Origin: Methanoculleus formosensis
Lineage (GTDB): Archaea > Halobacteriota > Methanomicrobia > Methanomicrobiales > Methanoculleaceae
NCBI RefSeq assembly: GCF_025384765.1
Contig: NZ_VHLL01000002.1
Location: forward strand, 186,001-250,000
DNA: 64,000 nucleotides
Reading direction: 5' to 3'
Of this stretch, positions 1 to 64,000 are shown piece by piece. Numbering within the stretch: the stretch's first letter is position 1; every line of letters starts with the position of its first letter. Position numbers and translations under genes: made by a program. The notes under the pieces were generated by a model. That model did not search any database. It saw only the letters and a program-made list of their open reading frames with translations, and was not told the DNA's origin.

Positions 1-1
1 C

Positions 2-952
2 TATACGAGGCGGGCGCACCCCTCCTACACCGAACCCATCCCCGCCCTCGAACCCGTCAGGTTCTCGGTCGTCACCCACCGGGGCTGCTTCGGCGCCTGC
101 TCGTTCTGCGCCCTCACCCACCACCAGGGGCGGATCATCCAGAGCCGGAGCGCCGACTCGATCGTCCGCGAGGTGGAGCGGATGGCGCGGATGCCGGAGT
201 TCACCGGGGTCGTCCAGGACGTCGGGGGGCCGACGGCGAACATGTACGGCATCCACTGCGGCCGGTGGGAGAACGACGGCACCTGCCCCGAGCGCCGCTG
301 CACCGACTGCCCCGCGCTCGACCGAAGCCACGAGGAGCAGGTCCGCCTGCTCCGTCGCATCCGGGATATCCCGGGGGTGAAACGGGTCTTCATCGCTTCA
401 GGCATCCGTTATGACCTGATCCCTCCGGGGGAAGAGTACCTCGCGGAGATCTCACGCCACCACGTCTCCGGACACCTCAAGGTCGCGCCCGAACACGTCT
501 CGGAACGCGTCCTCGCCTGCATGGGAAAACCCCCCCGCGAGACCTTCGACGCCTTCCGCGAACGGTTCGAGGCTCTCCAGGAGGGGAAGAAGAAACGGCA
601 GTACCTCGTCCCCTACCTCATGTCCGGCCATCCCGGGTGCCGGATCGCCGATATGGTCGAACTTGCCGAGTACGTCCGGGACGCCGGCCTTTATACCGAG
701 CAGGTCCAGGACTTCACGCCGACCCCGATGAGCATCTCGACGACGATCTACCATACCGGCCTCGACCCGTTCACCCTCAAAGAGGTCTACGTCTCGAAAG
801 GCCGGGAGAAACGGGTCCAGCGGGCGCTCATGCACTACCGCGATCCGGCGAACTACGCTCTCGTCTGCGAGGGGCTCCGCGCCGCCGGGAGGGAGGACCT
901 CATCGGGAGCGCGTGGCGGTGCCTCGTCCCGGCGAGACGAAAGAAGAAGTAA
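2..952 (+). CDS. YgiQ-family radical SAM protein (5' truncated)
   Basis: The gene enters from the left edge; the reading frame is open from base 2, so about 316 residues of the C-terminal part are visible. The radical SAM cluster motif is seen near position 100 as C-FGA-C-SF-C within RGCFGACSFC, which binds the 4Fe-4S cluster and SAM. Downstream segments such as HVSGHLKVAPEH and LVPYLMSGHPGC are typical of the YgiQ/UPF0313 family. The family is widespread in bacteria and archaea, is about 600 residues long, and its substrate is not established. The N-terminal B12-binding-like half lies outside the window. The stop is at 952. A shorter reading from an internal GTG at 173 would lose the cluster cysteines and is wrong. 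Confidence 0.9.
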   Translation, partial: YTRRAHPSYTEPIPALEPVRFSVVTHRGCFGACSFCALTHHQGRIIQSRSADSIVREVERMARMPEFTGVVQDVGGPTANMYGIHCGRWENDGTCPERRCTDCPALDRSHEEQVRLLRRIRDIPGVKRVFIASGIRYDLIPPGEEYLAEISRHHVSGHLKVAPEHVSERVLACMGKPPRETFDAFRERFEALQEGKKKRQYLVPYLMSGHPGCRIADMVELAEYVRDAGLYTEQVQDFTPTPMSISTTIYHTGLDPFTLKEVYVSKGREKRVQRALMHYRDPANYALVCEGLRAAGREDLIGSAWRCLVPARRKKK

Positions 953-957
953 GGGTA

Positions 958-1230
958 TCAGCGCAGGACCGAACCGACGGCGAACCCGGCGGCCATTGCG
1001 AGCACCGGGTTCGGGATCCGGGGGATCACGAGCGCCGTCACCGCGAGCGTGGCCGCACAGTTGGCTGCCGTTCCGCGGGTGAAGACGTCGCTTGCCATCC
1101 GCATCGTCGAGGAGCGCCATTCATGATGGGGCCCCGAAGGGAGCGCTACCCGCTCGACAAGGTCGCTCGCCGTCCGCATGGTAATCGAGCGCCATGAAGC
1201 CGTCTGCGACACGCTCTTTCTGCAGGGCAT
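958..1230 (-). CDS. Small ORF with hydrophobic C-terminus; possible gene remnant
   Basis: This 90-residue ORF has a polar N-terminal half and a hydrophobic C-terminal 38 residues ending AMAAGFAVGSVLR. That tail loosely resembles the last helix of AzlD-type branched-chain amino acid exporter subunits, but I cannot establish homology. The N-terminal half contains two imperfect copies of one segment (WRSITMRTASDLVERVA and WRSSTMRMASDVFTRGTA), matching a roughly 40-bp tandem duplication in the DNA 75 bp apart. A TATA-like stretch lies about 25-35 bases upstream on this strand. It may be a decayed gene with a new start, or not a gene at all. Confidence 0.25.
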   Translation of the reverse strand: MPCRKSVSQTASWRSITMRTASDLVERVALPSGPHHEWRSSTMRMASDVFTRGTAANCAATLAVTALVIPRIPNPVLAMAAGFAVGSVLR

Positions 1231-1255
1231 GGTAACCGGTGATGAGGAGCGGGGA

Positions 1256-1543
1256 TTACTTATTTCTATGGTCGGCGAACTCCCCCCGGATCCGGCGCAT
1301 GTGGTTCAGGTGGCAGGAGGGGCAGAGGGCCGCCAGGTTCCCGAGTGTATGGGGCCCGCCGCGGATCACCGGTTGCCGGAGGTCGAAGTATGTTGATACG
1401 GCATCGAGCGGGGTGCCGCACCCGGCGCACAGGTTATCCTGCCGCTCAAGAACGGCCTGGACAGCCTCGTGCGTGAGATACGCATCTCCGATAGGCATGT
1501 CGTCGAAATGCACCGCGGCATGAACCCCGCGCCCAGATGTCAC
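1256..1543 (-). CDS. HNH-like zinc-binding protein
   Basis: The product is a 95-residue protein with two zinc-knuckle pairs, CAGC near residue 40 and CPSCH near residue 75. The second sits in HTLGNLAALCPSCHLNHM, the usual layout of the HNH/McrA-type nuclease fold, in which the central His follows a T-x-G-N-L pattern. A DNA-nicking or nuclease activity is an inference from the fold only. The GTG at 1543 lies about 20 nt after an AT-rich stretch; an ATG at 1498 (MPIGDAYL) is an equally reasonable start and would give 80 residues. The gene stands alone. Confidence 0.65.
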   Translation of the reverse strand: MTSGRGVHAAVHFDDMPIGDAYLTHEAVQAVLERQDNLCAGCGTPLDAVSTYFDLRQPVIRGGPHTLGNLAALCPSCHLNHMRRIRGEFADHRNK

Positions 1544-1657
1544 GCGGAGAAATTATTTTTCCAGATGATATACCTTACGGTCCTGCACCGGGCTGCAGCA
1601 TCCGAAAAGAGAGATCTGTACCGGCGAGCAAGATGCAGGCGTATTCCCGCTCCGAGT

Positions 1658-1945
1658 TCAGGGGGAAGGCGCGACCCGTTCGACCGCCCGGTTCACCAGG
1701 CTCATCCCCGACTCCGCCATGTCCATCAGGCGTTCGAGATCCTCGCCCCACGTTTCAAGCCATTCGGGGACGTCGCGGGCGAGCGAGAGCAGGTCGCCGC
1801 CAATTTGCGCGATCCCATCGATAAATTCCCCGAACGCTTCGGCCGTCTCGAAGACACGCTCCGTTGCGTCGGAGACAGCGGGCATCCAAGCGCTGGTAGC
1901 CATTACGACGACGGCGAGGAGCAGGACGAGAGCGGTCGTCCTCAT
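1658..1945 (-). CDS. Small exported protein of unknown function
   Basis: The protein has 95 residues. The first 24 form a clear signal peptide or anchor (MRTTALVLLLAVVVMATSAW), followed by an acidic, mostly helical mature part with regularly spaced hydrophobic residues. I recognise no family motif. The mature part could form an amphipathic helical hairpin or coiled coil outside the membrane. No operon partner is evident; it lies between the HNH-like gene and the AIM24-like gene, which is on the opposite strand. Confidence 0.55.
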   Translation of the reverse strand: MRTTALVLLLAVVVMATSAWMPAVSDATERVFETAEAFGEFIDGIAQIGGDLLSLARDVPEWLETWGEDLERLMDMAESGMSLVNRAVERVAPSP

Positions 1946-2125
1946 GGCGCCGCCTCACCGGCCGGAACGCCAATGAAGCGGACGGGAGGCGATCCGTTCT
2001 GCATATGGATCGTTACGGTATCGAAGGATATTAAGCCGCCCGTTGTGTGGTTCTCAAAAAACTGCTGCCGGCATCCGGCGAAGAAAGAGAAAAGTCCAAT
2101 TACCCAAAACGGAAGATAATCAGGC

Positions 2126-2815
2126 ATGCAGTACGAGATCACGGGAGACAACCTGCAGATGGTGACCCTCCGCCTCGCCCCGGGCGAGAAAGTCTGCGCC
2201 GAGGCCGGCGCCATGGTCAACATGAGCGGGAACATGCAGATGACCACTAACATGAAGGGCGGGCTCTTCAAGGGGCTCAGACGGATGATGACCGGCGAGG
2301 GACTCTTCATGACCGAGTTCACCCCCGAGGGAGGGAACGGGTTCGTCTCGTTCGCCGGGAACGTCCCGGGAAAGATCTTCACCCTCGACCTTAACGGAAA
2401 CGAGTTCATCGCCCAGAAAGACGCGTTCCTCTGCTCCGAGCAGGAGATCGACCTCGATATCGCGTTCACGAAACGCCTCCGTTCAGGTGCGTTCGGCGGC
2501 GAGGGGTTCGTCCTGCAACGCATCTCCGGTAGCGGGAAGGCGTTCCTCCACTGTTGCGGGGACATCATGGAGATGACGCTTGCACCGGGCGAGGTGGTCA
2601 AGGTCGAGACGGGGCTCGTCGTCGGGTTCGAGAGCACCGTCGATTACAGCATAGCGCTTGCCGGCGGCGTGAAGACCGTCTTCTTCGGCGGCGAAGGGCT
2701 CTTCCTCGCTACGCTGACCGGGCCGGGTAAGGTCGTCATGCAGTCGATGGACGTCGCGAAACTCGCGAACTCCCTGATACCCTTCCTCCCCATCCAGAAC
2801 TCATCGGGGCAGTAA
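2126..2815 (+). CDS. TIGR00266/AIM24 family protein
   Basis: The product is a 229-residue protein of the AIM24/TIGR00266 family, which has a tryptophan-RNA-binding-attenuator-like double beta-sandwich fold. Diagnostic segments include the opening MQYEITGDNLQMVTLRLAPGE, AEAGAMVNMSG near residue 30, GEGLFMTEF near residue 65, and GGVKTVFFGGEGLFLATLTGPG towards the C-terminus. Length and motif order are normal for the family. The biochemical function is unknown; the mitochondrial relative is needed for inner-membrane organisation. The ATG at 2126 is the first in frame. The next gene follows 31 nt downstream. Confidence 0.9.
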   Translation: MQYEITGDNLQMVTLRLAPGEKVCAEAGAMVNMSGNMQMTTNMKGGLFKGLRRMMTGEGLFMTEFTPEGGNGFVSFAGNVPGKIFTLDLNGNEFIAQKDAFLCSEQEIDLDIAFTKRLRSGAFGGEGFVLQRISGSGKAFLHCCGDIMEMTLAPGEVVKVETGLVVGFESTVDYSIALAGGVKTVFFGGEGLFLATLTGPGKVVMQSMDVAKLANSLIPFLPIQNSSGQ

Positions 2816-2846
2816 CCTGATAGTCCGCGAGACCCAAGATCTGGGT

Positions 2847-3881
2847 ATGAGATCCCCGACGGCGGACCCCGTCATGGTGGTGCACGGTCCCGAGGCGTTC
2901 GATGCCGGCGACGTGGGGCGGCTGATCGATCTCCTCTCGCCCCGGCAGGTGCTGGTCGCGGGAGTGATGGCCCGGACGGCCGCCGAGGAATCGGGGCTTA
3001 TGGTCGTCTGCACGGACGAGCGGCCGAGCGTGGTGCTCGCCGCCCTCTCCGGGCGGGCCTTCCTGGTCAACCGGGGAAAGACCCCGGAGTCGGGCCGGAT
3101 ATTCGGCGAGCTTGTCGCCGGCAAACTTCCGGGGCTCGTCCATGTCGAGACATCGAGCGGGACCGTCTACTGCTGGAACCGCGGCGACGTCGTGCTCGCG
3201 GAGGAGATTGCCCGGCTGACGGGTTACGCCCTCGCCCCCGTAGCGAGCGACGAGACCCAGCGGGAAGACGTGCGGGAGATCCGGGGGTGCCTGCCCGGGG
3301 AGGCGGTCTTCGTGAACGGGATCGTCATCGGGACGGCGACGGCGGAGACGGTCGTCCTCGCGAGCGAGGACGGGAGCCTCCGTCCCGTCTCCGGCCTCGA
3401 TCCGAAACCGCACGGGTTCGAGAAACTCCTCCGGGCGGGTCTTCCCGATATCCGGAGAGCCTGGTGCAAGAGCGGGGCGGTAAGGAGGGCGCCGCCCGGC
3501 CGGGGCGAGCGCGCCCGCTGCAGGGGGAGGATCGCGGTCATCGACCACTGCGGCCACACCCTCTATGGCGAGCTCGGGGAAGACGTCTGCGGCGTCCTCG
3601 CCGTCGGCGACGACACCACCGCCGTGTGCGGGCATATCTGCTCGCACTCCGGCATCCCCGTCTTCGGCGTGGTCGACGGGGATGGGGACGGGATCGTAGC
3701 GCCCGGGTACGCGTCCGGATCGGTGGTGGTTGAGGTCCAGATTGGCCGCGACGACGACGTTGGGCAGGAACTTGCGGCCGTCCGGGATCTCGAGACCGAC
3801 TCGTGGGAGGAGTGGGTGGAAGAGACGCTCCGCGTTCTCGGTGGAAGGGTGCGGGTCGTCATCGACCTTCGTGGAGGATGA
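2847..3881 (+). CDS. DUF2117-like methanogen protein
   Basis: The protein has 344 residues and starts with VVHGPEAFDAGDVGRLIDLL, resembling the archaeal DUF2117 family as I remember it. Residues from about 225 onward contain several cysteines and histidines (HCGH, VCGHICSH) that could bind metal, together with a glycine-rich acidic DGDGDG segment. No catalytic role can be assigned. The gene overlaps the first possible start of nreA by four bases (ATGA), so the two are probably co-transcribed and translationally coupled. The start at 2847 is the first ATG; an alternative ATG at 2874 begins directly at the conserved segment. Confidence 0.7.
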   Translation: MRSPTADPVMVVHGPEAFDAGDVGRLIDLLSPRQVLVAGVMARTAAEESGLMVVCTDERPSVVLAALSGRAFLVNRGKTPESGRIFGELVAGKLPGLVHVETSSGTVYCWNRGDVVLAEEIARLTGYALAPVASDETQREDVREIRGCLPGEAVFVNGIVIGTATAETVVLASEDGSLRPVSGLDPKPHGFEKLLRAGLPDIRRAWCKSGAVRRAPPGRGERARCRGRIAVIDHCGHTLYGELGEDVCGVLAVGDDTTAVCGHICSHSGIPVFGVVDGDGDGIVAPGYASGSVVVEVQIGRDDDVGQELAAVRDLETDSWEEWVEETLRVLGGRVRVVIDLRGG

Positions 3882-3883
3882 GC

Positions 3884-5032
3884 ATGCAGTGCGCCGAGTG
3901 TAAGGGAAGAGGGTTCTGCGGACTCGAACGCTGCCCGATCATGAGCAGGTTCTACGCGCAGCTCCCGGTCCGGCAGAGCGACCGTTACCAGGGGGCTGCG
4001 CCGTCGGTCTTTGTGGGGAGTTACGGCTACCCGAAGGTCGCGGGCGGCCCGCTGATGATCGACGACGCCGACCACCCGCCGGACTGGGTGGCGCGGGGCC
4101 TCGGGATCGAGGAGATCGTGGGGCTCCGGGCCCGGACTATCCGCGGCGCCGGCGAGGCGAAGAACCTCTCCGGGAGCATCCAGGAGATCGCGCTCTCGAG
4201 CAGTCCGCTCGACGTCGAGGTGCGGTTCACGAAACCTGTCGCCTTCGACCTCCGGTTCGACGGGACGATCACCCCTGTCGGGCTCACCGGCGCCATCCAG
4301 AAAATGGACGTCCTCGAGAACGCCCGGGTGGACCGGGCGGTCGACCGGGTGACCTCCGACACCGATCTCGGCGCAACCGACGCCTGCGAGATCCTCAACG
4401 CCTCGGGAACCGACGTCTACCAGATCACCCAGCTCCTCACCGCCGGCCTCCTCGGGAGCGAGAAGAAGCGGCACGTCGTCCCCACCCGCTGGGCGATCAC
4501 GGCGGTCGACGACACCGTCTCAAAGCAGCTCAAGAAGAAGATCGCCCGCTACCCCCCGCTCTCCGGGATAGAGGTCTTCTCCGCCGCGCTCTACGGCAAC
4601 CACATCGTCTGCCTCCTCGTCCCGGGGGACTGGAAGTTCGAGATGATCGAGGTCTGGGGAAAACAGTCGCTCTGGGGCGGCGGGAACGAGTCGATCACCG
4701 TGGACGGCGAAGGACTCACCAAGTCCGGCTACTCCCCGATCGCAGGGGCCTACTACTCGGCACGCCTCGCGGTCGCGGAGTACCTGGAGAGCGTGCGCCG
4801 TTCGGCGCGGGTGCTCGTGCTCAGGAATGTCACCGGCGAGTACTGGGCGCCGCTCGGCACCTGGGTCGTGCGGGAGGCGACGCGGAAGGCCATGCAGGGC
4901 GAGAAGACGGTCTGCGCCGACCTCCGGCAGGCAATCGATCTCGCCTCCCGACTGATCGGGTTTGCCCACTGGCAGCCCCACAGCAGGCTCATCCCGGAAC
5001 TCACGACGCAGAAGACGCTTTTTGACTTTTGA
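3884..5032 (+). CDS. nreA: DNA repair protein NreA
   Basis: NreA is an archaeal DNA repair protein that interacts with PCNA. Two features mark it. A cysteine-rich zinc module lies at the N-terminus (CAEC, then CGLERCP within 15 residues). A perfect C-terminal PIP box, QKTLFDF, forms the last seven residues and would dock into the PCNA clamp. The 382-residue length is typical. I chose the ATG at 3884 because GGAGG at 3873-3877 lies a normal 6 nt upstream; the ATG at 3878 directly abuts that ribosome site. It follows the DUF2117-like gene without a gap, so this pair is probably one operon. Confidence 0.93.
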   Translation: MQCAECKGRGFCGLERCPIMSRFYAQLPVRQSDRYQGAAPSVFVGSYGYPKVAGGPLMIDDADHPPDWVARGLGIEEIVGLRARTIRGAGEAKNLSGSIQEIALSSSPLDVEVRFTKPVAFDLRFDGTITPVGLTGAIQKMDVLENARVDRAVDRVTSDTDLGATDACEILNASGTDVYQITQLLTAGLLGSEKKRHVVPTRWAITAVDDTVSKQLKKKIARYPPLSGIEVFSAALYGNHIVCLLVPGDWKFEMIEVWGKQSLWGGGNESITVDGEGLTKSGYSPIAGAYYSARLAVAEYLESVRRSARVLVLRNVTGEYWAPLGTWVVREATRKAMQGEKTVCADLRQAIDLASRLIGFAHWQPHSRLIPELTTQKTLFDF

Positions 5033-5070
5033 GTGAACACAGGGCGCGAGTTGAGGGGGCTTGGGGGGCC

Positions 5071-5150
5071 TCACGCGAAAAGCGCGAAGCCGCGAAGGGA
5101 AGTTGCACACCCATTTACCAATCTTCGCGTCCTTCGCGGCTTCGCGTGAG
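5071..5150. repeat. Dispersed TTCGCG/CACGCGAA hairpin repeat
   Basis: Two inverted arms (5071-5101 and 5123-5150) built from the words CACGCGAA, GCGCGAAG and CCGCGAAG can fold into a long stem of about 28 imperfect pairs with a loop of about 21 nt. It sits between the convergent nreA and DNA ligase genes, where it could act as a bidirectional terminator. The same words recur in other gaps of this window (about 13.1, 29.5, 38.7, 50.3 and 55.7 kb). Confidence 0.8.
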
Positions 5151-5182
5151 ATTAGATCACTTTCTCTGCTGACACGAGATAT

Positions 5183-6835
5183 CTACAGAGACTCCTGCCC
5201 GTTCCTCTGCCTTCCGTAGCGTTCCGCGAGGGAGTCGAGGGTCTCGGCCTCGTCGACGCTCTTGTCCTCGCGCACCCGGACAAAACGCGGGAACCGGAGC
5301 GCGTAGCCGCTCTCGTAGTTCGGGCTCGTCTGGATCTCGGAGTAGCCCACCTCGAAGACCACCTCCGGCTCGAGCGTCACTTCCTTTCCAGAGCGGGCGA
5401 TCACCCGGTCCTTGAAGAGGGCATAGAGCTCCGCGAGCATCTCGTCGGTGATCCCGGTCGCCACCTTCCCGACGGTGAGGAGCCGGCCCTGGTCCTGCAC
5501 CGCGAGCAGGAACGAGCCGAACGTCCCGGCCCGCCGGCCTTCGCCCCACTCCGCCCCGACGACCGCGAGGTCGAGCGTCTCGACGCCGGGTTTGACCTTC
5601 ACCCAGATCCGGCCCCGGACACCGGGGGTGTAGGGCGCATCGAGGACCTTCACCATCACGCCTTCGTGCCCGAGGTCGAGGGCTGCGGCGTAGATCGACT
5701 CCGCCGCGGCCGCATCAGTGACCCGGAACTGGGAAGTGACGTGCTCGCGAAGCGCCCCCTCGAGGGCTTTGCGCCGCTCAGAAAAAGGGCGATCCATCAG
5801 CGTCTCGCCGTCCAGGTAGAGGATGTCGAAGACCCTCGGAACGAGCTCGATCTTCTCCATCATCGCATCGACCTCGTGCTTGCGCCGGAACCGCCGGATG
5901 ACATACTGGAACGGCATCGGCCTCCCGTCGCGGACGGCGACCGCCTCCCCGTCCAGGATGACGTCGTGGTCGGTCGCCTCCCGGAGGAGGGTTACGATGT
6001 CGGGGAGGCTCTCCGTGACATCCTCCAGTCTTCGCGAGTAGATCCGGCAGACGCCTCCCACCTTGTGGAACTGGAACCGGCTCCCGTCGTACTTGTACTC
6101 GACCGCCACCTCACCGTGGTCCTCAATCTGGGCGGCGATGGTTCCCGCCTGCGCAAGCATCATCTTCACCGGCCGGAACGGCTCGATCGTCACCCGGGAG
6201 AGCGCGTCGGGGTCGCGCCGGGCAAGGAGGGCGACCGCCCCGAGATCGTTCATCGCCTGGTGGGCATGCTCGACCAGGCGGACGTCGACCTCGAAGGCCT
6301 TCGCGACGGCGTCGCGGACGTTTCCTTCCCCCACCCCGATCCGGAGCTCCTCGAGCATCAGCCGTGCGAGATACCGTCCTTCGAGCGGCAGGGCGTTGCC
6401 GAAGAGCCACTGCGCCACGCGGAGTTTCTCCCGCTGCGACCGCTGCCCCTCGGCGGCCGCAATCCGCTCGAACTCCCGGTAGACCCCGGTAAGGTCGAGT
6501 TCCTCGGTGAAGAACGACGTCTGCTCCTTCTTTGCAAGGAGGGCCTCGACGGCGAGACCCGCGTCGCCGGTCGTGTTGATCGCCTCGCGGACGGTCTCCC
6601 GCTTCGTCCCGACGACGTAGGCCACGGCGTCGTAGAGGAGGTTCGGGCCCACGCCAAGTTTTTTGCTGCTCCAGTCGGGGAAGACCCGGCCCATGACGAA
6701 CCGGACGAAGACGGGGAGCTCCTCGTCGTCGAGCCCGGGGAGGACGGCGGCGACCTGCTCGATCATATCGAGGCGCCCGGGGGTCCCTTCGAGACGTTCG
6801 CAGACGCGGGCGAACTCCAGAAACTGCATACCCAT
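5183..6835 (-). CDS. lig: ATP-dependent DNA ligase
   Basis: This is the archaeal replicative and repair DNA ligase, which seals nicks using ATP. Order of parts: N-terminal DNA-binding domain (residues 1-215), adenylation domain with motif I EYKYDGSR (Lys is the AMP-accepting residue) near residue 245, motif III-like [11 protein letters not shown], motif IV DGEAVAV, motif V EGVMVKV and WVKVKPG, then the OB-fold domain. The length of 550 residues is normal. I chose the ATG at 6835 ([11 protein letters not shown]), which begins at the conserved N-terminus; ATG 6829 is also possible, and an upstream start at 6865 adds ten non-conserved residues. Confidence 0.96.
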
Positions 6836-6917
6836 AATCTCTGAAGTATTTCCCGGCGGGGCCAATCAACCCTTCTATTGAGCACGATTGATGTGGGAGA
6901 AGTGCCCATCTCTATCC

Positions 6918-7151
6918 ATGCACCAGGACGAAGAAACGAAAGAGATGCTCCGTGACCTCCTCTGGCTCAACGCCCTGATAGCCACGGAGCTGATCCAGAT
7001 CACCGAGAACACTTCCCGGATCCTTCGCAAGGCAGATCCACCGGAGTCCTGCATCGTGGAGCACGCGGCTCTCCGGGAGACGGCGCTCAAGATCGCCGAC
7101 CGCTACAAACCCGACACGATGCTCCGAAAGCACGTCGCAGAGCACCAGTGA
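6918..7151 (+). CDS. Small conserved-looking hypothetical protein
   Basis: A 77-residue charged protein beginning MHQDEETKEMLRDLLWLNALI. It is predicted to be mostly helical with one amphipathic segment (LRDLLWLNALIATELIQITENTSRIL) and no signal peptide. No known family is recognised. It is divergent from the DNA ligase and separated from it by a short AT-containing gap. In-frame starts at 6888 or 6891 would add nine or ten residues; I chose 6918 because the charged helical part starts there, but a purine-rich site (GGGAG) nearer the upstream start leaves this open. Confidence 0.55.
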   Translation: MHQDEETKEMLRDLLWLNALIATELIQITENTSRILRKADPPESCIVEHAALRETALKIADRYKPDTMLRKHVAEHQ

Positions 7152-7157
7152 AAAAAT
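7152..7157 (-). terminator. Oligo-T terminator of the SdrD-like gene
   Basis: A run of six A on the plus strand reads as six T on the minus strand, 11 bases past the stop of the minus-strand gene ending at 7168. Archaeal transcription commonly ends at such T runs. Confidence 0.45.
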
Positions 7158-7167
7158 GTGACCGCCG

Positions 7168-7641
7168 TCAGAGAGCGGCCGGCACCAGGCCGGCATCCCT
7201 GACGACAAGATCCGTCGTCGTGATCGCCTCTTCTGTCAGGTCGATGGGGGTGGTCGTCCCATTTGCCGCATCGACGGTGCTCGCCGTCTCCCCGGGTTCC
7301 CCCATGCCGGGGACGGTGAAGCCGTAGCCCTCCGGCGGGACGACCTCGACGGTGTAGTTCCCCGCGGGGACGCCGCTGAAGATGTAGAGCCCTTCACAGG
7401 CGTGGGCGAACGTCTCGGCCGTTGCTATCCGTTCCCCTGCGGTGTCGAGGAGGTGGACGACAACGCCGGTCGCACCCCGCTCACCGGGATCCTGGACGCC
7501 GTTCGCGTCGGCATCTAAAAAGACCGTCCCCCCGATCGTGCCGAGGGTCTTCTCTTCTCCCATACCCGGGACGGCGGCACCCGCCGTCGAACCGAAGACG
7601 AACGCTGCTATGATGATTCCAAGAACGCTGATATACCTCAT
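7168..7641 (-). CDS. Exported single SdrD-B-domain protein
   Basis: A 157-residue surface or secreted protein. Residues 1-24 are a signal peptide (MRYISVLGIIIAAFVFGSTAGAA cannot be read as cytoplasmic). They are followed by an SdrD-B-like (Cna-B-type) beta-sandwich with the hallmark calcium-site pattern FLDADANGVQDPGE and the closing pattern YTVEVVPPEGYGFT. The C-terminus reads VVRDAGLVPA, the same ending motif found after the SdrD-B domains of the large neighbour upstream, so the two are related. The ATG at 7641 has GGTGAGGTGA just upstream on its strand; the earlier in-frame start at 7677 would place charged residues before the signal peptide. Function is presumably structural. Confidence 0.82.
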   Translation of the reverse strand: MRYISVLGIIIAAFVFGSTAGAAVPGMGEEKTLGTIGGTVFLDADANGVQDPGERGATGVVVHLLDTAGERIATAETFAHACEGLYIFSGVPAGNYTVEVVPPEGYGFTVPGMGEPGETASTVDAANGTTTPIDLTEEAITTTDLVVRDAGLVPAAL

Positions 7642-7981
7642 CCGATTCACCTCACCTGCCCGGGCGCTCCCGGGCATCTAACCCCCGGCGATTGGTCACC
7701 GCCTGCATCGCGTTCCGGCGGCCGGGCAGGGCGAAATTTTTCCGGCCCGTTCTCTTCCCGGGGTTCAGGCTCAGAATAGCGTTTATAATATATTAATATT
7801 TTTATATGCTGTGCAAGGAGTTTTGCGAGGGCTGTGGCCGTATCCAGGCGATTCGATGCAAAATAGTGGATGATGTCGCGCCCCTCACACCGGAATAGCC
7901 GGAGCAAGAACCCGGGGTGGAGAGGCGGCCATAGAGGAGCCGCGCACCCCCCGCTGCCGTCAGGGACCTGTCCCGGGCCCG
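7642..7981. promoter_or_regulatory. AT-rich intergenic region with minus-strand promoter
   Basis: A 340-base gap without a convincing gene. It holds a strongly AT-rich block at about 7782-7810 (ATAATATATTAATATTTTTATA), which probably contains the TATA box for the minus-strand gene starting at 7641, implying a leader of more than 100 nt. The remaining bases up to 7981 are GC-rich and show no feature I can name. Confidence 0.5.
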
Positions 7982-10507
7982 TCAATCATCCCGGTCGTCG
8001 TCCTCCTTATCGTCGTCCTCATTCGCACCACCGGCAGTCACCATACGAGCATCGTCCTGCTCCCTGCCAGATCCGTCATCGGTATCGTCCGTTGATACCT
8101 GAGTTGCATTCCCGGGGTTCTGCAATGCAGCGGTCATGGTGGGCATTTTCCGCTCGTCATCCCCCGCCCCACCGCCATCATTCTCCTGCTCATCACCCGC
8201 TCCGTCTGATGTGCCGCCCGTCTCATCATCGTCCGCACTTTCCTGCTCCCCGGCTCCCGGGGTCCGGGCAGGGGAGGCGGGGACCAGCCCCGCATCCCTG
8301 ACGACCGTCTCACCGCCGCCGACCTGGAACCGGGTCGTCGCGCCGGTCACCGGGTCAGCATGGCTGTCCCCGCCGGTGCTCGTGAAAGCATAGCCGTCCG
8401 GCGCGGTGAACGCGACGGAGTACTCCCCGGGCGGGAGCGGGCCGAAGAGGTACAGGGAGAAGTAGCGGTCGTGATACCCGGTGCGGGCCGATGAAACCAG
8501 GTTCCCGCCCGCATCCAGGAGGCGGACCTCGACGCCCGTCAGGCCGGTCGTCTCCCCCTTCTTGAGCCCATCAGCGTCATCGTCGCTCCAGACCGTCCCG
8601 AGCACCCACCCGTAGGCCTCTGCCGGCGTCGCCGGGTGGTAGTTGCCGATGAAACCCGCGTTCAGGGTCTGCCGGTCAACCCCGCTCTCAGCGAACGCCA
8701 CGATATCATCCAGGGAGCTCGCATCGCTGCCCTTACCGGAGACGGTGCAGGAATACCCGTCCGGGAGGACGAACTCCACACCGGCGTAACCGACGGAGGG
8801 GATGGTCCCGAACCGGTATGACCCGTCCGGGCCGGTGGCGGTATGATCGATCATGCTCCGCTTGCCGATCAGCCGCACGTTGATCTCGGGGATACCCGGC
8901 TCGCCGGGATCGCGGACGCCGTCACCGTTCAGGTCGTACCAGACCGTCCCCGAGAGCGATTCTGCCGCGCCGCCGGTCTGGTTATTCCCGTCGTCATCGT
9001 TGTCGTCGTCATCACCGTCGTCATCGTCGCCGACCGGTGTCATGGTCGGAGACGGCACGGCCGTCATGGTCGGTGAGGGCGTAGGCCCGGGCGTCCAGGT
9101 GGGCCCGGGTGTCGGGATCCCCGTCGGAACCGATGTCGGGGTCACCGACGGGGTCACCACCGGGGTCGGGATGGCAGTCGCCGTATCGGTCGGTACGGGC
9201 GGCGCCCTGGAGATTATCGGCGCTTTCGGGGGTTTTGATGGTGCCGTCGTGGGTGCGGGCGTCGGGGTCACGGTCGGCGTCGGCGTCGGTGCAGGCCCCA
9301 GTCTCACCGCCCAGGCGTCCGTATTCGCCGGCCCGTCTCTCTCTGTCGCGTTGAACTGCCCTGCGAAGACGTACTCGCCCGGCGCGGCCTCGATGAGCGA
9401 TGCGGCCTTATCGCCGGGGTTCTCGCCGCCGAACGTCCTGCTCCACGCCACCGATCCGCCGGCGTTGGTCGCGACCAGCCAGGCGTCGGTGTCCGCCACC
9501 CCGGGGTAAGCCGTCTCCCCGGCGAAGAGGTAGCCGCCGTCCGCAGTCTCGATGACGGCTGCCGCCGTCTCGTTCACGCCGAAGTCACCGTAGATCCAGT
9601 TCCAGAGGGTATCCCCGTCAGGCGTGAACTTGATGAGGAGGGCGTCGGTATCGACCGTCGTGTTATCGGGCCGCTCCGTGAACGTCCCGGCGACGACCAG
9701 GTTGCCCTCAGAGGTGTTGATCACCGCCCGCCCGGCATCGTCATCGGGACTGCCGAACGTCCGGTTCCAGATCTCGTTACCGGACCCGTCCAGCCTGACC
9801 ACCCAGACGTCGGCCATGCCCGCGCCCGAGGACTCGGTGCTCCCGACAACGACATAATCCCCGCCGGGAAGCCGGGTGACGGCGTTCGCGGCGTTCTCCC
9901 CCGCCCCGCCGAACGTCCGGTTCCAGGCCTCGTCCCCCGTCTCGTTCACCCTGGCCACCCAGGCCGAGGACCCATTGCCCTCCCGCGGCGCGATGGAGCC
10001 GACGACGACGTAACCCCCGCCTTCCGCCTCGATGACCGCGGTTGCCGTGGCGTTGTCGTCCGCTCCACCGTAGGTCCGGTTCCAGACCTCCTCGCCGGAG
10101 GGGTCTATTTCCATGAGCCAGGCATCGGTGTCCGCCTCAGTCCCGTTCGTGACGAACGTGAGGTTCCCGGCGAAGAGGAGGTTCCCTCCACCGGTCCGGA
10201 TGATGGAGTGCGCAGCATCAGCCTCCTCTCCGCCGTATGTCCGGTTCCACTCCTCGCTGCCGTCCGGCGCGAGCCTGACCACCAGGGCGTCCGTCTTCCC
10301 ATCAGCGGGAGATGCCGTCTCCCCGGCGAGGAAGAATCCGATCCCGCCGGGGCCGGGGACGATCGCATATGCCGCGTCGTAGGTGCCGGGTTCTCCGTAC
10401 GTCCGATTCCAGATGACCACAGGATCTCCTGCCTGTGCTCCTGCGCCCGCGACGAGCGCGAGTGCCGAGAGCAGGACGATCCAGAAAAAGATACCGCGTC
10501 GCATCAT
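7982..10507 (-). CDS. Large cell-surface protein: beta-propeller repeats plus two SdrD-B domains
   Basis: An 841-residue exported protein. In order: signal peptide (residues 1-25); about seven repeats of roughly 50-58 residues, each with a WNRTYGG or WNRTFGG core followed by a GGYVVVG strand, a pattern typical of archaeal beta-propeller surface proteins; a Pro/Thr linker of PTPT type; an acidic run DDDDGDDDDNDDDGNN; two SdrD-B domains (VWYDLNGDGVRDPGE and VWSDDDADGLKKGE); and a very acidic low-complexity tail ending EDDDKEDDDRDD. There is no C-terminal membrane helix, so attachment is unclear. Many N-x-T/S sites suggest N-glycosylation. The start at 10507 follows a GAGGAGAGAG ribosome site. 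Confidence 0.85.
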   Translation of the reverse strand: MMRRGIFFWIVLLSALALVAGAGAQAGDPVVIWNRTYGEPGTYDAAYAIVPGPGGIGFFLAGETASPADGKTDALVVRLAPDGSEEWNRTYGGEEADAAHSIIRTGGGNLLFAGNLTFVTNGTEADTDAWLMEIDPSGEEVWNRTYGGADDNATATAVIEAEGGGYVVVGSIAPREGNGSSAWVARVNETGDEAWNRTFGGAGENAANAVTRLPGGDYVVVGSTESSGAGMADVWVVRLDGSGNEIWNRTFGSPDDDAGRAVINTSEGNLVVAGTFTERPDNTTVDTDALLIKFTPDGDTLWNWIYGDFGVNETAAAVIETADGGYLFAGETAYPGVADTDAWLVATNAGGSVAWSRTFGGENPGDKAASLIEAAPGEYVFAGQFNATERDGPANTDAWAVRLGPAPTPTPTVTPTPAPTTAPSKPPKAPIISRAPPVPTDTATAIPTPVVTPSVTPTSVPTGIPTPGPTWTPGPTPSPTMTAVPSPTMTPVGDDDDGDDDDNDDDGNNQTGGAAESLSGTVWYDLNGDGVRDPGEPGIPEINVRLIGKRSMIDHTATGPDGSYRFGTIPSVGYAGVEFVLPDGYSCTVSGKGSDASSLDDIVAFAESGVDRQTLNAGFIGNYHPATPAEAYGWVLGTVWSDDDADGLKKGETTGLTGVEVRLLDAGGNLVSSARTGYHDRYFSLYLFGPLPPGEYSVAFTAPDGYAFTSTGGDSHADPVTGATTRFQVGGGETVVRDAGLVPASPARTPGAGEQESADDDETGGTSDGAGDEQENDGGGAGDDERKMPTMTAALQNPGNATQVSTDDTDDGSGREQDDARMVTAGGANEDDDKEDDDRDD

Positions 10508-10761
10508 GTCTCTCTCCTCATCTCCGCCCCGGGAACAGGCACGCGCCCCGTGCCGGGGACGGCCCGATCCGGATGAAACCGGGCCTCCGGCAGAGCCTTC
10601 GGGACTCACGCCGCCGCAGGGCCTGCACTTCAATGACACAATTAATATAATAATCTTATTTCAAACACGACCCGGACATTTCCCGGCATCCTGCCCGGGG
10701 ACACGACCCTGCTCCACAACCATCAATACGCTTATCAACAAATCCTTGATAGAAGACGCGT
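10508..10761. promoter_or_regulatory. Divergent promoter region
   Basis: A 254-base gap between the minus-strand surface protein and the plus-strand PfpI gene. An AT-rich block at about 10634-10670 (AATTAATATAATAATCTTATTT) is the likely promoter for the minus-strand gene. A second AT-rich stretch, TCAATACGCTTATCAACAAATCC at 10722-10744, is the likely promoter of the plus-strand gene. Confidence 0.45.
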
Positions 10762-11277
10762 ATGAAACTCTTGCTTGCGATTGCACCTGAACAGTTCAGG
10801 GACGAGGAACTGGAGATCCCAAGACGGACCTTCGAGGAGGCGGGGATCGGCACCGACCTCGCCTCTACGGCCGCCGGCACGTGCACGGGGATGCTCGGGG
10901 GCACCGCGGAGGCGACCATGGCGTTCGAGGACGTGAACGACGAAGACTACGTCGGGATCGTGGTCGTCGGGGGAAGCGGCTCGGAGAAGCATCTCTGGGG
11001 AAGCGAGAGGCTCCGGGAGCTCGTCCTGTCGTTCTTCGAGCAGGGCAAGGTCGTCGGTGCCATCTGTCTCGCGCCGGTCGTCCTGGCACGGGCGGGCATC
11101 CTCGCCGGACGGCATGCGACGGTATACCCGAGTCCGGCGGCGGTCGCAGAGATGAAGAAGGCGGGAGCGAACCTCCTTGAGATCCCCGTCGTCGCCGATA
11201 TGCAGGTCGTGACCGCGAACGGCCCTGCTGCCGCCGCACAGTTCGCCGATACCATCATCACGAAACTGGAATGTTAG
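10762..11277 (+). CDS. DJ-1/PfpI family protein
   Basis: A 171-residue class I glutamine-amidotransferase-like protein of the DJ-1/PfpI family. The nucleophile elbow is visible as GAICLAPVVLA near residue 97-107, with the conserved cysteine, and the strand IVVVGGSGSEKHLW carries the oxyanion-side glycines. Family members act as cysteine peptidases, glyoxalase III/deglycase enzymes or chaperones, and the sequence alone does not decide between them. The stop overlaps the start of the glycosyltransferase by seven bases, so the two are co-translated. Confidence 0.88.
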   Translation: MKLLLAIAPEQFRDEELEIPRRTFEEAGIGTDLASTAAGTCTGMLGGTAEATMAFEDVNDEDYVGIVVVGGSGSEKHLWGSERLRELVLSFFEQGKVVGAICLAPVVLARAGILAGRHATVYPSPAAVAEMKKAGANLLEIPVVADMQVVTANGPAAAAQFADTIITKLEC

Positions 11278-11984
11278 ACGATACCGACAACGGCGGCGTG
11301 AGCCCTGCGGACTGCACCCTGGTGGTTCCCGCATACAACGAAGAGCGGCGGATCCGGTCCGTCCTCGAGGACGTCTCGGGTTTTGGGGGCGATCTCGTCT
11401 TCGTCTGCGACGGGACGGATTCCACCGCCGCGATCATCGACGCGTTCGCGGCCGATCACCCGTCGCTCTCCATCCGGTGCCTGACCTACCCGACCCGGCT
11501 CGGAAAGGGGGGAGGCGTCGTCGCCGGGATGGAGGCGGCGGCGACCCGCTACGTCGGCTACATGGACGCGGACGGCTCGACCGCGCTAGCCGAGATGGAG
11601 CGGCTCTTCGGCCGCCTGACCGCCATGGACGGTGCTATCGGGTCGCGCTGGGTCGAGGGCTCCATCCTCCCCGTACGGCAGGGGTTCCGCCGCCGGGTCG
11701 AGAGCCGTCTCTTCAACTTCATGGTCAGGGCACTCTTCGGCCTCGACTACCGGGACACCCAGTGCGGCGCAAAGGCCTTCCGGAAAGATGCGCTCGAAGA
11801 GGTCCTCCCCTCGATCCAGTCGACCGGATTCGAGTTCGACGTCGAACTCCTATGGCGGCTCCGGCAGAGCGGCTGCCGGGTGGAGGAGGTCCCGATCACC
11901 TGGGAGAACCGGGACGAGTCGAAGGTGGCGACAACGGACGCAAAAGCAATGCTGCTCGGGATGATCCGGCTCCGGTTCGGGTAG
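11271..11984 (+). CDS. Family 2 glycosyltransferase (dolichol-phosphate-sugar synthase-like)
   Basis: A 237-residue GT-A fold enzyme without membrane segments. The nucleotide-sugar binding start VVPAYNEERRI lies at residues 14-24, the metal-binding DxD-type motif appears as YMDADGS near residue 99, and the acceptor-side segment DTQCGAKAFRKDAL is near residue 163. This arrangement is typical of DPM1-like synthases that charge dolichyl phosphate with a sugar for glycoprotein or lipid synthesis. Donor and acceptor cannot be read from the sequence. It overlaps the PfpI-family gene by seven bases. Confidence 0.87.
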   Translation: MLDDTDNGGVSPADCTLVVPAYNEERRIRSVLEDVSGFGGDLVFVCDGTDSTAAIIDAFAADHPSLSIRCLTYPTRLGKGGGVVAGMEAAATRYVGYMDADGSTALAEMERLFGRLTAMDGAIGSRWVEGSILPVRQGFRRRVESRLFNFMVRALFGLDYRDTQCGAKAFRKDALEEVLPSIQSTGFEFDVELLWRLRQSGCRVEEVPITWENRDESKVATTDAKAMLLGMIRLRFG

Positions 11985-12063
11985 TCCGCCTCCCCCTCTC
12001 CTCCTGGAACAGATCGCCGGGTTTTAAGCCTCTTTACGTGGATGGAATCTTGACGGTGATCCG

Positions 12064-13017
12064 GTGCTTGAGAAGACGGTCTTCGTGGAAGAACTGAGCG
12101 GGAGCGTCCAGGTCGACGCGCCCTTCGTGGTGGAGGCTGCAGAACTCCGGGATAAGCGGGGCGGCAAATACATCCAGCTCGCCATATCCGATAAGACCGG
12201 ACGGGGGACCTGCAAGGTCTGGGGGACGCCGGACCTCAGCGCGGGAGAGATCGAGGCGTTCTGCCGGGCGATCCGGCCGGGCGAGGTCTACCGGATCCAG
12301 GGATACGCGAAGGAGTTCAACGGCACCTGCGAGGTGAACGTGAACGACGGGATAGCGAACCTGACCGACCCGATCCGGGGAGACCTCCTCGATCCCTCCT
12401 GGTTTGTCCATGCGCCCGCCGACGATGAAGGAGTCCGGCGGGGACTCGGGCGCATGACCGCCCGGATCGAGGATCCGGGCGTATTCTCCCTCGTCTCACG
12501 GGTGATGAACGACACACCCGGGTTCTTCGAGGCGCCCGCGGCCAAACGCCGGCACCACGACTATATCGGAGGGCTTGCGGAGCACACCCTCGAGACCGCG
12601 GAGATTGCGGCGAGCCTCGCGGGCAGCGTCTCGCGGGCAGAGATGGACACCGACGTCCTCCTCGCCGGAGCGCTCCTCCACGACGTCGGCAAAGCCTCCT
12701 GCTTCTGCCGCCGCGGGTTCTCGTTCGTCGCGCTCCCCGACTACACCCTGGTCGGGCATACGGCAATCGGGGCCGCAGCGCTCATGAAGTTCTCCGCAGG
12801 GGTCGATCCCGCGCGGTTCAGCCACATCCTCCATATCGTGATGTCGCACCACGGCCCCCACGGCGATGTCCAGCCCCGGACGCCCGAGGCCTGGGCGGTT
12901 CACTTCGCCGACAACGCGAGCGCCACCCTCCGGAGCGTCTGCGACGATGCGAGCGGCCTTGGCCCCGGAGAGGAGCGGCAGGGAGCACGGACGCGGCAGA
13001 TGGTCTACCGGTTCTGA
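12064..13017 (+). CDS. OB-fold plus HD-domain phosphohydrolase (YhaM-like 3'-5' exoribonuclease family)
   Basis: A 317-residue two-domain protein. Residues 1-105 form an OB fold of the nucleic-acid-binding tRNA-anticodon type (YIQLAISDKTGRGTCKVWG). Residues from about 155 form an HD domain with the metal ligands H...HD: RRHHDYIGGLAEHTLE, then LLAGALLHDVGKA, later GHTAIGAAAL, HHGPHG and HFADNASA. The same architecture is found in the bacterial YhaM/CBF1 exonucleases, which degrade RNA and ssDNA from the 3' end. The GTG start at 12064 follows a TATA-like stretch (GGTTTTAAGCC) about 45 bases upstream. The gene stands alone. Confidence 0.85.
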   Translation: MLEKTVFVEELSGSVQVDAPFVVEAAELRDKRGGKYIQLAISDKTGRGTCKVWGTPDLSAGEIEAFCRAIRPGEVYRIQGYAKEFNGTCEVNVNDGIANLTDPIRGDLLDPSWFVHAPADDEGVRRGLGRMTARIEDPGVFSLVSRVMNDTPGFFEAPAAKRRHHDYIGGLAEHTLETAEIAASLAGSVSRAEMDTDVLLAGALLHDVGKASCFCRRGFSFVALPDYTLVGHTAIGAAALMKFSAGVDPARFSHILHIVMSHHGPHGDVQPRTPEAWAVHFADNASATLRSVCDDASGLGPGEERQGARTRQMVYRF

Positions 13018-13027
13018 AGGACACCAG

Positions 13028-13232
13028 CACCTCGCTAATTTCAGCATTTGCAATCGAGCAAGTCACGCCCGGCGACCGGAAGCGGGATCAACGGCACCTG
13101 GATACCGGTCTTCGCGGCTTCGCGTGAGGCTCTGTCGACACCAACACTAATTCATTCACGCGAAGAACGCGAAGGGAAGCCGATGGGGTGTTCTCTTGAA
13201 AATTACCTCGACCATTTGAGCGGAGTACCGGG
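13028..13232 (+). mobile_element. MITE-like repeat element, copy 1
   Basis: A non-coding element of about 205 bp that is nearly repeated in inverted orientation at 50207-50420. Landmarks shared in order are CCTCGC-n-AATTTCAGCAT, CAATCGAGCAAGTCAC, GGCGACCGGAAGCGGGATCA, GATACCGGTCTTCGCGGC, GTGAGGCTCTGTCGACACC, TTCACGCGAAG and TCTTGAAAATTACC. The ends are imperfect inverted repeats (GTAC-n2-CGC type) and the centre carries the TTCGCG/CACGCGAA hairpin. No transposase is encoded, so a non-autonomous element is the best description. An 80-residue ORF across it is not thought to be real. Confidence 0.7.
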
Positions 13233-13363
13233 CACGCACCGGCGTAAACCATATGATGCTATATCAAAAATAACGATTTTTAGGAGTTAGATTCAAGAAT
13301 ACCCTATTATCCCTTGAGTATAAGGGCTTTGTGATCCTCGCGCGAGGGGGCACGGTGACAAAC
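13233..13363. other. AT-rich spacer between the MITE-like element and the YHS gene
   Basis: The spacer holds AT-rich sequence (ATATCAAAAATAACGATTTTTAGGAG), including a short T-rich run at 13278-13282. Nothing else is recognised. It lies downstream of the convergent OB/HD gene and the copper ATPase/YHS unit. Confidence 0.4.
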
Positions 13364-13513
13364 TCACGCCCCCTTCAGGTACGCCTCCGGGTCGCGCTCG
13401 AAGAGCTTCTTGCACCCCGGGGCGCAGAAGTAGTAGGTCTTCCCCTTATACTCGGACGTGAACTTCGCCGTCGCCTCATCGACGTCCATCTTGCATACCG
13501 GATCAACTGCCAC
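13364..13513 (-). CDS. YHS-domain protein overlapping the copper ATPase gene
   Basis: A 49-residue protein that starts with GTG and is short enough to be easily missed. The translation [16 protein letters not shown], then [24 protein letters not shown], is a complete YHS domain. It contains the DPVCKM motif and the second cysteine pair position FCAPGC, both of which can bind metal ions. GGAGG lies 9 nt before the GTG. The start codon lies 11 bases inside the 3' end of copA, so the two are translationally coupled. YHS and TRASH domains commonly accompany copper ATPases, so a copper-binding role is likely. Confidence 0.88.
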
Positions 13514-15968
13514 GTGTACCAACCTCCGACATGATCCCCCTCTTCACCGGCGGTATATATGTCTTGAGCATCAGCGAGAGCGAGACGACCGTCACCGACG
13601 AGAGGGCCATCGCGAGGGCCGCATACTCCGGCCGGAAGGTGATGCCGAAGAAGGGGTAGAGCACGCCTGCCGCGAGGGGGATGAGAGCGGCGTTGTAGGC
13701 GAACGCCCAGAAGAGGTTCTGCTTGATCCGGCTCATCACCTTCCGGGAGAGTTCTATCGCCGCGACGGCATCAACGAGGTCGTCCCGGACGAGGACGATA
13801 TCCCCGCTCTCGATCGCGACGTCCGTCCCGCTCCCTATCGCGATCCCGACGTCCGCCTGCGCGAGCGCCGGGGCGTCGTTGATCCCGTCGCCGACGAAGG
13901 CCACGACCTCGCCCCGCACCTGGAGGGCCCGGACCTCCTCGGCCTTCGCCTGCGGCAGCACCCCGGCGTGGACGTCATCGATCCCGACCTCGCGGGCGAT
14001 GGCGTTCGCCGTCCGCTCGTTGTCGCCGGTGATCATCATGACGGAGAGGCCCATCCGTCTCAGTTCCGCGACGGCGGTCCGCGTCGTCGGTTTAAGGGTA
14101 TCGGCGATGGCGAGGATGCCGGCGAGTTCGCCCCCTATGGCGACGAGGACCGCGGTCTTCCCCACGTCCTGAAACACGGTCACCCGCGTCCTGGCTTTTT
14201 CGGGGACGACGATGCCGTGCTCCTCAAGGAACGGCTGGTTCCCGATAAGGACCTCCTCCCCCTCCACGACGGCGCTGACCCCCAGGCCGCCGAAGGTGGT
14301 GAACCGCTCAGACACCGGGAGAGCGAGACCCGCGCTCTCCGCCCGCCGGACGACCGCCGCAGCGAGCGGGTGCTGCGAGTTATTCTCGACCGCCGCGGCG
14401 ACCGAGAGCAGCCGGTCTTCCGGGATCCCGAAGGCGACGACGTCGGTGACGTCGGGTTTCCCCCGGGTGAGCGTCCCGGTCTTGTCGAAGACGATCGCGG
14501 TCAGTTTCTCCGAGACCTCGAGCGCCTCGCCGTTCCTTATCAGCAGCCCGAGTTCGGCGCCCCTCCCGATTCCGACGGTCACGGCGGTCGGGGTGGCAAG
14601 GCCGAGCGCGCAGGGGCAGGCGACGACCAGGACGGAGATGAGCACCGTGAGCGCAAAGAGGAGCGAGGAGCCGAGCCCCACGTACCAGGCGAGGAAGGCG
14701 GCGAACGCTATCAGGAGAATGACCGGGATGAAGTAGGAGACCGCGACGTCGGCGATCCGCTCCACCGGGGGGCGCGAGCCCTGGGCGTCCCGGACGAGGC
14801 GGATGATCTGCGACAACACCATATCCTTCCCGATCTTCTCGGCACGGATACGGAGCACGCCGTTCACGTTCAGGGTGCCGCCGACGACCCCGTCGCCCTC
14901 CCGCCTGTCGGCCGGGATGGGCTCGCCGGTGATCATCGACTCATCGACGGAACTCTCGCCGCCGACGACCGTCCCGTCCACCGGCACCTTCTCCCCCGGC
15001 CGGACCAGGAGGATGTCGCCGACGACGACCGCCTCGACCGGAACCTCGACCTCCCGGCCGTCCCGGATAACCGTCGCTGTCTTCGGCCGCAGGCCGATGA
15101 GGTTCTTGATCGCCTCAGACGTCCTTCCCTTCGCCCGGGCCTCGAGATAGCGGCCGAGCGTCAGGAACGCCGCAAGCATCACGGCGGTCTCGTAGAAGTT
15201 GAACTCCGGGGTGAGGACGATCTCAAACGTCCCGAGGACGCTCGCGCCGTAGGCGACGCCGATCCCCATCGCGTACATGACGTCCATCGTCAGCGTCCGG
15301 TTCCGGAGCGCGGCGGCCGCGGCCTTGAAGATGGGAGCGCTGACGTAGACGAAGACCGGCAGGGTGATGACAAGCATGACGAGGTTCACGGAAACCGGGA
15401 GGGCGGAGGCCCCCGGCATACCGAGGAGCATGTAGAAGAAGAGCGGGATGCTCACCGCAAACCCGACGACCATCCGCCGGAACTTGTCCCGGAGGTCTTC
15501 CTCGCGCATCCGGGTCTCGACGTCTCCGGTGACCTCCTCCTCGAGGCCGAGATACTGGTAGCCGGCATCCTCGACGGCGGCCCGGAACTCGGATGTCGTG
15601 ACGAGCGCGGGGCTGTAGACGATCCGAACGCTCTCGGTCGCAAGGTTGACCCGGGCTTCGTAGACCCCGTCGAGATCGCCGAGCGATGCCTCGATCACCT
15701 GAGCGCAGGAGGCGCAGACCATCCCGCCGACCCTGACGGTGACTTCGTCCCTTACGACCTGGAAGCCGGCATCGGCGACCGTCCGTTCAAGATCCACGAG
15801 GGTTGCCTTCGCCGGGTCGTACTCGACGACGGCGGTCTCGGTTGCGAGGTTGACCCGGGCGTCATAGACGTCGTCCCGGCCCTGGAGAGCGCGTTCTACG
15901 TTGAGGGCGCAGGATGCGCAGTGCATCCCGGAGATCTTCAGTTCCGCCCTTCTCTTCTCCTCCGGCAT
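13503..15968 (-). CDS. copA: Copper-translocating P1B-type ATPase
   Basis: An 821-residue heavy-metal P-type ATPase that exports monovalent copper (or silver). It has two N-terminal HMA domains, each with a CxxC (GMHCASC near residue 14, GMVCASC near residue 82). Eight membrane segments follow, with the transport motif CPC in [12 protein letters not shown] (the CopA/P1B-1 type), the actuator motif TGEP, the phosphorylation site DKTGTLT, the nucleotide-domain HP motif (SQHPLA), TGDN and the hinge [10 protein letters not shown]. The membrane segment with YNAALIP also fits P1B-1. The length is complete. A YHS protein is coupled downstream; no separate chaperone or regulator is adjacent. Confidence 0.96.
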
Positions 15969-16134
15969 GATACTCTCCTCGCTCTGCGCAGATAAAATAC
16001 CTGCTCCTGCCCGCCCGGGCTCGTAGAACCGCTCCGGAGAGAGGCCGGATCGCCGTTACAGCGGACGGCAATTTTTATCCACAATATTATTATACTCCCG
16101 GCGGATTACATCGTCCCATCCTGAGGTGATTGTG

Positions 16135-16893
16135 ATGCAGAGAAGGGAGATTCCAGCAGGGGAGAAGCAGTACGATATCGAGCATACGGCATCGAGAGAG
16201 GACGTCGACAGCCTGATCAGGACGCTGCAGAGCGGCGATCCGACCTCGCGCCGGACCGCCGCCCTCGGCCTCGGCGCGCTCGGGGAGTGGCGGGCGGTGG
16301 ACCCCCTCATCCGGGCGCTCAACGATCCAATACAGGACGTCCGGGAGGGCGCGGCAAACGCGCTCGTCATGGTCGGAACACCGGCGGTCGAACCACTGAT
16401 CGCCCTCCTCGACCGGCCCGGAGTCGGGGTGCCACGGGAGCCGACCGGCCATGGCCTCACCCAGATCGACCTCCTCGGCGGGCCCGAGGGGATACCACCC
16501 GAGAAGAGGAGGCTCCAGCACGGGAGCGAGATCACCCAGCACGATCTCTTCGGGGGGCCGGCGGATCTCGGGACGAGAAAGAGTCTCCGGCACCGCGAAC
16601 TCGCCCAGCACGATCTCCTCGGCGGCCCGGAGGACGCAAGGGAGCACGAACGACTCTTCCCCGGAGCGAGGAGGGCCGGCGTCGTGCCGGAAGGGGTTAC
16701 CCCCGGCACGGCGCTGCGTCGGGCCTACGCCGCCATCATCCTCGGGGAGATCGCCGACCCGCGGGCGGAAGGAGCGCTCGACCGGGCGCTCTCCGACAGC
16801 GATCCCCGGGTCCAGAGGGCAGCAGAGGACGGGATGGTGCGGTACCAGCAGAAGCGCGGGATGACCACGCAGGCCCCGCCGGCGCCCCGGTGA
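16135..16893 (+). CDS. HEAT-repeat protein with inserted tandem repeats
   Basis: A 252-residue protein of the PBS-lyase/HEAT type. Two HEAT repeats precede the insert (DVDSLIRTLQSGDPTSRRTA; WRAVDPLIRALNDPIQDVRE) and at least one follows it (AYAAIILGEIADPRAEGALD). Between them, about residues 106-185, lie three degenerate copies of a 23-25-residue unit with cores TQIDLLGGP, TQHDLFGGP and AQHDLLGGP. The paralogue at 17668 has only a short unrelated linker at this place. HEAT proteins mediate protein contacts; the partner is unknown. I chose the ATG at 16135 because GAGGTGA is just upstream; a GTG at 16126 overlaps that ribosome site. Confidence 0.75.
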   Translation: MQRREIPAGEKQYDIEHTASREDVDSLIRTLQSGDPTSRRTAALGLGALGEWRAVDPLIRALNDPIQDVREGAANALVMVGTPAVEPLIALLDRPGVGVPREPTGHGLTQIDLLGGPEGIPPEKRRLQHGSEITQHDLFGGPADLGTRKSLRHRELAQHDLLGGPEDAREHERLFPGARRAGVVPEGVTPGTALRRAYAAIILGEIADPRAEGALDRALSDSDPRVQRAAEDGMVRYQQKRGMTTQAPPAPR

Positions 16894-17310
16894 TGCCGGA
16901 GCGACCCACTCATTCCTTTTGGCCGTCGGGAGCATCTTCGGACCTGAAGGGCCCTCGGCGAGGGGTAGAGCCGGGGGTATATATGGGTGAACCTCACATG
17001 TTAGACACCTTAGGCGCCCCGGGTGCAGCCATGACCCTGAACTCCAGGCATACCACCTCTTCGGAGTTACTCTGATGTGGGTCTTCACATTCTTGACTGT
17101 ACAAGAGAGCACGCACCGGGCGTAGACCGACTCCGCGCGTGACGATACGCCGCGTAAGGCGGTCGGCCCGGACAGGCAGCCTCTACCACCCCGGGGAGAC
17201 CGTCCCCATCGCTCTCTTACGAGTTTTGCCGATGCCGGCGGTTGCCTATCCAGGACAGCGAGCCCGGAGAAGACCCAGGAACACTCTGCCGGGTTCAAGA
17301 GAGTTATACC
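16894..17310. other. 417-base gap without a confident gene
   Basis: The gap holds a TATA-like GGTATATATGGG at about 16977-16988 and a possible 30-codon ORF beginning at the ATG at 16983, which overlaps that TATA and is therefore doubtful. The rest (17040-17310) is GC-rich, with several short inverted repeats such as CCGACTCCGCGCG and GCCGCGTAAGGCGG. An untranslated leader or a small RNA is possible but cannot be shown. Confidence 0.35.
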
Positions 17311-17466
17311 ATGACAGCAAACACAACCGAAAACTACGCCTTCTATTACTGTGGCAAGTGCCATCACCGATGGACAGGAGAATCTACCAGCGGATCCGTC
17401 AAATGTCCGATATGCCGAAACTACAGCACCATCGGGCGCACGGAACCGAGAAATCGGCGGAGGTAG
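17311..17466 (+). CDS. Small zinc-ribbon protein
   Basis: A 51-residue protein beginning MTANTTENYAFYYCGKCHHRW, with a second cysteine pair CPIC near residue 35. The CxxC-n18-CxxC spacing makes a rubredoxin-like zinc ribbon of the kind common in small archaeal proteins. The basic C-terminus (TEPRNRRR) would allow nucleic-acid binding, but that is inference. It is followed 16 bases later by a perfect palindrome that may end its transcript. The ATG at 17311 is preceded by AAGAGAG; an upstream in-frame ATG at 17242 would add 23 residues unlike the rest. Confidence 0.6.
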   Translation: MTANTTENYAFYYCGKCHHRWTGESTSGSVKCPICRNYSTIGRTEPRNRRR

Positions 17467-17482
17467 TGACGGGCGTTGCCTT

Positions 17483-17514
17483 GATCCCGGGAAGCCACGT
17501 GGCTTCCCGGGATC
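17483..17514. repeat. Perfect 32-bp palindrome
   Basis: The two 16-base halves, GATCCCGGGAAGCCAC and GTGGCTTCCCGGGATC, are exact reverse complements with no spacer. As RNA this forms a very stable hairpin, and as DNA it could form a cruciform or bind a dimeric protein. It lies 16 bases after the stop of the zinc-ribbon gene and has no T run after it. Confidence 0.9.
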
Positions 17515-17620
17515 GCACGTCCCTTACCCCCGTTCTCTCTTTTGAAGACTGTCCCCGCCAGAGCAGATCGCCTCTCAGATTCAGGGTTTCCGGACGCCTC
17601 CCGAGACTGCCTTACGAAAG

Positions 17621-17667
17621 TTATTATATTGACCATTTGTCATACACCGGCCACGGAGGCGAAAAGA
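17621..17667 (+). promoter_or_regulatory. Promoter and ribosome site of the second HEAT gene
   Basis: A TATA-like TTATTATATTG at 17621-17631 lies about 40 bases before the start, and the ribosome site GGAGGC (17655-17660) lies seven bases before the TTG start codon at 17668. The ribosome site decides this start over the in-frame ATG at 17542, which would sit upstream of the promoter. Confidence 0.6.
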
Positions 17668-18579
17668 TTGGCACAAGAGAGTCGGTTCAACATCGATCTG
17701 CTGAGAGCGGAGAAGGATATCGACGGCCTGGTCAAGGCTCTGCGGAGCGATGACGGCCTGATCCGCCAGCGGGCCGCCCTGGCGCTCGGGGACCTCGCCG
17801 GGCTCGAGGCAGTCGGCCCGCTCATCCGGGCGCTCGGCGACCCGGTGACGGCGGTGCGGGAGGCGGCGGTGGACTCGCTCACGCTGCTCGGGAGCCCGGC
17901 GGTCGGCCCGCTGATCGAACTCCTCGACAACCCGGAGGCGTCGGGGAGGTACGACGAGTCGGCGGCCGCTGCAGGCCCGGTGACCGTGACCGGCCCCGGA
18001 GGCCTGACCTGGGAGATCGAGGCCGGGAGGGATCTCCGGCGGGTCTACGCGGCCGCCATCCTCGGCGAGATCAACGATCCCGCCGCGATCGAGCCCCTTG
18101 TCCGGGCAGCCAGGGATGCGAACGACGACGTCCGGTGCCACGCGACCGGAGCCATAGCGAAGTTCGGGAGCAGGGCGGTCGAGCCGCTCGCGGGGCTGCT
18201 CGCCGACCCCGACCCCGAGATCCGGATCGTCGCGGCCGGCGTCCTCGGCGATACCGGCGATCCGGGTGCGGTGGAGCCGCTCATCGGGGCGCTCCGGGAC
18301 AAGAACGACGACGTCCGGGGGGCGGCGGGAGGCGCCCTCATGCGGATGGGCGACGCCGCGGTCGGACCCCTCGCCGCGGCGACGAAGGACGCCGACAGAA
18401 ACGTCAGGCTCTATGCGGCGGGGGCGCTCAAGTACATCGGCAACCCGCGGGCGATCGAAGCGCTCCAGGAGCTCGCCCGGAACGGGGATACGGAGGAGAG
18501 GAGCGTCGCGGAGGATGCGATAGAGGCGATCCGGATGGTCCGGGGCGAGGCCACGCTGTCGGCGCCGACATCGCGGTAG
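17668..18579 (+). CDS. HEAT-repeat protein (PBS-lyase type)
   Basis: A 303-residue protein made of seven to eight HEAT repeats of about 31 residues, each with a GDP/DP turn and a VREAA or VRGAA helix start (IDGLVKALRSDDGLIRQRA, AVGPLIRALGDPVTAVRE, AVEPLAGLLADPDPEIRI, AVEPLIGALRDKNDDVRG and so on). A Gly/Thr-rich linker (residues 95-122) separates repeats 3 and 4. It is a paralogue of the HEAT protein at 16135, with the same repeat order around the linker. Such proteins form curved scaffolds; no enzyme residues are visible. It uses a TTG start with a good ribosome site. Confidence 0.82.
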   Translation: MAQESRFNIDLLRAEKDIDGLVKALRSDDGLIRQRAALALGDLAGLEAVGPLIRALGDPVTAVREAAVDSLTLLGSPAVGPLIELLDNPEASGRYDESAAAAGPVTVTGPGGLTWEIEAGRDLRRVYAAAILGEINDPAAIEPLVRAARDANDDVRCHATGAIAKFGSRAVEPLAGLLADPDPEIRIVAAGVLGDTGDPGAVEPLIGALRDKNDDVRGAAGGALMRMGDAAVGPLAAATKDADRNVRLYAAGALKYIGNPRAIEALQELARNGDTEERSVAEDAIEAIRMVRGEATLSAPTSR

Positions 18580-18587
18580 CCCGTCCC

Positions 18588-18596
18588 ACTTTTTTT
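18588..18596 (+). terminator. Oligo-T terminator after the HEAT gene
   Basis: An uninterrupted T run (ACTTTTTTTTG) ends ten to sixteen bases past the stop codon at 18579 and is the likely end of this transcript. The convergent surface-protein gene ends at 18604. Confidence 0.6.
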
Positions 18597-18603
18597 TGCC
18601 GGA

Positions 18604-20538
18604 TCAATCGTAGTCCTTGAACAGCGCCGGGTTCTGTCTCCTGATCCACCAACGGCGGACCAGATAGCCGCCGGCAGCAAGCACCAGGACGGCCCCGGTG
18701 ACGATAGCGATCGTCGGGAGCGGGAAGTCCGGTATCGTATCGCCGGCCGGTACGGCCGTGGTCTGCTCCGCGGTGGGCTCTGCCGTCGCCTGAGCGGTGG
18801 TCTCTGCCGTGGTCGGGGTCGTCACGGCTGTCGGCGTCGTCACCGGATCGGTCTGCTCGGCGCTGCTGATAGCAAAGAGGGAGAATCCGGGGCTCGTTGC
18901 CATGAAGGTGACCGTCGTCCCGGCGGTGTCCGTGACCGCCGTCGGGAGCGCTTCCCACACGGTGCCGTTGTAGCGGTAGAGCACGATCTGCCCGGGAGAG
19001 AGGCCATGTTCAGCAAGCCACGCGGCCGGGATGGTGAAGGTGATATTCGCGCCGGTGATCTCTTCGAACCGTGCCGGCGTCAGCTCGACGTACTGGTACG
19101 GGGTTCCCGGCGCCGGGGGGATGTCGGCTCCGGGGGAGGACTGCGTCCGGCCGGTGACGATGAACGTCTTGAGCCCGGTTCCGGTGACGGTGACCTTGCT
19201 CACGGCGGAGTTCCCGCCCACGTTATACCCGTCCGGCCCGCCCGTCGAGCCGCCGCCGCCACCGTTATGGACCGGCCCTGGGATCGGTTCTGGTTCCGTG
19301 ACCGTGATGTAGTCGGGCATTCGCGTGACGCTGTAACCCTCGCTGTTGTGCGCCTGCAACGTCACCGGGTAGGTGCCCGGGGCGGTATAGGTGTGCGTGG
19401 GGTTCTGGAGCGAAGACCCGGTGGGCTGGAGCCGCCAGGTGTCATTCAGGGGGCCGTTATCATCCTGCCCGCCCATGAGCATGATATTCCCGTCAGGCAG
19501 CACGACGCCGGTGTGATCGCCTCTTGCCGTCCACCCGGCGTCGCGCAACTGCGTCCAGGTGGCTCCGCCGTCAGCCGACCGCCAGGTGTCGTTCAAGGGG
19601 TTCAAATCCCCGTCCTGCCCACCCATGAGTATGATGCTTCGGTCAGGCAGCGCGACGCTGATATGACCGCTTCTCGCCATCCACCCGGAACTCGCATTCA
19701 CCTCGGTCCATGTTGTGCCGTTATCAATCGACCGCCAGGTGTCGTTCAGGAAGGTCCTGCCTGCCCCTACGCCGCCCATGAGGAGGATGCTCCCGTCCGG
19801 CAGTGCGACGCTGGTGTGACCGGATCTCGCCATCCACCCGGAACTCTCGTTCACGCACGTCCATGTGGTTCCGCCGTCGGTCGACCGCCAGGTGTCGTTC
19901 AGGCACCACCAGGGTGACGCAAACATGCCACCCATAAGTACAATGCTCCTGTCCGGCATCGTGACGGCGGTGTGACCGTCTCTTCTCGTCCACCCGGAGC
20001 TTGCGTTCACGCATGTCCAGGTGGCCCCGCCGTCGACCGACCGCCAGGTGTCGTTCAGAAACCCATCATCACTATGCCCGCCCATAAGGAGGATGCTTCC
20101 ATCCGGCACCGCGACGCTGGTGTGGTAAATTCTTTCCGTCCACCCGGAACTCGCGTTCACCAGCTCCCAGGTTACGCCGTCGTCGACCGACCGCCAGGTG
20201 TCGTTCAGCCAGTCACCACCAGCCTGCCCGCCCATGAGCACGATGCTTCCGTCCGGCAGCGCGACGGTGGCGTGATAGGCTCGCGCCGTCCACCCAGAAC
20301 TGTTGTTTACTGGCGTCCACGGCCCCTCATATGTCTCATCACCGAAGAACCAGGCCCACCCGGTCGGGCTGCTGTTCGACTGGTCGGTGAACTGTACGGC
20401 GAGCGGTGCGGACCCGGAGGTCGGGGTGCCGCTGAACGCTGCAGTAGGCGCCGCGGCACTCACCGTGCAGATAAGCAAGAAAACTACAAGGATCGTGCAG
20501 GATAGTATCCGGAGAACGCTCTTCGCGCAACCGTCCAT
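18604..20538 (-). CDS. Kelch/PKD surface protein with PGF-pre-PGF domain and C-terminal anchor
   Basis: A 644-residue exported membrane-anchored protein. In order: signal peptide (1-29); PKD-like strand region (AAFSGTPTSGSAPLAVQFTD); six Kelch-like repeats of about 50 residues (GWTAR-n-HT-n-VALPDGSI-n-LMGG-n-LNDTWRS-n-GGTTWT); a second PKD part (THTYTAPGTYPVTLQAHN); a PGF-pre-PGF domain (SAVSKVTVTGTGLKTF to FSLFAIS); a Thr-rich stalk; one membrane helix (TIAIVTGAVLVLAAGGYLV) and a short basic cytoplasmic tail. The Kelch part would fold as a six-bladed propeller outside the cell. It is a close paralogue of the protein at 53354. The many N-x-S/T sites suggest glycosylation. Confidence 0.88.
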   Translation of the reverse strand: MDGCAKSVLRILSCTILVVFLLICTVSAAAPTAAFSGTPTSGSAPLAVQFTDQSNSSPTGWAWFFGDETYEGPWTPVNNSSGWTARAYHATVALPDGSIVLMGGQAGGDWLNDTWRSVDDGVTWELVNASSGWTERIYHTSVAVPDGSILLMGGHSDDGFLNDTWRSVDGGATWTCVNASSGWTRRDGHTAVTMPDRSIVLMGGMFASPWWCLNDTWRSTDGGTTWTCVNESSGWMARSGHTSVALPDGSILLMGGVGAGRTFLNDTWRSIDNGTTWTEVNASSGWMARSGHISVALPDRSIILMGGQDGDLNPLNDTWRSADGGATWTQLRDAGWTARGDHTGVVLPDGNIMLMGGQDDNGPLNDTWRLQPTGSSLQNPTHTYTAPGTYPVTLQAHNSEGYSVTRMPDYITVTEPEPIPGPVHNGGGGGSTGGPDGYNVGGNSAVSKVTVTGTGLKTFIVTGRTQSSPGADIPPAPGTPYQYVELTPARFEEITGANITFTIPAAWLAEHGLSPGQIVLYRYNGTVWEALPTAVTDTAGTTVTFMATSPGFSLFAISSAEQTDPVTTPTAVTTPTTAETTAQATAEPTAEQTTAVPAGDTIPDFPLPTIAIVTGAVLVLAAGGYLVRRWWIRRQNPALFKDYD

Positions 20539-20698
20539 GCGGTTAACTCAGCAAATTTGTACTTAAGGCTGCTGAATTCTCTCTGGCAAGATCCCGGAAA
20601 GATCGGTTATTCCCGGCCCCCGAACGGCCCGGAAAAGGATGAGAAACTCGAACTTCCCCGATCAGGGGGAGCTCTGTGCGGGGCGACGCCACATACCG

Positions 20699-20705
20699 CT
20701 AAAAA
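20699..20705 (-). terminator. Oligo-T terminator of hisD
   Basis: Read on the minus strand, this is CTTTTTAG just after the hisD stop at 20716, a plausible archaeal transcript end. Confidence 0.45.
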
Positions 20706-20715
20706 GAGTGTTCGA

Positions 20716-21966
20716 TTAGCCCCTTCTCCGCACCCTTACCGACTCCGCGTGGGCGTGGAGCCCCTCCGCGTCGGCGATCGTCTCCACCACGTCGCCGATC
20801 GCGTCAAGCCCCTCCCGCGTGATCACCTGCACCGTCGAGCGCCGGCAGAAGTGGTTCACGTCGAGACCGGAGTAGAGACTGGCATAGCCCGCCGTCGGGA
20901 GGACGTGGTTCGTCCCCGATGCGTAGTCGCCGCAGGCCACCGCCGCGTAGGGGCCGACGAAGATCGACCCGGCGCTCCGGATGCGGTTCAGGACCGCAAG
21001 CGGGTCGGCGACCTGGATCGAGAGGTGCTCGGGGGCGACCCCGTTGACGGTCGCAACTGCCTCATCGAGGTCGGCGGCGACGATGTAGCCGGAGTGCTCA
21101 AGTGCCTTTGCGATGATATCGCGGCGCTGTGCAGTCGCCGCCATCCGCTTCACCTCGGCGCCGACCGCATCCGCGACGGCCGCGTCGGTCGTCACGAGGA
21201 CACAGGCGGAGTTCGGGTCGTGCTCGGCCTGGGCGAGGACGTCGGCCGCGACGAACGTCGGGTTCGCCGTCTCGTCCGCGAGGATCGCGATCTCGCTCGG
21301 CCCCGCGGGGAAGTCGATCTCGGCCTCGTCCCGCAGAAGCATCTTCGCCGCGGTGACGTAGACGTTCCCCGGACCGACGATCTTCTCCACCCGCGGGATA
21401 GACTCCGTTCCGAGCGCCATCGCCGCGATCGCCTGGGCACCACCGACCCGGTAGATCTCGTCGATCCCGGCGATGTCGAGCGCGACGAGGGTGATCGGAC
21501 TCGTCGGCGGCGGAGTGCAGCAGCAGATCTCAGCGACGCCCGCGACCTTCGCCGGGATCGTGCACATCAGCGCCGTCGAGGGGTATGCCGCCCGCCCGCC
21601 GGGGACGTAGGCGCCGATCCGCGACAGTGGCGTCGTCTTGACCCCGAGGGTGATCCCCGGCTCCACCTCCTGCAGCCAGAGGTCGCGACCGCGCTGCAGT
21701 TCATGGAACCGGCTGATCCGCTCTTCCGCCTCCACCAGGCTCGCGACGAGCTCTGCGTCCACCTCGTCGTAGGCCGCCTCCCGCTCCTCCTCGGTGACGG
21801 CGATCTCTGCCAGGTCGATCCCGTCGAACTTCTTCGTCAGGTCAAGCAGGGCGGCGTCTCCTTCCGCCCGCACCCTCCCGATGATCTCGGAGACCGGTCC
21901 CTTCACCCGGTCGAGGTCCGACCGCCGTCCCGCGAGCCAGGTCCCGATATCCAGCGCCTGCCACAT
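20716..21966 (-). CDS. hisD: Histidinol dehydrogenase
   Basis: HisD catalyses the last two steps of histidine synthesis, oxidising L-histidinol to L-histidine with two NAD+ and a zinc ion. Visible family signatures include RIGAYVPGGRAAYPSTALM near residue 118, the region KIVGPGNVYVTAAK, DFPAGPSEI near residue 232, AQAEHDPNSACVL near residue 262 (zinc and catalytic histidine side), PEHLS near residue 335 and the C-terminal CGDYASGTNHVLPT. The 416-residue length is normal. It is monocistronic here; hisC lies 26 kb away on the other strand, so the histidine genes are scattered. Confidence 0.97.
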   Translation of the reverse strand: MWQALDIGTWLAGRRSDLDRVKGPVSEIIGRVRAEGDAALLDLTKKFDGIDLAEIAVTEEEREAAYDEVDAELVASLVEAEERISRFHELQRGRDLWLQEVEPGITLGVKTTPLSRIGAYVPGGRAAYPSTALMCTIPAKVAGVAEICCCTPPPTSPITLVALDIAGIDEIYRVGGAQAIAAMALGTESIPRVEKIVGPGNVYVTAAKMLLRDEAEIDFPAGPSEIAILADETANPTFVAADVLAQAEHDPNSACVLVTTDAAVADAVGAEVKRMAATAQRRDIIAKALEHSGYIVAADLDEAVATVNGVAPEHLSIQVADPLAVLNRIRSAGSIFVGPYAAVACGDYASGTNHVLPTAGYASLYSGLDVNHFCRRSTVQVITREGLDAIGDVVETIADAEGLHAHAESVRVRRRG

Positions 21967-22090
21967 GAGGAAGAGGGTCGGCGGGGAGGAGCGTTAAGGT
22001 TTCGCCACCCTCCGGGGGAATGCCTCTCCTCCGGAGGGCGGGTGTGCAGAAGAGATTGATATTTTCCACTTTGTAACTAATATAATAACA

Positions 22091-22103
22091 TATAAATATA
22101 AAT
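22091..22103 (+). promoter_or_regulatory. TATA box of the first tupA-like gene
   Basis: TATAAATATAAAT is a strong archaeal TATA box. The ATG at 22125 lies about 28-30 bases after its centre, so the transcript is probably nearly leaderless. No ribosome site is seen before the ATG, which agrees. Confidence 0.6.
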
Positions 22104-22124
22104 CCCGACTGAGTGCGGGCCCGT

Positions 22125-23060
22125 ATGAGATCGAGAACGTGGGTGCCCCTGGTGGGCATCATGGTAGTGCTGCTTGTCTCCTGTGCCGTCTCCGTTACCG
22201 CACAGGAGGCAGCGGATCCGGGTACACTCCGGATAGCAACGACGACGAGCCTCTATGATACGGGGCTTCTCGACGAACTTGAACTGATGTACGAGAACAC
22301 CTCCGACGTGGACGTGCAGATCACCGCCCAGGGCACCGGCCAGTCGCTCGATACCGCGCGACGCGGCGATGTCGACCTGGTCCTCGTCCATTCGCCGTCG
22401 CTTGAGCAGCAGTTCATCGACGAAGGCTACGGCATCAATGAGCGGTGCTTCGCCTACAACAACTTCATCATCGTCGGGCCCGCGTCCGACCCGGCGGGGA
22501 TCGCGAACATGACCCCGGACGAAGCGTTCAGGGCAATCTACACCGCAGGCACGAACCAGACGCCGGGCGTCTCGTTTGTCTCCCGTGGTGACGATTCCGG
22601 GACTCACACCCGGGAGAAGGAGATCTGGGCGGCGGCCGGCTACAACTATACCACCGACATCCAGGACTCCGGGGACTGGTACCTCGAGACCGGGAGCGGC
22701 ATGGGCGAGACCCTGACCATCACCAACCAGCGGGAAGCCTACACCCTCTCCGACATCGGGACTTACCTCGCCTTCCAGGACCAGTTGAACCTCGTGCAGC
22801 TGGTGACGGAGGGTGACGAGCTCATGAACCGCTACAGCGCAATCGCGGTCAACCCCGAGATGGCGCAGGGCGTCAATATCGATGAGGCGAACCGGTTCAT
22901 CGACTGGATCACCACGAACGAGACCAAGGAGTTCATCGGGAACTTCGGCGTCGAGGAGTTCGGCCAGCCGCTCTTTACCCCACTGTACGCTCCCGAATGC
23001 ACGGAACCGCCGTTCAACTGCACCACCTGCTCATCAGGAGAGACGAACACTACGGCGTGA
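22125..23060 (+). CDS. TupA-like tungstate/molybdate-binding protein, copy 1
   Basis: A 311-residue substrate-binding protein of a TupABC-type ABC importer. It begins with a signal sequence; LLVSC could be a lipobox, otherwise cleavage is after TAQ. The mature part starts with the oxyanion-binding signature LRIATTTSLYDTGLLDEL, followed by GTGQSLDTARRGDVDLVLVH and SRGDDSGTHTREKEIW, the segments that contact the anion in TupA and related proteins. It is adjacent and in tandem to a second copy at 23240, and both end with an APECTEPPFNC tail. It has its own promoter and no permease of its own, so it may share TupBC with copy 2. I chose ATG 22125 over GTG 22113 from the TATA distance. Confidence 0.88.
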   Translation: MRSRTWVPLVGIMVVLLVSCAVSVTAQEAADPGTLRIATTTSLYDTGLLDELELMYENTSDVDVQITAQGTGQSLDTARRGDVDLVLVHSPSLEQQFIDEGYGINERCFAYNNFIIVGPASDPAGIANMTPDEAFRAIYTAGTNQTPGVSFVSRGDDSGTHTREKEIWAAAGYNYTTDIQDSGDWYLETGSGMGETLTITNQREAYTLSDIGTYLAFQDQLNLVQLVTEGDELMNRYSAIAVNPEMAQGVNIDEANRFIDWITTNETKEFIGNFGVEEFGQPLFTPLYAPECTEPPFNCTTCSSGETNTTA

Positions 23061-23202
23061 CGCGGGATACAGGCTCCCGTCACCGGTCTTCATCCGCCGG
23101 GCGGGGGAACTCATCCCCCAACCTTCTGCGGCCGCCCGGCCCCGGCGAACCCTCCGGCTTCCCCCGTAGTTGATCGAAATTCATTGACCCCACGGAAGAG
23201 AT

Positions 23203-23213
23203 AACTATTTATG
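23203..23213 (+). promoter_or_regulatory. TATA-like element of the second tupA gene
   Basis: AACTATTTATG lies about 32 bases before the ATG at 23240. Spacing again suggests a leaderless or nearly leaderless transcript. Confidence 0.45.
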
Positions 23214-23239
23214 GGTGAGCTGCGTGCTAACGCGCTGTT

Positions 23240-24205
23240 ATGAAGACGAACGTTGCCATTCTATCAACTCTCGCCATCGCGATCCTGCTCATTCTCGCCG
23301 CCTGTGCAGGATGCACGGGGACGGCGCCGGACGGGAACGCGACACCGAGTGCCACGACCGCTCCCGCCGGTGGGGCGAACCTCGTGCGGATCGCCACCAC
23401 GACGAGCCTTGAGAACACCGGGCTCCTCGCGGAGCTCGAACGGGTCTATGAGAACGAGACCGGGGTCGACCTCCAGTTCATCTCCCAGGGCACCGGGCAG
23501 TCCATCGACTCCGGGAGGCGCGGCGACGTCGACCTGGTCCTCGTCCACGCCCCGGATCTTGAACAGCAGTTCATCGACGACGGCTTCGGGATCAACCCGC
23601 GGTGCATCGCCTACAACTACTTCATCATCGTCGGCCCCGAATCCGACCCGGCGGGGATCGCGAACATGAGCCCGATGGAGGCCTTCCAGGCGATCTATAC
23701 CGCCGGCACGAACCAGACGCCAGGCGTCGCCTTCGTCTCCCGCGGCGACAACTCGGGCACCCACTCCCAGGAGAAGACGCTCTGGAAGGAGGCGGGCTAC
23801 AACTACACGACCGATATCCTGGACTCCGGTGCCTGGTACGTCGAGGCCGGCAAGGGCATGGGCGACACCCTGATCCTCGCAAACGAGCAGCAGGCATACA
23901 CGCTCTCCGATGAGGGAACCTATCTCTCGTTCGCAGACAGGCTCACCCTGGTCCCGGTCGTCGCCGAGGGCGCGGAACTCCTCAACCGCTACAGCGCGAT
24001 CGCCGTCAACCCTGAAAAGCACGCGGGCGTGAACGCACAGGGGGCAGCGGACTTCATCAACTGGCTTACCACGAACGAGACGAAGCAGATGATCGGGGAG
24101 TTCGGCACCGAGGAGTTCGGTAAACCGCTCTTCACGCCACTCTACGCGCCCGAGTGCACCGAGCCACCGTTCAACTGCACCTGCGCGGAGCCGGTGACGC
24201 CGTAA
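23240..24205 (+). CDS. tupA: Tungstate/molybdate ABC transporter, substrate-binding lipoprotein TupA, copy 2
   Basis: A 321-residue lipoprotein. The lipobox-like LAACAGC near residue 25 and a Thr-rich spacer precede the binding domain, which shows VRIATTTSLENTGLLAELERV, GTGQSIDSGRRGDVDLVLVH and SRGDNSGTHSQEKTLWK. It differs from copy 1 at the first binding loop (SLENTG against SLYDTG), which might alter affinity. The permease and ATPase genes follow directly, so this is the cognate binding protein of that importer. The C-terminus ends with a cysteine pair (FNCTCAE) partly shared with copy 1. Confidence 0.9.
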   Translation: MKTNVAILSTLAIAILLILAACAGCTGTAPDGNATPSATTAPAGGANLVRIATTTSLENTGLLAELERVYENETGVDLQFISQGTGQSIDSGRRGDVDLVLVHAPDLEQQFIDDGFGINPRCIAYNYFIIVGPESDPAGIANMSPMEAFQAIYTAGTNQTPGVAFVSRGDNSGTHSQEKTLWKEAGYNYTTDILDSGAWYVEAGKGMGDTLILANEQQAYTLSDEGTYLSFADRLTLVPVVAEGAELLNRYSAIAVNPEKHAGVNAQGAADFINWLTTNETKQMIGEFGTEEFGKPLFTPLYAPECTEPPFNCTCAEPVTP

Positions 24206-24260
24206 GTCTCAGGAGCAGGATGGAGAGCGAGGTGACGGGGAGCCGGGAGGGTGAGTTCGC

Positions 24261-24956
24261 ATGGTGAACGGGAACCCGATCATCGAGGGGTTCATCGAGG
24301 CGATCGAACTCATCATCGCCCTCGACCCCCAGGTGGTGGAGATTACCATCCGCTCGCTCTACGTCTCTCTCACCGCCACCTTCTTCGCGGCGCTGATCGC
24401 GCTTCCCATCGGCGCGTTCATCTACTTCTACGACTTCCGGGGGAAGCACGCGGTCGTCTCCCTCCTGCAGACTCTCTACGCCCTCCCGACAGTCATCGTG
24501 GGCCTGGTCATGTTCCTGATGCTCTCGAACATCGGCCCCTTCGGATTCCTCCGCCTCCTCTACACCCCCGGGGGCATGATCGTCACCCAGACGGTCCTGA
24601 TCATACCCCTTCTGATGGGGCTGACGGTCTCGGCGCTCTCCGGGATCGACCGGGACAAGCGCTACACGATCACCGCCCTCGGTGCGAGCAGGCTCCAGAC
24701 GATCATGACGATCATATCGGAGGCCCGGTTCGCGGTCATGGCCGGCGTCCTCCTGGGGTTCGGGCGGGCCATCGCTGAGGTGGGGTCGGTGATGATCGTC
24801 GGCGGGAACATCCGGGGCGCCACCCGCGTCCTCACCACGGCGATCACGCTCAACACGTCGATGGCGAACTACTCCCTCTCGATCGCACTCGGGATCATCC
24901 TCCTCTCGGTGGCGCTCGGGGTGAATATCGCGCTCTCCCTGGTGCAGAGGAGGTGA
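24261..24956 (+). CDS. tupB: Tungstate ABC transporter permease TupB
   Basis: A 231-residue integral membrane protein with about five to six helices. The ABC-permease coupling region is visible as the EAA loop SRLQTIMTIISEARFAVMAGVLLGFGRAIAEVGSVMIVGG; its GFGRAIAEVG core docks on the ATPase. It would form the membrane channel with the ATPase encoded five bases downstream. Length is typical for TupB. The ATG at 24261 is preceded by GGGAGGGTGA. Confidence 0.93.
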   Translation: MVNGNPIIEGFIEAIELIIALDPQVVEITIRSLYVSLTATFFAALIALPIGAFIYFYDFRGKHAVVSLLQTLYALPTVIVGLVMFLMLSNIGPFGFLRLLYTPGGMIVTQTVLIIPLLMGLTVSALSGIDRDKRYTITALGASRLQTIMTIISEARFAVMAGVLLGFGRAIAEVGSVMIVGGNIRGATRVLTTAITLNTSMANYSLSIALGIILLSVALGVNIALSLVQRR

Positions 24957-24960
24957 TGGG

Positions 24961-26046
24961 ATGGCGATCATAGAGGCACACGGCATACGGAAGTCCTACG
25001 GCAGCCTTCTCGCCCTGCACGACGTCGATCTCACGGTCGGAGAGGGGGAGATCCTGGCGCTCATCGGACCGAGCGGCTCCGGGAAGAGCACGCTTCTCCG
25101 CGTCCTCGACCTGATAGAGCCGGCAGACGAGGGAAGACTCTCGGTCTTCGGCATCGAAGTGGCCAGCGAGCGCGGCAGCTGGCTCGACCTCCGCCGCCGG
25201 ATGGGGATGCTCTTTCAGAGGCCGATCGTCTTCAACGCGTCCGTCTACGACAACGTCGCGATGGGGCTCCGATACCGGCGGGCCTCCGGCGAGGAGATCG
25301 ACCGGAGGGTGAAGGAAGCCCTCGAAGCCGTCGGACTCTCCCGCTACATCAAGAGCCGGGCGACCGACCTCTCCGGCGGTGAGCAGCAGCGGGTGGCGCT
25401 CTCAAGGGTGCTCGTGACCGACCCCGAGATCCTCTTCCTGGACGAACCGACCGCGAACCTGGACCCGACGTCGACCGCCACCATCGAGGAGATCGTGATG
25501 CGGCTCAACCGCGAGGCCGGGATGACCGTCCTCATAAGCACCCACGACCTCGCGCAGGGGCAGCGGCTCGCCCACCGGGTCGGGGTGATGATCGAGGGGA
25601 CGATCGCCCAGACGGGAGCCTCCAGCGATGTATTCCGCGCACCGAAGGACCGGAGGATCGCCCGGTTCGTGGGCGTCCAGAACATCATCCCCGGCCGGGT
25701 CGTCTCCCGGACCGAGGGGCTCACCACGGTGGAGGCGGGCGGGAGGCAGATCCTCTCGGCGACCCCGCCGCCCGCCGACGAAGTCGAGATAGTCATCCGG
25801 GGCGAAGACGTCTCCCTGCACCGGAGGGAACCCATGCACGAGGAGGCGGAGAACCTCTTCCCGGCCATGGTCACCCGTATCGAACCTGCGGCGCCGTTTG
25901 TCAACGTGACCATCAGTTGCGGGTGCGATCTCGTCGCGCTCGTGACGGCGAGACGGGGGGATGCCCTCGGACTTCGTGAGGGGATGGGGGTCTGGATCTC
26001 CCTCCAGGCGAAGGCGGTTCACCTCATCCCCCTGACCGGACACTGA
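24961..26046 (+). CDS. tupC: Tungstate ABC transporter ATP-binding protein TupC
   Basis: A 361-residue ATPase. Walker A GPSGSGKST near residue 37, Q-loop region LFQRPIVFN, signature LSGGEQQR near residue 140, Walker B ILFLDEPTANLD near residue 160 and the switch histidine STHD near residue 193 are all intact. After residue 240 the C-terminal part contains a TOBE/MOP-like beta domain (VVSRTEGLTTVEAGG; VTRIEPAAPFVNVTISCGCDLVALV) that may sense the oxyanion and shut down uptake. The start is four bases after the tupB stop. Confidence 0.94.
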   Translation: MAIIEAHGIRKSYGSLLALHDVDLTVGEGEILALIGPSGSGKSTLLRVLDLIEPADEGRLSVFGIEVASERGSWLDLRRRMGMLFQRPIVFNASVYDNVAMGLRYRRASGEEIDRRVKEALEAVGLSRYIKSRATDLSGGEQQRVALSRVLVTDPEILFLDEPTANLDPTSTATIEEIVMRLNREAGMTVLISTHDLAQGQRLAHRVGVMIEGTIAQTGASSDVFRAPKDRRIARFVGVQNIIPGRVVSRTEGLTTVEAGGRQILSATPPPADEVEIVIRGEDVSLHRREPMHEEAENLFPAMVTRIEPAAPFVNVTISCGCDLVALVTARRGDALGLREGMGVWISLQAKAVHLIPLTGH

Positions 26047-26093
26047 ACAGGTATCAGGGCACCTTCCCGAGGCAAATACACTGAATTATCCCA

Positions 26094-26111
26094 AAATATT
26101 AACATATTTAC
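26094..26111 (+). promoter_or_regulatory. AT-rich promoter of wtpA
   Basis: The stretch AAATATTAACATATTTAC lies about 60-75 bases before wtpA within a longer AT-rich region. It is the likely TATA region and implies a leader of some 35 nt. Confidence 0.5.
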
Positions 26112-26169
26112 TTTAATTTCTTGCAGGAAAGGATAGTTTTAACAATCGATTGCCCTAAAAAGTTATTTC

Positions 26170-27237
26170 ATGAAAAAATCGAATTTAATGGCTTTTATCG
26201 CCCTCATCGTCGCTGTCGCGGTCCTGTTCTGCGGCTGCACGGGGACGACCGACGACCAGACGACGACCCCCACGCCGACGGCAACCGCCGCCGAAGACGT
26301 CCAGGTGAAGATCTTCCACGCCGGAAGCCTGACCGGACCGTTTGAGAAGGTGAAAGCAGAGTTCGAAGTTGAACATCCCGGCGTCACCGTGCTCCTCGAG
26401 CCCGCCGGCAGTGTCGACTGCATCAAGAAGATCACCGAGAACGGCAAACCCGCCGACGTCCTCGCCTCCGCCGACTACGCCCTCATCCCGGAGATGATGC
26501 TGCCCGATCACGCCGACTGGTACCTGACGTTTGCGAAGAACCGGATGGTGCTCACCTACACGAACGAGAGTAAGTACGCCGACGAGATTACCGCCGAGAA
26601 CTGGTACGAGGTCCTCGACCGCGACGGCGTCCGGTGGGGCTTCTCCGACCCGAACTCCGATCCCTGCGGCTACCGCACCCCGATGGTGATCCAGCTCGCC
26701 GAGGCTTACTATGAAGACGACCAGATCTTCGAGACCCTTGTCAGCGAGCACAGCGCGATCACCGTCACCGAAGAGAACGGCACCTACACGATCCACGCCG
26801 CCGACCCGAAGCCCGACAGCACCACCCTGACGATCCGGCCTAAGAGCGTCGAGTTAGTCCAGATGGTTCAGGCCGGCGGACTTGACTACGCCTGGGAGTA
26901 CCGGAGCGTTGCCGTCCAGAACGACCTTCAGTTCATCGAGCTCCCCGAGGAGATCGACCTCTCGGCCGTCGCATTTGCGGATAACTACGCGACCGTCCAG
27001 ACCGAGGCGAAGAAGGGCGACGGCACGACGCTCTACGTGGGCTCGCCGATCGTCTACGGCGTGACCGTCCCGAAGATCGCGGAGCACCCCGACCTCGGCG
27101 TTGCGTTCGTCGAAATGTTGATCGGCGCTACCGGCCAGGAGATCCTCGAGCGCGACGGCCAGCCCCCGATCGTCCCCGCGGACGGTTACGGCACCGTTCC
27201 GGCCGAGCTCCAGTCGCTCGTTACGGTCAACCCCTGA
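26170..27237 (+). CDS. wtpA: Molybdate/tungstate ABC transporter, substrate-binding protein WtpA
   Basis: A 355-residue lipoprotein of the archaeal WtpA/ModA type. The lipobox-like VLFCGC near residue 20 is followed by a Thr-rich spacer, then VKIFHAGSLTGPFEKVKAEFE (first oxyanion loop), LLEPAGSVDCIKKI, and PADVLASADYALIPEMM. WtpA proteins bind molybdate and tungstate in an octahedral site and often prefer tungstate. The later segments GLDYAWEYRSVAVQ and YGVTVPKIAEHPDLGVAFVEMLI are also family-typical. It heads the wtpABC operon. Confidence 0.95.
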   Translation: MKKSNLMAFIALIVAVAVLFCGCTGTTDDQTTTPTPTATAAEDVQVKIFHAGSLTGPFEKVKAEFEVEHPGVTVLLEPAGSVDCIKKITENGKPADVLASADYALIPEMMLPDHADWYLTFAKNRMVLTYTNESKYADEITAENWYEVLDRDGVRWGFSDPNSDPCGYRTPMVIQLAEAYYEDDQIFETLVSEHSAITVTEENGTYTIHAADPKPDSTTLTIRPKSVELVQMVQAGGLDYAWEYRSVAVQNDLQFIELPEEIDLSAVAFADNYATVQTEAKKGDGTTLYVGSPIVYGVTVPKIAEHPDLGVAFVEMLIGATGQEILERDGQPPIVPADGYGTVPAELQSLVTVNP

Positions 27238-27240
27238 CCT

Positions 27241-27250
27241 CTCTCTTTTT
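27241..27250 (+). terminator. T-rich tract after wtpA
   Basis: CTCTCTTTTTCCC just after the wtpA stop could attenuate transcription so that the binding protein is made in excess over the downstream permease and ATPase. Confidence 0.35.
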
Positions 27251-27304
27251 CCCAAAACAGGCTTTCTGTGAAGCGTGCATAACCAGTACAACACGATCAC
27301 GAAG

Positions 27305-28186
27305 ATGAAGACCGAAACGCTCTCAACCGAACCCCTCCCGGCAGGCGAGGAGGCGAACGTTACCCGCTGGAACGAGTATCGGGGGCGGTATCTCGATTGG
27401 TGCATCGTCGGGTTCTGCATTATGGGCGCGGCGATCGTCGGGATAACGGTGCTTGCCATCGCCAACATCACGATGACGGAACTCGCCGACCCGGCCCATC
27501 TCCTCAAGGTCGCAGCGTCATCGGAGGTGATCGGGTCTATCCTCCTCACGTTCGGCGCGGGGGCGAGCGCCGTCCTCCTCCTTATCCTCTTCGGGACACC
27601 GCTTGCCTACGTTCTCGCCCGGGCCCGCCCCTCCCGGCTCAAGGGTGCCGTCGAGAGCATCGTCGACATCCCGCTCATCCTGCCGCACACGGTGGCGGGC
27701 CTGCTCGTCTACCTCCTCTTCATGCGCCGGGGATGGCTCGGCGCGCCGCTCTCGGAGATCGGGCTTGCGTTCGAGGACGCGCTCCCGGGGACGATCGTCG
27801 CGATGCTCTTCGTCGCCTCGCCGTTCTACGTCAACTCCATGCGGGAAGGGTTTGAGAAGGTGCCGGTCCACCTGGAGAACGTCGCCCGCACGCTCGGGGC
27901 GGGCACCTTCACGGCGTTCTGGACGGTCACCCTCCCCTTAAGCCTCCGGCACATGTACAGCGGGGCCATCCTCGCCTGGGGGAGGGCGATCGGCGAGTTC
28001 GCCGGCGTCATCATGATCGCCTACTACCCGTTCATCGTATCGACGCTGATCTACTACTCATTCACGACGGACGGCATCCACACGAGCAGGAGCATCGCGT
28101 TTACGGTCATCCTGGTCAGTTTCGGAGTATTCTACCTCCTGCGAAGGATGACCCGGTACTTAGGGAGGTACGATGATAGAGTTTGA
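27305..28186 (+). CDS. wtpB: Molybdate/tungstate ABC transporter permease WtpB
   Basis: A 293-residue membrane protein with about six helices after a polar N-terminal 37 residues. The helix pattern and the conserved ILPHTVAGLLVYLLFMRRGWLG segment match WtpB/ModB permeases, and the EAA coupling loop is seen as ENVARTLGAGTFTAFWTVTLPLSLRHMYSGAILAWGRAIGEFAGV. The start is uncertain: ATG 27305 gives MKTETLST, GTG 27275 adds ten residues. The 3' end overlaps wtpC by 14 bases. Confidence 0.92.
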   Translation: MKTETLSTEPLPAGEEANVTRWNEYRGRYLDWCIVGFCIMGAAIVGITVLAIANITMTELADPAHLLKVAASSEVIGSILLTFGAGASAVLLLILFGTPLAYVLARARPSRLKGAVESIVDIPLILPHTVAGLLVYLLFMRRGWLGAPLSEIGLAFEDALPGTIVAMLFVASPFYVNSMREGFEKVPVHLENVARTLGAGTFTAFWTVTLPLSLRHMYSGAILAWGRAIGEFAGVIMIAYYPFIVSTLIYYSFTTDGIHTSRSIAFTVILVSFGVFYLLRRMTRYLGRYDDRV

Positions 28187-29240
28187 CCGTGTATCGCTCA
28201 CACTCGGCTCGTTCCGCTTAAACGACGTCAGCCTGAGGATCGGGAAGGGCGACTACTACTTCATCGTCGGGCCGTCGGGGGCGGGAAAGACGGTGCTCCT
28301 CGAAGCGATCGCCGGGCTTCACCGGCCGGAGAGTGGCCGCGTCCTCCTCCGGGGCGAAGAGATCACCGCCCTCCCCCCGGAGATGCGGAAGGTCGCCCTC
28401 GTCTACCAGGACTACTCGCTCTTCCCGAACATGCGGGTCATCGAGAACGTTTCCTATGGTCTCCGGGTGCAGGGGATGCGGAAGAAGGAGGCCCGGGCCG
28501 AGGTCGCCCCTCTCCTCGAACGGTTCGGGATCGCTCACCTTGCGGACCGCTACCCGGGGACGCTCTCCGGCGGGGAGCAGCAGCGGGTGGCGCTTGCACG
28601 GGCCGTCGCGGTGAAACCCGACATCCTCCTCCTCGACGAACCGCTCTCGGCCCTCGATCCCATCACGCAGGAGAAGTTCATCGCCGACCTCAAGCGGCTT
28701 CACCGGGAGGACGGGCTCACCGTCGTCCAGGTGAGCCATTCGCGCCGGGAGGCGCATCTCCTCGCCACCCGGATGGCGGTGATCATCGACGGGGCGCTCG
28801 TGGACGAGGGAGAGGCCGGTGTCGTGCTGAACGCGCCGAGGAGCCGGGAGGTCGCGTCGTTCGTCGGGATCGAGAACATCCTGGACGGAACGGTGACGGC
28901 AAACGAGGATGGGCTCGCGACGGTGGACGTCGGCGGACTGGTCTTCGAGGCGGTGACGGACGCCGCCGCGGGTGAGGAGGTCACGCTCTGCATCCGGGCC
29001 GACGACGTCGTCCTCGCCGTCGGGAATGACCGGCGCACCAGCGCCCGAAACAGGATGTCCGGGACGGTCGTCTCGGTCGCGGAGAACGGTCCCGTCGCCG
29101 AGGTGCGGGTTGACGCGGGCGTCATGCTCACCGCGGTCCTGACCCGGCGGTCGGTGCAGGAACTCGGCCTCGTTCCGGGAACCCCCCTCACCCTCTCCGT
29201 GAAGGCGACGGCGATCCATGTCATCCATTCTTTTTCTTGA
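28173..29240 (+). CDS. wtpC: Molybdate/tungstate ABC transporter ATP-binding protein WtpC
   Basis: A 355-residue ATPase with Walker A GPSGAGKTV near residue 31, Q-loop VYQDYSLFPNMRV, signature LSGGEQQRVALARA near residue 130, Walker B ILLLDEPLSALDP and switch VSHSRREA. Residues after 235 form a TOBE/MOP-type regulatory domain. It overlaps wtpB and has the strong ribosome site GGAGG before the ATG at 28173. The 3' end runs 20 bases into the convergent SemiSWEET gene. Confidence 0.95.
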   Translation: MIEFDRVSLTLGSFRLNDVSLRIGKGDYYFIVGPSGAGKTVLLEAIAGLHRPESGRVLLRGEEITALPPEMRKVALVYQDYSLFPNMRVIENVSYGLRVQGMRKKEARAEVAPLLERFGIAHLADRYPGTLSGGEQQRVALARAVAVKPDILLLDEPLSALDPITQEKFIADLKRLHREDGLTVVQVSHSRREAHLLATRMAVIIDGALVDEGEAGVVLNAPRSREVASFVGIENILDGTVTANEDGLATVDVGGLVFEAVTDAAAGEEVTLCIRADDVVLAVGNDRRTSARNRMSGTVVSVAENGPVAEVRVDAGVMLTAVLTRRSVQELGLVPGTPLTLSVKATAIHVIHSFS

Positions 29241-29475
29241 GCGAGAGGGTGAGCCCGACCAGAACGGCTGTCGCGGCGTTCGCCGCAACGATGGCAGGAT
29301 CCCCTCTCACCACCCCGTAGGCAAGCCAGAGCAGAACGCCAGCGAGGAGGACGACGAGCATACCAAGCGAGAGGTCGCCGGTCGAGCGCGTGCGCCACGC
29401 CCGGACGGCCTGCGGCGCGAACGAGAGTGTCGTGAGCGTGCCGGCGAGAAGGCCGAGTGCGGTGACGGTGTCCAT
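29221..29475 (-). CDS. SemiSWEET-type small transporter (PQ-loop family)
   Basis: An 84-residue three-helix membrane protein. The PQ-loop motif is seen as LSFAPQAVRAWRTRSTGDLSLGM at residues 17-39, with helices 1 and 3 (VTALGLLAGTLTTLSF; AIVAANAATAVLVGLTL). SemiSWEETs work as homodimers that move sugars or similar small molecules. The gene converges on wtpC and overlaps its end by 20 bases. The substrate is not predictable. Confidence 0.85.
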   Translation of the reverse strand: MDTVTALGLLAGTLTTLSFAPQAVRAWRTRSTGDLSLGMLVVLLAGVLLWLAYGVVRGDPAIVAANAATAVLVGLTLSLKKKNG

Positions 29476-29519
29476 CTTTGCCCGGGTCTTACGCCGGATG
29501 AGATAAACCCTGGTCAGAT

Positions 29520-29583
29520 CCTTCGCGCTCTTCGCGTGAGGCTGTACCGCTACCTACACCATACACCAATGAACTCACGTGGA
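29520..29583. repeat. Degenerate copy of the TTCGCG/CACGCGAA repeat
   Basis: CTTCGCGCTCTTCGCGTGAGGCTGT, then ACACCAATGAACTCACG, matches in order the central part of the MITE-like element (CGCGTGAGGCTCTGTCGACACC...ATTCATTCACG). The flanks are not conserved. It lies between the SemiSWEET gene (minus) and the 3' end of the MOT1-family gene (minus). Confidence 0.6.
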
Positions 29584-29617
29584 AGCACGCGGGAGAACGA
29601 GAAGTTCAGTAGATAGG

Positions 29618-30751
29618 TCATGACCGGGGCGCCCCCACCTTTCCCCACCGCTCCAGCGCATATGCAAGGACCATCCCGACGATGAACGCGACGGTGAGAC
29701 CGACCACGAGGGTGAGGACGGCGATGACCCCCGTGACCAGGTAAGACTCCGTCTTCGCGCTGTGCTTCCCGAGTTCGAGCGCCACGAAGACCAGGAGCCC
29801 CCCGAATACCCCGAACGGGATGAGGGTCAGGACCTCCGGCGGGGCGAAGGCGACGGCGAAGATGAGGATGAAGAGCCCGGCGATGATGTTCGCCCCGCCG
29901 GTCCTCGCGCCGAACCGGTACATCGCCGCGAGCCCCCCGGCGCCGTGGCACATCGGGAACCCGCCGAGCGGCGTCGAGACCAGGTTCATGGCGCCGATCG
30001 TCCGGGAGAGCCGGTCGGGATCGACGCCCTTCTTCGGGAAGAGGTCGTAGGTGAGGAGGGACGTCGCAAGGATGGCATTCGCGATCGTGAGCGGTATCTG
30101 TGGGAGGACGAGATCCCAGGTGCCAGCGATGAAGTCCGGCAGCGCCGGGATGATGAGTTCGGGAAGCGGCATCAGCCGGAACGGTGGCATCCCCTGGACG
30201 ACGATCCCGGCGACAAGCCCGATGATGAGGACAAGGAGGGCGGAGATGTCCGGGATCCGGGTACGTTGCGACGCGATGAAGAAGGCAACGATGACCGCGA
30301 TCGCGAGCACTGCAACGAGCGGGTCGGCGACGATGTAGCCGAGCGACGTCCGGAGGAGGAGGAGCGCGAGGCCTGCCTGGACACCGCGGATGACGCTTCT
30401 CGGGATCCGGCCCTCAAGCCAGGCCATCCCGCCGACGAGGCCGATCGCGAGGAAGAGCACCCCGACGATGATCCCCGAGGCCACGATCTCGCCGGCACAG
30501 AGGCCTTCCGCGATGACGACGGCGCCGATCGCCTTCATCGGCTCGATGGGGATGGGAAGGCGGTAGTAGAGCCCGGTGATGATGAACCAGGCGGCGACGA
30601 AGAGGAAGAAGTGGCTGACGTTCACGTCGGGGCAGACGATCGCGACGCCGAGCAGGATGGGGAAGATGGTGCCGAAGTCGCCGACGGCTCCTGCGATCTC
30701 TTCGAGGGTAAACCGGATGCCTCGCTCCTCCGTTCCAGTGCTCTCCGCCAT
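29618..30751 (-). CDS. MOT1-family molybdate/sulfate permease
   Basis: A 377-residue membrane protein with about ten to eleven helices. Motifs matching the MOT1 (molybdate transporter) family are FTLEEIAGAVGDFGTIFPILLGVAI near residue 15 and PIPIEPMKAIGAVVIAEG near residue 75, and a later GGFPMCHGAGGLAAMYRFGARTGGANI segment. MOT1 proteins of plants and algae are high-affinity molybdate importers. The location inside the Mo/W transporter region supports molybdate or tungstate as substrate; sulfate cannot be excluded. The start at 30751 (MAESTG) has GAGGGAG upstream; an earlier start at 30814 is unlikely. Confidence 0.88.
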   Translation of the reverse strand: MAESTGTEERGIRFTLEEIAGAVGDFGTIFPILLGVAIVCPDVNVSHFFLFVAAWFIITGLYYRLPIPIEPMKAIGAVVIAEGLCAGEIVASGIIVGVLFLAIGLVGGMAWLEGRIPRSVIRGVQAGLALLLLRTSLGYIVADPLVAVLAIAVIVAFFIASQRTRIPDISALLVLIIGLVAGIVVQGMPPFRLMPLPELIIPALPDFIAGTWDLVLPQIPLTIANAILATSLLTYDLFPKKGVDPDRLSRTIGAMNLVSTPLGGFPMCHGAGGLAAMYRFGARTGGANIIAGLFILIFAVAFAPPEVLTLIPFGVFGGLLVFVALELGKHSAKTESYLVTGVIAVLTLVVGLTVAFIVGMVLAYALERWGKVGAPRS

Positions 30752-30856
30752 ACGTAATCTCCCTCTATGTCTCCTCTCCTTATTGGGGATTGTGGAAGGA
30801 GACCTCCCCATCATAAATGTTGCCGGTGTACCTTTTCCGTAGGTCTCTCAGGGTAA

Positions 30857-30876
30857 GCGATATGATTTATCATCGC
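30857..30876. promoter_or_regulatory. Possible operator between the MOT1-family gene and trmO
   Basis: GCGATATGATTTATCATCGC: the arms GCGAT(AT)GAT and ATCATCGC are complementary except for a two-base bulge, with a TT centre. It lies in the divergent 303-base gap, about 105 bases upstream of the MOT1-family start. The half-site loosely recalls ModE-type operators (CGATAT), but this is a guess from sequence shape. Confidence 0.3.
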
Positions 30877-31054
30877 GGCGAATGTAAACGCTTATTTTGA
30901 CCTATCGGGTAATAATCTCTATGGAAACGCACCACCCTTCCGTTCTTCCGCTGGCATTTACGGCAACGTTCGCTACATCCTGCAGGTGTGCCGGACTGCT
31001 CGCCTCCATCACCCCGACGGGGATGAGACCCTGACGGGAGAGGAGCATGAGACC

Positions 31055-31567
31055 ATGGAGACCGCCACCTACCGGGTCATCGGAACGATCCACTCGCCGT
31101 TCACCGACGGGGATACAACGCCCATCCAGAGCATCTTCTCTGAAGCAGAGGGGACGATCGAGGTCTCCCCCGGGTACGCCGACGGGCTGGAGGGGCTTGA
31201 CGGGTTCTCCCACATCTACCTCCTCTACCACTTCCACCGGGTAAACGGGTTCTCCCTGCGCCAGCGCCCGTTCGCCGACGGCAGCAAGGAGCGCGGGATC
31301 TTTGCCATACGCCACTGCAACCGCCCGAACCCCATCGGGATCTCCCTCGTCGAGGTCATCGCCGTCGAGGGCAGCACCGTCCGGGTCCGCGGGATCGATG
31401 TGCTGGATGGAACGCCGCTCCTCGACATCAAGCCCTACGTCCGCCAGTTTGACCACCGTGACACGGTCAGGAGCGGGTGGGTTGACGCGCGGCGCATCGA
31501 GGAGATGAAGGGGCGGAGTTTCACGCCGGAGGATCTCCGGGAGGATGAGGAATCCTCGCGAACCTGA
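31055..31567 (+). CDS. trmO: tRNA m6t6A37 methyltransferase TrmO family protein
   Basis: A 170-residue protein of the UPF0066/VirR/TrmO family, whose bacterial member methylates N6 of threonylcarbamoyladenosine 37 in tRNA(Thr) using SAM. Signatures: the beta-barrel start YRVIGTIHSPF, the charged region EGLDGFSHIYLLYHFH near residue 48, RHCNRPNPIGISLVEV near residue 90 (SAM-side motif), and DVLDGTPLLDIKPYVRQFD near residue 115. I chose ATG 31055 (METATYRV), which begins at the conserved region; the ORF extends 23 residues further upstream without conservation. The role of the neighbouring metal transporters is not linked in any obvious way. Confidence 0.9.
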   Translation: METATYRVIGTIHSPFTDGDTTPIQSIFSEAEGTIEVSPGYADGLEGLDGFSHIYLLYHFHRVNGFSLRQRPFADGSKERGIFAIRHCNRPNPIGISLVEVIAVEGSTVRVRGIDVLDGTPLLDIKPYVRQFDHRDTVRSGWVDARRIEEMKGRSFTPEDLREDEESSRT

Positions 31568-31596
31568 TAATGCCTCCTGTTCAGGTTGCATGCCGC

Positions 31597-32535
31597 CTAC
31601 CCGGTCGCGGCGCCCTTCTCCAGGCCCACGGCCTCCGGCCCGGCATCCCCCCACTTCTTTTCGTCGAGGAGGTCTTCGGCCTTCAGGTGCTCGACGACGG
31701 TATCGAGGTACTCGGAGACGATCCGGTCCCTCTCGGGGATCTCCCGGATCCAGACCCGCACCGCCAGCCGGACCCACTCCTCCTTGATCGACGTCACCTG
31801 CATCTTCGGCTCGAAGATAGCAAGGCCGGAACGGGGAAAGTCAGAGGAGAGGCGCCCGATGTAGGGGAGGTCGAAGAGACTCTGGACCGCCAGGTGCTCG
31901 GCCGGCCCGACGTGCGGCAGGATCCGGGGATGGTCGCGGGCCGCCGCGAGGGCTATCTCCTCCACCCGCCCGAGATCCGTGGTGACCGGGACGGAGAGCG
32001 GGATCGAGATCTCCTGGAGCCCAGCGCGGGAGTAGTTGATCACCTTCGAGGTGATGATGCTCGAGTTCGGGGTGAGGATCAGGCCGCCGTCGAGCCCTTT
32101 CAAGGTCGTCGTCGTGAAGGAGATGTCCTGCACCTTGCCGGGCCCGGTCTCCGGCCTTCCGCTGACGATCACCCATTCCTCGAGCTGGACCGGACGGTTG
32201 ATCGTGATCAGGATGCCGGCGATGGCGTTCTGGATGATCTGGCGCGATGAGAAGGCCAGCGCGATACCGAAGATACCGAGCGATGCCGCAAAGGCTTTCG
32301 GGTCGAAGGCGAGGAAGTGCCGGGCGCTCGCATAGATCCCCCCGACGATGATCCCGTACTGCAGGATGGCCGCCATCCATTTGGCCGTCCCGCGGGAGAC
32401 CCGGCCGTCGAGCGCCCGCCGGATGAGGAGGTAGGCAAGGTTGCCGAGGAAGAGAAAGGCGACAAAGGTGAGGATGAACGCGAGGAACGCGTCAAGGCTA
32501 ACCCCCCCGATGAAGGCCGGGAAAATATCCTGCAT
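31597..32535 (-). CDS. MscS-family mechanosensitive channel, copy 1
   Basis: A 312-residue small-conductance mechanosensitive channel. Three predicted helices in the first 115 residues are followed by the pore-lining and cytoplasmic MscS signature ASLGIFGIALAFSSRQIIQNAIAGILITINRPVQLEEWV, a beta domain (TTTTLKGLDGGLILTPNSSIITSKVINYS) and a C-terminal alpha/beta domain. The channel would open under membrane tension to release solutes after osmotic downshock. It lies directly downstream of a close paralogue (39-base gap), so they form an operon. Confidence 0.93.
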   Translation of the reverse strand: MQDIFPAFIGGVSLDAFLAFILTFVAFLFLGNLAYLLIRRALDGRVSRGTAKWMAAILQYGIIVGGIYASARHFLAFDPKAFAASLGIFGIALAFSSRQIIQNAIAGILITINRPVQLEEWVIVSGRPETGPGKVQDISFTTTTLKGLDGGLILTPNSSIITSKVINYSRAGLQEISIPLSVPVTTDLGRVEEIALAAARDHPRILPHVGPAEHLAVQSLFDLPYIGRLSSDFPRSGLAIFEPKMQVTSIKEEWVRLAVRVWIREIPERDRIVSEYLDTVVEHLKAEDLLDEKKWGDAGPEAVGLEKGAATG

Positions 32536-32574
32536 GTAGAAAGGAGTGAGAGACGGGAGGATTAATCCCTTCCG

Positions 32575-33459
32575 TCACGACATCTCGGCCTTGACCGGGA
32601 TCCCTTCGGCCTGCAGGCGGCCAAGGACTTCTCTGAGGTAACGTGACGCGATCTCGTCTTTCTGCGGGAATTTCTTGATCCAGACCCGGACGGTCAACTT
32701 GATCCAGCCGTCGGTGACCGAGACGAGCTGGACGGCAGGCTCCAGGTGCGCAAGGTCCGGGCGCTCGGAACGGAGGCGCCTGTTGTAGGGGAGGCCGAAG
32801 AGGTCCTGGACGGCGGAACGCCCGTTCCGATCGAGGTTCTGGATGATCCGCTGGTCGTCACGGGCTGCCGCAAGGGCGATCCCGCGCACCTGCGCGAGGT
32901 CTGCACTGACCGGGACGGAGAGCGAGACGCGGATCTCCTGGAGTTCGCCCCGGGAGTAGTTGATCACCTTCGAGGCGATGATGCTCGAGTTCGGCATCAA
33001 GACCAGCCCGCCGTCGAGCCCCTGGAGGATCGTCGTCGTGAAGGAGATGTCGCGTACCTTGCAGAGCCCCGTCGAAGGCAGTTCCCCGACGACGATCCAC
33101 TCTTCGAGCTGGACCGGGCGGTTGATCGTGATCAGGATACCGGCAAGGACGTTCTGGATGATCTGGGTCGACGAGACGGCGACGATGATGCCGATGATAC
33201 CGAGCGATGCGGCGACGGCCGTGAGATCGAAGGCGAGGAGGTAGCGCGCGCTCGCATACGCCCCGCCGATGATGACGGTATACTGCAGGATGGCCGCCGC
33301 CCACTTGGCCGTTCCCGGGGAGGCGCGCCCGTCGAGTGCCCGCCGCAGGAGCATGTAGGCGAGGTTGCCGAGGAAGAGGAAGGCGACAAGGGCGAGGAGG
33401 AACGTAAAGAATGCATCAAGGGGCACCCCACCGATGAGGACCGGATCACTCGTCTGCAT
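32575..33459 (-). CDS. MscS-family mechanosensitive channel, copy 2
   Basis: A 294-residue paralogue of the neighbouring channel, alike along its whole length (LALVAFLFLGNLAYMLLRRALDGRASPGTAKW; AVSSTQIIQNVLAGILITINRPVQLEEW; LVLMPNSSIIASKVINYSRGELQEI). The pore region differs at GIIVAVSSTQ against GIALAFSSRQ, which may give different gating or conductance. The pair is a recent tandem duplication. A possible winged-helix protein is encoded 27 bases upstream. Confidence 0.92.
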   Translation of the reverse strand: MQTSDPVLIGGVPLDAFFTFLLALVAFLFLGNLAYMLLRRALDGRASPGTAKWAAAILQYTVIIGGAYASARYLLAFDLTAVAASLGIIGIIVAVSSTQIIQNVLAGILITINRPVQLEEWIVVGELPSTGLCKVRDISFTTTILQGLDGGLVLMPNSSIIASKVINYSRGELQEIRVSLSVPVSADLAQVRGIALAAARDDQRIIQNLDRNGRSAVQDLFGLPYNRRLRSERPDLAHLEPAVQLVSVTDGWIKLTVRVWIKKFPQKDEIASRYLREVLGRLQAEGIPVKAEMS

Positions 33460-33486
33460 GTGGAGGAGAGTAGGTGGGCGAGGGAG

Positions 33487-33840
33487 TTAACCCCTCTCAT
33501 ACCCTCTGCCCTGTCCCCGGAGCACCGAAAAGACCGCAGCGCCGAGGACCTCTTCTGCGCGCTCCGGGTAGTGCTCCGCCATGATCGAGAGGAGCCGCTC
33601 TGTCCCCGCCGCCGTGGTGGAGATCCCGACCCGCTCGATCCTGCGGATCAGTCCGTCGCGCTCCATCTCCCCGAACCGGGGGAGGACGTAGTAGTGCGGG
33701 ATCCCGAGATGTTCGGCGAGCTTCCGGGTCGTCGGGAAGCGAAACGAGACGCCCTCCGGGGAGAAACTGAGGGTGATGCACCCGTCCTCCAGGAGGAGAA
33801 TCCGGGCAGCCGCCTCAAAGATATCGTCGTGTCTGGACAT
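33487..33840 (-). CDS. Small winged-helix-like protein upstream of the MscS pair
   Basis: A 117-residue protein. Residues 35-75 (TTRKLAEHLGIPHYYVLPRFGEMERDGLIRRIERVGISTTAAGTERL) read as a helix-turn-helix followed by a wing, the arrangement of MarR/ArsR-like DNA-binding domains, with the common T-x-x-G-x-E end strand. No metal-binding cysteines are seen. The 27-base gap to the first channel gene suggests that it is co-transcribed and may regulate these channels; this is inference from position. Confidence 0.6.
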   Translation of the reverse strand: MSRHDDIFEAAARILLLEDGCITLSFSPEGVSFRFPTTRKLAEHLGIPHYYVLPRFGEMERDGLIRRIERVGISTTAAGTERLLSIMAEHYPERAEEVLGAAVFSVLRGQGRGYERG

Positions 33841-33868
33841 CCGATCGTAACAGTAGTCGCGCCGGGCG

Positions 33869-33874
33869 CAAAAA
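33869..33874 (-). terminator. Oligo-T terminator of the 78-residue gene
   Basis: A run of six A on the plus strand reads CTTTTTTG on the minus strand, about 16 bases beyond the stop of the small gene ending at 33890. Confidence 0.45.
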
Positions 33875-33889
33875 AGGAGGTCGGTTTGG

Positions 33890-34126
33890 TTACGCCGCTT
33901 CCGCCGCCTTCATCTCGCCGCGCTCTTCATCGGGCATCCCCTCGAGGTAGACGATCTCGGCGCCGATGTCTTTTGCGATCTGTTCGAGTTCGACCTTCCT
34001 GAAGTGGGTTCCCTCAACCTTCAGGTGTTTCTCTTCGCCCTGCTCTTCGACGACGGCGACGACGCGAAACCTGGGTTGTTTCACGCCGGTACCGACTTTC
34101 TGGCGTTCTCGTGCGTAGATCTTCAT
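33890..34126 (-). CDS. Small conserved-looking methanogen protein of unknown function
   Basis: A 78-residue soluble protein beginning MKIYARERQKVGTGVKQPRF, rich in charged residues, with a beta-strand part (FRVVAVVEEQGEEKHLKVEG) and a helix (KVELEQIAKDIGAEIVYLEG). I have an impression of similar small proteins in other methanogens but cannot name the family. GGTGAAG lies just before the ATG. The gene is divergent from the MoSto-like gene, sharing a 94-base promoter region. Confidence 0.7.
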   Translation of the reverse strand: MKIYARERQKVGTGVKQPRFRVVAVVEEQGEEKHLKVEGTHFRKVELEQIAKDIGAEIVYLEGMPDEERGEMKAAEAA

Positions 34127-34150
34127 TACTTCTTCACCCCATAACCAACT

Positions 34151-34171
34151 GATATACCAGCAGATATACCA
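34151..34171. promoter_or_regulatory. Direct repeat GATATACCA-n3-GATATACCA
   Basis: Two exact nine-base copies separated by GCA lie between the divergent 78-residue gene and the MoSto-like gene. On the minus strand each reads TGGTATATC, so one copy is probably the TATA box of the minus-strand gene, and the pair could bind a regulator. A separate TATA-like ATACTTAATACTTACG follows at 34176-34191 for the plus-strand gene. Confidence 0.45.
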
Positions 34172-34220
34172 CGAAGATACTTAATACTTACGCCCGCATA
34201 CGCTATGTAGGAGATTAACC

Positions 34221-35027
34221 ATGGCAGAGCGTTTTGAGATGGGATCGAGACTCAAGGGTGAGAGCCTGGTTCGGCGGAGCCTGCTCCGCGCGACCGGGGA
34301 GGTCCGGCAGATCCGGATCATGCCGGATTTAAACGTGGTCAAGATCGGCGGCCACGGCGTCATCGATTACGGGCGGGCGGTCGTTCACCCGCTGATGGAG
34401 GAGATCGGCGAACTCTCCCGGGACCACAAGATCGTGGTCGCCACCGGCGGCGGCGCCCGGGTCCGGCACATCCTCGATGTCGGGATCGACCTCGGGATGC
34501 CAACGGGGGTGCTCGCGGAACTCGCGGGCAAGATCAGCGAGCAGAACGCTACCATGATCTCGCTTCTCCTCTCGAAGTACAACGGCGTCCGGATCAGCAC
34601 CGGCGAACTCCTGAACCTCCCCTCGCTCATATCCCTTGGTATGCTCCCGGTCGTCCAGGGCACCCCGCCCTACGGCCTCTACGAGCACCCGCCGAAACTC
34701 GGCAGCATCCCGCCGCACCGGACGGATACCGGCGCCTTCCTGATGGCGGAGGTCGTCGGCGGAAAGAACTGCATCCTCGGGAAGAACGTGAACGGCCTCT
34801 ATACCGAGAACCCGTTCCTGAACCCCGACGCCGAGTTCATCGCGGATATCACGGCCGATGAGCTCCTTGAGATGCAGCTCGAAGATATGGTCCTCGAACC
34901 GATGGCGGTCGAACTCCTCCGCGACGCCGTCCATATCAGAGAGATCAAAGTGGTGAACGCCCATGTCCCCGGCAACATCACGAAGGCCGTCAACGGGGAG
35001 CGGGTCGGCACCATCATCCGGGCCTGA
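34221..35027 (+). CDS. Molybdenum-storage-protein-like amino acid kinase family protein
   Basis: A 268-residue protein with the amino-acid-kinase/UMP-kinase fold. Several stretches match the MosA/MosB subunits of Azotobacter molybdenum storage protein as I remember them: LNVVKIGGHGVIDYGRA near residue 36, VATGGGARVRHILDVGIDLGMP near residue 74, SIPPHRTDTGAFLMAE near residue 160, NVNGLYTENP near residue 190, and the C-terminus HIREIKVVNAHVPGNITKAV. MoSto stores polyoxomolybdate or tungstate in an ATP-driven cage. The position between Mo/W transporters supports a metal-oxyanion role. A uridylate kinase is the alternative, and such genes are often annotated that way. Confidence 0.75.
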   Translation: MAERFEMGSRLKGESLVRRSLLRATGEVRQIRIMPDLNVVKIGGHGVIDYGRAVVHPLMEEIGELSRDHKIVVATGGGARVRHILDVGIDLGMPTGVLAELAGKISEQNATMISLLLSKYNGVRISTGELLNLPSLISLGMLPVVQGTPPYGLYEHPPKLGSIPPHRTDTGAFLMAEVVGGKNCILGKNVNGLYTENPFLNPDAEFIADITADELLEMQLEDMVLEPMAVELLRDAVHIREIKVVNAHVPGNITKAVNGERVGTIIRA

Positions 35028-35107
35028 ACCCTCCATCAACTTCTTTTCCTTAACTCCGGAGGAGCCTTATTTAGTCTTGTGGGCGGATCAGTACAGCAAG
35101 CGATCCC

Positions 35108-35806
35108 ATGACCATCTATCTCGGCATCGACGACACCGACACCCTCGAGTCCCGGGGCACCGGACGGCTCGCCCGTGCAATTGCAGCAGAACTCGCCCGA
35201 TCGTATACGGTTACGGGGGTGACCCGGCACCAGCTCTTTGTTCATCCTGCCGTCCCGTATACCTCCCACAACAGTTCCGCGGTCATCCATATCCGGGATA
35301 CCGAAAACGTGATCGCAGGCGACGTCTTCGCGACGGCAAAGGAGATGATGCTCGCCGACTTCATCGAGGGGAGCGACCCGGGCATCTGTGTCGCTGCCGG
35401 CCCCGAGATCAACGGCGACCTCTCTCGCTTCGGGTTTGCCGCGAAGACGAGCATCGTGACGCAGAAAGAAGCGCGCACGCTCGCCCGCGATGCCGGAATC
35501 CTCCTCGAAGGGCTCGGCGGGACAGAGGACGGCGTCATCGGCGCGCTTGCCGGGGTCGGGCTTGCGGCATCGGGGAACGACGGCCGGTTCGTCCAGAAGG
35601 GGACGACCCGGGACCTCCGCGGCAGCCAGACCATCGCCGCGATCCTGGCCTCCGGTGTCGACCGGGTCGAGACCCGCGAGGGGGCGGCGGTCGGCGAGGG
35701 CACCATCAACTTGCGGAAGTTCCCGAAGCCCGCGTTCATCGGGGGAAAGGCGATCCTCTACGTCGAGGCGGACGGCGACGGCTACCGCGATATCGTGATG
35801 GGCTGA
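35108..35806 (+). CDS. GxDDTD-motif protein resembling the TiaS kinase-like domain
   Basis: A 232-residue protein beginning MTIYLGIDDTDTLESRGTGRLAR. The GIDDTD motif is the hallmark of the N-terminal domain of archaeal TiaS, which uses ATP to activate C34 of tRNA(Ile2) and attach agmatine. TiaS itself is about 420 residues and has further OB-fold and zinc-ribbon domains, which are absent here, so this is a stand-alone relative with a different role. The C-terminal half is Gly-rich (GLGGTEDGVIGALAGVGLAASGNDGRF). The genes on both sides concern Mo/W. It could be a phosphotransferase; the substrate is unknown. Confidence 0.6.
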   Translation: MTIYLGIDDTDTLESRGTGRLARAIAAELARSYTVTGVTRHQLFVHPAVPYTSHNSSAVIHIRDTENVIAGDVFATAKEMMLADFIEGSDPGICVAAGPEINGDLSRFGFAAKTSIVTQKEARTLARDAGILLEGLGGTEDGVIGALAGVGLAASGNDGRFVQKGTTRDLRGSQTIAAILASGVDRVETREGAAVGEGTINLRKFPKPAFIGGKAILYVEADGDGYRDIVMG

Positions 35807-35931
35807 GGAACTTATCAATAATATCCCTTTTACCGTAACGCGATGTAAAATGAATTAACCACATTATGTTTCCATTAACCCAAACCACATCTATTTTAAT
35901 GCATGTATTACGATACTTCTGTCTGATAACT

Positions 35932-36855
35932 ATGCACAGACGAATTATTTTTGCCGTTGCGACCATCATGGTCGCCCTCATGCTTATTTGCGGCTGTACC
36001 GGGACGACAACCGACCCGACGCCCGTAGAGAAGCAGCAACTCCGTATCGCCACGACGACGAGCCTCTATGACACCAAGCTCCTCGACCACCTCACCCCGA
36101 TCTTTGAGGAGAAGTACAACGCCGAGGTGCTGGTCGTCTCCGCCGGGACCGGCAAGGCGCTCGAGTATGGGCAGCGCGGCGACGTGGACGTCATGATGGT
36201 GCACGACCGTGCCCGTGAAGACACCTTCATCGCCGACGGCTACGGCATCGACCGGCGCGTCTTCGCTTACAACTACTTCGTCCTCGTCGGGCCCGAGTCC
36301 GACCCGGCAGGCGTCAAGGCGATGGCTCCTGAAGCAGCGTTCACCGCCATCCGCGAGAAGGGAATGGCCGACAAGAACGTCGTCTTCGTCTCACGCGGCG
36401 ACGCGTCCGGCACGCACTCCAAGGAGAAGGCCATCTGGAAGGCCGCCGGGTTCAACTACTCTGCGGACGTGCAGGGCTCCGGCGACTGGTACCAGGAGGC
36501 CGGGACAGGCATGGGCGCGACCCTGACGATGACAAACGAGAAAGAGGCCTACACCCTCTCCGACATCGGGACGTATCTTGCCTACAAGGGCGATCTCAAA
36601 CTCGTGACGCTCGTGGATGAGGGCGACATCCTGCTCAACGTCTATTCCGTGATGCAGATCAACCCCGAGAAGTTCCCCGAGACCAACAGCACCATCGCGA
36701 AGGACTGGATCAACTTCCTCATCTCCGACGACATCCAGAAGGAGATCGGCTCCTTCGGCGTCGACAAGTATGGCCAGCCGCTCTTCTACGCCGCCCAGAA
36801 CGACTGGGAGAAGATTGGCGTGGCCGAGGCTGAAGTGAAGAACCCGGTCGCCTGA
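35932..36855 (+). CDS. Tungstate/molybdate ABC transporter, substrate-binding lipoprotein TupA, copy 3
   Basis: A 307-residue lipoprotein (MLICGC lipobox-like site near residue 20). It shows LRIATTTSLYDTKLLDHLTPI, GTGKALEYGQRGDVDVMMVHDRARED and SRGDASGTHSKEKAIWKAAGF. It is the most divergent of the three copies: the QS of GTGQS is replaced by KA, and the C-terminal cysteine tail is missing. The closest permease and ATPase follow it, so it belongs to the second TupABC importer. I chose the ATG at 35932 because it starts the signal peptide and lies about 36 bases after a TATA-like CTATTTTAAT. Confidence 0.9.
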   Translation: MHRRIIFAVATIMVALMLICGCTGTTTDPTPVEKQQLRIATTTSLYDTKLLDHLTPIFEEKYNAEVLVVSAGTGKALEYGQRGDVDVMMVHDRAREDTFIADGYGIDRRVFAYNYFVLVGPESDPAGVKAMAPEAAFTAIREKGMADKNVVFVSRGDASGTHSKEKAIWKAAGFNYSADVQGSGDWYQEAGTGMGATLTMTNEKEAYTLSDIGTYLAYKGDLKLVTLVDEGDILLNVYSVMQINPEKFPETNSTIAKDWINFLISDDIQKEIGSFGVDKYGQPLFYAAQNDWEKIGVAEAEVKNPVA

Positions 36856-36875
36856 ACGGGCCATAAACCCCACTC

Positions 36876-36882
36876 ATTTTTG
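36876..36882 (+). terminator. T-rich tract after tupA copy 3
   Basis: CTCATTTTTGCC between tupA and tupB could partly end transcription, leaving the binding protein in excess over the permease. Confidence 0.35.
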
Positions 36883-36912
36883 CCTCCGCGAGATCAGAGA
36901 TAGGTGCAGAAG

Positions 36913-37614
36913 ATGTACGAGATCGTTGAGGGGGTCCTGGAGGCGCTCAGGCTCATCGTCACGCTCGACCCCGACGTGATGGCCATCGCCGTGCGGAGCA
37001 TTGTCATATCGCTCACCGCAACGATCATCGCCTCGATCTTCGCCATTCCGCTCGGGGCCGCGATCAACTTCGGAACGTTTCCGGGCAGGAAGAGCCTCAT
37101 CAACCTGATCCAGACGCTCTACTCTCTTCCGACAGTCATCGTCGGGCTGCTGATATTCCTGCTCATCTCCCGTGTCGGGCCGTTCGGCTTCATGCGGCTG
37201 CTCTTCACCCCGACCGCGATGATCATCGCCCAGACGATCCTGATCCTCCCGATCATGACCGGCCTCACGATCTCCGCGCTCTCGGCTGTCGACCCGGTGA
37301 TCAGGGATACCCTCCGGTCGCTCGGAGCTACAAGGCTCCAGTTCCTGGTGAACGTCTTAAAGGAGGCCCGGTTCGCGATCCTTGCGACCGTCGCGGTCGG
37401 GTTCGGGCGGGCGATATCGGAGGTCGGGGCGGCGATCCTCGTCGGCGGCAACATCGCGGCGTCGTCGTTTGCGAGTTCGACCCGGGTCCTGACGACCGCG
37501 ATATCGCTCGAGACCTCGATGGGCAACATCTCCCAGTCGATCGCGCTCGGGATCGTCCTGCTTGTGATCGCCCTCGGCGTGAATCTCGCCATAACCACGG
37601 TGCAGCACCGGTGA
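36913..37614 (+). CDS. tupB: Tungstate ABC transporter permease TupB, copy 2
   Basis: A 233-residue membrane protein similar along its length to the TupB at 24261 (SLPTVIVGLLIFLLISRVGPFGFMRLLFTP against the corresponding ALPTVIVGLVMFLMLSNIGPFGFLRLLYTP region, read separately). The EAA loop is LRSLGATRLQFLVNVLKEARFAILATVAVGFGRAISEVGAAILVGG. The ATG at 36913 (MYEIVEG) is preceded by GGTG; a GTG at 36904 adds three residues. It is closely followed by its ATPase gene. Confidence 0.92.
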   Translation: MYEIVEGVLEALRLIVTLDPDVMAIAVRSIVISLTATIIASIFAIPLGAAINFGTFPGRKSLINLIQTLYSLPTVIVGLLIFLLISRVGPFGFMRLLFTPTAMIIAQTILILPIMTGLTISALSAVDPVIRDTLRSLGATRLQFLVNVLKEARFAILATVAVGFGRAISEVGAAILVGGNIAASSFASSTRVLTTAISLETSMGNISQSIALGIVLLVIALGVNLAITTVQHR

Positions 37615-37618
37615 TACC

Positions 37619-38695
37619 ATGATCGAACTCGATAACGTCTCAAAGTATTTCGGCGATACCCGGGTGCTCGACGGCGTCACCGGGAAGGTGAACCGGGGCG
37701 AGATCTTCGCCATCATCGGCCCCTCCGGGTCGGGGAAGTCGACCCTGCTGCGCCTCATCGATCTCCTCGATACCCCGACGGGAGGGGCGATCCGGATCAG
37801 CGGAACCGAGATCCACGCGCAGCACGAGAAGGATCTCTCCATCCGCAGGATGATGGGGATGGTCTTCCAGAAACCCGCCGTCTTCAACGCGACGGTCGCG
37901 GAGAACGTCGCCGTCGGCCTCCGGTTCCGCGGCGCGAGCAAGAGCGAGATCGATGCCCGTATCGGGGAGGCCCTCGATACGGTCGGACTTGCGAGCTACC
38001 GGGAGCGGCGGGCAAGGACGCTCTCGGGCGGGGAGATGCAGCGGGTGGCGCTTGCCCGGGCGATGGTGATCGAGCCCGAGATCCTCCTCCTCGACGAACC
38101 GACCGCGAACCTCGACCCGGTCTCGGTGGCGATGATCGAGAATCTGGTGGTGCGGATCAACCGCGACCTCGGGACGACGATCGTCTTCTCCACCCACGAC
38201 ATGTACCAGGGCCAGCGGCTCGCCCACCGGATAGGGGTGCTGATGAACGGGGTGTTTTCGCAGGTGGGGACGCCGCGGGAGGTCTTCACTCTCCCGGCAA
38301 GCCGCGAGGTCGCCCGGTTCGTCGGTATCGAGAACATCGTCGAGGGCGTCGTCGTCAGCGAGAACGGCACCTCGGCCGTCGATGCGGGAGGTATCCGCAT
38401 CCGGGCACGGTCGCCGTTCGGGGCGGGGGAGGCGGTCAGCCTCTGCATCCGCTCTGAGGATATCCGAATCGCCCCGGCGATCCGGGGGAGGAGGGTCTTT
38501 GACGGGAACATCCTCCCCGGCACCGTGACGTCCGTCGTCCCCCGCGGCCCGTTCAGCAGGGTGACGGTCGATTGCGGGTTCGCGCTCTCGTCCATCCTCT
38601 CCTGGAAGAAGGTGGATGACCTGGATATCCGGGAGGGGAGCCAGGTCGTGGTCTCGTTCTCGCCGGAGTCGGTTCACGTCGTCCGGCGGGAGTGA
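37619..38695 (+). CDS. tupC: Tungstate ABC transporter ATP-binding protein TupC, copy 2
   Basis: A 358-residue ATPase paralogous to that at 24961. Walker A GPSGSGKST near residue 35, the family-specific VFQKPAVFNATVAENVAVGLR, signature LSGGEMQRVALARA near residue 138, Walker B ILLLDEPTANLDP and STHD switch are intact. The TOBE/MOP-like C-terminus is retained (VVVSENGTSAVDAGG; VTSVVPRGPFSRVTVDCG). The gene starts four bases after tupB. It completes the second TupABC importer. Confidence 0.93.
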   Translation: MIELDNVSKYFGDTRVLDGVTGKVNRGEIFAIIGPSGSGKSTLLRLIDLLDTPTGGAIRISGTEIHAQHEKDLSIRRMMGMVFQKPAVFNATVAENVAVGLRFRGASKSEIDARIGEALDTVGLASYRERRARTLSGGEMQRVALARAMVIEPEILLLDEPTANLDPVSVAMIENLVVRINRDLGTTIVFSTHDMYQGQRLAHRIGVLMNGVFSQVGTPREVFTLPASREVARFVGIENIVEGVVVSENGTSAVDAGGIRIRARSPFGAGEAVSLCIRSEDIRIAPAIRGRRVFDGNILPGTVTSVVPRGPFSRVTVDCGFALSSILSWKKVDDLDIREGSQVVVSFSPESVHVVRRE

Positions 38696-38699
38696 GGGG

Positions 38700-38850
38700 G
38701 CGGCAGCGGACTTCGCGGCAACGCGTTCTTCGCGTGAGAGCATATTGCTATCTTCGCCCATTAACTCACGCGAAACCGCGAAGAGAGGTCGATGGGTTGA
38801 CCTCTCAAAGATTACCTCAACCATTTTAGCAAGTACTGGGGACCGGTATC
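38700..38850 (+). repeat. Decayed copy of the MITE-like element
   Basis: A left arm CTTCGCGGCAACGCGTTCTTCGCGTGAG (38711-38738) and a right arm CTCACGCGAAACCGCGAAGAG (38765-38785) form the core hairpin. The following GATTACCTCAACCATTTTAGCAAGTAC matches the 3' end of the full copies (AATTACCTCGACCATTTGAGCGGAGTAC at about 13200-13227). The 5' part of the element is missing. Confidence 0.65.
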
Positions 38851-38888
38851 CCCGGTCTTAAATACCCATACGGCCCACAATTTCTATA

Positions 38889-39674
38889 ATGCAACTGACC
38901 GTCCTCGCCAGCGGGAGCAAAGGAAACTGCACCTATATCCGGGGGGAGCGGGGTGCGCTGCTCATCGACGCGGGGCTCTCTGCTAAGGAGACCCTCCGGC
39001 GCCTCTCGGAGGCCGGAGGAGATCCGTCGCTCGTCGAGGCGATACTCGTCACACACGAGCATATTGACCATATCCGGGGCGTCGACGTCCTGGCACGGAG
39101 GCTCGGGGTGCCGGTCTACGCGACCGGCGGAACGCTCGATGCCTTCACCGCGAAGTGCGGGGGAACCACCGCGGAGATCCGGCGGTGCCGGTGCGGCGAG
39201 ACATTCTCTGTAGGCGACTTCGCGATCGAGCCGTTTGCCGCGTCCCACGACGCCCGGGAACCCTGCGGGTTCTCCGTCGCCGAAGGCGATCTCCGGATCG
39301 GGTGTTGCACCGACACCGGCACCGTCACCACCTCGATCTTCGACACCCTCGCGTCCTGCGACGCCGTCCTCCTCGAGAGCAACCACTGCCCGGATATGCT
39401 TGAGAACGGCCCGTATCCCGCCTACTTAAAGAGCCGGATACGGTCGAAACGCGGCCACCTCTCGAACCCCGACGCCGCCCGCTGCCTGCAGATGCTCGCT
39501 GACCGCATCCACATGGCGATGCTCGCCCACGTGAGCGAGATCAACAACACGCCGGAAAAAGTGCTCCTCTCCGCGCTCGAAGGGCTCGGGTTCTACTCCG
39601 ACCAGGTCGGAGTCACCGTTGCGCCTCAGGACCCGGGAGCGGTGCACCCGGAGTCCTACGGCTTCCGGCTCTAG
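38889..39674 (+). CDS. MBL-fold metallo-hydrolase (YycJ/WalJ type)
   Basis: A 261-residue metallo-beta-lactamase-fold protein. The metal-binding motif THEHIDHIRG near residue 57, ASHDAREPCGF near residue 118, the third-motif region CCTDTGTVT near residue 140 and the C-terminal LAHVSEINNTPEKV are all present. The opening MQLTVLASGSKGNCTYI is typical of the YycJ family, whose bacterial members act as a 5'-3' double-strand-DNA exonuclease. The gene is convergent with the PAS protein, with a 2-base gap between them. Function in archaea is inferred only. Confidence 0.9.
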   Translation: MQLTVLASGSKGNCTYIRGERGALLIDAGLSAKETLRRLSEAGGDPSLVEAILVTHEHIDHIRGVDVLARRLGVPVYATGGTLDAFTAKCGGTTAEIRRCRCGETFSVGDFAIEPFAASHDAREPCGFSVAEGDLRIGCCTDTGTVTTSIFDTLASCDAVLLESNHCPDMLENGPYPAYLKSRIRSKRGHLSNPDAARCLQMLADRIHMAMLAHVSEINNTPEKVLLSALEGLGFYSDQVGVTVAPQDPGAVHPESYGFRL

Positions 39675-39676
39675 GT

Positions 39677-40936
39677 TCACGCACGATAGAAGGTGCAGAC
39701 CATCCCGAGCACGGTGCCTGAACCGTCGACGATCGGGTCGCCGGAGACGCGGACGGTCTCTTTCGACCCGTCTTTTCTCACGAGCTCCGCGACCTCTTCG
39801 CACTCTGCCGACCGGCCCTGCTCCAGCACCTCACGGGAGAGATGTTCCCGGAGATCGCCGCCCGTAAAGAGCGACCAGACCGACTTCCCGGCCATTTCGT
39901 CCCCCGTATAGCCGGTAAGACGTTCAGCCGCCATATCCACGATGACGATCGTTCCGGCGGCATCGGTGGTGATCCTCGCCTCCCCGGACTCGTCCAGCCA
40001 CGGAGATTCCAGTTCGACCGGTGAGTCCAGCCACTCCTCCGCGGCCTTGCGCTCGGTCATCTCGATGTGGTAGAGCAACTGCTCCAGTTGCGCGTTCGCG
40101 CGCTCAAGTTCAGTGGTCCGTGCGGCGACGAGTTCCTCCAGGTGCTCGCGGTGGCGGTGCAACTCCTCCTCCGCCCTCTTGCGCTCCGTTATCTCCCTGA
40201 TGATGAGCATCAGGTGCAGCTCCCGGAGCGGCATGACGCGGGCTTCGTAGTGCCGGATCTCTCCGGCTTTCGTGCGCCGGAACTCAAGGGGTGCTGCAGG
40301 CAGATTCGTGCTGACGACCTCCTGCAACGCACCCGAAAGCGCTTCGCCCACCCCGGCGGGGAGGAGATCCTGCATCCGCCGCCCGAGGTGCGCCCGGGAG
40401 ATGGATGTCGCCGCCGCAAGCCTCCCCGCCCTGACATCGAGGATCGTGCCGTCGGCGTTCAACCGGACGAAGAGGTCGGGAAACGCCTCGATCACCGCGG
40501 TCAACTCCGACGTCGCCTGCCTGAGGTCCTCCTCGACCAGGGCTTGATCGGTGACGTCCCGGACGGCGAGCAGAACATAGCCGCCCTCGATCGCCGCCCG
40601 CCGGAGTTCGATCTCGCGCACCCTGCCGTCCCGGCAGACCACGCTGGCGACCAGGAGGTTCCGGACGCCTGAAAACAGTTCCTCACCCTGCCCCTGCACC
40701 TTCTGCCGGTATGCGGGGTTCGGGTGAGCGCGCTCGAACCACCGGGCGAGGGTGGGAAGATCCTCCAGGGCATACCCGGTGATCCGGGTGAACGCCGGGT
40801 TCAGGTACCGGCATCTCCCCTCGCCGTCCAGCAGAACGAGGCCGTCCGGCGTCTCACTGAGGATCGAGAGGCAGGTATCCGCTCCAAGGTCCGGCAATCC
40901 ACAAGCGCCGTCCGGGGCTGTCTTCTTTCCCGTCAT
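39677..40936 (-). CDS. Multi-PAS sensor protein without an output domain
   Basis: A 419-residue soluble protein with three PAS domains at about residues 24-135, 148-255 and 300-415 (CRYLNPAFTRITGYALEDLPTL; LDVRAGRLAAATSISRAHLG; ITTDAAGTIVIVDMAAERLTGYTG). A coiled coil of about 45 residues (LHRHREHLEELVAARTTELERANAQLEQLLYH) lies between PAS2 and PAS3. There is no histidine-kinase H-box or ATPase domain and no membrane helix. It probably signals by protein contact, for instance with a separate kinase. Its 3' end abuts the MBL gene. Confidence 0.82.
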   Translation of the reverse strand: MTGKKTAPDGACGLPDLGADTCLSILSETPDGLVLLDGEGRCRYLNPAFTRITGYALEDLPTLARWFERAHPNPAYRQKVQGQGEELFSGVRNLLVASVVCRDGRVREIELRRAAIEGGYVLLAVRDVTDQALVEEDLRQATSELTAVIEAFPDLFVRLNADGTILDVRAGRLAAATSISRAHLGRRMQDLLPAGVGEALSGALQEVVSTNLPAAPLEFRRTKAGEIRHYEARVMPLRELHLMLIIREITERKRAEEELHRHREHLEELVAARTTELERANAQLEQLLYHIEMTERKAAEEWLDSPVELESPWLDESGEARITTDAAGTIVIVDMAAERLTGYTGDEMAGKSVWSLFTGGDLREHLSREVLEQGRSAECEEVAELVRKDGSKETVRVSGDPIVDGSGTVLGMVCTFYRA

Positions 40937-41174
40937 TGTAACCGATCCTTCACGGCATATCTGGTTATTTTGGCCCGTAAGCGCCGCTCACAGGAGGTTT
41001 TGCCTTGCGAGATAGATATATGCATCGTTCTGCCTCTCCTCGTTATTTTAGCGATGGGACGATTTAGCCCGGTTTTTCGAGGAGAATCGGCATCCCGGCA
41101 CCGGTTTAGAGCAACGGACGGCCCCGGGGTCTCCCACCCGAAAGAGAGTCTTTGCAGCATGACGGCCATCTCCG

Positions 41175-42350
41175 TCACCCCCTGATCTTCAGGGCCTGCA
41201 TGCAGTACTGGTCCACGGACATGAAGAGTGCAGACCTCGCGCGTTTCGACCGTTCTTCATCCCCTTCGATGAAGTCGCGAAGGATGTACTCCAGCGCCGT
41301 GGTGAAGTAATCCCGTCCGGGAGAGGTTTTCTTTGCCTCCTCGAAGCAGACATAACTCTCCGTTTTGCGGTTGCTCATCACCTCGAAGACGGTATCGAGC
41401 ATCAGGAGCAGGGATCGGGGGAACTCCTTTAAGAGCGCCAGTTTCCGGAACGTCGCGTAGGATCTTGGTTGGGCTCCGAGGATCGCGAGTTTCATCCCGT
41501 AGTAGAGCGGTTCGAGGTCGTCAGGATACTGCTGCATCATCTGTTTGACGACAGCGGCGGCACCACCCCCGTTGCGCAACTCCACACGGGTGTTGAACGC
41601 CTCTGCAAGGAAGAACCGATCGTCCGAGAACCGCTCCGTTGCATGAGCGAGAAGAGTGTTCCGGCGCTCGATATTGCCATCCTCCTTCGTTTTGGCGATG
41701 CCTATGCGGTAAAACTCCGGTTCGCTGGGAAACCAGGTGAACGCCAGGTCCAGCATGAACCAGAAGATCGTGTCCAGCCGGCTGTCCTTGCGCTTGAAGA
41801 TCGTGAGACGGTTGAGCGGGGCCCGGAGACGGGAGACGTTCAGCATCTCCTCGCGGGCGTGCAGTTCCAGGTCATCGGGGCGAATCTTCGACTTCTGGTT
41901 CTTTGCGAGGGAGAGGGCGTAGTAGCAGTAGGCGACCGCAGCGTTGATACGGCCGTCGAAACTCCGGTGGGGCATGAGGTACTCGATAGCCTGATAGTAG
42001 TTGCCGGAGTCGATCAGCTTCAGGGCCACGGCCGTGTCGAGCGTCGCCCGCCCCTTGCGGCGCCGCTTGTTCCCCATTGCGTGGCGTAGAAACTTCTCGA
42101 GATATTCCGTCGTAGGGGCCTCGCGCGTGACGTTGAGGAGCGTAAAAGCGGTCGCATCGATGAAGTCGTCGTATGTTCTGTCGTCGAGATCGGGAAACGT
42201 CTTATCGAGCGTGGCAGCAACGTGGCCGAAGAAGACCGGGAGGTTCTCCTCGACCTGTCCGGCGTTCTTTACGATGTAATCGTCCATGGTAGCCCGGAGC
42301 TGTTCGAGCCGCCGGTTCCGGAGCGCCTCGGGCTGCCACGACTCTTCCAT
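41175..42350 (-). CDS. Large hypothetical protein, mostly alpha-helical
   Basis: A 391-residue soluble protein with no recognised family. It contains several TPR-like helical stretches (ALKLIDSGNYYQAIEYLMPHRSF; INAAVAYCYYALSLAKNQK; FYRIGIAKTKEDGNIERRN) and a basic segment NKRRRKGRA near residue 95. There is no signal peptide or membrane helix. It is preceded by a short AT-rich stretch on its strand and lies between a PAS protein and an IS605-type element. A helical-repeat scaffold is the most likely description. Confidence 0.65.
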   Translation of the reverse strand: MEESWQPEALRNRRLEQLRATMDDYIVKNAGQVEENLPVFFGHVAATLDKTFPDLDDRTYDDFIDATAFTLLNVTREAPTTEYLEKFLRHAMGNKRRRKGRATLDTAVALKLIDSGNYYQAIEYLMPHRSFDGRINAAVAYCYYALSLAKNQKSKIRPDDLELHAREEMLNVSRLRAPLNRLTIFKRKDSRLDTIFWFMLDLAFTWFPSEPEFYRIGIAKTKEDGNIERRNTLLAHATERFSDDRFFLAEAFNTRVELRNGGGAAAVVKQMMQQYPDDLEPLYYGMKLAILGAQPRSYATFRKLALLKEFPRSLLLMLDTVFEVMSNRKTESYVCFEEAKKTSPGRDYFTTALEYILRDFIEGDEERSKRARSALFMSVDQYCMQALKIRG

Positions 42351-42569
42351 ATCACTACAGATGGAAGGATGGGATGATATTTGTTTTCATATCGTTTCCG
42401 GTCATTCTCAACAAGGAGAGAGCGCTAAATCCTGAATATCCGGAGGTACAGGGAGATACAACTGAGAGAAATATATCTCCGGGACGGCGGCGCGGGGATG
42501 GGGCCTGACGGTGAACGAACAGGGCAGGCAAATCGAATCCTGTTTCCGACGCCGTTTTTCATCTGAATT
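42351..42569. other. Spacer upstream of the TnpB element
   Basis: About 220 bases that carry the promoter for the minus-strand gene ending at 41175 (AT-rich GATATTTGTTTTCATATCG near 42374-42392). Nothing further is recognised; the composition is less GC-rich than usual. Confidence 0.4.
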
Positions 42570-42612
42570 GGGCAAGGAGACCCCCGCCTTTAGGTCGGGG
42601 AGGAATTGCCCT
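42570..42612 (+). repeat. Left-end hairpin of the TnpB element
   Basis: GGGCAAGGAGACCCCCGCC-TTTA-GGTCGGGGAGGAATTGCCC can be split into an outer GGGCAA/TTGCCC stem and an inner CCCCG/CGGGG stem. It marks the left end of the element. Confidence 0.65.
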
Positions 42613-42651
42613 GTCACCTCCGATATCTCTTTCTCCTAACCTCGTCATTAT

Positions 42652-43755
42652 ATGAATGTGATTAGGACAATCACGTTCAAACTTCAGTTGCCCGATGGCG
42701 GGTCCACGGCTCTCCTCGATACGATGCGAGCCTATTCCATGGCGTTCTCTGCTTCCGCACTGTGGGGGTTCGAGAACCATACCTGGAACAAGGTGGAGAA
42801 CCATAAGGCAACCTACCAGGCTGTTCGCGAGGCTGTTCCTGATCTTCCGTCCTCTTTGGTGCAGGGTGCGCGCGATTGCGCGTGTGAAGCCCTGAAAGCC
42901 TCCCGGTGTAAGAGTCTGCCGGAACAGAAACCGCTCGCTGCTATGCGGTACAACCAGCGGGTCATCACGGTGAATCTGATCCACGGCATCGCCACCATTG
43001 CATCGGTACAAGGACGGATCAAAGCGACGTTCCCCATCTCGGAGTATCATCGCCAGTACCTTTCCTGGACCGTCACTTCTTCGACCGTCTCGTATGATCG
43101 AAGGAAGGGAGTGTTCTATCTCCACATCTCGATGGACCATCCTGATGTCGAACCGGTACAGGAGGTCAGAGTGCTTGGTATCGACCGAGGGATCGTGAAC
43201 GTCGCGGTCTGCTCCGATAACTCCTTTTTCAACTCCCGGCGCGTCAAGAATGTGCGGGCAAAATACGCTCATCTTCGCACGGAGTTGCAGTCCAAAGGCA
43301 CCCGGTCGGCAACGCGGAAACTCCGCAGGATTGCCGGACGGGAAAGACGGTTTGTGACTGACACCAACCATTGTATCGCGAAGCAGATTACCAATTCGGA
43401 CTTTACGGTCTTCGCTCTCGAGGATTTGAGCAAGATCCGTGTCCAGAAACGGCGCAGCAAATCGTTCAACCGGAAGTTGAACACCTGGTCGTTCCACGAA
43501 CTGGAGCAGTTCCTCCGGTACAAGGCCGAGGCACTCGGGAAGCAAATTCTCCAGATGGATGCCCGGTACACTTCGCAGAAGTGTTCGGTGTGCGGGCATA
43601 CCTACAAGGGGAACCGGGAAGGGTCGTCGTTCCAATGCCGAAAGTGCGGGTTCCAGCTCCATGCTGACCTCAATGCTGCTCGTAACATTGCTCAAGCAGG
43701 TATATCTTGCCTGAGTAGGCTGCCCGTCAACCAGCCGAATGTAGCGTGTCGCTGA
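42652..43755 (+). CDS. tnpB: TnpB RNA-guided nuclease of an IS605-type element
   Basis: A complete 367-residue TnpB. The RuvC-like catalytic residues are in place: Asp178 in LGIDRG, Glu257 in FALEDLS and Asp339 in HADLNAARN. A zinc ribbon with Cys311, Cys314, Cys329 and Cys332 (CSVC, CRKC) sits between the last two. TnpB is the ancestor of Cas12 and cuts DNA guided by an RNA made from the right end of the element. The protein is intact without frameshifts. The first ATG at 42652 begins MNVIRTITFKLQ, a normal start. Confidence 0.93.
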   Translation: MNVIRTITFKLQLPDGGSTALLDTMRAYSMAFSASALWGFENHTWNKVENHKATYQAVREAVPDLPSSLVQGARDCACEALKASRCKSLPEQKPLAAMRYNQRVITVNLIHGIATIASVQGRIKATFPISEYHRQYLSWTVTSSTVSYDRRKGVFYLHISMDHPDVEPVQEVRVLGIDRGIVNVAVCSDNSFFNSRRVKNVRAKYAHLRTELQSKGTRSATRKLRRIAGRERRFVTDTNHCIAKQITNSDFTVFALEDLSKIRVQKRRSKSFNRKLNTWSFHELEQFLRYKAEALGKQILQMDARYTSQKCSVCGHTYKGNREGSSFQCRKCGFQLHADLNAARNIAQAGISCLSRLPVNQPNVACR

Positions 43756-43800
43756 CATGGTTACAAGCCCCGCCCTTCAGGGCGGGGTAGTTGACAACGT
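43690..43800 (+). ncRNA. Putative omega (reRNA) guide RNA at the right end
   Basis: TnpB systems make their guide RNA from the 3' end of tnpB and the right end of the element. Here that region includes the last codons of tnpB and the hairpin at 43768-43787. The RNA scaffold end would be at about 43795-43800, and the guide would be the host DNA just beyond. This is predicted from family knowledge and position only; the processing site cannot be seen. Confidence 0.4.
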
Positions 43801-43841
43801 TTATCCCGGCAGACTCCGTATCCTCCGGGAGGTAAGGTCGC

Positions 43842-44252
43842 GTGGGCTACATTGACGAATTGGAACGGGTCGGAAGGGATGCAAACCCCTTCTTCAAACT
43901 GATGGGGATAGATGTGGACGAGTACGGCGACGGACGCGCCCGCCTCACGATGGAGGTCCGGCCGGATATGCTGAACGGCGCCGGGTGGCTCCAGGGCGGG
44001 ATCTATGTGGCGCTCGCCGACGAGGCGATTGCGCTTGCACTGTATACGCTTCTCGCCGAGAACGAGCGGATCGCCACGATCGACGAACATACCAGTTTCC
44101 TGAAAGGCGTCAGCATGGGGGCGATCGTCGCCACGGGGCAGGTTGTCAGGAAAGGCCGGCGGGTGGCGTTTGCAGACGGGGAGGTCAGAAGCGCGGCGGA
44201 CGGCACCCTTCTTTCCCGGACATCGACATCGTTCGCGGTCATTGAAGGGTAG
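43842..44252 (+). CDS. PaaI-type hotdog-fold thioesterase
   Basis: A 136-residue hotdog protein. Signatures are [31 protein letters not shown] (substrate-side helix, with [11 protein letters not shown] matching GGxxxxLaDxA) and later [33 protein letters not shown]. PaaI-like enzymes hydrolyse acyl-CoA thioesters. It begins with GTG after GGGAGG. It lies alone between the TnpB element and pyrG. Confidence 0.88.
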
Positions 44253-44386
44253 CCCGGACACCCCGCTGGAAGACCGCGTTACCCCGGCGGGGATTTCCCG
44301 GTGGATTGCCGAAACAATACATTCTCAATACCCGAGATCACATACATAAGATAGAGCATCCGGCAGAACCGGAGGGGAAAGAGACC

Positions 44387-45973
44387 TTGAAGTATATCGT
44401 TGTAACCGGCGGCGTCATGAGCGGGCTCGGGAAAGGCATCACCACCGCATCCATCGGCCGCCTCCTGAAAAATCGCGGCTATGAGGTGACGGCGGTCAAG
44501 ATCGATCCGTACCTGAACATCGATGCCGGAACCATGAACCCCGCCCAGCACGGTGAAGTCTTCGTCCTCTCCGACGGAGGGGAAGTCGACCTCGATCTCG
44601 GCAACTACGAGCGGTTCCTAGACATCAACCTCAAGTCGATCCACAACATCACGACGGGCAAGGTCTACCGGAACGTCATCGAGAAAGAGCGGCGCGGGGA
44701 CTTCCTCGGCGCGACCGTCCAGATCATCCCCCACATCACCGACGAGATCAAGCACTGCATCAGCCGTGCGGCCGAAGAGGCGGTCAACGGCGGCAGGGTT
44801 GCCGACATCTGTCTGGTCGAGGTCGGCGGCACGGTGGGCGACATCGAGAGCATGCCGTTTCTCGAAGCCGTGCGGCAAATGCACGGCGAACACGCGCCGG
44901 AAGATATGATCCTGGTTCATGTCACCCTGGTCCCGATGGACACGATGGGAGACTTCAAGACCAAACCCACACAGCACTCGGTGAAGGCGCTCAGGGAACT
45001 CGGGCTGCAGCCCGACATCATCGTCGCGAGGAGCAGCGACGTGATCGGGCCGCAGACGAAGAAGAAGATATCCACCTTCACCGACGTCCCGGTGAAAGCC
45101 GTCGTCTCCGCAAAGGACGCGCCGGACATCTACCAGATCCCGATGGAACTGGAGAAGGAAGGGCTCGCGGACGTTGTCTGCAGTTACCTCGGCCTTGAGA
45201 ACCGGGAACCGGATCCTGCGTGGTACCGGGTCGTCTCGCAGGAGTACACGAACCGGGTGACGGTCGCCGTCATCAGCAAGTACGGGATCGAGGACGTCTA
45301 CATGTCCATCAAGGAGTCGCTCAAGCACGCCGGGCGGACGCTCTCCACCGAGGTGAAGATCCGCTGGCTGGACGCGGAGACGTTCGAGGATCGCGATCTC
45401 GCCGATGTCGACGGCATCCTGATCCCGGGCGGGTTCGGGAAGCGTGGTATTGAGGGAAAGATCCGGGCAATCCGATACGCCCGCGAGAACCAAAAACCCT
45501 ACCTTGGCCTCTGCCTCGGGTTCCAGCTCGCGGTGATCGAGTATGCCCGGCACGTCCTCGGCATCCCCGGCGCCACGAGCGAGGAGATGGGTGAGGGGGC
45601 GCACGTCATCGCCATCCTCCCCGAACAGGAAGGGGTCAGCGACCTCGGCGGCACGATGCGCCTCGGGAACTGCGACGTCGTCTTGAAGGAAGGGACGATG
45701 GTGGCCGGCCTTTACGGCAGAACTGCGATCGTGGAGCGGCACCGTCACCGCTACGAGGTGAACCCGGAGTTCATCGCCGACCTCGAAGGAGCCGGGCTCG
45801 TCTTCTCGGGTGCCTGCGGGCCGCGGATGGAGGTCTGCGAGATCCCGGACCACCCCTTCTACCTCGCGACGCAGTTCCACCCCGAGTTCAGATCGAGCCC
45901 GACAAAACCCTCCCCGCCGTACATCGGCTTTGTGGAGGCATGCAAGAAGAATAAGTCATCCGGGACCAGGTGA
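44387..45973 (+). CDS. pyrG: CTP synthase
   Basis: PyrG converts UTP to CTP using ATP and ammonia from glutamine. The 528-residue protein has the synthase domain ([33 protein letters not shown]-type [41 protein letters not shown]) and a glutaminase domain with the nucleophile Cys in [13 protein letters not shown] and the His/Glu pair QFHPEF. Starting at TTG 44387 rather than at an upstream ATG is decided by GGAGGGG nine bases before it and by the conserved KYIVVTGG N-terminus. The guaA-subunit gene follows immediately. Confidence 0.97.
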
Positions 45974-46897
45974 ATGAGTATGGTAAACGTCGAGAAGTTC
46001 ATCGACCGGGCGGTCAGGGAGATACGCGATGCCGCCGGTGTAGAGAAGGTCGTGATGGCGCTATCCGGCGGGGTGGACTCGTCGGTCTGCGCGGCGCTCG
46101 CGACCCGCGCGATAGGCGACCGTCTCGTTCCGATATACGTGGATACCGGCCTCATGCGCAAGGGCGAGACCGAACAGATCCGGTCGCTCTTTGCCGACGC
46201 AGACCTCCGCGTCGTGGACGCCGCAGACGAGTTCTTCGAGGCTCTCGCGGGCATCACCGACCCCGAGGAGAAGCGCAAGGCTATCGGCGCGAAGTTCGTG
46301 CGGATCTTCGAGCGTGAAGCGAAACGGACCGGGGCGACGATGCTCCTGCAGGGGACGATCTACCCCGACCGGATCGAGAGCGAAGGGGGCATCAAGAGCC
46401 ACCACAACGTCGGCGGGATGCCCCTCGATATCGAGTTTAAAGGTGTCATCGAGCCGATCGCCGACCTCTACAAGGACGAGGTCCGCGAGGTCGCCGGCGG
46501 GCTCGGCCTCCCGGCGGAGATCCAGCACCGGATGCCCTTCCCCGGCCCCGGGCTCGCCGTCCGGGTGCTCGGCGAGGTGACGAAGGAGAAGGTTGCAGTC
46601 GTCCGGGAGGCGAACGCCATCGTCGAGGAGTGCCTGGTGGAGGAGTTCGGCCCCTGGCAGTGTTTCGCGGCTCTCATCGGGCTTGGAACCGGGGTGAAGG
46701 GAGACGTCCGGCTCCACGGCTGGATCGTCGCCGTCCGAGCAGTCCAGTCGCGGGACGGGATGACCGCCGAACCCCTGCTCCTCCCCTACGAGACACTTGC
46801 GCGGATGGCGGCCCGGATCACCGGCGAGATCCCCGGCGTCGCCCGGGTCGTCTACGACGTCACCCCCAAACCCCCCGCGACGATCGAATACGAGTGA
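45974..46897 (+). CDS. guaAB: GMP synthase subunit B (ATP-pyrophosphatase)
   Basis: A 307-residue ATP-pyrophosphatase subunit. Archaea split GMP synthase into a glutaminase subunit and this subunit, which adenylates XMP and uses ammonia to make GMP. Signatures: PP-loop SGGVDSSV near residue 31, [13 protein letters not shown] near residue 132, [16 protein letters not shown] near residue 187, and the C-terminal [13 protein letters not shown]. The glutaminase subunit is not nearby. The start ATG touches the pyrG stop (TGAATG), so they are translationally coupled. Confidence 0.95.
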
Positions 46898-46901
46898 TAT
46901 C

Positions 46902-48026
46902 ATGGCGGAAGACTCACGCGTGCTTGATGCGCGCTACTACATGCCCGCGTTCTCCCGGACGATGAAGATCGTCCGCGGCGCGGGATCGCACGTCTGGGAC
47001 GACCAGGGGCGCGAGTATATCGACTGCGTGGCGGGTATTGCGGTCTGCAGCACCGGCCACTGCCACCCGCTGGTCGTCAAGGCGATCTGTGACCAGGCCC
47101 ACGAGTTGATCCACTGCTCGAACCTCTACTACATCCCGAACCAGGCGGAACTCGCGGAGAGGCTCGTCGGGATCTCGGGGCTCGCGAAGGCGTTCTTCTC
47201 GAACTCCGGCGCGGAGGCGAACGACGGCGCGATCAAACTCGCCCGCGTCCGGACGGGGAGGAAGAACTTCGTCGCGTTCACCCACGGGTTCCACGGTCGG
47301 ACCTGCGGGTCGCTTGCGGTCACCCACAAGCCCGCGATCCGGGAGACGTTCGAGCCGCTCTCGGTCCCCTGCAGATTCGTCGACTATGGCGACCTCGACG
47401 CGCTCGCGGGGGCGGTCGATAAAGAGACCGCCGGGGTCTTCGTCGAGCCGATCCAGGGCGAGGCCGGGGTGCTGATCCCGCCCGACGAGTTCCTCCGGGG
47501 CATCCGGGATATCTGCGATGACACCGGCGCGCTGATGATCGTCGACGAGGTGCAGACGGGGATGGGCCGGACGGGCAGATGGTTCGCCTTCCAGCACTCG
47601 GGCGTCACCCCCGACATCGTCACGACTGCAAAGGGGCTCGCGAGCGGGTTCCCCATCGGTGCGCTCGTCGCCCGCGAGGGACTCGAGTTCAAGAAGAGCG
47701 AGCACGGGAGCACGTTTGCCGGAGGCCCGCTCGCCTGCGCGGCGGCGCTCGCGACGATCGGCGTCATCGAGGAGATCCTCCCCGACGTTCTCCGGAAGGG
47801 CGAGCGGTTCATGAAGGGCCTCGCGCGCCACAACCCCCGCGGCCGCGGCCTGATCATCGGCATATCGGTCGGCGACCGGTGCCCGGAGGTGCAGCAGACC
47901 TGCGCCGAGAACGGGGTGCTCGTCAACTGCGCCGCCGACGGGAACCTACGGCTGATCCCGCCGCTGGTGATCACGGACGAGGAGATCGACGCGGCTGTCG
48001 GTGTCATCGATGCGGCGCTTGATTAG
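46902..48026 (+). CDS. argD: Acetylornithine aminotransferase
   Basis: A 374-residue PLP-dependent class III aminotransferase converting N-acetylglutamate semialdehyde to N-acetylornithine in arginine synthesis. Seen: VWDDQGREYIDCVAGIAVCSTGHCHP near residue 30, the PLP-phosphate motif SNSGAEANDGAIKLAR near residue 98, and the catalytic lysine in DIVTTAKGLASGFPIGA near residue 244. It can also act on lysine-pathway acetylated intermediates in some archaea. The ATG at 46902 lies four bases after the previous stop. Its 3' end overlaps hisC. Confidence 0.93.
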   Translation: MAEDSRVLDARYYMPAFSRTMKIVRGAGSHVWDDQGREYIDCVAGIAVCSTGHCHPLVVKAICDQAHELIHCSNLYYIPNQAELAERLVGISGLAKAFFSNSGAEANDGAIKLARVRTGRKNFVAFTHGFHGRTCGSLAVTHKPAIRETFEPLSVPCRFVDYGDLDALAGAVDKETAGVFVEPIQGEAGVLIPPDEFLRGIRDICDDTGALMIVDEVQTGMGRTGRWFAFQHSGVTPDIVTTAKGLASGFPIGALVAREGLEFKKSEHGSTFAGGPLACAAALATIGVIEEILPDVLRKGERFMKGLARHNPRGRGLIIGISVGDRCPEVQQTCAENGVLVNCAADGNLRLIPPLVITDEEIDAAVGVIDAALD

Positions 48027-49068
48027 AGCGTGTTATACGGGTGCGGGCGGCTACTCCTACGCGAAGAAGGCCGGGGACGTCGCGCGGGAGCACGGGTTTG
48101 ACCGGGTGGCCCGGCTCGCGAGCAACGAGAACCCCCGCCCGCCCTCGCCCGCCGCGCTGGAGGCGGCGATAGCGGCTCTCCGAGAGGGGAACCGTTACCC
48201 CGATGAGCGGATGTCTGCCCTCGTCGAGGCCCTCCGCCGCTACCACGGCGACTACCGGTTCGTCACCGGCGCCGGGATGGACGGGGTCATCGAGACGGTG
48301 ATCCGGACGGTCGTCGAGCCCGGCGAGAGGGTGGCCGTCTCGACCCCGACCTTCTCCTTCTACGGGATCGCGGCCGCGGCGCACGGCGCAGAGGTCGTGG
48401 ATGTCCCGCGGGAGGAAGACTTCTCGGTCGACCCGGGGAAGTTCGTCGAGGGGGCCCGGGGCGCAAAACTCGCCTTCCTCTGCACCCCGAACAACCCCAC
48501 GGGGAACTCCGTCCCGCCGGAGGCGGTCGAGGATATCCTCGATGGGATGGACGGGCTGCTCTTCCTCGACAACGCCTACGTCGATTTTGCGGATATCGAT
48601 TACCGGCCGCTGATGCGGCGCTACGAGAACCTGGTCATCGGGCGGACGATGTCGAAGATCTTCGCCCTCGCGGGGTTCCGGGTCGGCTACGCGTTCGTCC
48701 CTGCATGGTTCGAGCCGTACTACAACCGGGCCGCGACACCGTTCGCGCTGAACTCCGTCTCGGCGGCCGCGGCCGCAGGGGCGCTCGCCGACGCCGACCG
48801 GGTGAGGGAGACCCGCGACCATGTCCGGGAGTGGCGGCGGCGGTTCACCGCGGAGGTCCCGTTCAGGGTGTACCCAACGGACGCGAACTTCGTCATGATC
48901 GACGTCGCGCCCCACACCGGCGACGACGTGACGGAACGCCTCGCGGAGAAGGGCGTCCTCGTGCGGTCCTGCACCAGTTTCCCGGGGCTCGGGGATCATT
49001 TCATCAGGGTCAGCATCGGTGAAGACTGGGAGAACATCCGATTCCTCGAGGCGATGAGAGACCTATGA
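48010..49068 (+). CDS. hisC: Histidinol-phosphate aminotransferase
   Basis: A 352-residue class I/II PLP enzyme that makes histidinol phosphate. It shows LASNENPRPPSPAALEAAI, GAGMDGVIETVIRTVVEPGERV, CTPNNPTGNSVPPEAV near residue 158, FLDNAYVDFAD near residue 187 and the lysine-bearing TMSKIFALAGFRVGYAF near residue 220. ATG 48010 starts inside the end of argD. The end overlaps the AK6 gene by four bases (ATGA), so these are translationally coupled. Confidence 0.93.
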   Translation: MRRLIRACYTGAGGYSYAKKAGDVAREHGFDRVARLASNENPRPPSPAALEAAIAALREGNRYPDERMSALVEALRRYHGDYRFVTGAGMDGVIETVIRTVVEPGERVAVSTPTFSFYGIAAAAHGAEVVDVPREEDFSVDPGKFVEGARGAKLAFLCTPNNPTGNSVPPEAVEDILDGMDGLLFLDNAYVDFADIDYRPLMRRYENLVIGRTMSKIFALAGFRVGYAFVPAWFEPYYNRAATPFALNSVSAAAAAGALADADRVRETRDHVREWRRRFTAEVPFRVYPTDANFVMIDVAPHTGDDVTERLAEKGVLVRSCTSFPGLGDHFIRVSIGEDWENIRFLEAMRDL

Positions 49069-49577
49069 TGACGGGCATCACCGGCACGCCGGGGACCGGG
49101 AAGACATCGGTCGCCCGCGAACTCGAACGGCGCGGCCATACCGTCGTCCGCCTGACGGATACGGTACGGCCCTACGTCATCGAGGAGGACTCTCGCCGCC
49201 GGACGATGGTGGTGGACGTCGACCGGTGGGTGGAGGAGTTCGAGCCCGTCGACGGGATCGTCGAAGGCCACCTCGCCCATCTCCTCCCCTGCGACCGGGT
49301 GGTGGTGCTCCGGTGCCGCCCGGACGTCCTCCGGGAGCGCCTCGCACCGCGCGACTACCCGGAGGAGAAGATCGCGGAGAACGCCGAGGCGGAGGCGCTC
49401 GACGTCATCCTGATCGAGACGCTCGAAGAGCACCCGGACGAGCGCGTCCTCGAGGTGGATACGACCGATCTCCCCATCGGCGAGTGTGCCGACCGGATCG
49501 AGCGGTTCATCTGCGGCGAGTTCCCGCCATCCTACGGCTCCATCGACTGGACGGGGTACCTGGAGGTCGGGCGATGA
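49065..49577 (+). CDS. AK6-type adenylate kinase (Fap7/hCINAP family)
   Basis: A 170-residue P-loop kinase with GITGTPGTGKTSVARELERRGH at the start and a lid-side segment CRPDVLRERLAPRDYPEEKIAENAEAEALDVI, the usual AK6 signature. Archaeal and eukaryotic relatives act in the last steps of small ribosomal subunit maturation, in addition to adenylate-kinase activity. It overlaps hisC by four bases at the start and the next gene by four at the end (GGGCGATGACG). Confidence 0.92.
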   Translation: MMTGITGTPGTGKTSVARELERRGHTVVRLTDTVRPYVIEEDSRRRTMVVDVDRWVEEFEPVDGIVEGHLAHLLPCDRVVVLRCRPDVLRERLAPRDYPEEKIAENAEAEALDVILIETLEEHPDERVLEVDTTDLPIGECADRIERFICGEFPPSYGSIDWTGYLEVGR

Positions 49578-50179
49578 CGCTCGACCAGTTCCGGCCGCAC
49601 GTGCAGGGGATCATCCAGCCCATGGTGAACCTGATGCGGAGGATCGGGGTCACCCCGAACGCGCTGACGATAGCGTCGTTCTTCGTCTCGGTGCTTGCGG
49701 GTATCGCGTTCTACGCCGGGGGGGTCGTCCTCGGCACCATCATGGTCGCGTTCAACGCCGTCTTCGACGCGCTCGACGGGGCGCTCGCACGGGATATAGG
49801 GGTCGCGGGGCTTCGCGGGGACTTCCTCGACCACGTCATCGACCGTTACGCCGATATATTCATCATCACCGGGATATTTGCGGGCGGGGCTGCACCCTGG
49901 CAGATCGGCGTCCTTGCGCTGACGGGTGTCCTGATGTCGTCCTACCTCGGCACCCAGGCGCAGGCCGTCGGGGTGGGCAGGATCTACGGCGGGATCCTCG
50001 GCCGGGCTGACCGCCTGGTGCTGATCATCATCGCAGGCGCCCTCACGGTGCTGATACCAGGAGAGATCTACGGGCTGAACTATCTCGGGTGGCTCCTCGT
50101 CATATTCGGCGTCCTCGGGCACTACACCGCGTTCCAGCGATTCGCTCACGCCTGGCGGCAGATCGAAGAACAGCAATAG
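49574..50179 (+). CDS. CDP-alcohol phosphatidyltransferase (archaetidylinositol-phosphate synthase candidate)
   Basis: A 201-residue membrane protein with six predicted helices. The CDP-alcohol motif is complete: D-AL-DG-AL-AR-n8-G-n3-D-n3-D in VFDALDGALARDIGVAGLRGDFLDHVID near residue 64. Such enzymes transfer an archaetidyl group from CDP-archaeol to an alcohol acceptor. The archaetidylinositol-phosphate synthase is the likely subtype from length and motif, but the acceptor is not fixed by the sequence. It ends the pyrG-to-here gene run. Confidence 0.85.
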   Translation: MTLDQFRPHVQGIIQPMVNLMRRIGVTPNALTIASFFVSVLAGIAFYAGGVVLGTIMVAFNAVFDALDGALARDIGVAGLRGDFLDHVIDRYADIFIITGIFAGGAAPWQIGVLALTGVLMSSYLGTQAQAVGVGRIYGGILGRADRLVLIIIAGALTVLIPGEIYGLNYLGWLLVIFGVLGHYTAFQRFAHAWRQIEEQQ

Positions 50180-50196
50180 GGGGATTATCTCCCCGT

Positions 50197-50203
50197 CATT
50201 TTT
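50197..50203 (+). terminator. T-rich tract after the phosphatidyltransferase gene
   Basis: GTCATTTTTACATCC lies about 20 bases past the stop at 50179 and is the likely end of the transcript from the biosynthetic gene run. Confidence 0.4.
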
Positions 50204-50206
50204 ACA

Positions 50207-50420
50207 TCCCTGATACTTCGCTCAAATGACCGGAGTAATTTTCAAGAGATCACCCCACTGACTTCCCTTCGCGTGAATGAACTAGTGTTGGTGTCGACAG
50301 AGCCTCACGCGAAGAGCGCGAAGCCGCGAAGACCGGTATCGGGGTGCTGCTGATCCCGCTTCCGGTCGCCAGAGGGGTGACTTGCTCGATTGAAGATGCT
50401 GAAATTGGCGAGGTACTGAT
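50207..50420 (-). mobile_element. MITE-like repeat element, copy 2
   Basis: Inverse-orientation copy of the element at 13028-13232; read on the minus strand the landmarks occur in the same order (GTACCTCGCCAATTTCAGC, CAATCGAGCAAGTCAC, GGCGACCGGAAGCGGGATCA, GATACCGGTCTTCGCGGC, CGTGAGGCTCTGTCGACACC, ATTCACGCGAAGGGAAG, CTTGAAAATTAC). It carries an extra GCTCTTCGCG unit in the hairpin relative to copy 1, which accounts for most of the length difference. It lies between the convergent phosphatidyltransferase and tspO genes. Confidence 0.7.
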
Positions 50421-50451
50421 CCTGCGAGCGGAGACGATCTCTGCAGCGTCC

Positions 50452-50961
50452 CTACGGGTTGAGGGCGTAGATCCCGTAGTTGAGGTAGGCCGCGAAACTC
50501 ACCCAGAGGAAGTACGGGACGAGCAGAATCGCCGCGGGCACCGAGACCCGGTCGAAGGCGACTATCGTCATGAGGATCGCAGCCCAGAGGATCAGGATCA
50601 CGATGAACGCGAAGAACGGCTCCTGCATCCCGAAGAAGACGAACGACCAGAGGACGTTCAAGACCAGTTGTACGCCGAAGATCGCCGTCGCAACCTGCAC
50701 GTTCTTATGTCCCAACCCCTTGCTCCAGACGAGGTAGAGCGCGATGCCCATGAGGATGTAGAGCACCGTCCAGACGGGGCCGAAGACCCACGCCGGGGGA
50801 CTGAACGCGGGCATTGTAAGACCGGCATACCAGGTGGGGATGGCCGGCATCGTGAAGATCGAGCCGATCCACCCGGCTGCGAGACTGACCCCTATCGCCA
50901 CGATGAACTGAACGATTCGGACGTAGGTTGGTGTCACGCTGGGGAATAAGGCTTCCCGCAT
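50452..50961 (-). CDS. TspO/MBR family protein
   Basis: A 169-residue five-helix membrane protein. Motifs match TspO: WYAGLTMPAFSPPAWVFGPVWTVLYILMGIALYLVW near residue 44, VLNVLWSFVFFGMQEP near residue 101, and the C-terminal LLVPYFLWVSFAAYLNYGIYALN. TspO binds porphyrins and cholesterol-like lipids and is linked to tetrapyrrole signalling or export. Methanogens make large amounts of tetrapyrrole (F430, B12). The gene is monocistronic. Confidence 0.92.
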   Translation of the reverse strand: MREALFPSVTPTYVRIVQFIVAIGVSLAAGWIGSIFTMPAIPTWYAGLTMPAFSPPAWVFGPVWTVLYILMGIALYLVWSKGLGHKNVQVATAIFGVQLVLNVLWSFVFFGMQEPFFAFIVILILWAAILMTIVAFDRVSVPAAILLVPYFLWVSFAAYLNYGIYALNP

Positions 50962-51044
50962 CCTTAAGCCTTTTGATCCGGGTAGCAGTCGTCAGCCCGA
51001 TCTCCGACAGAAAGCCGACAGCGTGCAGTTCTCGACGCAGAATG

Positions 51045-52988
51045 TTATTCGCTGTCCGGGCACTCGTCGTCACCGGCAGGGAGAACCTCGCGGAGGGTGA
51101 ACCGGAACGCCGTACCGAGATCCGGCCGTCCTTCCACCCGGTCCTCCACACGGATGGTGCCGCCGTACTTCTCCACCAGCGTCCGGACGACGAAGAGGTC
51201 GAGGCCGTCGCCGTATCCCCCAACCCATCCCCGCTCGAACCGGTGAAAGATCACCTCCTTCGCGGGGTCGGGTATGCCCGGCCCGGTATCCTCGACGGAG
51301 ACGAGCACGCTCTCGCCGTCGTAGTCCTCCACCCGGATGGCGATCCTGACCTCCGGGCCGCCGAACTTGACGGCGTTCCGGATGAGGTTCGTGAAGATCT
51401 CGGGGAGGAGGTCGTCCGCCCAGACCCGGGCGGGAGTGCCCTCTGCAACCTCTATCGCGACGTCGGGGAAGGCGGCGGCCTCCTCCCTGATGACGGCGGA
51501 AAGATCGACCGGCGCGACGTCGGGCGAGTCGTGGTGGACGCGGCGGATGGTGGTGACGTTGCCGAGGATCTCCGCGCTCCGGTGGATGCTGCTCCGGATC
51601 TTCCTCGCGTAGAGCGCGGCTTCTCCCTCCAGGACCTCGAGGAGGAGGTCGGTGTAGAGGTTCGAGACGTTCTCGGCGTTCTTGATCTCGTGCGTCATGA
51701 TGTCGAGGTAGAGGTTCGCCTCCCGGTTGGCCGCCTCGAGTTTCTTGTGCAGCATCCCTTTCAGGATCCCCGACCCGATCTCCTGGCCTATCGTCTCGAG
51801 GAGCGCCCTCTCGTCGCGGGAGAAGGACGTCTTCGTTCGGCTCCCCGCGTATACCGCCCCGACGACGACCGATTCCGCGACGAGGGGGATGCAGGCGAGC
51901 GCGGAGACCTCGAGTTCCCGGAGTATGCCCGCCTCGATGGAGTTCAAGTCCGCCTGCTGCTCGATGTAGCGGGGCTGGCCGGCGATGAAGATGAAGTTGA
52001 ACGGCCAGTGGTGGACCTTGATCAGGCGGTGCCGGGCGAGAGAAGATTCGGGGAGTCCGTTCTGGTGCTGCAGCAGCGCCCGCTTCCGTTCGGAGTCAAG
52101 CATGTAGACGATGCCGACGTCGAGCCTCATCAGTTCGAGCGTCTTTTCGAGCGACTCCTCCAGGAGCCCGGCAAGGGAGAGGGAGGCGGCCGTGACGCCG
52201 GTGACCTGGTTGATCACCATGAGATGCTCGTTCCGGATCCGGATCTCCTCTTCGGCGCGTTTGCGCTCGGTGATATCCATGATGCCGGCGATCGAGCCCT
52301 GGAACCTGCCGGTCTCGTCGGTGACCGGCGACGTGACCACGAGCGCGTGGACGTGTCCACCGTCGCAGTGGAGGAGATCCAGTTCGAATTCCTGCCGTTC
52401 GTCGGTCGTCCGGCAGAAGAGGTTCGCGTCACGGCTGCCGGGATCGATGAACCAGGCAACCGGCGATCCGACCAGGCGTTCCACGGGGCAGCCGAGGATC
52501 TCCTCCATCGCCGGGTTCGCAAAGGTGATGAGGCCGGTCTCGTCGACGGCGATGACGCCTTCGTTGAGGTTCTCGACGAGCCTCCGGTACATCGTCTCCG
52601 AGTGCCGGAGCGCGGCCTCCACCCTTGTGCGCTCGAGTGCGTGCCGGATCGCCCGGTTGAGGAGTTCCGCATCGGTCTTCCCCTTTACCAGGTAGTCCTG
52701 CGCGCCGTTCTGCATCGCGTGGAGCGCGGCGGGGTCGTCTTTTGCCGCAACAAGGATGATGACCGGGACGCCGGGGGCCGCCCGGCGCAGGCGGCCGAGG
52801 GTCGCCGTCCCCCTGCGGCCGGAGATATCGAGGAGCACCACGTCGACTCCGCCCCCCGATACCCGGGTAAGCCCGTCCCGGGACCGCTCGCAGTGGATCA
52901 ACTCGACGTCGCGCCCGCACTCGCAGAGCATCGCCCGGAGATCGCCGGGGCTCTTCCCGATCAGCAGCACGTTCAGGGGTTCGCTCAT
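51045..52988 (-). CDS. Soluble sensor histidine kinase: REC-PAS-GAF-HisKA-HATPase
   Basis: A 647-residue kinase without a membrane helix. Order: receiver-like domain (residues 1-120, with VVLLDISGRR carrying the acceptor Asp and GAQDYLVKGKT the Lys), PAS (130-245), a short coiled coil, GAF-like domain (265-405), HisKA-like helices with the H-box MTHEIKNAENVSNLY, and the HATPase domain with the N-box NLIRNAVKFGG and the G-box DTGPGIPDP. No separate response regulator is encoded next to it. The receiver at the N-terminus suggests input from another phosphorelay. The start at 52988 (MSEPLN) begins the receiver; an ORF start at 53054 adds 22 non-conserved residues. Confidence 0.9.
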   Translation of the reverse strand: MSEPLNVLLIGKSPGDLRAMLCECGRDVELIHCERSRDGLTRVSGGGVDVVLLDISGRRGTATLGRLRRAAPGVPVIILVAAKDDPAALHAMQNGAQDYLVKGKTDAELLNRAIRHALERTRVEAALRHSETMYRRLVENLNEGVIAVDETGLITFANPAMEEILGCPVERLVGSPVAWFIDPGSRDANLFCRTTDERQEFELDLLHCDGGHVHALVVTSPVTDETGRFQGSIAGIMDITERKRAEEEIRIRNEHLMVINQVTGVTAASLSLAGLLEESLEKTLELMRLDVGIVYMLDSERKRALLQHQNGLPESSLARHRLIKVHHWPFNFIFIAGQPRYIEQQADLNSIEAGILRELEVSALACIPLVAESVVVGAVYAGSRTKTSFSRDERALLETIGQEIGSGILKGMLHKKLEAANREANLYLDIMTHEIKNAENVSNLYTDLLLEVLEGEAALYARKIRSSIHRSAEILGNVTTIRRVHHDSPDVAPVDLSAVIREEAAAFPDVAIEVAEGTPARVWADDLLPEIFTNLIRNAVKFGGPEVRIAIRVEDYDGESVLVSVEDTGPGIPDPAKEVIFHRFERGWVGGYGDGLDLFVVRTLVEKYGGTIRVEDRVEGRPDLGTAFRFTLREVLPAGDDECPDSE

Positions 52989-53353
52989 GGTCTCACTCGC
53001 ATCCGGGGCCCATACCCGCCGGTGTGGGTTCAGGTCTCCCGGTCGGGCTCTCACTACTGTAGTACCACTCTTCGGGGATTTATACCTCGTTCATTTGGCG
53101 CGGCCGGGGGGGCGGGAGGGGGGCGGCGGGGGCGGCGGTGTCGTGCGGGGCAGAACCCGGCGCTCTCCGGCGGCTGCGAGTGATGCAGTGAGATACGGAA
53201 AACGTTCATCCCCTCTCGATCCGGATCCGGCGTGAAACAGGGGACGCATGCCCGATATAGCCCGATAACCCCGATCTATTTAAAAGGATATATGACCAGA
53301 TCCCTGGTAAAAAAACCGAAAACTTATAGATTCTCACATACGTTTAATAGCAT
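52989..53353. promoter_or_regulatory. 365-base divergent intergenic region with G-rich tract and promoters
   Basis: The region holds a G-run-rich stretch at 53104-53150. TATA-like sequences point to the right: CTATTTAAAAGG at 53277-53288 and ACTTATAGA at 53322-53330, the latter about 28 bases before the ATG at 53354, which suggests a leaderless transcript. The AT-rich CTACTGTAGTACC near 53050 is a possible minus-strand promoter element for the kinase. No gene is evident. Confidence 0.5.
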
Positions 53354-55519
53354 ATGGGGATTCCTTCGAAAAGCATTCCATTGATGGCGCTGTGCCTGAT
53401 CGCTGCAACCCTGCTGCTGATCGGCACCGCAAGCGCCGCCGCACCGCAGGCGGCGTTCAGCAGCGACACGACTTCCGGGGCAGCGCCCCTGACTGTAGAG
53501 TTCACCGACGCCTCGGCCGGCGGCCCGGACGGGTGGGCGTGGTTCTTCGGCGACGAGACGTATAACGGGACGTGGACAGAGGCGAACGGGAGCGCCGGGT
53601 GGTCGGCATACGATCACACCAGCGTCGTGCTGCCGAACGGAAGCATCATACTCATGGGCGGCTCCGGGAATGCCGACGTCTGGCGATCGGCCGATAACGG
53701 CATCACGTGGGACAGGATTGCGACCACTCCCTTCGGTGGGTTGGGGCGGCAAGGTCACACCAGCGTCGTGATGCCGAACGGAAGCATCATACTCATGGGA
53801 GGGAAGAATTCTTGGCCCGATGTGTATCGTGACGTCCGCCAGTCGACCGACGGCGGTGCAACCTGGACGAGGGTTATAAACAATGCCCCCTGGTCGGCAA
53901 GATATGACCACACCAGCGTCGTGATGCCGAACGGGAGCATCATACTCATGGGCGGTAGTAACAGCGACGGCAGCGGCTTGAACGACGTCTGGCAGTCAGA
54001 CAATTACGGTGCAACCTGGACGCAGTTGCCCGATGCCCCCTGGGGGGCAAGATATGACCACTCCAGCGTCGTGCTGCCGGACGGGAGCATCGTACTCATG
54101 GGCCGCAACGGGGATAACGACGTCTGGCGATCAGACAATTACGGCGTAACCTGGACGCGGGTGGCCGAGCACGCCGAATGGTCGAACCGGCAGGGCCACA
54201 CCAGCGTCGCGATGCCGGACGGAAGCATCGTACTCATGGGCGGGTATGACAACAACCCGAGGAACGACGTCTGGCGATCGACCGACAACGGCACGACATG
54301 GACGCAGGTGACCGAGCACGCCGGGTGGCCGGCACGGCACCATCACACCAGCGTCGCGATGCCGGACGGGAGTATCGTAATCATGGGCGGGCTGGGCGGC
54401 ACGAACGAGGTCTGGCGCCTTGAAACCGCAGGATCAAACACCCGGAACCCCACGCACACCTACACCGAGCCTGGCACCTACCCGGTAGCGCTGCAGGCGT
54501 TCAACGCCGACGGCTACAGCGCCACGCGACAGATCGGTTACATCACCGTCACCGCCGCACCGGTCGCCCCGACGGCAAACTTCACCGGCACCCCGACCTC
54601 CGGCACCGCGCCGCTCGCCGTGCAGTTCAATGACACCTCCACCGGTTCGCCCACCGTCTGGAACTGGTCGTTCGGGGACGGCGCGTGGCACAACACCACA
54701 GACGCGGCGGCGAGGAACGCCACGCACACTTACGCCGCCGCCGGAACCTACACCGTCAGTCTGACGGCCAGTAATGCGGGAGGGAGCGACACGCACACCG
54801 AGACCGACTACATCACGGTCTCCGCCGCGCCGACTCCAACAGCAACCCCGACCAGTAGGCCGGTCTACAGCGGCGGCGGCGGTGGCGGCGGCTCGACGGC
54901 CGGGCCGGACGGCGGCTATAACGTCGGCGGCGACTCCGCCGTGAGCAAGGTCACCGTCACCGGAACCGGGCTCAAGACATTCATCGTCACCGGCCGGACG
55001 CAGTCCTCCCCGGGAGCCGGGATCCCCCCGGCACCGGGCACCCCGTACCAGTACGTCGACCTGGTACCGGCCCGGTTCGAGGAGATCACCGGCGCGAACA
55101 TCACCTTCTCCGTCCCGGCCGCGTGGCTGGAGGAGCACGGGTTCACCCCGGGTGAGATCGTGATGTACCACTACAACGGCACAGCGTGGGAGGCCCTCCC
55201 GACGTGGGTCGTGGACGACAGCGGTTCAACGGTCACCTTCACGGCGACGACCCCCGGGTTCTCGCTTTTTGCGATCAGCGGGGTCGAGAAAGCCGGTGAG
55301 GCCATAACGACCCCGACAGCGACAACGCCGCCGGCGACGGCAGAACCCACCGCGACAGAGACCACGGCCGCGCCGGCCAGTGGGACGGCACCCGAGTTCC
55401 CGCTCGGGACGGTCGCCCTTGTCGGAGGGGCCATCCTGGTGCTCGCCGGGGCCGGCTACCTGGTCCGCCGCTGGTGGATCATACGGCAGAACCCGGCGCT
55501 CTTCCAGAAATACAATTGA
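53354..55519 (+). CDS. Kelch/PKD surface protein with PGF-pre-PGF domain and C-terminal anchor, paralogue 2
   Basis: A 721-residue exported protein. In order: signal peptide (1-29), PKD-like start, six Kelch-like repeats of about 45-55 residues (HTSVVLPNGSIILMGG-n-NDVWRS-n-GTTWTQV), PKD 1 (THTYTEPGTYPVALQAFN), PKD 2 (ANFTGTPTSGTAPLAVQFNDT to YAAAGTYTVSLTASN), a Gly-rich linker, PGF-pre-PGF domain (SAVSKVTVTGTGLKTF to FSLFAIS), a Thr-rich stalk and a membrane helix (VALVGGAILVLAGAGYLV). It differs from the 18604 paralogue by having one more PKD domain. The C-terminal half is almost identical in amino acid sequence to that paralogue. Confidence 0.88.
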   Translation: MGIPSKSIPLMALCLIAATLLLIGTASAAAPQAAFSSDTTSGAAPLTVEFTDASAGGPDGWAWFFGDETYNGTWTEANGSAGWSAYDHTSVVLPNGSIILMGGSGNADVWRSADNGITWDRIATTPFGGLGRQGHTSVVMPNGSIILMGGKNSWPDVYRDVRQSTDGGATWTRVINNAPWSARYDHTSVVMPNGSIILMGGSNSDGSGLNDVWQSDNYGATWTQLPDAPWGARYDHSSVVLPDGSIVLMGRNGDNDVWRSDNYGVTWTRVAEHAEWSNRQGHTSVAMPDGSIVLMGGYDNNPRNDVWRSTDNGTTWTQVTEHAGWPARHHHTSVAMPDGSIVIMGGLGGTNEVWRLETAGSNTRNPTHTYTEPGTYPVALQAFNADGYSATRQIGYITVTAAPVAPTANFTGTPTSGTAPLAVQFNDTSTGSPTVWNWSFGDGAWHNTTDAAARNATHTYAAAGTYTVSLTASNAGGSDTHTETDYITVSAAPTPTATPTSRPVYSGGGGGGGSTAGPDGGYNVGGDSAVSKVTVTGTGLKTFIVTGRTQSSPGAGIPPAPGTPYQYVDLVPARFEEITGANITFSVPAAWLEEHGFTPGEIVMYHYNGTAWEALPTWVVDDSGSTVTFTATTPGFSLFAISGVEKAGEAITTPTATTPPATAEPTATETTAAPASGTAPEFPLGTVALVGGAILVLAGAGYLVRRWWIIRQNPALFQKYN

Positions 55520-55680
55520 CTCCGCGATCGATGAGACGGGGCAGATCGCTCCCATTTTTTCTGAGGGATTCCCCAGGAGTCTCTATCAATATACTCTTTT
55601 AAGGAAAAAAACCGGCTTTGTTGAAATCCTTCCCCGGAGGACGAATCACCTCCAAATTGTGCATCACCCCTGCATAGTTG
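55520..55680. other. Spacer after the second Kelch gene
   Basis: About 160 bases, including an AT-rich run (ATACTCTTTTAAGGAAAAAAACCGGCTTT). It may hold the terminator of the Kelch gene. Nothing else is recognised. Confidence 0.35.
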
Positions 55681-55762
55681 CCTCACGCGAAGGCGCGAAG
55701 CCGCGAACTCCGGCATCCAGTTTGTGGCGACCCTTCACGTTCTTCGCGGCTTCGCGTGCGCC
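55681..55762. repeat. Dispersed TTCGCG/CACGCGAA hairpin repeat
   Basis: Inverted arms CCTCACGCGAAGGCGCGAAGCCGCGAA (55681-55707) and TTCTTCGCGGCTTCGCGTGCG (55740-55760) can pair across a loop of about 33 bases. This is the same word set as at 5071-5150 and in the core of the MITE-like elements. Confidence 0.75.
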
Positions 55763-55920
55763 GTGGGGATATAGCCTCACCCCGGGTGTGATGGTTTGTG
55801 AGTGCGACTACCGTCCTGGCAGGAACTCGAACACTATCAGGCGCGAAGATGCCACTAGTCTTATGGGTTCCGCACAAAGCAACGGTGCAACTGAACGGCC
55901 GGGACAAACACAGCGGGTTC
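55763..55920. other. Spacer between the hairpin repeat and the fdhD operon
   Basis: The region contains minus-strand ORF fragments without a convincing family. No promoter or RNA is recognised. Confidence 0.3.
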
Positions 55921-55921
55921 T

Positions 55922-55927
55922 AAAAAA
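55922..55927 (-). terminator. Oligo-T terminator of the fdhD operon
   Basis: A run of six A on the plus strand, read as CTTTTTTAG on the minus strand, directly follows the stop of the last gene (55931). It fits the transcript end of the six-gene run. Confidence 0.55.
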
Positions 55928-55930
55928 GGG

Positions 55931-56188
55931 CTACTTCTTCCCCGCCCGCAGCCGCGCGATCTCCTCGCCGCCGGCGACCTTCACCACGAACGTCCCGTGG
56001 CAGGGCTTGGTGTAGGGGAAGATGAGGTCCTCGCCCTCTACGCCGACATAGAGCGGCGGAACGCCTATGATATGGACGTCGAAGATCTTGTAGCCCGGCT
56101 CGACCTCGTGGTACTCCCGGACGTTCTTCTTGATGTACTCCCGTGCATCCTTGAATGTCGTCCGCGAGAGGATGATCTCGGGTTTCAT
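55931..56188 (-). CDS. DUF1894 methanogen protein
   Basis: An 85-residue protein beginning MKPEIILSRTTFKDAREYIKKN, with strands VHIIGVPPLYVGVEGEDLIFPY and TFVVKVAGGEEIARL. It matches the DUF1894 family in length and sequence character as I remember it, a small family known from methanogens. The role is unknown. It overlaps the DUF1890 gene by four bases (ATGA), so the two are made together and probably work as partners. Confidence 0.8.
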   Translation of the reverse strand: MKPEIILSRTTFKDAREYIKKNVREYHEVEPGYKIFDVHIIGVPPLYVGVEGEDLIFPYTKPCHGTFVVKVAGGEEIARLRAGKK

Positions 56189-56661
56189 CGCTTCGAGACA
56201 GCCGCCCACTGCATCACCTCGTCGAGTCTCCGCTTCAGCGGCATCGGGTTGTGGGTGGCTTTCGCCGCCACGATCTCGCAGGGGAACTCGATCTCCTCCG
56301 CGAGCTCTTCCGCGTGCTCCCCGAAGATGAGCGCATAGACCCACGCCTTCGATATGTAAGCCATCGTCCCGGCATACGCGATCCCGGAATCATTGTGGAT
56401 GAAGACGAAGCAGAGGTCAAAGTCCCGCTTCTTCTCCGTGATCTCGTCGATTGTCGCGTCGAGATCGTTCATCTCATCGAGGTAGTGCCGGCCCGGGTCG
56501 GCCACCTCCATAAGTTTCCGTGCCGCCGTCGTCCCGGCGATCACCGGCCGGATTCCCCGCTCTGAGAGGCCGTGCGCCAGGTAGAGCACCATGCTCGTCT
56601 GGACGGGCACCTGCGGGCACCCGAGCAGGAGCAGTGCGGTCTGTTCGTTCTTCTCCGTCAT
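56185..56661 (-). CDS. DUF1890 methanogen protein
   Basis: A 158-residue protein with an alpha/beta Rossmann-like pattern: ALLLLGCPQVPVQTSMVLYLAHGLSERGIRPVIAGTTAARKL, then FDLCFVFIHNDSGIAYAGTMAYISKAWVYALIFG. It matches the methanogen family DUF1890. The GCPQVPVQT start could be a nucleotide- or metal-binding loop. It overlaps fdhD by four bases upstream and DUF1894 by four downstream. The function is unknown; coupling to fdhD suggests a part in molybdopterin or formate dehydrogenase maturation. Confidence 0.8.
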   Translation of the reverse strand: MTEKNEQTALLLLGCPQVPVQTSMVLYLAHGLSERGIRPVIAGTTAARKLMEVADPGRHYLDEMNDLDATIDEITEKKRDFDLCFVFIHNDSGIAYAGTMAYISKAWVYALIFGEHAEELAEEIEFPCEIVAAKATHNPMPLKRRLDEVMQWAAVSKR

Positions 56662-57407
56662 ATCCTGGTCTTCTCCAGTTCTTCGAGGACTTCGGGCACC
56701 CGCTCGGGGTGCGTGTAGATCGTGAACCGCTCCCCCCGCGAGAACCCGACCAGGGTGAGCCCTGCGTTCTCCGCCGTCAGGATGCCGCGGTCGGTCGTGG
56801 CGGCGCGGGAGACGACGACCGGGATACCCGCGTTCGCCGCCTTCGCGACCATCCCCGCCGGCTGCCTGCCCGTGCAGCCGAGGATGCAGGTCGACCGGTC
56901 GAGCCCCCGGAGGGCCGCGTAGCCCACGACCTTGTCGACGGTGTTGTGCCTCCCCACATCGCACGCACGGGTGACGAGTTCGCCGCCGCAGAAGAGCACC
57001 GAGCAGTGGACGCCGCCGGTCTTTTGCCAGGTCTCGGACTCGATCGCCGCCGTGACCGCACGGATGCCGTCCGCCGTGATGGTGATCGACGACTCGACCG
57101 TCCTCGGCTCGCCGAGCGCGCAGGAGCCCCCGGACGACTCCGTCGCGAGTTCGGGGTTCCGCCGGGCCGGGGCGGTGATATGGACGTCGCTTCCCGATAC
57201 GCTCACCGAGTCGACCTCATCGACGATCCCCTCGCTGATGACGAACCCCGCCCCGAGGTCGTCGAGACGGTCGTGGCTCGCCACCAGGGTCGTCAGGAGG
57301 TTGCCGTTCAGGAAGAGCCGGACGCGCCCCTCGACGATGATCGAGTCGCTGACCTCGTGCGCCCCCTCGCCCGTCACCTGGATACCGGTACGGCGGACGA
57401 TCTCCAT
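56658..57407 (-). CDS. fdhD: Formate dehydrogenase accessory sulfurtransferase FdhD
   Basis: FdhD transfers sulfur from a cysteine desulfurase to the molybdenum (or tungsten) bis-molybdopterin cofactor, which is needed for active formate dehydrogenase. The 249-residue protein has GNLLTTLVASHDRLDDLGAGFVISEG, RACDVGRHNTVDKVVG near residue 150 and CTGRQPAGMVAKAANAGIPVVVSRAA near residue 178. The cysteine pair used by the E. coli protein is represented by one cysteine only (SSGGSCALGE near residue 93). It overlaps cutA by one base and DUF1890 by four. Confidence 0.93.
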   Translation of the reverse strand: MEIVRRTGIQVTGEGAHEVSDSIIVEGRVRLFLNGNLLTTLVASHDRLDDLGAGFVISEGIVDEVDSVSVSGSDVHITAPARRNPELATESSGGSCALGEPRTVESSITITADGIRAVTAAIESETWQKTGGVHCSVLFCGGELVTRACDVGRHNTVDKVVGYAALRGLDRSTCILGCTGRQPAGMVAKAANAGIPVVVSRAATTDRGILTAENAGLTLVGFSRGERFTIYTHPERVPEVLEELEKTRI

Positions 57408-57724
57408 CAGGACGTCTCACCCCGGATCCAGTCGAGGTACTCGGCGGAGCCGCCGATGATGGGCATGGCGATGACCTCGGGGGTTTCGTAACTGTGAAGT
57501 TCCTTGATCCGGGCAACAAGCAGGTCGAGCAGGCGGTGCTGCGTCTTGATGATCAGGAGTTGTTCGGGCTCGTTTGAGACCGTGCCCTCCCACCGGAAGC
57601 AGGACTGCACGCCGGTGATGCTCACGCAGGCGGCCAGCCGTGTATCCACAAGCGCTTTCGCGAGCCGCTCCGCCTCTTCGACAGGGGCCGTGCAGAAGAC
57701 CACGATATATTCCGGGAGATCCAT
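57407..57724 (-). CDS. cutA: CutA-family divalent cation tolerance protein
   Basis: A 105-residue ferredoxin-like trimeric protein. It shows YIVVFCTAPVEEAERLAKALVDTRLAACVSI near residue 6 and YETPEVIAMPIIGGSAEYLDWI at the C-terminus, complete and normal in length. CutA is linked to metal tolerance in bacteria; the mechanism is unclear. It sits between nifU-like (24-base gap) and fdhD (one-base overlap). Confidence 0.95.
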   Translation of the reverse strand: MDLPEYIVVFCTAPVEEAERLAKALVDTRLAACVSITGVQSCFRWEGTVSNEPEQLLIIKTQHRLLDLLVARIKELHSYETPEVIAMPIIGGSAEYLDWIRGETS

Positions 57725-57748
57725 GATTTACCTTCGTAGCGTCCGTAT

Positions 57749-58183
57749 TTAACTTTTCTTGGGGCAGGAAGCGCAGTCGCCACCCCAGGAGCAGGACTTC
57801 CTCTCCCAGGGCTCAAGCCCCCGGCGGACGCGGTAATCGTTGATCGCAACCCGGATGGCGTCGGGGGCGAGGAGCGAGCAGTGCACCTTCGGCTCCGGAA
57901 GGCCGCCGAGGGCGTCCAGCACCTCGGCGTTCGAGAGGCTCCACGCCTCGGACAGCGTCATCCCCAGGATCATCCGGGTGGCCACCGAACTCGAGGCAAT
58001 CGCCGCCGCGCACCCGAACGTCCGGAACCGGGCGTCGGTGATCCGGTCGTCCTCGATCTTCAGGTAAATCCTCATGATATCCCCGCAGCTCGGGCTCCCC
58101 ACCTCGCCGAAACCATCGGCGTCGGTGAGTTCGCCGACGTTCTGGGGGTTCGTGAACTCTTCAATCACTCTATCGGTATACAT
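57749..58183 (-). CDS. NifU/IscU-like Fe-S scaffold with C-terminal Cys cluster
   Basis: A 144-residue scaffold on which Fe-S clusters are assembled. The three ligand cysteines are in SPSCGDIMRIYL (with the Asp of the CGD motif), RTFGCAAAIASSS and KVHCSLLAPDAI. The C-terminus carries an additional cluster, KSCSWGGDCASCPKKS, with spacing Cx5Cx2C, which is not part of classical IscU. It is coupled to nifS (a one-base overlap if ATG 58183 is used, or ATGA if 58186 is used). Confidence 0.93.
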   Translation of the reverse strand: MYTDRVIEEFTNPQNVGELTDADGFGEVGSPSCGDIMRIYLKIEDDRITDARFRTFGCAAAIASSSVATRMILGMTLSEAWSLSNAEVLDALGGLPEPKVHCSLLAPDAIRVAINDYRVRRGLEPWERKSCSWGGDCASCPKKS

Positions 58184-59382
58184 CATTCGGCCTCCGGCGC
58201 CCCCGGAGATGGCGGCGTCAACGGAGATATATCCCGCAGCCGCCCGATCACCTCCGGCAGCACTTCAAGGATATAATCAACGTCGTCTTCCGTGTTCGCA
58301 TCGCCGAGGGTGAGCCGGAGCGACCCGTGCGCCTCCTCGTGGGAGAGGCCGATCGCGAGCAGGACGTGCGAGGGGTCGAGCGACCCCGAGGAGCAGGCGC
58401 TCCCGGTGGATGCGGCTATCCCACGTCCGTCGAGCAGCAGCAGGATCGACTCCCCCTCGACGTAGCGGAAACTGAAGTTCGCGTTGTTCGCGAGCCGCTC
58501 GGTCGGGTGGCCGTTCAGGCGGGCGTCGGGAATCGCGTCCAGGACGCCGCGGACCAGCCGGTCGCGCATCGCGGCTATCCGGCGGTTGTGTCCCGCGATA
58601 TCGGCGGTCGCGAGTTCGATCGCGCGCCCGAGTCCCACGATGCCGGGGACGTTCTCCGTCCCGGCGCGCCTTCGCTGTTCCTGCCCGCCACCGTGGATCA
58701 GGGTCTCGATCCGGGTCCCCCGCCGGATATAGAGCGCCCCCGTCCCCTTCGGCCCGTAGAACTTGTGCCCGGAGAGGGAGAGGAGATCGACGTTCATCAC
58801 GTCGACGTCGATCGGCACCGCACCGATCGCCTGGACAGCGTCGGTGTGAAAGAGCACGCCGTGGTCGTGCGCGACGCGGCCGATCTCTGCGACCGGCTGG
58901 ACTGTCCCGATCTCGTTGTTTGCCGTCATCACCGAGACGAGGATCGTCGCGTCCGTGATCGCCGCTTCGACGTCGCCCGGGTCCACCCGCCCGAACCCGT
59001 CGACGGGGAGGTAGGTGACCGAGAACCCCTGCTTCTCCAGCCACTCGCAGGTGTGGAGGACGGCGTGGTGCTCGATCGCGGAGGTGACGATATGGTTGCC
59101 GCGCGCCCGGTTCGCAAGAGCGACACCTTTGATCGCCCAGTTGTCAGCCTCCGTGCCTCCCGCAGTGAAGAAGATCTCCTGGGGCGTAGCGCCGATCGCC
59201 ACCGCCACCTGCCGGCGCGCCGCCTCGATGCCTTCCCGGGGCTCGCGGGAGAACCGGTACAGGGAGGAGGGGTTGCCGAAGTACTCCGAGAGGTACGGGA
59301 CCATCGCCGCGACGACCTCGGGCTTCATGAATGTCGTCGCCGCATGATCCATATACACGGGACGCTCTACCTGGTCGTTCAT
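58183..59382 (-). CDS. Cysteine desulfurase (NifS/IscS type)
   Basis: A 399-residue PLP enzyme that takes sulfur from cysteine as a protein-bound persulfide. Seen: MDHAATTFMKPEVVAAM near residue 11, FFTAGGTEADNWAIKG near residue 72, the PLP lysine in LSLSGHKFYGPKGTGALY near residue 203, and the active-site cysteine loop in STGSACSSGSLDPSHVL near residue 325. The short Cys loop is of the IscS/NifS type. It heads the run and would feed sulfur to both the scaffold and FdhD. I chose ATG 59382, which starts just before the conserved N-terminus. Confidence 0.95.
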   Translation of the reverse strand: MNDQVERPVYMDHAATTFMKPEVVAAMVPYLSEYFGNPSSLYRFSREPREGIEAARRQVAVAIGATPQEIFFTAGGTEADNWAIKGVALANRARGNHIVTSAIEHHAVLHTCEWLEKQGFSVTYLPVDGFGRVDPGDVEAAITDATILVSVMTANNEIGTVQPVAEIGRVAHDHGVLFHTDAVQAIGAVPIDVDVMNVDLLSLSGHKFYGPKGTGALYIRRGTRIETLIHGGGQEQRRRAGTENVPGIVGLGRAIELATADIAGHNRRIAAMRDRLVRGVLDAIPDARLNGHPTERLANNANFSFRYVEGESILLLLDGRGIAASTGSACSSGSLDPSHVLLAIGLSHEEAHGSLRLTLGDANTEDDVDYILEVLPEVIGRLRDISPLTPPSPGAPEAE

Positions 59383-59461
59383 GTCCGGGTACAACGTTCG
59401 CTCCGGTAGCGTATCAGCGTTGCCGGTCGCGGGGCGGCCCGGGGACACAAAATGGGAGTGA

Positions 59462-59471
59462 GAAAATACAT
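59462..59471 (+). promoter_or_regulatory. TATA-like element of dapL
   Basis: GAAAATACATA lies about 30 bases before the ATG at 59497, the distance expected for a leaderless archaeal transcript. A weak GGTG precedes the ATG. Confidence 0.4.
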
Positions 59472-59496
59472 AGGCTCCCGTGCGCAATAGTTGGTG

Positions 59497-60645
59497 ATGT
59501 ATTCGAGACGGATGGATAACCTTCCCCCTTACCTTTTTGCCCGCATCGACGAGATGAAAGAGGAGAAACGGCGCCAGGGTGTCGACGTCATCGACCTCGG
59601 GGTCGGCGACCCCGACCTCCCCACCCCGCCGCATATCGTGGAGGCGCTCTGCACCGCGGCACGCGACCCGAAGAACCACCACTACCCCTCCTACACCGGG
59701 ATGCTCGCCTACCGCGAGGCGGTGGCGGAGTGGTACCGGAACCGGTTCGGGGTCGACCTCGATGCGAAGAAGGAGACCCTCGCGCTCATCGGCTCAAAAG
59801 AGGGTATCGCGCACATCGCCGAGGCCTTCGTCAACCCGGGCGAGGTCGTCCTCGCCGCCGACCCGGGCTACCCCGTCTACAAGACCTCCACGCTCTTTGC
59901 CGAAGGGAAGGTCCACGAACTCCCCATCCGTGCGGAGAACGACTTCCTCCCGGTGCTCGAGGATATCCCCGCCGACGTCGTGAAGCAGGCGAAACTCATG
60001 TTCATCAACTACCCGAACAACCCGACGGCGGCCATCGCGCCCCTCTCGTTCTTTGAGGAGGTCGTCGAGTTCGCGCGGGAGCACAAGATCGTCGTCGTCC
60101 ACGACAACGCCTACTCCGAGATCACCTTCGACGGCTACAAGGCACCCTCGTTCCTCGAGGCCGACGGCGCGATGGAGGTCGGGATCGAGATGCACTCGCT
60201 CTCGAAGACCTACAACATGACCGGGTGGCGGATCGGGATGGCCTGCGGCAACCCCGAGATCGTCGCAGGGCTCGGCCGGGTCAAGACCAACGTCGACTCG
60301 GGCGCCTTCGACGCCATCCAGCACGCGGCGATCGCGGCGCTGACCGGCCCGCAGGACTGCGTGGCGAAGGCCTGCTCGATCTACCAGGAGCGCCGGGACG
60401 TACTCGTGAAGGGACTCACCGAACTCGGGCTCGACGTCACGGCGCCGAAGGCCACCTTCTACGTCTGGGCGCCGGTCGACGACTGCATGGCGTTCTCTGC
60501 ACAGCTCCTCGATAAGGCCGGGATCGTCGCGACGCCGGGCGTCGGGTTCGGGAAGAACGGCGAAGGGTTCGTCCGGTTCGCGATCACCCGGTCGATCGAG
60601 CGGATCAACGAGGCGGTCGACCGGATGCGGGGGATCGATCTGTGA
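59497..60645 (+). CDS. dapL: LL-diaminopimelate aminotransferase
   Basis: A 382-residue class I/II aminotransferase. DapL makes LL-diaminopimelate directly from tetrahydrodipicolinate, bypassing the succinyl or acetyl route; methanogens commonly use it. Seen: [19 protein letters not shown] near residue 32, [33 protein letters not shown] near residue 166, and [19 protein letters not shown] with the PLP lysine near residue 230. The direct overlap with lysA supports the assignment over other aspartate-like aminotransferases. Confidence 0.92.
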
Positions 60646-61934
60646 TCCTCCCCTCGCACATCACGGTCAGGGACGGCCGCCTCCGGATCGGGGAGCACGA
60701 CACGGTGAGCCTCGCGGAACGATTCGGCACCCCGCTCTACGTCACGAGCGAGGACCGGATCCGCGAGAACTTCGGACGGCTCTCCGGCGCGCTCACCGCC
60801 CACTACCCCAAAATCCGCATCCTCTACGCCGCAAAGGCGAACGGCAACCTCGCGGTCTTTAAGACCCTCGCATCCATGGGCGCCGGAGCCGACGTCTTCT
60901 CCGCCGGTGAGGTCGCGCTCGCCCTCGCCGCCGGTATGCGGCCGGAGTCGCTCCTCTTCAACGGGAGTTCAAAGACCCCCGCCGACCTCGCCCTCGCGGT
61001 CGAGAAGGGTATCCGGGTCTCGGTCGACTCCCCCGACGAACTCCGGCAACTCGATGCCGCGGCCGGCAAAGAGGGAAGAACCGTCGATATCGCCTTCCGG
61101 GTCAACCCGGCGATCGAGGTCCCCACCCACCCGAAGATCGCGACCGGGCTTGCCACGAGCAAGTTCGGCATCCCGGCGGGAGCGATCCTCGACGCCTACC
61201 GCGAAGCGCTCGCACTCGAGCACGTGAACCCCGTCGGCATCCACTGCCACATCGGCTCACAGATCCTCGCCGTGGAACCCTTCGCCCGTGAGGTCGAGGT
61301 GCTGATCGATGTTGCGGGCGATCTGCGCGATATCGGGGTCGATCTATCGTTCATCGATATCGGGGGCGGCCTCGGGATCCCCTACCGGCGGGAGACCGAT
61401 CAGGCGCCGACGCCCGAAGAATACGCGGGAGCAATCATGCCGGTCTTCCTCAGGGGTATCAAAGACCTCGGGATCGAGCCCGAACTCTGGGTCGAGCCCG
61501 GCCGGTGGCTCGTCGGCGACTCGACGATCCTCCTCTCCCGGGTCAACTCCGTCAAGACCGCTCATAAGACGTTTGCGAACGTCGACGCCGGGTTCAACCT
61601 CCTCGTCCGGCCGACGATGTACGACTCCTACCACGAAGTCGTCGCGGCGAACAAGGCCGACGCTCCCGCCGTGCGGGAGTACTCCGTCACCGGGCCGATA
61701 TGCGAGACCGGCGACATCCTCGCGAAAGACCGGATGCTCCCGGAACTCGCCGCCGGCGACATCATCGCGGTGCTGGACGCCGGGGCGTACGGGTTTGCGA
61801 TGTCGTCGCAGTACAACAGCCGTCCCCGGTGTGCCGAGGTCCTCCTCGCGGGGAAGGAGGCCGCCCTGATGCGCCGGACCGAGACGATCGACGACCTGAC
61901 GGCCGCGATGGTGACACCACCCTGGCAGGAGTAG
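60642..61934 (+). CDS. lysA: Diaminopimelate decarboxylase
   Basis: A 430-residue PLP enzyme of the alanine-racemase fold making L-lysine. Seen: the PLP lysine in [15 protein letters not shown] near residue 64, [14 protein letters not shown] near residue 202, [11 protein letters not shown] near residue 240, EPGRWLVG near residue 287 and [14 protein letters not shown] near residue 350. The GTG start at 60642 overlaps the dapL stop by four bases, so the last lysine-synthesis steps are translationally coupled. Confidence 0.95.
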
Positions 61935-61950
61935 GAGCGGAGCCCCGACC

Positions 61951-63237
61951 GTGAAGTTCCACTACCTCCTGGTCGACGACCTCCTCGAAAAGGGGGAGTT
62001 CGAGCGGCGGGTGGAGGAGAAGGTGGCGGAGTCGGGCGACCTCCTCGACGAACGGGCGGCGGCGATGCTGGTCGTCAGGGATCTGGGCCGCTCGCACATC
62101 CGTATACGCGACCTCGCGGCCGCCCCGAGCCTCGCCTGCTTCTTTGCAAAGGTGCTTGCCGTCGAGGAGCCCCGGGAGTTCGAACGGCCCGACGGCGCCC
62201 CCGGCATCGTCGCGAACGTGACGGTGGGCGACGAGACGGGGAGAGCCCGGCTGACCCTCTGGGACGAGAAGGCCGCTGCGGTCTCGGAGATCGCGGTCGG
62301 CGACGTCCTCGAGATCCTCGGCCGGCCGAAGGGCAGAGGGAAGGTTCCCGACGTCACCGCCGTCGCCGTCCAGGAGGCGGCCTGCGAGATCACCTGCGAG
62401 GAGACTGCGACCTCCGGGGGGCCCGGGCCCGCGGGGGACCTCGAGGTCCGGCTGATCGCGGTCGAGAGCCCGCGGACGTTCAAGCGCCGCGACGGAACGG
62501 AGGGCGAGATGGTCGAGGCGGTGGTCGGGAACGAGGACGGCGTCTTCCGGCTCGTCGCCTGGGCGCCGGACGTCCTCCTCGGGGTGGAGCCGGGGGAGAG
62601 CGTCGTCATCCGCGGCGCGACCGCCCGCGAGAACGACACTGCGATCGAGTACAGCCTCGGCGAGTCCGCGTCCGTCACGCCCTCCGACCACGAGATTGAT
62701 ATCCCGATGGACGCCGTCGCCGATCTCAAGGAGGGGGGGCGATACTCTCTTGCCGGGACGGTGATCTCCGTCCAGCCCCCGCACTCCTTCGTCACGCGGA
62801 ACGGGCGGCAGTCCTCGGTCAGGAACCTGGTCATCGCCGATCCGACCGGCGAGACCCCGGTTGTCATCTGGGGAGAGAAGGCAGACGAGCACCTGGCGCC
62901 CGGCGACCGACTCTCACTCTACAACGCGACCGCACGCCGGGGACGTTACGGCGATCTCGAGGTGCACCTCTCGTGGGGGAGCGCGCTCGTCGTCCACGGC
63001 GAGGAGGAGGAGATCGAGGTGACAGGGACGGTCATCGCCACCCGGCAAGGGACCGCTCTCGAGACCGGCGACGCCTGTTACCTTCTCCGTGACCCGCTGC
63101 CCGTCGGATATACCGTGCGCGTCCGGGGAATCGTGCACAGGGGCGTGATCAGCCCGGGCAGTATCGAGGCCGTAGAGCCAGATCTCGATGCTCTGCAGCG
63201 CCGCCTGGATCGGTTCTCCAGGCAACAGCGATCCTGA
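61951..63237 (+). CDS. rpa: Replication factor A (single-chain, multi-OB-fold)
   Basis: A 428-residue ssDNA-binding protein built of three OB folds at about residues 60-145, 155-245 and 265-345 plus a fourth weaker one to 420. The OB strands are clear ([41 protein letters not shown]). No cysteine zinc-finger is present, unlike RPA41-type proteins of some euryarchaea. It protects ssDNA during replication and recombination and lies next to radA, its functional partner. The GTG at 61951 is the chosen start. Confidence 0.9.
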
Positions 63238-63331
63238 TCTTCACTTTCACCCCGCACGGCAAGCGACCTTTATGTCTCCGGCTAAAGACTCTAGTGTATC
63301 AAACATACCTAGAGATCAAGTGAGGAATGAG

Positions 63332-64000
63332 ATGTCAGAGATTGATCTTGAAGACTTACCAGGCGTTGGACCAACCACCGCCGAAAAACTCCGGGAAGCC
63401 GGATACGGAACCGTCGAGAGCGTTGCGACGGCCACCACATCGGACCTCGCCGAGGCGGCGGAGATCGGTGAGGCCACGGCAAAGAAGGTGATCCTCGCCG
63501 CCCGGAAGATGGCGGATATCGGCGGGTTCAAGACCGGCAGGGATATCCTCGACAAGAGGAAGGACATCAAGAAACTCCGGACGCTGGTGCCCGAGTTCGA
63601 CGAACTGGTCGGCGGCGGCCTCGAGACGCAGGCGATAACGGAGGTCTACGGCGAGTTCGGGTCGGGGAAGAGCCAGATCGTCCACCAGATGGCCGTGAAC
63701 GTCCAGCTCCCTGAAGAACTCGGCGGCCTCGGCGGCTCGGCCATCTACGTCGACACCGAGAACACCTTCCGGCCGGAACGGATAGAGCAGATGCTTGCCG
63801 GCCTCCCCGAAGAGGCGGAACTCGGGGATATCGAGAATGTCCTCGAACGGATCCACGTCGCGCGGGCGCACAGCTCCGACCATCAGATGCTGCTCCTCGA
63901 GACAGCACGGGAACTCGCAAACGAGCTGCGGAACTCCGACTACCCGGTGAGGCTCTTCATCATCGACTCGCTGACGTCGCTCTTCCGTTCGGAGTACGCG
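63332..64000 (+). CDS. radA: DNA repair and recombination protein RadA (3' truncated)
   Basis: The archaeal RecA/Rad51 recombinase, which forms filaments on ssDNA and catalyses strand exchange. Visible here are the first 223 codons: an N-terminal helix-hairpin-helix domain ([19 protein letters not shown]), the polymerisation-linker region, Walker [10 protein letters not shown] near residue 108, [11 protein letters not shown] near residue 141 and Walker [16 protein letters not shown] near residue 210. The gene runs off the right edge. ATG 63332 follows GAGGAATGA. Confidence 0.96.

Follow-up and report, generated by a model that had tools for sequence, protein, structure and literature searches.

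A single-gene archaeal member of the molybdenum storage protein family in a molybdate/tungstate transport region of Methanoculleus formosensis, with a conserved small partner and a candidate regulator

Does an archaeal molybdate/tungstate transport region encode a molybdenum storage protein (MoSto), and could one kind of subunit serve where the bacterial protein uses two, MosA and MosB? The question is raised by a locus of Methanoculleus formosensis that was analyzed within a window of 64 kb (the whole stretch of DNA studied, 64,000 nucleotides). The open reading frame at 34221..35027 on the + strand begins with ATG at 34221, stops at 35027 and has a ribosome-binding-like AGGAG shortly 5' of the ATG. 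Its product, P0001, contains VATGGGARVRH, IPPHRTDTGAF and VVNAHVPGNITKAV, and translation thus recovered the 268-residue reading frame and the three motifs quoted in the original prediction.

The family of P0001 was determined using phmmer against the PDB, a phylogenetic tree and an AF2 model. The top PDB matches were MosB (221 bits, E 1.6e-64) and MosA (156 bits, E 1.3e-44), and UMP kinases (UMPKs) scored at most 39 bits (E 5.8e-9). P0001 was 38-44% identical to MosB and about 36% identical to MosA, as against 20-25% for UMPKs. In a tree of 91 rows, the UMPKs were split off at 100/100 from the archaeal proteins, MosA and MosB. When the AF2 model (pLDDT 91, pTM 0.88) was compared with known structures by Foldseek, MosB (TM 0.92, 1.4-1.7 A) and MosA ranked first, and UMPK structures were the next best fold matches, with TM at most 0.71. 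Orthologues in the other genomes of the genus that carry the gene were 82-96% identical to P0001. With this identity in the genus, an E value of 1.6e-64 to MosB and the gene carried by 152 of the 232 genomes in the class, the match is far beyond chance. P0001 is a member of the MoSto clade and represents its archaeal branch.

Residues were compared by aligning P0001 and the archaeal rows with 18 MosA, 18 MosB and 7 UMPK rows. The Asp of the UMP pocket, present in 7/7 UMPK rows (D66 in the genome's own PyrH), is A99 in P0001 and Ala or Ser in the other MoSto rows. The MoSto insert PPYGLYEHPPKL (P149-L160), which precedes the RTD.GAF segment, was filled in the archaeal, MosA and MosB rows and was a gap in 7/7 UMPK rows. 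P0001 also fell below the NCBIfam cut-offs for UMPK (TIGR02076, 61.2 bits vs 158.05; TIGR02075, 46.2 bits vs 243.9), and the true pyrH gene lies elsewhere in the genome (C12:36899-37561, 269 bits). The original prediction that P0001 resembles MosA and MosB rather than UMP kinase is borne out by its sequence, tree position, fold and insert and by the absence of the UMP-pocket Asp. The lack of any other pyrH, which it had named as a point that would count against a storage protein, does not hold for this genome. Its warning that such genes are easily labelled uridylate kinase was also justified: when scanned against NCBIfam, the MosA and MosB of Azotobacter themselves matched no MoSto model, just pyrH/UMPK and other amino-acid-kinase models below cut-off, and MoSto genes are therefore likely to be mislabelled.

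The transport setting proposed for the gene was found to be denser than described, with Tup clusters on both sides of MoSto and an extra TupA. Upstream on the + strand are a tungstate-type ABC importer, TupA, TupA, TupB and TupC (22113..26046; NCBIfam TupA 205-206 bits, cut-off 400; Pfam PBP, permease and ABC+TOBE), and a molybdate/tungstate ABC importer, WtpA, WtpB and WtpC (26170..29240; WtpA 432 bits; Pfam). These are followed by a MOT1-type molybdate permease on the - strand (29618..30814; PF16983 174.5 bits, cut-off 30). A second TupA, TupB and TupC set lies beyond MoSto on the + strand (35866..38695; NCBIfam TupA 195 and TupB 160 bits), its TupC being assigned by position and ABC-type sequence. 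The TupA and TupB matches are clear yet under the equivalog cut-offs, and WtpA and MOT1 pass the curated cut-offs. TupA, TupB, WtpA or MOT1 was found in 33 of 35 archaeal MoSto loci (flanks of about 8 kb) and in 0 of 20 controls, 18-kb stretches taken from the same phylum (Fisher P = 5e-13, a value that overstates independence, since the 35 loci are related). The link between MoSto and importers holds over several families and gene orders.

The original prediction counted one subunit gene, and the genome search gave the same result: P0001 is the sole copy, with no second MoSto-like gene found in the M. formosensis genome. Among the 232 genomes of the class, the 152 that carry the gene nearly always have it in single copy. 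The archaeal MoSto is dispensable, because 80/232 genomes gave no match. Relatives from other families of the phylum were full length and scored above 300 bits, vs at most 55 bits for UMPKs, which leaves a clear gap. Genus g8 has tandem MoSto pairs, 79-86% identical, which arose within the archaeal group (97/91) and independently of MosA/MosB. The best 80 of 436 candidate relatives in the contig scan were all bacterial mosB loci, and among these best 80 mosA adjoins mosB in 79, the exception being near a contig end. Such mosB genes with an adjacent mosA (L062-L141) are common in Pseudomonadota beyond Azotobacter, including Bradyrhizobium, Azospirillum, methanotrophs and Nitrobacter. UMP kinases are homohexamers, and a homohexamer is therefore plausible for P0001.

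The best tree groups MosA with MosB (99/99 in 91 rows, 92/80 in 45 rows), which speaks against P0001 as an orthologue of MosB specifically, but AU tests rejected neither a grouping of the archaeal proteins with MosB (P = 0.18) nor one with MosA (P = 0.36), and a pre-duplication origin of the archaeal line is therefore not claimed. Two MoSto copies (G087:C50 and G194:C1) had an in-frame TGA or were truncated, which suggests decay or assembly error in single lineages. No report of an archaeal MoSto was found in the literature searched.

The ATP-site residues of P0001 are as in MosB, namely the first-strand Lys K41, the glycine loops G76-G78, K188, D222 and E226, and the MosB pattern is also kept at G43, G44, R80, R82 and H83. 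K41 corresponds to the Lys that is changed in a variant of known structure in the PDB, beta-K42S (Kb42S). The cluster site is different. His140 of MosA is presumably the position of the three His that hold W3. His156 and Glu129 of MosA bind Mo8 covalently, and W3 on three His has also been reported (PMC4504029). In P0001, His156 is replaced by Gly152, Glu129 by Ser126, His130 by Thr127 and His140 by Leu136, and these positions are unconserved in archaea. Because His156, Glu129 and His140 of MosA are unconserved, the cluster chemistry must differ in archaea, and it is unlikely that P0001 would hold the same clusters as MosA at that site. At P0001 positions 126 and 146, His is found in many of the other archaeal proteins, and another cluster site using other residues is possible in archaeal MoSto.

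Divergent from the MoSto gene lies h78 (P0002; 33890..34126, - strand), which encodes a conserved protein of 78 aa with the invariant residues R6, R8, P18, A24, H41, R43 and E48. It belongs to no known family: searches of Pfam and NCBIfam gave no match, the PDB gave none of significance by sequence, and the fold model was poor (pLDDT 69), with no PDB match under E 0.001. Among the 232 genomes, 151 had both MoSto and h78, 1 had MoSto alone, 4 had h78 alone and 76 had neither; these counts, like those for h117 below, come from related genomes and are not independent events. The four genomes with h78 alone were assemblies of 62-84% completeness. Co-occurrence persists without adjacency, the two genes being on different contigs in G044 and about 10 kb apart in G055, and the unit duplicated in genus g8 is h78-MoSto. 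Genus g22 has two h78 genes with one MoSto gene.

Next after h78 is the candidate regulator h117 (P0003; 33487..33840, - strand), a winged-helix-like protein of 117 aa with a weak HTH_Crp_2 match below the Pfam cut-off and the conserved core PTTRxLAExLxxPHYYVLP. MoSto and h117 were both present in 144 of the 232 genomes; 8 had MoSto alone, 9 had h117 alone and 71 had neither. The h78/MoSto intergenic region contains a candidate operator (34143..34176, no strand assigned), a palindrome-like YCANNTGRTATAYCANNTGR with an overlapping second copy, conserved in the genus and in other families. In the 64-kb window alone the palindrome was not significant (5 matches at <=4 mismatches vs 0-5 in shuffles), and the candidate operator rests on comparison across genomes. 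In most h117-bearing loci, over several families, the palindrome lies 25-44 bp before h78, and it stays with h78-h117 where MoSto sits elsewhere (L047, L049, L158, L162, L164 and L165). Where the stretch contains no h117 (L034, L035, L048, L159, L160 and L168), palindrome scores were at background only, and two loci with h117 elsewhere in the genome (L037 and L052) had weak sites. Within the f4 pairs, the palindrome was found only at the pair adjoining h117. Extra copies were found 79-158 bp before TupA or TupB (L038, L039, L041, L043, L053 and L175), and in L158 a copy was also found 79 bp ahead of MOT1. Since the palindrome tracks h117 and has copies before TupA, TupB and MOT1, these comparisons suggest that h117 binds it and that the regulon would concern Mo/W. 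The protein and its site may thus define a candidate Mo/W regulon, which would include TupA/TupB and MOT1 in some genera.

Both h78 and h117, neither of which was listed in the original prediction, are probably part of the MoSto system. They were absent from beside bacterial mosAB in the loci examined, and neither a description of the two proteins nor a report of an h117-type regulator was found in the literature searched. What is new here is h78 co-occurring with MoSto, together with h117, whose presence tracks the upstream palindrome. The widespread archaeal MoSto branch, with its one-subunit design, near-constant small partner and likely regulator, is real.

The genome has two mcrA copies, and the host is therefore a methanogen. 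It also has four FwdB/FmdB (formylmethanofuran dehydrogenase) paralogs above cut-off, which implies that W and Mo are needed. Loading of bacterial MoSto requires ATP hydrolysis; the protein binds more than 100 Mo, also takes up W and releases metal above pH 6.8, and deletion of mosAB lowers Mo accumulation and raises sensitivity to W (PMC6448029). The reading that we favor, with a probability of about 0.7, is that P0001 is an ATP-driven Mo/W storage homo-oligomer which clusters oxyanions supplied by the nearby importers. Family, single gene, conserved context and co-occurrence are established directly; the most likely arrangement of cage, ATP use, metal and regulation would be as follows. P0001 would form a hexameric cage from one subunit kind and bind ATP at its MosB-like site. 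The Wtp, Tup and MOT1 importers would deliver molybdate and/or tungstate, which P0001 would draw into oligomeric oxo-clusters at the expense of ATP. The metal would later be released to enzymes that use Mo or W, for instance the four formylmethanofuran dehydrogenase paralogs. Control of both divergent sides, h78 and MoSto, would probably be exerted by h117 via the conserved palindrome.

Other readings of the locus were weighed against this one. P0001 could be a MoSto-fold oxyanion sensor or buffer. It would then bind ATP together with a small number of molybdate or tungstate ions and pass a signal to h117 or the importers, without forming polynuclear clusters. The loss of the cluster-holding residues of MosA and the tight coupling of MoSto with a putative regulator and palindrome are in its favor, and h78 could relay the signal; however, P0001 retains the ATP-site residues and the MoSto insert, and archaeal cluster pockets could use other residues, such as the His found at 126 and 146 in many members. 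We consider this reading unlikely, while giving it some weight. An improbable alternative is a hetero-oligomer in which the single MoSto chain pairs with a second subunit, either unrelated or far diverged, that replaces MosA. One example of such a subunit would be h78, in view of its presence in 151/152 MoSto genomes, its duplication with MoSto in g8 and its invariant Arg6, Arg8, His41 and Arg43, but it is too small to stand in for a 270-aa subunit of the cage wall, it has no fold match, and the genome gave no score for any other MoSto-like partner.

That P0001 is a kinase of the amino-acid-kinase family recruited to the locus, acting on UMP or on another small molecule, is very improbable. 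A common superfamily, a Pfam AA_kinase match and sub-threshold UMPK matches are what such a reading can draw on. The UMP kinase reading itself was ruled out by the PDB scores, the NCBIfam results (61 bits vs a cut-off of 158 for TIGR02076), the separate pyrH, the tree, the residues and the fold. PyrH and P0001 have the amino-acid-kinase fold in common, but differ in the insert, the UMP-pocket Asp and the low identity.

P0001 can be compared with two known storage systems. With the MosAB of Azotobacter vinelandii and other Pseudomonadota, P0001 shares family, fold, length, N-terminal segment, MoSto insert and ATP-site residues, and its identity to MosB there is about 44%. However, the archaea have one gene where bacteria have mosB and mosA side by side, the Mo8-binding His and Glu of MosA are unconserved in P0001, and P0001 belongs to a methanogen, where it is placed with Tup/Wtp/MOT1, h78 and h117. 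The Tub/Mop molbindins, TOBE-domain proteins, share a presumed role in Mo/W storage, but they have an unrelated fold and about 70 aa. Tub is a tungstate-storing hexamer (PMC11980592) and holds eight single oxyanions at subunit interfaces, in contrast to clusters in a cage.

Taken jointly, the data would allow a bolder picture, which we regard as possible but lean against. A methanogen one-subunit MoSto homohexamer would store W or Mo, with h78 as an obligate partner in loading, gating or unloading that makes good the cage's loss of cationic cluster-binding residues. h117 would be a new Mo/W-responsive archaeal regulator binding YCANNTGRTATAYCANNTGR upstream of both h78-h117 and MoSto and, in some genera, also of TupA/TupB, and the MosA/MosB pair of bacteria would have arisen as a specialization of such a homomer, either later or in parallel. 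If true, a single-gene MoSto in methanogens, whose methane production depends on W/Mo enzymes, would extend biological polyoxometalate storage to Archaea, make a simpler cage available for engineering and provide natural versions with one gene and with two for probing the bacterial need for two subunits. With the 78-aa partner, and with a regulator whose DNA site is defined, direct tests of archaeal Mo/W homeostasis become possible.

Several other features of the region were observed. Two tandem TupA-like binding proteins (22113-24205) precede a single TupB-TupC set. A short TiaS/methanogenesis-marker-11-like protein (35108..35806, + strand; TIGR03280 47.7 bits, cut-off 255.8) is a recurrent neighbor, beside MoSto or h78 in many loci. 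A small PQ-loop (SemiSWEET-like) membrane protein (29221-29475, - strand) lies between WtpC and MOT1, is kept in the genus, and its gene overlaps the 3' end of WtpC with its own. TrmO (TsaA; 30986-31567, + strand) recurs next to a Wtp-like permease/ATPase pair in the MoSto loci of several genera (L040, L042, L044-L046, L048, L172 and L174). Between the importers and MoSto are two tandem mechanosensitive-channel genes (31597-33459, - strand), which are found in only part of the genus, and their place is taken by a Wtp-like pair in some other species (L172 and L174).
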